IMG/VR virus record: IMGVR_UViG_3300030406_000977
Span: 1 to 22,035 of that record
Direction: 5' to 3' (one strand)
Length of the DNA: 22,035 bases
Source: a virus
Every line of letters starts with the position of its first letter. Positions within the stretch are counted from its first letter, which is position 1. The notes under the pieces were generated by a model. It did not search any database and was not told where the DNA came from. It was given only the letters and a program-made list of their open reading frames with translations. Position numbers and translations under genes: made by a program. Below, in pieces: positions 1 through 22,035 of the stretch.

Positions 1-198
1 CCTGTTAAATATCTTGTATCCCAAGCCTTCTATTCTAATAACTGTTATTTTAGGAATTACAGCTATCCCAGGGTCTGTTTTTTGCTTTTTCATGCTATCC
101 CCCCCCTCCCCCAATCCGAGCCTCAACCTCTTCAAGAGGACCCCTCTAAAAATACGCCCTAATTTTTCTTACCCCTCACAACGCGCTATACTGGTTTT
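1..198. other. Region upstream of terminase with no secure gene
   Basis: I see no convincing gene here. Two + strand frames stay open from the window edge. One ends at 162. The other ends at 208, inside the terminase start, and would encode a hydrophobic stretch followed by a proline-rich tail. Neither has a good start codon with a ribosome binding site in the window, so either could be the tail of an upstream small membrane protein or chance. The stretch contains an unusual C-tract at 99-112 (eight C, one T, five C), and CCTCT (127-131), AGAGG (135-139) and CCTCT (143-147), which can form two mutually exclusive 5-bp hairpins. There is no T-run after them, so I do not call a terminator. Confidence 0.5.
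187..192 (+). promoter_or_regulatory. Possible -10 box just upstream of terminase gene
   Basis: TATACT matches the bacterial -10 consensus at five of six bases and ends six bases before the terminase ATG. The hexamer 17 bases upstream (TTTTCT) is a poor -35 element. If it is functional, transcription would start at or next to the start codon, giving a leaderless or nearly leaderless message. That would fit the absence of any Shine-Dalgarno sequence upstream of that ATG. It is a weak call in AT-rich DNA. Confidence 0.2.
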
Positions 199-1728
199 AT
201 GCGTATAGAAGATTTACCTAAAGACTTAAAAAATGAGCTTAAAGCTATACTGGAAGATCCAGAAAAGTTTATAAAGCTGTTGCATATACCGGATAAAGCA
301 AGCAGTAAGCGTGTACGGTTTGACCCTAATTTAGAGCAGCTACGGTTGTTAAAAAAGCTAATAGGTCGTAAACGTGTAATTGTATTAAAGCCACGTCAGA
401 TTGGTGTTTCTACATTGATCAGGGCTTATGCTTTGTGGCAGGTTTATAAGACTGCTGATCCGTTAAAGTTTGGTGTTATTAGCTTTCATGATCGCTCTGC
501 TAAGCATCTAAGACGCATGGATAATACTCTATTAAACTCGATGCCTAAGTTGTTGCATCGTGAGTTAGCGTTAAATAATACAACGACATTAGAGTTTGCG
601 GATACACAGGCTTCTTTGTGTTCATATACAGCGGGATCTAAGGGTGGTACACGATCGTTTACTTTGACAGCAGCGCATTTGTCTGAGTTTGCTTTTTATG
701 ATGATCCAGAGGAGTTGTTAGCGCAGGTTACAGCTACTGTTGGTAACGGTCAGATTATTATAGAGTCTACGTCTAATAAGGCTGGTGATGCCTTTCATCG
801 CTTAGTGCAGGGCTGTCCTGAAAATGGATGGGAGCTTGTGACCTTTTGGTGGTGGGAGCATGAAAAGTATAGGATGCCAGCACCTAAGAAGTTTAGACAG
901 ACAGACCAAGAGAAAGCTTTAGTAGAGCGTTATGGTTTAGATAATGAGCAGTTGTATTGGAGGAGACAACAGATAGCAACACTGGGTATAGAGAAGTTTA
1001 GAAGGGAATACCCGGCATGTATGGATGATGCTTTTTTCTTTGCTTCATCGACGTATTTTAATCCTGATGATTTGCTCAAGATAGAAGCTATTCCTTTTAC
1101 CGATACTGAGCGCATTTATGAGGAGCCATTAGAGCATGATCGTTATGCTATTGGTGTTGATGTTGCTGCTGGTGTAGGATCTGATTACTCAGCCATTACC
1201 GTAGTATCAATGTCTACAAATCAACCAGTGTATCATTATCGCAGCAATACAATTAGTCCTACTGACTTTAGTGATGTGGTATTAAGAGTGGCACAAAATT
1301 ACAATGACGCTAAAGTATTGTGTGAGTCTAATAACCATGGACACGTTGTATTGTATCGATTGCGCCATCTTGGATATAAAAACTTGTGGCTATCTCACAA
1401 AGGTATGGATTGGGTTACATCTGTTAAATCTAAACTTGATGCATTTGAAACATTACGAGAATATGTTAACGCAGGTATGATTACTTGTTTAGATATGCAG
1501 GTATTAGCTGAACTAAGAGCGTTAGTTGTGTTGCGCGTAACACCAGAGGCACCAAGAGGTATGCACGATGATATGGCAATGTCAATGGCTTTAGCCTATA
1601 GATGCCTTCGGGATATACCCAGAAGATTGTTAACTAATGCAAGACGGAATCATATGGATATGCTAATCTCTGAACAACGGGCTAATAAACTGAGAGATAT
1701 GCCTATTCCCTGGAAGGTTAACCGATGA
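199..1728 (+). CDS. terL: Terminase large subunit (DNA packaging ATPase-nuclease)
   Basis: This is the two-domain packaging motor that docks on the portal, pumps DNA into the procapsid and cuts the concatemer. The N-terminal ATPase shows a deviant Walker A at residues 64-72 (KPRQIGVST), with no lysine in the classical GK[ST] position. It also has a Walker B-like hydrophobic strand ending in HLSE (Glu163) and a coupling-type motif IIIESTSN at 187-193. The C-terminal RNase H-like nuclease shows the expected acidic residues: Asp321 in GVDVAAG with Asp329, Glu376 in LCESNNHG, and Asp457-Asp458 in MHDDMAMS. A length of 509 residues is normal for the family. The ATG at 199 has no recognisable Shine-Dalgarno. 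The stop overlaps the portal ATG by four bases (ATGA), a common packaging-gene coupling. No small terminase gene is recognised in the window. Confidence 0.93.
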   Translation: MRIEDLPKDLKNELKAILEDPEKFIKLLHIPDKASSKRVRFDPNLEQLRLLKKLIGRKRVIVLKPRQIGVSTLIRAYALWQVYKTADPLKFGVISFHDRSAKHLRRMDNTLLNSMPKLLHRELALNNTTTLEFADTQASLCSYTAGSKGGTRSFTLTAAHLSEFAFYDDPEELLAQVTATVGNGQIIIESTSNKAGDAFHRLVQGCPENGWELVTFWWWEHEKYRMPAPKKFRQTDQEKALVERYGLDNEQLYWRRQQIATLGIEKFRREYPACMDDAFFFASSTYFNPDDLLKIEAIPFTDTERIYEEPLEHDRYAIGVDVAAGVGSDYSAITVVSMSTNQPVYHYRSNTISPTDFSDVVLRVAQNYNDAKVLCESNNHGHVVLYRLRHLGYKNLWLSHKGMDWVTSVKSKLDAFETLREYVNAGMITCLDMQVLAELRALVVLRVTPEAPRGMHDDMAMSMALAYRCLRDIPRRLLTNARRNHMDMLISEQRANKLRDMPIPWKVNR

Positions 1729-3413
1729 TAACGCCAAAAGTTGTAGAACTCTATTATGAAGATCACAAAAAGTATTGGGATGATTTGCGATCTGAACTAA
1801 GACAAATGCGAGCTGCCTACATGTGTAGATATTGGGATAAGTCGCATACACCTGATCAAATACTTATAGAGACCAGTAGAGCATATGAATTTATTGAAGG
1901 CTATGTTGCTTCCTTGTTTGCTCGCTCACCTGCTGTTGTTGTTAAGGGCGACATTAGAGGCGATGGCGATCCAGAGAAGGTACAGGCCATTGTCAACGAA
2001 TTTTTAGGACATATAAGAAATCAATTAGAGGATGCCACCAGATTAGGATTAATAAATCCTTGTTCATTTTTAAAACTGGTGCCAAATGATCACCCTGATC
2101 CATACAAGCGTGTGTCGGTATCTGCGGTTGCTCCTTGGGATGTATTGGTTGATACTGATGCGCAGTCTTGGAGCAGCCAAAGATTTGTAGGCCATCGTTA
2201 TTATTTAACTGAAAAAGAAGCTAAGAGTCGTTACGGCAATAAGCAGTTTAGCCCACACCCATTAGTTAGATACTTAGATCAAGACGCTGAAACAGTAAAC
2301 CTTGGCTACAACGAAGAAAAACCACCAGAAGATCCTAACTTTCAATACGTTGAGATTGTAGAGTTTTATGATATAGAGCATGACCGCTTTCTTGTTTGGA
2401 GTCCAGACTATAAGAATGGCGAAAAGTTTGTAGCTGATGGCATTATGCTACCAGAAGGACCAGACGGTGAGATTAAAGAAAAAAAATATGACCAAATACC
2501 CTTCAAGGATAGCGCGGGCTATCCCCTTGTTCCTATTGTACCTCTCTATTACAGCCGCCAACCGGATGTCCCAATGCGAGGATATTCCAGTTTAAGAAGA
2601 GTATACGATCAGGTTCAAGAACATAATATTATTAGGTCATATCAAGCATCAATGGTAAGACGCGCTGCGCGGCAATGGATTGTAGAGTCTGGCGTTTTTG
2701 ATGCTGAGTGCATGGCTAAGCTTTCGCAAGGTGTTGATGGCGAGTTTATAGAAGTTGAACTATCCCCTGGACAACAGTTGTCAGGTTCAATTATATCAGT
2801 ACCGCACACACCAGTACCCAATGAACTGCAAGCTTACGTCCAACAAGTACAGACAGATTTTGAACGCGGATCTGTACTCGCACCATTTACAAGAGGCGAA
2901 TCAACCAGAGCCACAGCCACAGAAATAACTGCATTAGCTGCATATTCTTCTTCGGAAGTAGGTAGACTGGCCAGAGAACGTGACGCTGCTATAGAGATGA
3001 CTGCTAACATTTATTGTTCAATGCTTAAATTGTATCTTAAAGATGAAGGCGACATGATGGTATTAAACGGAATGCCTACTATAGTTGGATTTAAAGATTT
3101 AGATGGTGACTTTACCTTTTATGCACAAGATTCTGGTGCAACTCCTGTCTCAGAAGCTATTAAAAAACAAGAGTTTATGGCTGCATTGCCTACATTAATT
3201 AATATGGGTGTGCCTCAAGACAAGGTATTAGAAGAATTGGTGCGCTACCTTGACTTGCCACACTCCTTTTTAGACCATCTTGCATCAGCACCACAATCTC
3301 CAGATCCCGCAGCAACTACAACAGCAGAAGCGGGTGTTCAACAATCTTCTGGTCTTGCCCCTGGACAACAACCCAGCCCAGAAGATATAGCCATGTTCTT
3401 ACCAAATGCTTAA
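1725..3413 (+). CDS. Portal protein
   Basis: Probable dodecameric portal, the ring at one capsid vertex through which terminase loads DNA. The call rests on position directly after the large terminase (four-base ATGA overlap), on size (562 residues) and on overall character. It has a helical N-terminal region rich in charged and aromatic residues, a mixed alpha/beta middle, a long helical stretch after about residue 350 that fits a portal stem/wing region, and a flexible Pro/Gln/Ala-rich C-terminus after about residue 520. GGAAGG at 1712-1717, seven bases before the ATG, can serve as ribosome binding site. Its stop overlaps the next gene by eight bases. I cannot assign it to a specific portal family by eye. 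The alternative of another large head protein is unlikely given the context. Confidence 0.85.
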   Translation: MITPKVVELYYEDHKKYWDDLRSELRQMRAAYMCRYWDKSHTPDQILIETSRAYEFIEGYVASLFARSPAVVVKGDIRGDGDPEKVQAIVNEFLGHIRNQLEDATRLGLINPCSFLKLVPNDHPDPYKRVSVSAVAPWDVLVDTDAQSWSSQRFVGHRYYLTEKEAKSRYGNKQFSPHPLVRYLDQDAETVNLGYNEEKPPEDPNFQYVEIVEFYDIEHDRFLVWSPDYKNGEKFVADGIMLPEGPDGEIKEKKYDQIPFKDSAGYPLVPIVPLYYSRQPDVPMRGYSSLRRVYDQVQEHNIIRSYQASMVRRAARQWIVESGVFDAECMAKLSQGVDGEFIEVELSPGQQLSGSIISVPHTPVPNELQAYVQQVQTDFERGSVLAPFTRGESTRATATEITALAAYSSSEVGRLARERDAAIEMTANIYCSMLKLYLKDEGDMMVLNGMPTIVGFKDLDGDFTFYAQDSGATPVSEAIKKQEFMAALPTLINMGVPQDKVLEELVRYLDLPHSFLDHLASAPQSPDPAATTTAEAGVQQSSGLAPGQQPSPEDIAMFLPNA

Positions 3414-3987
3414 TCCACGCCCAAAACTGTTAGATAAATTAGAAGAAATGGGGTTTGCTGTCTTTGAAAATGGAGACTACAACCTAAATATTATAGGTGT
3501 ACGAAAATACCTGGGAACCGCCAACAAGTTTGATGATACATTAGTGGTTATCTACAAAAAATGGGGGTTATGGCAAGAAAAACGCTACGCTATTACCACC
3601 GATCCAGGGATTTATTGGCTGCATTTTCCTATGCGGGTAGAAGGCACGGCTATATTAGTGCATAACAAGCAATATAGAGGCGCATGGAAACTGGCAAAAC
3701 ACAGAGGAGTTTACACTGCTCTATGTCAACGCAAGCCAGTGCAGGTATTTAGGGACAATGACAAGGATTCTATTCATGACATGGAACCTGACAACATACA
3801 TGAAGGACTATATGGGATTAATATCCACAAAGCTGGTAAACATTCTAATGAAGTAAATAAATGGAGCGCAGGTTGTCAAGTATTTGCTATTACAGAAGAC
3901 TTTAATGAGTTTATAGACTTGTGTAAAATGCAAGAGAAAATGTTAAAAGCCGAAACCTTTACATACACACTGTTATTAGAAGAATAG
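3406..3987 (+). CDS. L,D-transpeptidase (YkuD)-like putative cell-wall protein
   Basis: A 193-residue protein with no signal peptide or membrane segment. Near the C-terminus it shows GINIHKAG (137-144) followed by KWSAGCQVF (152-160). This His141 plus Ser154-x-Gly156-Cys157 arrangement resembles the catalytic HxxG...SxGC[IV][RQ] signature of YkuD-fold L,D-transpeptidases, where the Cys attacks peptidoglycan stem peptides. The preceding segment is beta-rich, as the fold requires. I infer a peptidoglycan-acting enzyme, either an endolysin or a virion-carried wall-processing protein. The usual YkuD spacing and substrate loops cannot be confirmed by eye. It starts inside the end of the portal gene (eight-base overlap) without its own Shine-Dalgarno, so translation is probably coupled. 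A peptidoglycan enzyme between portal and scaffold is an unusual place for lysis and hints at a head- or entry-associated role. Confidence 0.5.
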   Translation: MLNPRPKLLDKLEEMGFAVFENGDYNLNIIGVRKYLGTANKFDDTLVVIYKKWGLWQEKRYAITTDPGIYWLHFPMRVEGTAILVHNKQYRGAWKLAKHRGVYTALCQRKPVQVFRDNDKDSIHDMEPDNIHEGLYGINIHKAGKHSNEVNKWSAGCQVFAITEDFNEFIDLCKMQEKMLKAETFTYTLLLEE

Positions 3988-3988
3988 T

Positions 3989-4387
3989 ATGCCTATATAC
4001 GATTATAAATGCCATAAATGCAACATAACAGAAGAGCATTATATGTCTTTTGATGCAGAAGATGTAGTTCATTGCGAGCAATGTAACGGTGTTATGAAGA
4101 GATGCGTCACATTATGGGCTAATACCCCAAGTAGGTGGGGCGATTCTCATGGTTATTTTGATCGTGGTCTTGGTACATATGTAAAGTCTAACGTGCATCG
4201 TGATAAAATTATGAAAGAGCGCAACATTAGACCTGTATCTCAACAAGAAATTGACGAAGCGCAACACGAATCATACACTACTCACAAACAACATGAAAAA
4301 GATGTGGTTAAGTTTCAATCGGAACTGGCTAAACACAATGATACAACCAAAGCAATCGACAATACGTTTGCGACTCAGGAGATATAA
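3989..4387 (+). CDS. FmdB-type zinc-ribbon protein
   Basis: A 132-residue protein that opens with a compact zinc ribbon: MPIYDYKC with Cys8-x2-Cys11 and, after 17 residues, Cys29-x2-Cys32. This matches the FmdB/CxxC_CxxC_SSSS family of putative regulatory zinc ribbons, which often begin with MP-x-Y-x-Y-x-C. Behind it is an aromatic segment around residues 43-62 (WANTPSRWGDSHGYFDRGLG) and a charged helical tail ending near residue 132. The role in phages is not established. Nucleic-acid or protein binding during head assembly or packaging is inference from position. It starts one base after the preceding stop, with the weak purine-rich AGAAGAA upstream, and its TAATG stop-start junction couples it to the next gene. 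Confidence 0.7.
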   Translation: MPIYDYKCHKCNITEEHYMSFDAEDVVHCEQCNGVMKRCVTLWANTPSRWGDSHGYFDRGLGTYVKSNVHRDKIMKERNIRPVSQQEIDEAQHESYTTHKQHEKDVVKFQSELAKHNDTTKAIDNTFATQEI

Positions 4388-4875
4388 TGTCTATACCCCA
4401 AGATATTCAAGCCGACATTGATGATGTTGCAACAAAAAAAGAAATGATGGTAACTGATGCTATGATGGATATGGTGCCAAGAGGGCAATTTGGCGCAGAA
4501 GCACTGAACCGTTTAGTTGATGAAGTTAATAAACTTTTACCAAAAATGGATATGCCTTTATATCCTACATTTAGCGAAGACATAACCGTATTTCCGCCTG
4601 AATTTGTAGATGTTTTGATGGGAATCGCAGACGTAGCAAGCCAAGCTGGAATAGAAGCACCGTTTGATTTGTCTGCTGTAGAGTCAGATCGTGATCTTGC
4701 TATGCTTGCTGGACAAGTGGCGCAACTTGCAGAGGATCAAACATTGCTTGATTTTATTGCAGGTGCTAATCAAGAAGAAGCAGAAGAAGAGCCTGTTGCT
4801 GAAGTAGATACTATGGAAGAAACGCCAGAAGGCCCTGTTGAAACTGATGAAGAGTTATTTTTAAGGAGAATGTGA
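4387..4875 (+). CDS. Acidic head-module protein of unknown function
   Basis: I do not recognise this 162-residue protein. It starts at the ATG of a TAATG junction, with a good ribosome binding site (AGGAG at 4377-4381, five-base spacing). The N-terminal two thirds look helical, with many Met, Asp and hydrophobic residues. From about residue 130 the protein is a highly acidic, Glu-rich, probably disordered tail (repeated EEAEEE-type runs). It lies between the zinc-ribbon gene and the scaffold gene and contains the scaffold gene's Shine-Dalgarno within its last codons. An assembly chaperone, a scaffold cofactor or a minor head protein would fit the acidity and position, but nothing in the sequence decides between them. 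Confidence 0.65.
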   Translation: MSIPQDIQADIDDVATKKEMMVTDAMMDMVPRGQFGAEALNRLVDEVNKLLPKMDMPLYPTFSEDITVFPPEFVDVLMGIADVASQAGIEAPFDLSAVESDRDLAMLAGQVAQLAEDQTLLDFIAGANQEEAEEEPVAEVDTMEETPEGPVETDEELFLRRM

Positions 4876-5723
4876 TGGTAGAAGAAACAGCCCCTGTGAC
4901 GGCGGGTGATACAAACGAGGCCCCAACAACTTCAGAAGACGTGGTGGCAACGGCTCCAGAAGCTGTTGGTGAGCCTCAACCCACACCTGATACCCCAGAA
5001 AATCGTATTGAAGCGATACTGCAAAAGCATGAGGCTAAACAAAATGGTGAAGTGGTTGAAGAAGAAAGTCTGCGCGATGGCGAGTCATGGGATTCTATTT
5101 ATAAAAATCAACCAGACGAAGTTAAAAGGGCTATGCAGTCGTTGCGTAAAAACTATACACAGAAGACTCAAGAGCTTAGTAAACAACGCAAGGAAGCTAA
5201 AGAACAATATGAAAAAGCGTTGGCTCTTCAAAAAAATCTATACGAGTCTGATGCTTATAAAAACTTACAGTCTCTTGCTGATGAAGCAGGTGAAGAGTTT
5301 GATCCGTTTGATGAAGGATCTTTTAAAAAGTACGTCGAAAAAGCAGTAGCTAAAAGATTACAGTCTGTTCTTGAACCAATGTATCAAGAGCAACAAAAGG
5401 CACAAGCCAGACAAAAGTTAAATAACTTTATGGATGAACATCAAGAGTTAAAGACTGACGATAAGTTTAAAGCTGAAGTTAAGACAGTATTGGTTGCAAA
5501 TGAAAACCTTACATTAGAACAAGCATATTGGATTGTTAAGGGCAAAGCTGCAAAAGAACAGAACAATGCGCTTACAATGAAAGAAGAAAATAGAAGACGT
5601 GCTGCAAGAGCTGCTGGATTAAAAATTGCCAATGGTAAGCGTGCTGGTATTACTGCACCACCGAACGCAAAAGAAATGAAAGCAGTAGAATTGTATGAAT
5701 ACTTGCTATCTCAAAGAAAATAA
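4875..5723 (+). CDS. Capsid scaffolding protein
   Basis: Probable internal scaffold that templates procapsid assembly and is then removed. The first ~50 residues are acidic and Pro/Thr/Ala-rich (disordered). Residues ~85-125 and ~150-190 are long charged helices, rich in Lys, Glu and Gln and likely coiled coil, followed by a basic C-terminal region (RRRAARAAGLK near 240-250) of the type scaffolds use to bind coat protein. It lies immediately before the major capsid gene, the standard place. I chose ATG 4875 (282 residues) over the in-frame GTG at 4872. AAGGAG at 4863-4868 sits six bases from the ATG but only three from the GTG, and the ATG forms a TGATG junction with the preceding stop. No protease motif is visible. 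Confidence 0.75.
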   Translation: MVEETAPVTAGDTNEAPTTSEDVVATAPEAVGEPQPTPDTPENRIEAILQKHEAKQNGEVVEEESLRDGESWDSIYKNQPDEVKRAMQSLRKNYTQKTQELSKQRKEAKEQYEKALALQKNLYESDAYKNLQSLADEAGEEFDPFDEGSFKKYVEKAVAKRLQSVLEPMYQEQQKAQARQKLNNFMDEHQELKTDDKFKAEVKTVLVANENLTLEQAYWIVKGKAAKEQNNALTMKEENRRRAARAAGLKIANGKRAGITAPPNAKEMKAVELYEYLLSQRK

Positions 5724-5741
5724 GGTACTACTTATTTGACA

Positions 5742-5828
5742 GAGGCCCCAGTTTGGATACGCCTAAGTCAGGCCCCGCTTAGCGGATACGCCCCAAGAGA
5801 CTAAACATTAAACAAACTGGAGACTAAA
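5742..5828 (+). promoter_or_regulatory. Structured 5' leader of the major capsid gene (candidate cis-regulatory RNA)
   Basis: The 105-base gap before the capsid gene is clearly richer in G and C than its surroundings and is organised. CCAGTTTG (5748-5755) is an exact reverse complement of CAAACTGG (5813-5820). The resulting 8-bp stem would close a 57-base internal region and bury the first two G of the capsid Shine-Dalgarno (GGAGA, 5819-5823, five bases before ATG 5829). Inside it, CTAAG (5763-5767) can pair with CTTAG (5778-5782). GCG (5782-5784) with CGC (5789-5791) can form a second small hairpin that competes for G5782. I infer an mRNA leader that tunes or times capsid translation or protects the message. 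I cannot assign it to a named RNA family. Confidence 0.5.
5743..5792 (+). repeat. Imperfect tandem repeat in the capsid-gene leader
   Basis: Two copies of a module made of AGGCCCC, a short spacer, then GGATACGCC lie at 5743-5763 and 5770-5792. The flanking blocks are identical, while the spacers differ: AGTTT (5 bases) in the first and GCTTAGC (7 bases) in the second. This is far from the base composition of the genome around it and lies in non-coding DNA, so a protein- or RNA-binding role is more likely than chance. Confidence 0.75.
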
Positions 5829-6869
5829 ATGGCGTTGTCATTTGACGTACTCGCGAGTACCTTACGCATTCTGCGCGATAGGGAAGTGGATAATACATTC
5901 CGTACGATTCCCCTCTTGGATGCAGTTAAAGCTAAGGGAAACATCGAGAAAACAAACGGTGGTTCTAAAGTCAATCACCCGGTCATTCTGGCCGAACATT
6001 CATCTATTACACAATTATCAACTGGTTATGAAAGCGTTAACCTTGCTGTTAAAGATCCGCTGCGAACTGCCGAGTTTGACTGGTGTGACTTTGTTGCGCC
6101 TGTTGTTGTTACAGAAAAAGAACAACTTACAAACAAAGGCGACCGAGCAGTAATCCGTATTGCTGAAGCACGATTAAAGTCCGTTATGGGTATGCTTCAA
6201 CGTGAGTTTTGCAAACAAATAGTTAAAGGTAACTCGAGTGTTCTAACTGAACTTAACACCTTGAATGGTTCTGGTTCAAAAGATGGAACAGTCGTTGTAC
6301 CAGCAAAATCTACAGGATTTTTGAACTTTGAACCTTTTGGAGATCAACTTGGTAGTGTTGGTGGAATCAATAAAGCTGATTTTAAAGAATCATGGCAAAA
6401 TCAAATAGCTGATGTAGCTGGTAATTTTACCAATAATGGTTTGTTAAAAATGAGCAATTTAATGATTAAAACGCAAACATATGCACCAGAAGGCGAAGTT
6501 GATATTATTCTTTCTTCTCCATCGTCATATGAGCAGTATCGAAATCAACTTCAAGATAAAGAAAGATATGCAAGCATGGAACAAATGCGAGGATTATCTG
6601 GCAAGCTTGGTTTGCTATATAACGGTGCAATGATGTACATTGAGCCTAATCTTGGGTTTAAAGATGCTACTGATACACATGATATTTCTATGTATTTCTT
6701 GAACTCTAAACTGTTCAATCTATATTTCGATCAAGACGCATTCTTTGAAATGGGCGAAATGAAAGCTATTTCTGGGTATGCTGCTATGTCATCTAACATT
6801 ATGACTCGTACACAGTTGGCTATTAGCCACCTTGCTGGTCATGGTGTACTTATTAATGCGGAGCAATAA
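5829..6869 (+). CDS. Major capsid protein (HK97-fold expected)
   Basis: Main shell protein, 346 residues. The call rests on its place directly after the scaffold and before a small beta-rich decoration-type protein, on a size normal for a major capsid protein without a large insertion, and on its mixed alpha/beta composition. A charged N-terminal arm with RILRDREVDNTF is followed by a loop region. A long helix-prone segment (residues ~105-135) resembles the spine helix of coat proteins. The C-terminal part is beta-rich and ends in SHLAGHGVLINAEQ. There is no N-terminal prohead protease cleavage signal that I can recognise. The ATG has GGAGA five bases upstream, within the structured leader. 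Strong expression is expected and would fit having its own leader and a downstream terminator after the next gene. Confidence 0.87.
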   Translation: MALSFDVLASTLRILRDREVDNTFRTIPLLDAVKAKGNIEKTNGGSKVNHPVILAEHSSITQLSTGYESVNLAVKDPLRTAEFDWCDFVAPVVVTEKEQLTNKGDRAVIRIAEARLKSVMGMLQREFCKQIVKGNSSVLTELNTLNGSGSKDGTVVVPAKSTGFLNFEPFGDQLGSVGGINKADFKESWQNQIADVAGNFTNNGLLKMSNLMIKTQTYAPEGEVDIILSSPSSYEQYRNQLQDKERYASMEQMRGLSGKLGLLYNGAMMYIEPNLGFKDATDTHDISMYFLNSKLFNLYFDQDAFFEMGEMKAISGYAAMSSNIMTRTQLAISHLAGHGVLINAEQ

Positions 6870-6871
6870 TC

Positions 6872-7372
6872 ATGGCTAGTGCAACTTATTTACAATCCTT
6901 AGACTCTACATACGAAGATGGAACTTCACGCGGAGTAACGGCTTCTAATCGTAGACAAATTGAAACTTATCTTGCTGCTGAAACACTTGCTATTGGTGAC
7001 GTTGTTACCTTTGATTATGCTAATGCAGACGATGGTAAAAAAACACTTTATGTTAAAAAAGCAAGTAAGGCTGCTGCTAAAAGAAATGCTATTGGTGTTG
7101 TTTTAGAAGCTGCTAATAGTGCTGGTTCTTTTACTGTTAATGAGCCTATTCGTGTAGTTATTGGTGGAATTGTTTCAGCGCAAGTTGAAGGTAAAGATGC
7201 TAATGGTGACTCAATTATTTCAGTAGGAGACTTGCTTACTGCTGGTAATGTTGATGGTGTTTTTATGAACAAGGTTGGAGCAACTGAACTGCCTTCAGCT
7301 ATTGCTCTCGAAACCGTTGGAAGCGGTGCTGCTGCGGCTTTGAAAAAAGTTCTAATTTTGCGAAACACATAA
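6872..7372 (+). CDS. Probable capsid decoration (cement) protein
   Basis: A 166-residue, small-residue-rich (Gly, Ala, Val) protein, predicted from its alternating pattern to be almost entirely beta-structured. It follows the major capsid gene by two bases, with GGAG at 6860-6863 as ribosome binding site. The order of blocks (GDVVTFDYAN, then NAIGVVLEAA, then IRVVIGGIVSAQVEG) is like that of small head-decoration proteins of the beta-tulip or DUF2190-like kind, in which a turn, GVVL and a final GxV...V strand recur. I infer a shell-stabilising surface protein made in amounts similar to the coat. It is the last gene before the strong terminator, consistent with a highly expressed capsid transcript. 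Confidence 0.65.
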   Translation: MASATYLQSLDSTYEDGTSRGVTASNRRQIETYLAAETLAIGDVVTFDYANADDGKKTLYVKKASKAAAKRNAIGVVLEAANSAGSFTVNEPIRVVIGGIVSAQVEGKDANGDSIISVGDLLTAGNVDGVFMNKVGATELPSAIALETVGSGAAAALKKVLILRNT

Positions 7373-7377
7373 TTCTA

Positions 7378-7432
7378 AGAACCGTCACAGGGGGGTTCTA
7401 CCCGCCTTGGGCATCCTCGCCCACTCCCCCCT
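7378..7432 (+). promoter_or_regulatory. Possible antiterminator/alternative stems upstream of the terminator
   Basis: AGGGGGG (7389-7395) can pair with CCCCCCT (7426-7432), a 7-bp stem enclosing a hairpin TGGGC/GCCCA (7408-7412 with 7419-7423, six-base loop). The same C-run is the 5' arm of the downstream terminator, so the two folds exclude each other. A third element, AGAACC (7378-7383) with GGTTCT (7394-7399), would in turn occupy part of the upstream G-run. This is attenuator-like geometry. Whether it is used for regulation is inference. Confidence 0.4.
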
Positions 7433-7463
7433 CCTCCGTTACTGGTGGGGGGGGGTTTTATTT
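7426..7463 (+). terminator. Strong Rho-independent terminator after the capsid block
   Basis: The arm CCCCCCTCCTCC (7426-7437), loop GTTACT (7438-7443) and arm GGTGGGGGGGGG (7444-7455) form a 12-position stem with eleven pairs (one of them G-T) and one T-T mismatch. It is followed directly by TTTTATTT (7456-7463). It lies in the gap between the decoration protein and the adaptor gene. It would cap the highly expressed scaffold-coat-decoration transcript and reduce, but not necessarily abolish, read-through into the tail genes. Confidence 0.85.
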
Positions 7464-7475
7464 AATAGGTGATAT

Positions 7476-8759
7476 ATGCGATTAGTCGATTTAAGAAACA
7501 TGATAGCTAACATAGTAGACTATGACCCTGCGGTTGATACCTATCAACAACAGATCACCGATCTTATTAATGATGCGTATTATAGGCTATACACAGAAAA
7601 GCAGTTTACATTTGCTCAGAAAGAAACAATTGTAAAAGCTTATAAAGATATTGAAGTTAATGTTACTACTGCTAATCCAACAACAGCACAGTTAGATTTT
7701 GCACCAAGCGTTACCCCTATACCTACACATTGGGCTGGACAGGTTATTGAAATAGATGGTACTGAGTATGAAATAGCTTGGGTAGAAACTACTTCAAGGA
7801 TGTGGTTAACTACAGATACACCAAACTTAACAGCGGCTACAACATATGCTGCAAAAATCAAATTTAGATATTTAGACCTGCCATCTGATTGTGTTTCTAT
7901 TTTAAATGTAGCTAAACGCTCAATGACATTAACACCACAAGAGCCTGGTATGTTTACAGCATTAGCAAGGTATGAAGACGAATATTACAACTTACCGTTA
8001 GATGAAGTTAACCTACCTAATTACTGGGTTCCTTATGATGAATATCATGTATCTACGCCAAGAGCAGTTAAAAGTTTAACCCCTGCTGGTGGTGCAACAG
8101 GTACAAGCGTTACTTTAAATGTATCTATGTCATATGTTTATGCAGGTAGAGAATCAGCATTATCTGCATTTACAACTATAACAACTGATTTACCAAACTT
8201 AACTGTAGGTTTTACAGTACTGCCTAATAGAACTGGGTACTATCGAAAGGTATATGTAAGCAATCCATCAGTTGGTTGGAAGGGTGAACGGTGTTTAACT
8301 GTAGCTGGATCAACAACAAATTTAATACCAGTAACAAGTACAGGCGCAACATTTAATATTGCACATACAATTTTTGAAGATAATTTTGAGTTTGAGACAA
8401 AACCTTATACGGCTATAGATGGTAATACACAACGTATAAGATTGTACCCAAGACAAGATCAAGATTATAATATAACAATACGATATATGTTTAGGCCACA
8501 ACCATTAGTAAATGATAATGACACACCAGAAATGCCGTCATCATCGCACCATATATTAGCTTATATGGCACTAAGAGAACTATTTGTAAAGTTAGATAAC
8601 TTGCCACAAGCAAACATGTACGAGCGTAAAGTCGCTCAAGAGATGGTTAAACTTGAACAAAGATACCTTACGCAGATTCCTCGAAGATTTGTTAAACGCG
8701 GTATGCTTGACGGTGTTGTTAATCCTCTCCCCTTGTACACACCTTTGACCAGAACATGA
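7476..8759 (+). CDS. Head-tail adaptor / tail tubular-like protein
   Basis: A 427-residue protein, probably the ring that extends the portal and joins head to tail. The N-terminus (DLRNMIANIVDYDP, then LINDAYYRLYTEKQF at ~30-44) and the C-terminal helical segment (HHILAYMALRELFVKLDN near 353-370, then a long Lys/Glu/Gln helix) resemble phage adaptor proteins of the P22 gp4/T7 gp11 type: two helical ends around a beta domain. Between them, residues ~195-300 form a beta-rich insertion with GRESALS at 224-230, resembling an Ig/FN3-like sandwich, which makes it longer than simple adaptors. AGGTGA at 7467-7472 is only three bases from the ATG, so the ribosome binding site is poorly spaced. Its stop overlaps the next gene by four bases (ATGA). 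Confidence 0.65.
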   Translation: MRLVDLRNMIANIVDYDPAVDTYQQQITDLINDAYYRLYTEKQFTFAQKETIVKAYKDIEVNVTTANPTTAQLDFAPSVTPIPTHWAGQVIEIDGTEYEIAWVETTSRMWLTTDTPNLTAATTYAAKIKFRYLDLPSDCVSILNVAKRSMTLTPQEPGMFTALARYEDEYYNLPLDEVNLPNYWVPYDEYHVSTPRAVKSLTPAGGATGTSVTLNVSMSYVYAGRESALSAFTTITTDLPNLTVGFTVLPNRTGYYRKVYVSNPSVGWKGERCLTVAGSTTNLIPVTSTGATFNIAHTIFEDNFEFETKPYTAIDGNTQRIRLYPRQDQDYNITIRYMFRPQPLVNDNDTPEMPSSSHHILAYMALRELFVKLDNLPQANMYERKVAQEMVKLEQRYLTQIPRRFVKRGMLDGVVNPLPLYTPLTRT

Positions 8760-10900
8760 AAAATACTACTGTACAAATAAAAGCCTTATCTGGTTTATAT
8801 GAAAAGTTACCCCAAGCACAAGATGGTGCTACTGAATTAATAAACTGGACGGTAGATAAATATACTGGTGGATGGGATAATCGGATAGGCTATGAACGAT
8901 ACAACCCTATACCTTCTGGTGATTTTTTACCATTTAGCACTGGTAGTTTAACAACAGCAACTAATAAAATAGATTCATTATTTGTTTTTTCAAGACATCA
9001 AGGTGCAATGCAATCTGTATTATTAGAGTCTGGTGGAACTCTTTATCAGTTAGATGAAACATATGGTTCATCTTTTCGTTTATATCCTATATCAACCAAC
9101 AGAACACTACCTGCTGCAAATGAAGCACCAACGCAGTATACAACTTATGGTAAATATTTAATTGTAAGCAATGGTTATGATAAATCTTTTAAATATGCAG
9201 CATGGCCAGTACACAGACATCCAATAACTTTTACTCCATATTTATATGATTTAGGTTGGAATACAGTACCATCAGCACCTAATCCATGGGATGTTGCATT
9301 GTTTGTTTCATCAACCGTTTTAACAGGACAAGCAGTATCTATTCCTTTTCCATTTACAGCAATAAACGGCTATACATATAATGGCGAAGGATTAGGAACA
9401 AATACTACTGCAACAAGCGATACTAATAGATATAAATATCGTGTATCATTTATTAATAATGCTGGTGCTGAATCACCTTTATCAGAAGAAAGTCGCATAA
9501 TAACTTGGGTAACTGAACCGCCAGCTGCTCCATTAGGCCAAAATAAATATGCTATATATATTGAAATACCAACAGGTCCAGAAGGTACAGTAGCCAGACG
9601 ATTATATAGAACTAAAAACTTCGGGACAGCTGCTGTAGGCACTGAATTTGATTTTTATTTTGTTAAAGACATAAACAATAATACTGAAAAATCTGTATAT
9701 GATTCTATACCAGATGGCGCATTAGGATCGCTCGCACCAGATGAAACAGCAAGTATTTTATTTCCAGCTACCAGAACACGCTTTAGCGCGGTATATAAGG
9801 ACTGTTTATTTGTAGAAGGCGGTGCTGATAATGATACCATGCTTTTTTATAGCAAACCAACGCTACCAGACCAGTATGAAGCAACAAGCTTTATCGAGCT
9901 GGGCAACCGTAATAGCGGTGGGATTACTGGGTTGCACCCTTACTTCAACTTTTTATTGGTATTCAGAGAGCGTGGAATAGACGCCATAATGGGCGATTAT
10001 CCTAATTTTACAGCTGTACCTATATCAACAGAGGTTGGAACGCGCGCAACTAACACAGTAACTAATGTGCCTGGTGTAGGGCTAATGTTTTTAGCGTCAG
10101 ATGGTATATATGCTTTAAGTTCAAACATGGAATATTCAGATAGCCCAGGAATAAAACAAATATCAAGGCATATGCTGAAGACAATGAATCGAATAAATGA
10201 AGATAGTCTTGCAAAAGCTTGCGCTATTTATTCTCCTAAATGGCAAGAGTGGCATTGTTATTACCCTGCCGATGGTGATAGTAGTAGCACATCTCCATTA
10301 GGTGTAGTTTACCATCTTGAAAAAAACGCATTTAGTACTCGTACTGAGTTTCCAGTTACTTCATTAGCCAGAGATTATATAGGTAATATATTTTTTGGTA
10401 GTACAAATGAAGGCAATGTACAGCCGGGTGTTTTTGTAATATCTAAAAAACGAGCTAATGGTGAACAAAAACTTGGTGATACTATAGTTGATAAAGCTCC
10501 ACCAGTATCTACGTTTAGAAGCCCATGGATGGATATGGGTGATGAAACAATAAAAAAACATGTTCATTTTGTTTATTTATATGTATTAACACAAGGCGAT
10601 AATCCAATATCTATAGAATATTTTAAAGATTTTTATTATTCTGGCATAGCTGCAAATGGTCGCAAATTGCAAAGAGCAGATCATAATGATCAATCTGTGT
10701 ACAATACTGCTCAAGTTATTACAGGATCTGATAAACCATGGGAAGAACCATTAGCAACTGCTATACGTTATCCAGTAGCACAAGGATCATGTAGCCATTT
10801 TCAATTTAAAATAAACACTGAAAATGATATGGTGTTGATAGGGTATGCAGTAGAGTTTACTACTGCTGGTACTAAAATGATAGCAGGTAAAAAGACATGA
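8756..10900 (+). CDS. Large connector / DNA-stabilisation (P22 gp10-like) tail protein
   Basis: A 714-residue, strongly beta-structured protein that probably forms the tail hub or plug below the adaptor. The N-terminus (LSGLYEKLPQAQDGATELIN, then GGWDNRIGYE) has the gene-10-like pattern of a short glycine-containing strand, a gap, an asparagine-containing strand and an R-x-GY turn. The middle (~440-500) carries MFLASDGIYAL followed by a helix and YSPKWQEWHCYYP, a pattern common in beta-propeller stabiliser proteins. An FN3-like stretch with GAESPLS (237-243) resembles that of the upstream adaptor. There is no Shine-Dalgarno before its ATG, which sits in an ATGA overlap with the adaptor stop, so translation is probably coupled. 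Specific fold and partner contacts are inferred. Confidence 0.62.
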   Translation: MKNTTVQIKALSGLYEKLPQAQDGATELINWTVDKYTGGWDNRIGYERYNPIPSGDFLPFSTGSLTTATNKIDSLFVFSRHQGAMQSVLLESGGTLYQLDETYGSSFRLYPISTNRTLPAANEAPTQYTTYGKYLIVSNGYDKSFKYAAWPVHRHPITFTPYLYDLGWNTVPSAPNPWDVALFVSSTVLTGQAVSIPFPFTAINGYTYNGEGLGTNTTATSDTNRYKYRVSFINNAGAESPLSEESRIITWVTEPPAAPLGQNKYAIYIEIPTGPEGTVARRLYRTKNFGTAAVGTEFDFYFVKDINNNTEKSVYDSIPDGALGSLAPDETASILFPATRTRFSAVYKDCLFVEGGADNDTMLFYSKPTLPDQYEATSFIELGNRNSGGITGLHPYFNFLLVFRERGIDAIMGDYPNFTAVPISTEVGTRATNTVTNVPGVGLMFLASDGIYALSSNMEYSDSPGIKQISRHMLKTMNRINEDSLAKACAIYSPKWQEWHCYYPADGDSSSTSPLGVVYHLEKNAFSTRTEFPVTSLARDYIGNIFFGSTNEGNVQPGVFVISKKRANGEQKLGDTIVDKAPPVSTFRSPWMDMGDETIKKHVHFVYLYVLTQGDNPISIEYFKDFYYSGIAANGRKLQRADHNDQSVYNTAQVITGSDKPWEEPLATAIRYPVAQGSCSHFQFKINTENDMVLIGYAVEFTTAGTKMIAGKKT

Positions 10901-11535
10901 AACGATGGACTGAAGCAGATATTAGAAATGCTAACATCGTTGATTATGAACAATTCAACAATGAATACAATGCAAGTAAATCAACTATAAATGGTGGTTT
11001 GGATAGAAATCAAATACCACAAAATATTGTTGGAAAAAATAACATAAAAGATAATGCAACTCATACAGTATATTTCAATGATGAACCTGAGTTTGCTACA
11101 GATACATTTAATGTAGATGCTTCATCTGGCGTTGGTCTTCATACTGGATTTAGAGGTTTAACGTACTCTACTTATAGTGGTGGATGGATTACAGTAGTAG
11201 ATAGAGAATACACTGGCTTAAAAGACGGTATGATGCAAATAGAGTTTATGGCTCATTTGTATATAAACTTACAGTTTTCAAGAGGTGATGGAGAAATAAA
11301 TCAAAAAGGTGTGCAATTCCAAATAGAATGGAATGGTGTACCAATGTTAAATACATTTGATTTTGCTAAACCCATACAAACAATAAGATTATTTGCAAAT
11401 ACATTTAGTCCTGGTGGTACAGGTAAGCTAACTATTAAAGCCAAAATGACACCAAAGGGTAAAACAGATTGGTTACATAGAACACAGTTTCATATATTTG
11501 GCATACGTACAATGTTAATAGGGCGGTGGAGATGA
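10897..11535 (+). CDS. Fibre/spike-like structural protein, paralog 1
   Basis: A 212-residue protein that I place in a three-gene family with the next two genes. It has a short helical N-terminal module (residues ~10-50: NIVDYEQFNNEY, then LDRNQIPQNIV) and a beta-sandwich-like body ending in strands FHIFGIRTMLIGRWR. The N-terminal pattern, an acidic turn then F20-N21-x-E23, is widespread in phage tail-associated proteins and probably anchors the protein to the tail. The beta body probably binds another virion protein or the host surface. Four-base ATGA overlaps at both ends couple it to its neighbours. No enzymatic motif or chaperone domain is visible. Confidence 0.55.
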   Translation: MKRWTEADIRNANIVDYEQFNNEYNASKSTINGGLDRNQIPQNIVGKNNIKDNATHTVYFNDEPEFATDTFNVDASSGVGLHTGFRGLTYSTYSGGWITVVDREYTGLKDGMMQIEFMAHLYINLQFSRGDGEINQKGVQFQIEWNGVPMLNTFDFAKPIQTIRLFANTFSPGGTGKLTIKAKMTPKGKTDWLHRTQFHIFGIRTMLIGRWR

Positions 11536-12431
11536 GTAAACTGGTTAGTCCAAGCTTTAATAGAAATAGCAAACTTGATCCAGCACCTTTAAATAGTAAG
11601 TTTCAAGATGTTGCTACTGCTGTAAATACACAAATAGATGAAACAAACATAAGAGATTCATCTATAGATACAACACAATTTAAAACAATAACAAATAATG
11701 GTAAATCAGGAATCCAGTTAGTTTATTTAGAAACAGGGTCTGTTGGTTTAACTGGTGGAACTAATGTAGATGAAGGCTCATTAACTACGCCAGTATTACA
11801 AAGTGGTACATTTAATGTTGGAACATTAACATTAACAGAAGACGATATTATAAGAGTTTATTGGCATACAAGATGTTATAAAAATTACTCTGCTCCCCTT
11901 GGAAAACAATATTTGGCACAAATGAGAGATCATTTTTTTGCTCAATATTTAGAGTGGAGTTTTAATGGTGCTGCTTATACGCCTGTACCTGGTCAAACTA
12001 ACTTTAATAATACAACACCAGATGGATCTAAAACTGGTGCATTAGTAACTAATACTAAAGGTACAAGTTTTATACATCATGCAGTTATTGCTGATAATGG
12101 AAGTACTGCTGCTAATGAGACACCTACCGATGCTAACCCTAATCCATCTGCTGATAGTATTTTGTTGTCAGATTTTCGTGTAGAAACAAGCAATTCAGAA
12201 CACACTTTAAGTGGATCATGGATACATAAAGTTACAGCAGCACAAGCTGTAACAGGACCAATTGAATTTAGAGTAAAAATGCAAGGTCCAGTAACACCAT
12301 ATTATGATAATACTGGTGGTTCAGAAAATAATTATCTTGTGCATAGCACCGCAACTAATTTATCAACCATAAACCCTTCTGTTAATTATAAAAAAACATT
12401 TTTAGTTTTTATGGTAATGAGGTCTAAATGA
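11532..12431 (+). CDS. Fibre/spike-like structural protein, paralog 2
   Basis: A 299-residue protein when started at ATG 11532. An in-frame GTG at 11526 would add two residues. I prefer the ATG because AGGGCGG (11520-11526) is then five bases upstream, because it gives the ATGA overlap used by its neighbours, and because it places L20-N21 in register with the same residues of both sister proteins. The N-terminal module reads KLDPAPLNSKF, then IDETNIRDSSID. The body is Thr/Gly/Asn-rich beta structure with a WYHx-like strand, IIRVYWHTRC (~110-120), and ends in strands KKTFLVFMVMRSK. It is the longest of the three paralogs. Function beyond a virion surface or tail appendage is inference. Confidence 0.55.
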   Translation: MSKLVSPSFNRNSKLDPAPLNSKFQDVATAVNTQIDETNIRDSSIDTTQFKTITNNGKSGIQLVYLETGSVGLTGGTNVDEGSLTTPVLQSGTFNVGTLTLTEDDIIRVYWHTRCYKNYSAPLGKQYLAQMRDHFFAQYLEWSFNGAAYTPVPGQTNFNNTTPDGSKTGALVTNTKGTSFIHHAVIADNGSTAANETPTDANPNPSADSILLSDFRVETSNSEHTLSGSWIHKVTAAQAVTGPIEFRVKMQGPVTPYYDNTGGSENNYLVHSTATNLSTINPSVNYKKTFLVFMVMRSK

Positions 12432-13102
12432 CATATACGCCTATAAAAACATGGTCTACTGGTGATGTATTAACAGGTGATGATCTTAATAATGAGCTTA
12501 TTGGATTAAAAAAATACACCCATAAAATTGGAAATACAGATTTAAAAAACGCACAATTTGTAGATACACAACACATAATGCCAGGTACTATAGATGCACA
12601 AACAAATGTTACGCATAATTGCACAGGCATGTTTGGTGGTCAAAGTCATTCTTATCAATCATTAAATTATACATTTGTAACTAAGTTTAATTCAAATCAA
12701 ACAACAAACACTCTTCATAATGTTTTTGTACCAGAAACAGCGTTTACTATAAATATAGGTAGACCAGCAACAGCATTGTTTTCATGGTGGATACAAGAAA
12801 AAACAAACTCTGTTTATAGTGAAGCAAATAAAAACAATTTTTATGTAGCTGCTTTTACTGAACAACCAGGAATATTACCAAATGGAACACATATATCTAC
12901 TACTGGTAGTGGTGGTGAAGAAATTGGTACTGGAAATGGTGTAGCTTTTGGTGATTTATTAGATAGTACTAATTATTTGTCTGGTTTTACTATTAAAGAA
13001 GGTAGTACAATTAATTTCTTTTTAGGGTTAACTGGTAGATCAACCGCAAGAAGGTCACAAATAATGTCTTGGGGCGTATGTTTAGAATTATTTTATATGT
13101 AG
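12428..13102 (+). CDS. Fibre/spike-like structural protein, paralog 3
   Basis: A 224-residue member of the same tandem family. Its N-terminal module is WSTGDVLTGDDLNNEL (L20-N21-N22-E23), then IGNTDLKNAQFVD. The form GDVLTGDDLN is the classic version of this anchoring motif in phage tail proteins. The body is Thr/Asn/Gly-rich beta structure, and the last strands (SQIMSWGVCLELFYM) resemble the hydrophobic ends of its two sisters. GAGG at 12419-12422, five bases before the ATG, is a fair ribosome binding site, and the ATGA overlap with paralog 2 is conserved. It probably binds the same structural neighbours as the other two, or forms hetero-oligomers with them. Confidence 0.55.
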   Translation: MTYTPIKTWSTGDVLTGDDLNNELIGLKKYTHKIGNTDLKNAQFVDTQHIMPGTIDAQTNVTHNCTGMFGGQSHSYQSLNYTFVTKFNSNQTTNTLHNVFVPETAFTINIGRPATALFSWWIQEKTNSVYSEANKNNFYVAAFTEQPGILPNGTHISTTGSGGEEIGTGNGVAFGDLLDSTNYLSGFTIKEGSTINFFLGLTGRSTARRSQIMSWGVCLELFYM

Positions 13103-13109
13103 GTGTATT

Positions 13110-13727
13110 ATGGCTATTACTGGTATTGGTTTAGGATTATCCGCATTAGGAGCATTAGCTGCTGGTGGTGCTGCATATGGTGAAGCTGCCTCCGCAATGA
13201 GCGAAGAAGAAAAGAAAAGATTGCAAGAGTTAGAAAGGTTGCAAGCTATTAATATGTTAGGTGGCGATTATAATGTAGCTTTGGGTAAACAAATGACACC
13301 AGTTCAAGGTGCTATGCGTGAAGCAAAAGAACGTATGGCACAAGATATATCATCTCAAGATATTTCTTCTGGTGCTTATTTTAGAGGACAACAAGCAATG
13401 GAAACTGCTGCAGCTAAAGAACGTAGTGCTGCTGCTGAAAGAGCCCAGGCAGATATGGCACAACAAGAAGCAATGCGTATAAAAGAAATGGAAAATCTAA
13501 AGCGATTACAAAAGATACAAGATAATGCATTGATATACGGTTTAAAAGGCGCAGCAGGGCCATTAGTAGATATAGGCGGTGGTCTTACTGATATTGGTAT
13601 TGCAAGAGAAGAACAAGAAAGATTACGACTTGCCGCAGAATATGCACAGCAAGCTAAAGAAAAAGCATTAGGTAATCAAGAATATATAAATATGTACAAC
13701 GCAATTAAAAACATAGAAGTATCGTAG
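13110..13727 (+). CDS. Small internal virion (ejection) protein, T7 gp14-like
   Basis: A 205-residue protein with an N-terminal Gly/Ala-rich hydrophobic segment (residues ~4-27, including GLGLSALGALAAGGAA) that could insert in a membrane. Long Glu/Lys/Ala/Gln-rich coiled-coil helices follow to residue ~140, then a glycine-rich hinge (AAGPLVDIGGGLTDIG) and a final helix. This is the usual appearance of the smallest DNA-ejection protein of podoviruses (T7 gp14 is 196 residues), which enters the outer membrane at infection. It is the first of three internal-protein genes in increasing size. AGGTG (13101-13105) precedes the ATG by four bases. The assignment rests on features and position, not on recognised homology. 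Confidence 0.6.
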   Translation: MAITGIGLGLSALGALAAGGAAYGEAASAMSEEEKKRLQELERLQAINMLGGDYNVALGKQMTPVQGAMREAKERMAQDISSQDISSGAYFRGQQAMETAAAKERSAAAERAQADMAQQEAMRIKEMENLKRLQKIQDNALIYGLKGAAGPLVDIGGGLTDIGIAREEQERLRLAAEYAQQAKEKALGNQEYINMYNAIKNIEVS

Positions 13728-13737
13728 GATTACAATA

Positions 13738-15318
13738 ATGGCACAAAGACAATTTAGTAATAGTTTTCATTTATATGCTGGATCTATTAGAAATAGAACA
13801 CAAATGGCGTTTAAACAAGCCGCACAAGAAGCTGCTGCTGCTCAGAAGTCTGATCAAGAAAGACGTAAAATATTAAAAGATTTATTAGAATTAGACAATA
13901 AACAATTGATTGCTTTGCGTAAAAACATGGCACAAGCAAAAAAAGATATTAATAAATATAAATTGCCAAAAGGTGAATCTTATAAATTATTATCTTTATA
14001 CACACAATCATTACAAGCCGCTGCTAGTGTAAATGTAAGTAATACAGATATAGTTGATGAAATACAAAAACAAGCAAATGAAAAGTATGATTTAGATCCT
14101 AAAATTATATCTAAAATTGAAGAATATGTAGATGGTTTACAAATACGTAGAGGGTCAAGTGATACATACGAAAATCAAAATAATTTAGAAGCAACTTTAG
14201 GTACAAAAGGTTCAGCAAATAGAGCTGATAAATTTAATAAATTAAAAAATGAATTTAATAGTTTATCACAACCAACACAGAAACCATTAGCGTTATATTA
14301 TTTGCAAACACAAGTTGCTAATAAATTTGAAGGTATGGATTCTAGCGTTGACATATCTTTATTGAATGATTCTTTTGGTAAAAATTTAGGTATAAATAAA
14401 GACACTACCACTAATGAATATAAAGTTACAAGCCCAACAAATGCTCAAAGAAAAAAAGAAGCATTAATAGAAAAATTAAAACAAGATAGAAATTTAACTA
14501 AATCAGATCAAAATGCATTAGCTGCTTTTGCTAATGCTGGTAGAATAAAAGCTAAACTTGATGAAGCAACTGGTGGTAGCATTAGTCCAGAATCTTTAAC
14601 TGCTATACGTGGTTTAAAAGATGCAATAACAGGATGGGAATCAGAAGCTAATGTATTAAAAACAAGAATTGCTAAAACAAGAAAAAGTATATTATCGCCA
14701 TCTGCTGGACGTGAACCATTAAATATAAGAGCTGGACAAATATTATTAGAACAAGATGCTATGGCTAATATGGGTAGAGCTATAAAAAATATGCCTGAAG
14801 AAGACATAGAAGCAATTCAATTAATGAAAGAAGCACAAACCTTTAAAGACTATGATGCTAATACAAAAAAGTTTATTGATGCATATGTAAAAGGTAAAAA
14901 TCAACAAAAGCTAAAAACTAATAATAATATTAGTGATTTTATAAAACATGTAAATAAACAAACAAGTTTAAATGCAGATGCAAAAAGAAAAATAAAAGTT
15001 GCTGCATTATCCAGAATATTAAATGCACAAAAAACTAATGTAAAAGAACAAGCAATAACAGAGATTAGTAAACCTCCACAAATAAAATCAGATAGATTTG
15101 TTACATTTGAAACTGAAAAATTTAAATATCCAGCAACAGTAGAAGCCGCTTTTAAAGATGAAGAAGCAGGTAATAAATTTAGAAAATATGTAAATACTTT
15201 TCATCCTACTTATGCACAAAAAATAGAATTGTCAGAAAAAGGAAAGCCACATAATAGTTATATGAAAAAGGCATATGAAAAATATGGTAGAGAGTATTTT
15301 CAATCTTTAAGTAAATAG
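13738..15318 (+). CDS. Internal virion protein, T7 gp15-like
   Basis: A 526-residue, Lys/Gln/Asn/Ala-rich, almost wholly alpha-helical protein without hydrophobic segments. Residues ~10-75 and ~265-400 look like long amphipathic or coiled-coil helices. I recognise no domain. Its place between the small membrane-prone internal protein and the giant internal protein, and its size, correspond to T7 gp15, which forms the periplasmic tube of the ejection apparatus. AGGA at 13726-13729, eight bases upstream of the ATG, is the ribosome binding site. Base composition is extreme: of the 60 bases at 14941-15000, 36 are A and only 12 are G or C. Confidence 0.55.
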   Translation: MAQRQFSNSFHLYAGSIRNRTQMAFKQAAQEAAAAQKSDQERRKILKDLLELDNKQLIALRKNMAQAKKDINKYKLPKGESYKLLSLYTQSLQAAASVNVSNTDIVDEIQKQANEKYDLDPKIISKIEEYVDGLQIRRGSSDTYENQNNLEATLGTKGSANRADKFNKLKNEFNSLSQPTQKPLALYYLQTQVANKFEGMDSSVDISLLNDSFGKNLGINKDTTTNEYKVTSPTNAQRKKEALIEKLKQDRNLTKSDQNALAAFANAGRIKAKLDEATGGSISPESLTAIRGLKDAITGWESEANVLKTRIAKTRKSILSPSAGREPLNIRAGQILLEQDAMANMGRAIKNMPEEDIEAIQLMKEAQTFKDYDANTKKFIDAYVKGKNQQKLKTNNNISDFIKHVNKQTSLNADAKRKIKVAALSRILNAQKTNVKEQAITEISKPPQIKSDRFVTFETEKFKYPATVEAAFKDEEAGNKFRKYVNTFHPTYAQKIELSEKGKPHNSYMKKAYEKYGREYFQSLSK

Positions 15319-15326
15319 AGTAAACA

Positions 15327-18300
15327 ATGGCTGACCCAAGTACAAGAGATATATTTTTAGATTTATTTGATACTGATGAAACTAAAAAAAAGAAAAAGTC
15401 TACTATGGCTTCAAGAAATCCTGGCTTGTATGAAGCTATACAAAAAGAAGAAACACGAAATAAAGAGTTAGAAGATATAGCAACTGGTTTAAGACAAGCA
15501 TTAGGCGGTATATATGACGAAGAATATATTACCGATAAAGCATTAGAGTTTTATAAGTTAGATAAGTTAGAAGAAAAAAATGATTCTTTTGATGCTGTAA
15601 TTAAAGATGCTGCCCCAGAAATTGTAGTATATGGACAACGCACACCATTTTGGCAAACATACAACAATAAACCAGAATGGCAAAAAAAAGTTATTAGAGA
15701 AGATATACAAGAAATTATAAGAGAATTACCACCAACTATTTTAGGTAAAAGATCAAGATCCGAAGCTATACAAGAAGCAATGGCTATATACGCTAAGCGT
15801 AAAAAAGATGCAGAACAACTACAATATTTAATAACTTATGATGAAGAAGGTAATCCTAAAAGAGCTAAAGCAAGTACATATTTTCAAGATAGTACAATAA
15901 AAACAGCTGGAGTACCAGGTTTAACATTTAAACCAACAGAAGTAGATGAATCGCAATCAGAAGAAAAAGCTATGAGCTTAGAAAGATTGCATGATAAGTT
16001 TCAAAGATTTGCACAAGACATGTCTGATAAAGAATTAACCAGATATGAAGATTTAATTAATCAACTTTATATAACGAATGGCATACCAGAAGAAACATAT
16101 CAAGACATAAATACAAAGCTTGGTAAGCTAAATAACCCAGCCTATAGATATTTTGATGCAGAAATTGTAAAAGATGAAAAACAATTTAGAGATAAAGAAG
16201 AATTAAGTGGTGCTAAATTACGTTTATACAATGTGTTTTATAATAATAAAATGCGACAATTAAATGATAATCCACGCATTAATGAAGAGTTAGGAATAAG
16301 CCCTTTAAAGCAAGATCAATATACTGAAAAAGACATTAATAAACTAAAGTCTAAGTATGCCAGACAGTATGCTATGCGTCGTATTAGACCCTATAGATGG
16401 TTTGTTACAAGCGAGTTTTATGATTCTGCTAAACCTACATTTGTATCTAATGTTGTTGATAGAGAAAAAGGTTTAATAGAAGATCCAGAAACAGGTGAAA
16501 TAAGAAAAGGCACTGATGCTGAATTAGCTATTGGTGCATTTAAAAGACAAAGAATATCAACGCCAGAGCAAAAAGATCAAGATACAGCAATAAACATTTA
16601 TAGAACTAACAAATTAGATAGTTATAAAAAGTATGGTTTTCAAGTTGGTGTAGACGATACACCCTTTTATGAGCAAAAAGAACAGCCAAAAGAAGGAAGT
16701 ATAGTATTTGATGAATATTCTTTAGCGCAAGAAGTACGTAGAAAAAGAGCTAATAAGTATCGAGAAGAAGGAATATATGATGATTTATCTTTTGTTGATG
16801 GAAATTTGTCTTTATTAGCAAAAAAGTATCCTAAAGCATATGAAACCTATAAAAATATAAATGCTGAAATAAACATTGAATCTTTAAAAGAAGAAAAAAG
16901 AAACGAAAGAACTCTTATAAATCCTTTATTGCAAGGAAGAATAACAGGTAGACAAATTAAAAAAGGTGCAGATTGGTTGTCTACTTCAGAATTAAGTGAT
17001 GGTACAACTATAGAATCTATTTTTGCATTAACACCAAGAATATTCTTTAATATACCAACCGCTGTAGTTGCAGCAGCAGCATCAGAAAGTTTGCCTGGGA
17101 TAGATAGAACTAAATTAAAAAGCCCAAAAAATGTTCAAATAGTACAAGGCAGTGATCAGCCAATAATAACGCCAAGAAAAAACGTAGCTGCACAAGCAAT
17201 ATTAAACATAGCTGAGTTTCAAAGTTTACCAGATGTATTTAGAGCATATAAACCATTAACGGATCTAATAGGTGAAACACCTGCATATACAGTTGGTATT
17301 ATACCAGAGTTGTTTATGCCTTTAACTGGTGTACCAACAGCATTAAGAACTGCTAAAGGAGCAGGTAAGCTTGCTGCTGGTGTAACAGAAGCAGTTGGTA
17401 AAACAAATATATTATTAAAACCTGTAGAGTTAACAGGTAGAGCTGCAAGAACTATAGTTACACCAATAGAATCTTTGAAAACAAGAGCTATGGCTAATGT
17501 TGTTGAAGATGTATTAGAAGGTGGTGGTAAATTAGCAGCAAAAAGATTGCGTTATAAATGGAGCGTTAAGGATGATTGGGCTTCTATATGGGATAATGAA
17601 TTAAGAAGGCAAACATTTGCACGACATGCTTCTGATATGGTTGGAGATAAAATAGCAACGCCATATATATTAAATCAATTAGGTGTAATAAAAAAATCAC
17701 CAGCAGATAAATACAATATGATTGTTCAAATGGCTCACAACAATACATATGTAGATGAGTTGTTGGTTAAAACAAGTCATTTAAAAACACCAACAGAAAA
17801 ATTTGCCAAGATGCAAGAAATTATAAAAGGTGATGTTGCTAAACTTAACAAAGTAAAAAAGAGCCCATTGTATAATCAATTGTTTGATACCGCTAAAAGC
17901 CAAGCAAGCATTTTTGGAAATCAAGGTAAATTGTTAAATGAAAAAGCAACAAAGGAAATGTTGCAAGAAGTACACAATGCAAATCCTGATGTAATATATG
18001 AGCATTTTAAAGTAAGGCTTGCATCTTTATTAGAACAAGGTGTAATAGATGATGTTCAATTAGCAGGTATTGCAAGACGATTTGCTAAATTACCAGAGAA
18101 TCAACGAACACAAAAGAAACTTCAAGAGTTGTTACCAGAGTTTGATGATGCTTATATTATAGGTGATTTAAAAGGTAATATATCAGCTACATCAAGAAGC
18201 ATTAGCAAAAGAATGGAGCGTGGATTAGCTGATGTTGCACCTTTAAAAATGGTTATGTTTGGTAATGATACTGGTGTACGTCCAGTAAATTTAACTAAAC

Positions 18301-21300
18301 AAGCTAAACAACAATATGTTGAAGATTGGAATAAAATTATAATAAAAAACACATCTTTAAAAGAAGTAGAAAAAGATGGCAGTATATTATATTTTTATGA
18401 TGTTTTTAAACCAGAACCAATATTAGCTGAGTTAGTAAAAGAGTTAGGTCCAAAAACAATACGAACACAATTTTGGTTGGATACTTTAAAAGCTATAGAT
18501 AAAGGCGAAATAACTATTGATCAAATGCAAATGATCAAAAATACCATAGATGATGCTTTAGCTAAAAAACATTTTAAGGGTGTACAATTAACTGAGTTTG
18601 GAGAACAAGCAACACAAGCCAGAAACCCATTAAAAGATAATTTATTTTCATCCAATACATCTTTAGAAAAAACTAAACTTGATCCTGATTATACGCCCAG
18701 TCATGCTGTGCAAGCAGTAAAAGGATTAGCACGTGCTGTTATGACCTTTAAAAAAGGCCAATATAATGTAGCTAACCCAGCAACAACAACACGTTTAAAA
18801 AATACTTTTGATGAAATAAATCTCAATGCTCCAAAGATATTTGATGAGTTTTTAGAAACAGTAGAAAAAGATTTAAAAGTAAAAGCAAATGAAGTTTTTG
18901 AAAGAACAGGCGTTAAGCCAAATCAAAAAGAACTTGATGTATTAAGAGCTGATGCATTAAACAAAACATTTACAGATACATGGCAAACAATAGCTAACAA
19001 AAGAAAAGAAAACATAGCACAAATAGTAGAGCGTTCTTTTGATGGTAGCTATAAAGCGTATGCAAACGCAGTTATTAGAAGCACAGAAAAGAATGTAGCA
19101 GGTTCGCCATTAACAAATATACAACAACGATTTAAAGATGCAAAAAAACGTGGTGAAAAAATAGATGAGGATTGGTGGCGTAAAGAAGTAATGGATAGCG
19201 AAACATACTTAGATAAAGTAGATGTTTGGCGAAAGTTATTAGATCAATATTACAGAGATAATCCAGCAGCATTAAAGTTATTAAAAAGCGAATCACAAAC
19301 TGCTTCAGATACACTGTATAGATTAATTAAAAAACTAAAAATTAAAGAAACTGATACAGGTATGGCTGAATGGAAAATAACAGAATCAGTAGCTAGTAAA
19401 ACATTAGATCCAAATCCTACAAATTTTATAAAAGTTATTAAAAGATTAGAAGACAATAATAAAATTTTTAAAAAGAATCAGTCAAAAAAAAGCGCAGTAG
19501 GATTAAGCACAGTACCAGGTGTTCGCAACATACCAGGTGTTGGAAAAAAGAATGTTATGATGCCGTTAATGGGTTGGGCATTATCAACTAAACAATCTAA
19601 TAATGCTTCAGAGATTCTTAAAAGATATATGGATTCAAATCCTAATGCTGTATTAGAGCTTGTACAAGACCCATTAGTTATGCGTTTACCTATAGAGCAT
19701 GGTGATGCTATAGCTAAACAATACATGGCTTTATTAGGCAAGACAGGCTTATCAGATGAGATAAAGAAAGATATTAGTCAATCAATGGCTGATGCACATA
19801 TAAATGCAGTTAATAGAATATCGGCAAAAGATAAAATAGAAGCATTGCAAGGTAAAATGCAAGCTGGGTTTGCTGAAAGAGCATTAGGTGAAGATCCTAA
19901 TTTAGCAAATAGATTAGCACAACATACTAAACAACATTTAGAAGTATTAAAAACGGTATTAAGAAACAAATTAGCTGAAGCTGATATAGCACCAGAAGTT
20001 TTGAAACAATTAGAAAAAGATGCTGTTGATAATTTTATTGGTATAAATAGAGCGCATGATAATTTAATAGAATCAGCGTTTGGTGGATTAATAAAACGAT
20101 ATGAAAATCTTTTGCGAAGAAGCGGTGCGGTAGTCGATGATTATGCTAAACCTGGTCTTGCTGATTACAGACCTATATTCAAACAATTAAGTAGCCCTAC
20201 TGCTGCATTAATATATGGCAGTGATTTTGTTAAAGAGATTAATAAGTTAGAAGAAATAGTAAGATCAGGAAAAATAGATAAATACTTTGATCAATCAAAA
20301 GGTGGTGTTGTTTTAAATAGTTTGGATTATTTAGTTGATTTAACACAACGATTAGAAATTAATGGATTGCTTGGTGGTGCGCCTATACCTGTTTTTAGAA
20401 ATATTGGTATGAATGCTATTACAGCACCGTTAATGATGATGGCAACAACAGGAACACTTGGTTTAAAATCTGCTTTAAGTGCTATGGGTATATATAGAAA
20501 AGTACCACAAGTTTCTAAAGTAATGGGTATGCCTGCTGATAAAGTAGTTTTTACAACTGAATTAGGAAAACAATATACTGCTGGTGAATTAAGAGAATTG
20601 TTAAGAAGATACAATACAGGGTTTAGTCAAGAACAAATATTATTAAGCTCACGTAAAGCAGACCAAATGTTAGAAGACATGAAGGTAACAGTAGAAGGAT
20701 TGCGTAAAAATCCTAAAACAAGATTTCTTGTACGCAATTTTAATCCAGCTAATAGAACACCAGGTGTAAGATTAAACATAATGATTGATCAAGCACTAAG
20801 AGATCAAACATTTTTTATGGCATTAGCAAGTGGTAAATCTCCAAGAGAGTCTGCTATATTAGCAAAAAGATCTGTATATAATTATGGACAAGTAGATGCT
20901 AATGTAAGAAAACGATTGTCAAGGTATTTATTGTTTGTATCTTTTCAATTAGAAAACGCTAAAGAAACAGCAAACTATTTGTATAGAATAGCCAGTACTG
21001 ATAAACCTGATGCATTATTAGGCTTATTGAGAGCAAACTTTGCTAAACAAAAAGAAGCTGAAACATGGCTATATACTGATGATGATTCTAAACTAAGAGC
21101 ATATTTGCCATTCTTAGGAAAGAAAAAAGAAAAACATCAAGGTACAGAATATTATCAAGCAGGTCCACGCATACCACAATTAGAAACTGTAAAACAATTG
21201 GTTAATGCTTTTGAATCTATATATGCAATGCAATCTATGAGCAGTGATAATGTTAGTGATGATAAGTTTGACGAAGCAGTAAACAAATTAATTACTAATG

Positions 21301-21857
21301 TACAATACAGACCTTCATTAAAGTTTATGTTGGATATGATACAAAATTCTAATCCAAATAAAGAAGGTATGAAAGTTCCTGATGAATGGATTTACTGGTT
21401 AAGAACAACAGGCAAATTGCAAGATGGTACTTTTGATGATTTGATTGTACCTATGGAAGTTAGCAAACGACGATTTGATCAACCTACTTATGAAGAGGAA
21501 AGGCGATCACTTGACACAGATTATTTTGGCTCTGTACAATATAGATTTAGAAATAATGCCGCAGAACAAAAGTATTATAAATTAATGTTTATAGGAACAT
21601 TGTTAGGACAAGAAAGACTTTTAAAAGAAGCGTCTAACATGATGATGAGTGCAGGTTTTAACAAAGAGGCTAAGCCAGCATTAACAGTAGGAACAGGATA
21701 CAAAGGACAAGAGATGTTAAATCCTTTTCTTTATATGTTAGGAATAACTTCTAAAAAAGAAGCAAATAAAACCTTATTACAATTTCAAAGAAAAAAAATG
21801 TATTACATAAAAATGTTAGAGCAAGAAGCAGATACATACAAATCAGAGGAAAAATAA
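15327..21857 (+). CDS. Giant internal virion / ejection protein, T7 gp16-like (2176 aa)
   Basis: This gene takes up 30 per cent of the window. The protein is mostly alpha-helical and highly charged. Hydrophobic or amphipathic stretches occur near residues 565-585 (FALTPRIFFNIPTAVVAAAA), 650-720 and 1685-1710. The C-terminal third has two blocks that resemble a module of large phage 'polyvalent' and internal proteins: an Asn/Arg motif before a hydrophobic helix (VFRNIGMNAITAPLMMM, ~1689-1705), and residues ~1799-1880 with RFLVRNFNP, then SVYNYGQ (from 1849), then a basic helix and LFVSFQLENAKETANYL. I see no lysozyme or transglycosylase catalytic motif and no N4-type RNA polymerase motifs. As the largest of three internal proteins it probably forms the inner-membrane part of the DNA conduit. 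The ribosome binding site is weak (AGAG). Confidence 0.6.
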   Translation: MADPSTRDIFLDLFDTDETKKKKKSTMASRNPGLYEAIQKEETRNKELEDIATGLRQALGGIYDEEYITDKALEFYKLDKLEEKNDSFDAVIKDAAPEIVVYGQRTPFWQTYNNKPEWQKKVIREDIQEIIRELPPTILGKRSRSEAIQEAMAIYAKRKKDAEQLQYLITYDEEGNPKRAKASTYFQDSTIKTAGVPGLTFKPTEVDESQSEEKAMSLERLHDKFQRFAQDMSDKELTRYEDLINQLYITNGIPEETYQDINTKLGKLNNPAYRYFDAEIVKDEKQFRDKEELSGAKLRLYNVFYNNKMRQLNDNPRINEELGISPLKQDQYTEKDINKLKSKYARQYAMRRIRPYRWFVTSEFYDSAKPTFVSNVVDREKGLIEDPETGEIRKGTDAELAIGAFKRQRISTPEQKDQDTAINIYRTNKLDSYKKYGFQVGVDDTPFYEQKEQPKEGSIVFDEYSLAQEVRRKRANKYREEGIYDDLSFVDGNLSLLAKKYPKAYETYKNINAEINIESLKEEKRNERTLINPLLQGRITGRQIKKGADWLSTSELSDGTTIESIFALTPRIFFNIPTAVVAAAASESLPGIDRTKLKSPKNVQIVQGSDQPIITPRKNVAAQAILNIAEFQSLPDVFRAYKPLTDLIGETPAYTVGIIPELFMPLTGVPTALRTAKGAGKLAAGVTEAVGKTNILLKPVELTGRAARTIVTPIESLKTRAMANVVEDVLEGGGKLAAKRLRYKWSVKDDWASIWDNELRRQTFARHASDMVGDKIATPYILNQLGVIKKSPADKYNMIVQMAHNNTYVDELLVKTSHLKTPTEKFAKMQEIIKGDVAKLNKVKKSPLYNQLFDTAKSQASIFGNQGKLLNEKATKEMLQEVHNANPDVIYEHFKVRLASLLEQGVIDDVQLAGIARRFAKLPENQRTQKKLQELLPEFDDAYIIGDLKGNISATSRSISKRMERGLADVAPLKMVMFGNDTGVRPVNLTKQAKQQYVEDWNKIIIKNTSLKEVEKDGSILYFYDVFKPEPILAELVKELGPKTIRTQFWLDTLKAIDKGEITIDQMQMIKNTIDDALAKKHFKGVQLTEFGEQATQARNPLKDNLFSSNTSLEKTKLDPDYTPSHAVQAVKGLARAVMTFKKGQYNVANPATTTRLKNTFDEINLNAPKIFDEFLETVEKDLKVKANEVFERTGVKPNQKELDVLRADALNKTFTDTWQTIANKRKENIAQIVERSFDGSYKAYANAVIRSTEKNVAGSPLTNIQQRFKDAKKRGEKIDEDWWRKEVMDSETYLDKVDVWRKLLDQYYRDNPAALKLLKSESQTASDTLYRLIKKLKIKETDTGMAEWKITESVASKTLDPNPTNFIKVIKRLEDNNKIFKKNQSKKSAVGLSTVPGVRNIPGVGKKNVMMPLMGWALSTKQSNNASEILKRYMDSNPNAVLELVQDPLVMRLPIEHGDAIAKQYMALLGKTGLSDEIKKDISQSMADAHINAVNRISAKDKIEALQGKMQAGFAERALGEDPNLANRLAQHTKQHLEVLKTVLRNKLAEADIAPEVLKQLEKDAVDNFIGINRAHDNLIESAFGGLIKRYENLLRRSGAVVDDYAKPGLADYRPIFKQLSSPTAALIYGSDFVKEINKLEEIVRSGKIDKYFDQSKGGVVLNSLDYLVDLTQRLEINGLLGGAPIPVFRNIGMNAITAPLMMMATTGTLGLKSALSAMGIYRKVPQVSKVMGMPADKVVFTTELGKQYTAGELRELLRRYNTGFSQEQILLSSRKADQMLEDMKVTVEGLRKNPKTRFLVRNFNPANRTPGVRLNIMIDQALRDQTFFMALASGKSPRESAILAKRSVYNYGQVDANVRKRLSRYLLFVSFQLENAKETANYLYRIASTDKPDALLGLLRANFAKQKEAETWLYTDDDSKLRAYLPFLGKKKEKHQGTEYYQAGPRIPQLETVKQLVNAFESIYAMQSMSSDNVSDDKFDEAVNKLITNVQYRPSLKFMLDMIQNSNPNKEGMKVPDEWIYWLRTTGKLQDGTFDDLIVPMEVSKRRFDQPTYEEERRSLDTDYFGSVQYRFRNNAAEQKYYKLMFIGTLLGQERLLKEASNMMMSAGFNKEAKPALTVGTGYKGQEMLNPFLYMLGITSKKEANKTLLQFQRKKMYYIKMLEQEADTYKSEEK

Positions 21858-22035
21858 ATGCTTATACATAGATCATATAGAAATGCATCAGATACAACAG
21901 ACGTTAATATCTTAGATGGGTATGATGCATCTAAGTTTTCAACACTTGATTTAAACCCAGGTGGAAACATACTTGCACGCATATCAGGAATTACAGTGCA
22001 ATTAAAATCTTTAGCTTCTTCTGGTTCTGGATTGC
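21858..22035 (+). CDS. Start of a structural protein gene (partial, cut by window end)
   Basis: The ATG follows the giant protein's TAA with no gap, and AGAGGA (21845-21850) sits seven bases upstream, so the start is well supported. The 59 visible codons begin MLIHRSYRNASDTTDVNILDG and continue with alternating hydrophobic and polar residues (ILARISGITVQLKSLASSGSG), typical of a beta-sandwich virion protein. In T7 the tail fibre gene follows gp16, so a receptor-binding or fibre protein is possible, but the visible part does not decide this. Confidence 0.6.
   Translation, partial: MLIHRSYRNASDTTDVNILDGYDASKFSTLDLNPGGNILARISGITVQLKSLASSGSGL

Follow-up and report, generated by a model that had tools for sequence, protein, structure and literature searches.

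Tandem covarying hairpins in the head-gene leaders of unrelated tailed phages

How tailed phages make hundreds of capsid proteins for every dozen portals from a single operon, and how they time scaffold against capsid, is to our knowledge mostly unexplained beyond a few model phages. The locus considered here raises the question of whether a short leader between a putative scaffold gene and the major capsid protein (MCP) gene carries an RNA element that could contribute to this control. The window, by which we mean the whole stretch of DNA analysed (22,035 nucleotides, IMG/VR record IMGVR_UViG_3300030406_000977), is a 22-kb tailed-phage fragment with the following features around the leader.

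199-1728: terminase gene
1725-3413: portal gene
3989-4387, plus strand: FmdB-like zinc-ribbon protein (Zn_ribbon_8) inside the head operon, a conjectural candidate for a factor that would read the hairpins
4872-5723, plus strand: putative scaffold gene, 5' of the array; its position suggests the name, and it matches no family
5736-5771, plus strand: hairpin 1, with covariation of both outer stems across relatives
5748-5755, plus strand: CCAGTTTG, 5' arm of the stem proposed by the first-pass annotation; in hairpin 1 it spans the apical CC, the loop and the first G
5771-5792, plus strand: hairpin 2, with a match to covariance model R1 and covariation
5813-5820, plus strand: CAAACTGG, 3' arm of the same proposed stem, overlapping the Shine-Dalgarno sequence
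5819-5822, plus strand: Shine-Dalgarno (SD) sequence GGAG of the capsid gene, read from the sequence
5829-6869, plus strand: MCP gene (phrog_9953), ATG at 5829, behind the array

The first-pass annotation had proposed that CCAGTTTG and CAAACTGG form an 8-bp stem that hides the ribosome binding site of the capsid gene. The pairing itself is as described: the arms are exact reverse complements with a spacing of 57 bases, and the GG of the SD GGAG falls within the 3' arm. As a bare observation, these arms are at chance level in the window, where exact 8-bp inverted repeats with a loop of 3-60 bases number 41, against 31.7 in block shuffles (range 17-44). The fold of the 126-nt capsid leader has a z of -1.41, and shuffling the upstream part of the leader gave an 8-bp Watson-Crick match to the SD region in 2 of 100 cases. 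Conservation or covariation of the arms in relatives largely fails to appear, since pairing is limited to the window clade and L153 and no two-sided change was seen. L001, L002 and L153 form the stem by way of a G-U pair, L007 and L011 retain 5 bp, and nearly all other leaders are at chance level. With 8 bp kept only in the window clade and L153, the SD-sequestering stem is rejected as a conserved motif or family feature. In the leader of L216, hairpin 1 and the SD region can also be matched, over 7 bp, by a sequence (CCTATGG/CCATAGG) that has no relation to the one in the window; 3 of 100 shuffles do as well.

Judged by comparison with relatives, the conserved feature of this leader is instead a pair of tandem hairpins of one type. 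Hairpin 1 has a far outer stem UUGAC/GUCAG (5736-5740/5767-5771), separated by a 3x3 internal loop (AGA/UAA) from an outer stem GGC/GCC (5744-5746/5761-5763); an unpaired C at 5747 is followed by the apical pairs CC/GG (5748-5749/5755-5756), which enclose the loop AGUUU, and by AUAC (5757-5760) as the 3' strand of the internal loop. Hairpin 2 repeats this plan, with an outer stem GGC/GCC (5771-5773/5790-5792), an unpaired C at 5774, an apical stem CCGC/GCGG (5775-5778/5782-5785) closed by the loop UUA, and again AUAC (5786-5789) on the 3' side. Model R1 matches the window at 5742-5765 and 5769-5794. The family consensus begins with an outer stem of 3-7 bp, a single unpaired C and an apical stem starting with C-G, and continues through a free loop and the four-base strand A-Y-A-C to the other half of the outer stem; A-Y-A-A replaces A-Y-A-C in many soil phages. 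Both window hairpins belong to the head-leader hairpin family defined in this way (an outer stem, one unpaired C, an apical C-G start, AYAM on the 3' side, and a sense-strand position adjoining a head-gene start).

Several lines of evidence show that the hairpin exists as a covarying RNA fold, as far as comparison of sequences can establish one. Units were anchored only on the letters CCC..GG[AG][CT]A[AC], and pairing was not used for their selection. In this set, outer pairs 2 and 3 of family A (the phages with the MCP of the window, phrog_9953) and outer pairs 1, 2 and 4 of family B (Phage_capsid_2, PF19821) are paired above the level of shuffled controls (0/2000 for each), with up to six pair types, G-U included. 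The second apical pair is also exchanged, as in CC..GG to CUGC..GCAG. Strong covariation extends beyond the 3x3 internal loop of hairpin 1 in family A, where the far outer stem occurs as GUACU/AGUAC, GUAUU/AAUAC, GUGUU/AACAC, GUGCC/GGCAC and UUGAC/GUCAG, and its second pair is formed in a fraction of 0.86 against 0.39 in shuffles (0/2000). MAFFT misplaced the 5' arms of mixed-length hairpins, and the model seed was therefore restricted to hairpins of equal length; it likewise misplaced the arms in whole leaders, which were anchored on the motif instead. In the equal-length seed set, which was selected for pairing and is biased accordingly, 92% of cells are paired against 69% after shuffling, and the covariation score of 0.607 compares with 0.185 for shuffled and at most 0.082 for slid alignments.

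Strong covariation of the hairpin is found across 119 distinct leaders from the two MCP families, in which it stands about 30-40 nt upstream of the MCP start codon and is nearly absent elsewhere. Of the 55 distinct family-A leaders, 51 contain the strict unit. These leaders, 12.1 kb in total, have 74 units; the 191 kb outside them have 2 on the same strand and 0 on the opposite one. A scan of family B that ignored the loop found at least one unit in all 64 distinct leaders (179 raw matches, overlapping registers included), and 167 of 170 R1 matches at family-B loci lie within the MCP leader, 26 of these hairpin sequences being those from which R1 was built. The two MCP families show no homology by profile comparison, for which the profiles were shallow, and the family A terminase was not found in phages of family B or C. 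Copy number before the head genes of these unrelated phages ranges from 1 to 4 hairpins. DNA-pattern scans run without any protein query returned 68 tandem clusters, comprising 46 before family B, 11 before family A and 11 others. Eight of the last 11 flank, or fall within, the opening codons of a scaffold gene, recognised by position and make-up and followed by an MCP of the phrog_14242 or SU10 type. The hairpin is there translated as A-P-..-P-D-T-P in L330 and, in another frame, as G-P-..-G-H-A in L335, and this difference in reading frame argues for conservation of the nucleotides and not of the protein. This third context, with few loci, is the weakest part of the distribution. Among ten near-complete genomes examined with the strict scanner, seven contain exactly one cluster, G009 has a single unit only, and G003 and G004 have none above the cut-off.

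The distribution extends to phages in culture. In Pelagibacter phage Baldr EXVC032P, two units lie in the interval from the capsid-assembly gene to the MCP gene, one of them AUUCG-C-CC[UUUA]GG-ACAA-CGAAU. Ten pelagiphages of the HTVC010P type have a single hairpin of a variant form (AGAA or AUAA), which lies 37-43 nt upstream of the MCP gene. In this variant all ten sequences form apical pairs 1-4 together with outer pairs 1, 3, 4, 5 and 6, with compensatory changes, and all ten have a mismatch at outer pair 2; the search pattern had fixed outer pair 1 and apical pair 1. A second, plain hairpin (approximately AGUCU-loop-AGACU) is conserved upstream of the variant hairpin in the pelagiphage MCP leaders L146, L147, L150 and L521-L527. 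At chromosomal or metagenome-assembled-genome loci, matches stand just before a family-B MCP gene in L299 (Rhodospirillaceae R-7), L300 (Nitrosovibrio Nv4), L301 (a strong match) and L302 (a weak one). No array was found in distant MCP relatives among cultured phages, namely Mx8, Mx9, BUCT555, ppBjS10J-1, Shocker, CRP-810, Mel-JY34, Kuura, EBPR podovirus 3 and Vibrio ABTNL-3. A 15-bit match in Mx8 lies inside the upstream gene and probably arose by chance.

The first-pass annotation had also suggested that the capsid leader is structured and holds an undescribed RNA motif, and this part of its proposal stands for the tandem hairpins and falls for the 8-bp stem. The search against RNA family models that it called for returned no Rfam 15 match at the gathering score for the window, 8 further array-bearing loci, or the pelagiphage and proviral loci, and positions 5600-5950 of the window gave none even at E<=10. 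A literature search found no description of the hairpin; subscription papers and preprints were outside its scope, and an earlier description is possible. The manA and wcaG motifs of marine cyanophages are structured RNAs that were likewise found comparatively in phage genomes and marine metagenomes (PMC2864571). These motifs precede metabolic genes, whereas the hairpins described here precede head genes, and the text of that paper mentions no capsid-associated motif (PMC2864571); a search of PMC8040213 for capsid motifs also found none. By Rfam 15 and the literature searched, the hairpin type thus appears so far undescribed.

A further regularity bears on how the hairpins may be read. In family B, A-Y-A-M ends in either A or C, a letter that in soil phages changes jointly throughout a leader; hairpins within one leader agree at this position in 93% of pairs against 52% expected (0/2000), or 95% against 56% after thinning to MCPs below 85% identity. 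Neither the outer arms nor loop bases 1 and 2 agree within leaders in this way, and the concerted fourth base is therefore not a product of recent duplication. Both hairpins of the window carry AUAC, but family A, which is almost entirely C-type, is uninformative about the concert on its own. At least seven switches between A and C are needed on the MCP tree, four of them forced by supported branches. The clearest case is the pair L269 and L271, with MCPs that differ at 4 of 305 residues: the three hairpins of L269 all have ACAC, those of L271 have AGAA, ACAA and GCAA, and the fourth base is thus switched in every copy. The MCP columns that correlate with loop type (88% at best) mostly reflect the tree. 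The simplest reading of these data is that one sequence-specific partner, not the MCP, would read all hairpins of a leader. Exceptional internal loops also occur, AUCC in all three hairpins of L273 and AACA, AGCA and ACCA, alike across copies, in L249.

We arrive at a tentative mechanism, to which we give slightly less than an even chance, in which hairpin copies on the mRNA act in cis and are bound by one sequence-specific trans factor to set capsid output. Two conserved hairpins would stand as cis-acting sites a short way 5' of the ribosome landing site on the capsid mRNA, and the factor would bind every copy. Binding may then set how much capsid, or scaffold and capsid, is made, or when, in relation to the terminase and portal, low-copy proteins encoded upstream. 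The factor would most likely be an RNA-binding protein that the phage encodes, and not its capsid protein. The motif is shown by the sequence comparisons; the trans factor and the regulation are what we infer, and the site looks like one for control of head-protein production by an RNA-binding factor. A broader version, which in our estimate falls somewhat short of even, places the arrays in a widespread, hitherto undescribed class of mRNA operators, sited where scaffold and capsid genes meet in unrelated tailed phages, SAR11 phages among them; in this class a fast-changing RNA-binding protein would read the hairpins, the specificity letter (A/C) would flip in all copies of a leader at once, and capsid production would be controlled post-transcriptionally.

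Candidates for the factor differ between groups. At 42 family-B loci an open reading frame between scaffold and array, just upstream of the latter, encodes a protein of about 100 residues (for example L500:2489-2788, plus strand). The N-terminus is rich in Lys and Arg and usually very basic, and a Cys-rich domain (C..C..C..C-x-H) is conserved. This make-up is typical of nucleic-acid-binding proteins, and the small basic Cys-rich protein is the best candidate for the factor in family B. Three members of the family gave no Pfam or PHROG match, the version in L269 and L271 has no obvious basic arm, and no residue of the protein clearly tracks loop type. Family A and the pelagiphages have no Cys-rich gene at that place. 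In the group of the window the factor could be the zinc-ribbon protein encoded at 3989-4387, an FmdB-like protein found two genes before the scaffold gene in 3 of 4 family-A genomes examined. At BLAST level no protein is common to all array-bearing groups, and the only strong inter-group family, present in some genomes only, is a protein of about 280 residues. This protein is shared at 29-45% identity by some otherwise unrelated phages of families A, B and C (L495, L496, L507, L509 and L516).

Among the alternatives to a sequence-specific trans factor, an unlikely one that nevertheless accounts for the position of the array is an element of processing or stability, in which the hairpins would be cut, or would protect a new 5' end, to yield a long-lived capsid mRNA from the polycistronic transcript. 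The array lies exactly between low-copy genes and a gene needed in hundreds of copies, and several stable hairpins in series would suit such a role. General stability would not need the conserved C and AYAM letters or a concerted fourth base; a specific nuclease could require them, and we know of none specific for such hairpin letters.

Rather improbable is autogenous control, in which unassembled capsid protein would bind the hairpins as RNA-phage coat proteins bind their operators. Most arrays directly precede the MCP gene, and a tandem array would presumably suit an oligomerising protein. The near-identity of the L269 and L271 MCPs despite a full switch disfavours the MCP as specificity partner; in addition, one hairpin type serves MCPs without detectable homology, and in the third context the hairpin precedes the scaffold gene instead.

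We regard with comparable doubt an SD switch layered on the array in the clade of the window, in which the stem 5748-5755/5813-5820 would sequester the ribosome binding site in competition with hairpin 1 until a factor that binds hairpin 1 opens it. Because the 5' arm coincides with the apical strand of hairpin 1, the two folds are mutually exclusive. The 8 bp persist, with one G-U exchange, in the window clade and L153, and the single-sequence minimum free energy fold of the window contains the stem with both SD Gs buried. On thermodynamics alone this stem is favoured over both hairpins by 3-6 kcal/mol in the window, L001 and L005. Enforcing the hairpins in the window does not open the SD, which pairs at another place, and the stem is a chance-level repeat that is gone from nearly all other leaders. 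At most, it may serve this clade as an alternative fold in competition with hairpin 1. The regulatory role proposed by the first-pass annotation remains plausible as head-gene control, although not through an SD-sequestering stem as a family feature.

We place lower still a transcription element, in which nascent tandem hairpins would modify RNA polymerase by antitermination or anti-pausing. The put RNAs of HK022, which act in cis on RNA polymerase without a phage protein, are likewise paired hairpins with conserved unpaired bases, and such an element would explain why no phage protein is common to all groups. However, put sites stand at the start of early operons, whereas the array adjoins a start codon at the scaffold/capsid junction in the middle of a late operon, and a conserved polymerase target leaves the A/C switching between close relatives unexplained; the sequences were compared through Rfam only. 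Least probable by far is a DNA-level site for protein binding, packaging or recombination, for which the repeated letters CCC..GGAYAC could serve as recognition sequence, since the stems vary freely if pairing holds, G-U pairs included, and the orientation before head genes is strictly sense.

The preferred reading, a hairpin array bound by a trans factor, has partial precedents. The coat operators of the RNA phages MS2, Qbeta and PP7 are single short hairpins with a conserved unpaired base, bound by coat protein, and this binding controls a viral structural or replicase gene. The head-leader array resembles an operator-hairpin array in outline, sharing the short hairpin, the conserved unpaired base and a place next to a phage gene start; it differs in having 1-4 tandem hairpins in the mRNAs of double-stranded DNA phages, and in that the MCP is an unlikely specificity partner. 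Leaders controlled by CsrA or RsmE also contain several GGA hairpins near the ribosome binding site, and CsrA needs GGA in the loop. The GG of the hairpins described here is instead part of a stem, and a change in it is matched by one in its partner strand; it becomes AG or GCAG with compensation in, for example, L232, L245, L256 and L264. GGA is thus not required, and CsrA-type sites are rejected. Control of a head gene at the mRNA level in a tailed phage is known from the scaffolding protein of P22, which regulates itself post-transcriptionally. We know of no cis RNA element of the present kind for P22, and a literature search for one found nothing.

If the hairpins act as proposed, the element offers a defined cis site, a predicted specificity letter and a near-isogenic natural pair, L269 and L271. 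The cultured systems that carry it, the Pelagibacter phages Baldr and the HTVC010P relatives, make the question of head output directly testable, and the hosts of some carrier phages are the most abundant bacteria of the ocean (SAR11). The element would, moreover, supply Rfam with a further RNA family and metagenome studies with a head-operon marker. Two further structures near these operons may be recorded here. In the window, a terminator-like hairpin of 12 pairs with a T-run lies at 7429-7455, 3' of the gene that follows the MCP gene. Many arrays at family-B loci, those of L109, L046 and L056 among them, are preceded on the 5' side by a recurring GUGCGUUGA and, after it, a GC-rich inverted repeat, GGCGGGG..UUCCCGCC.
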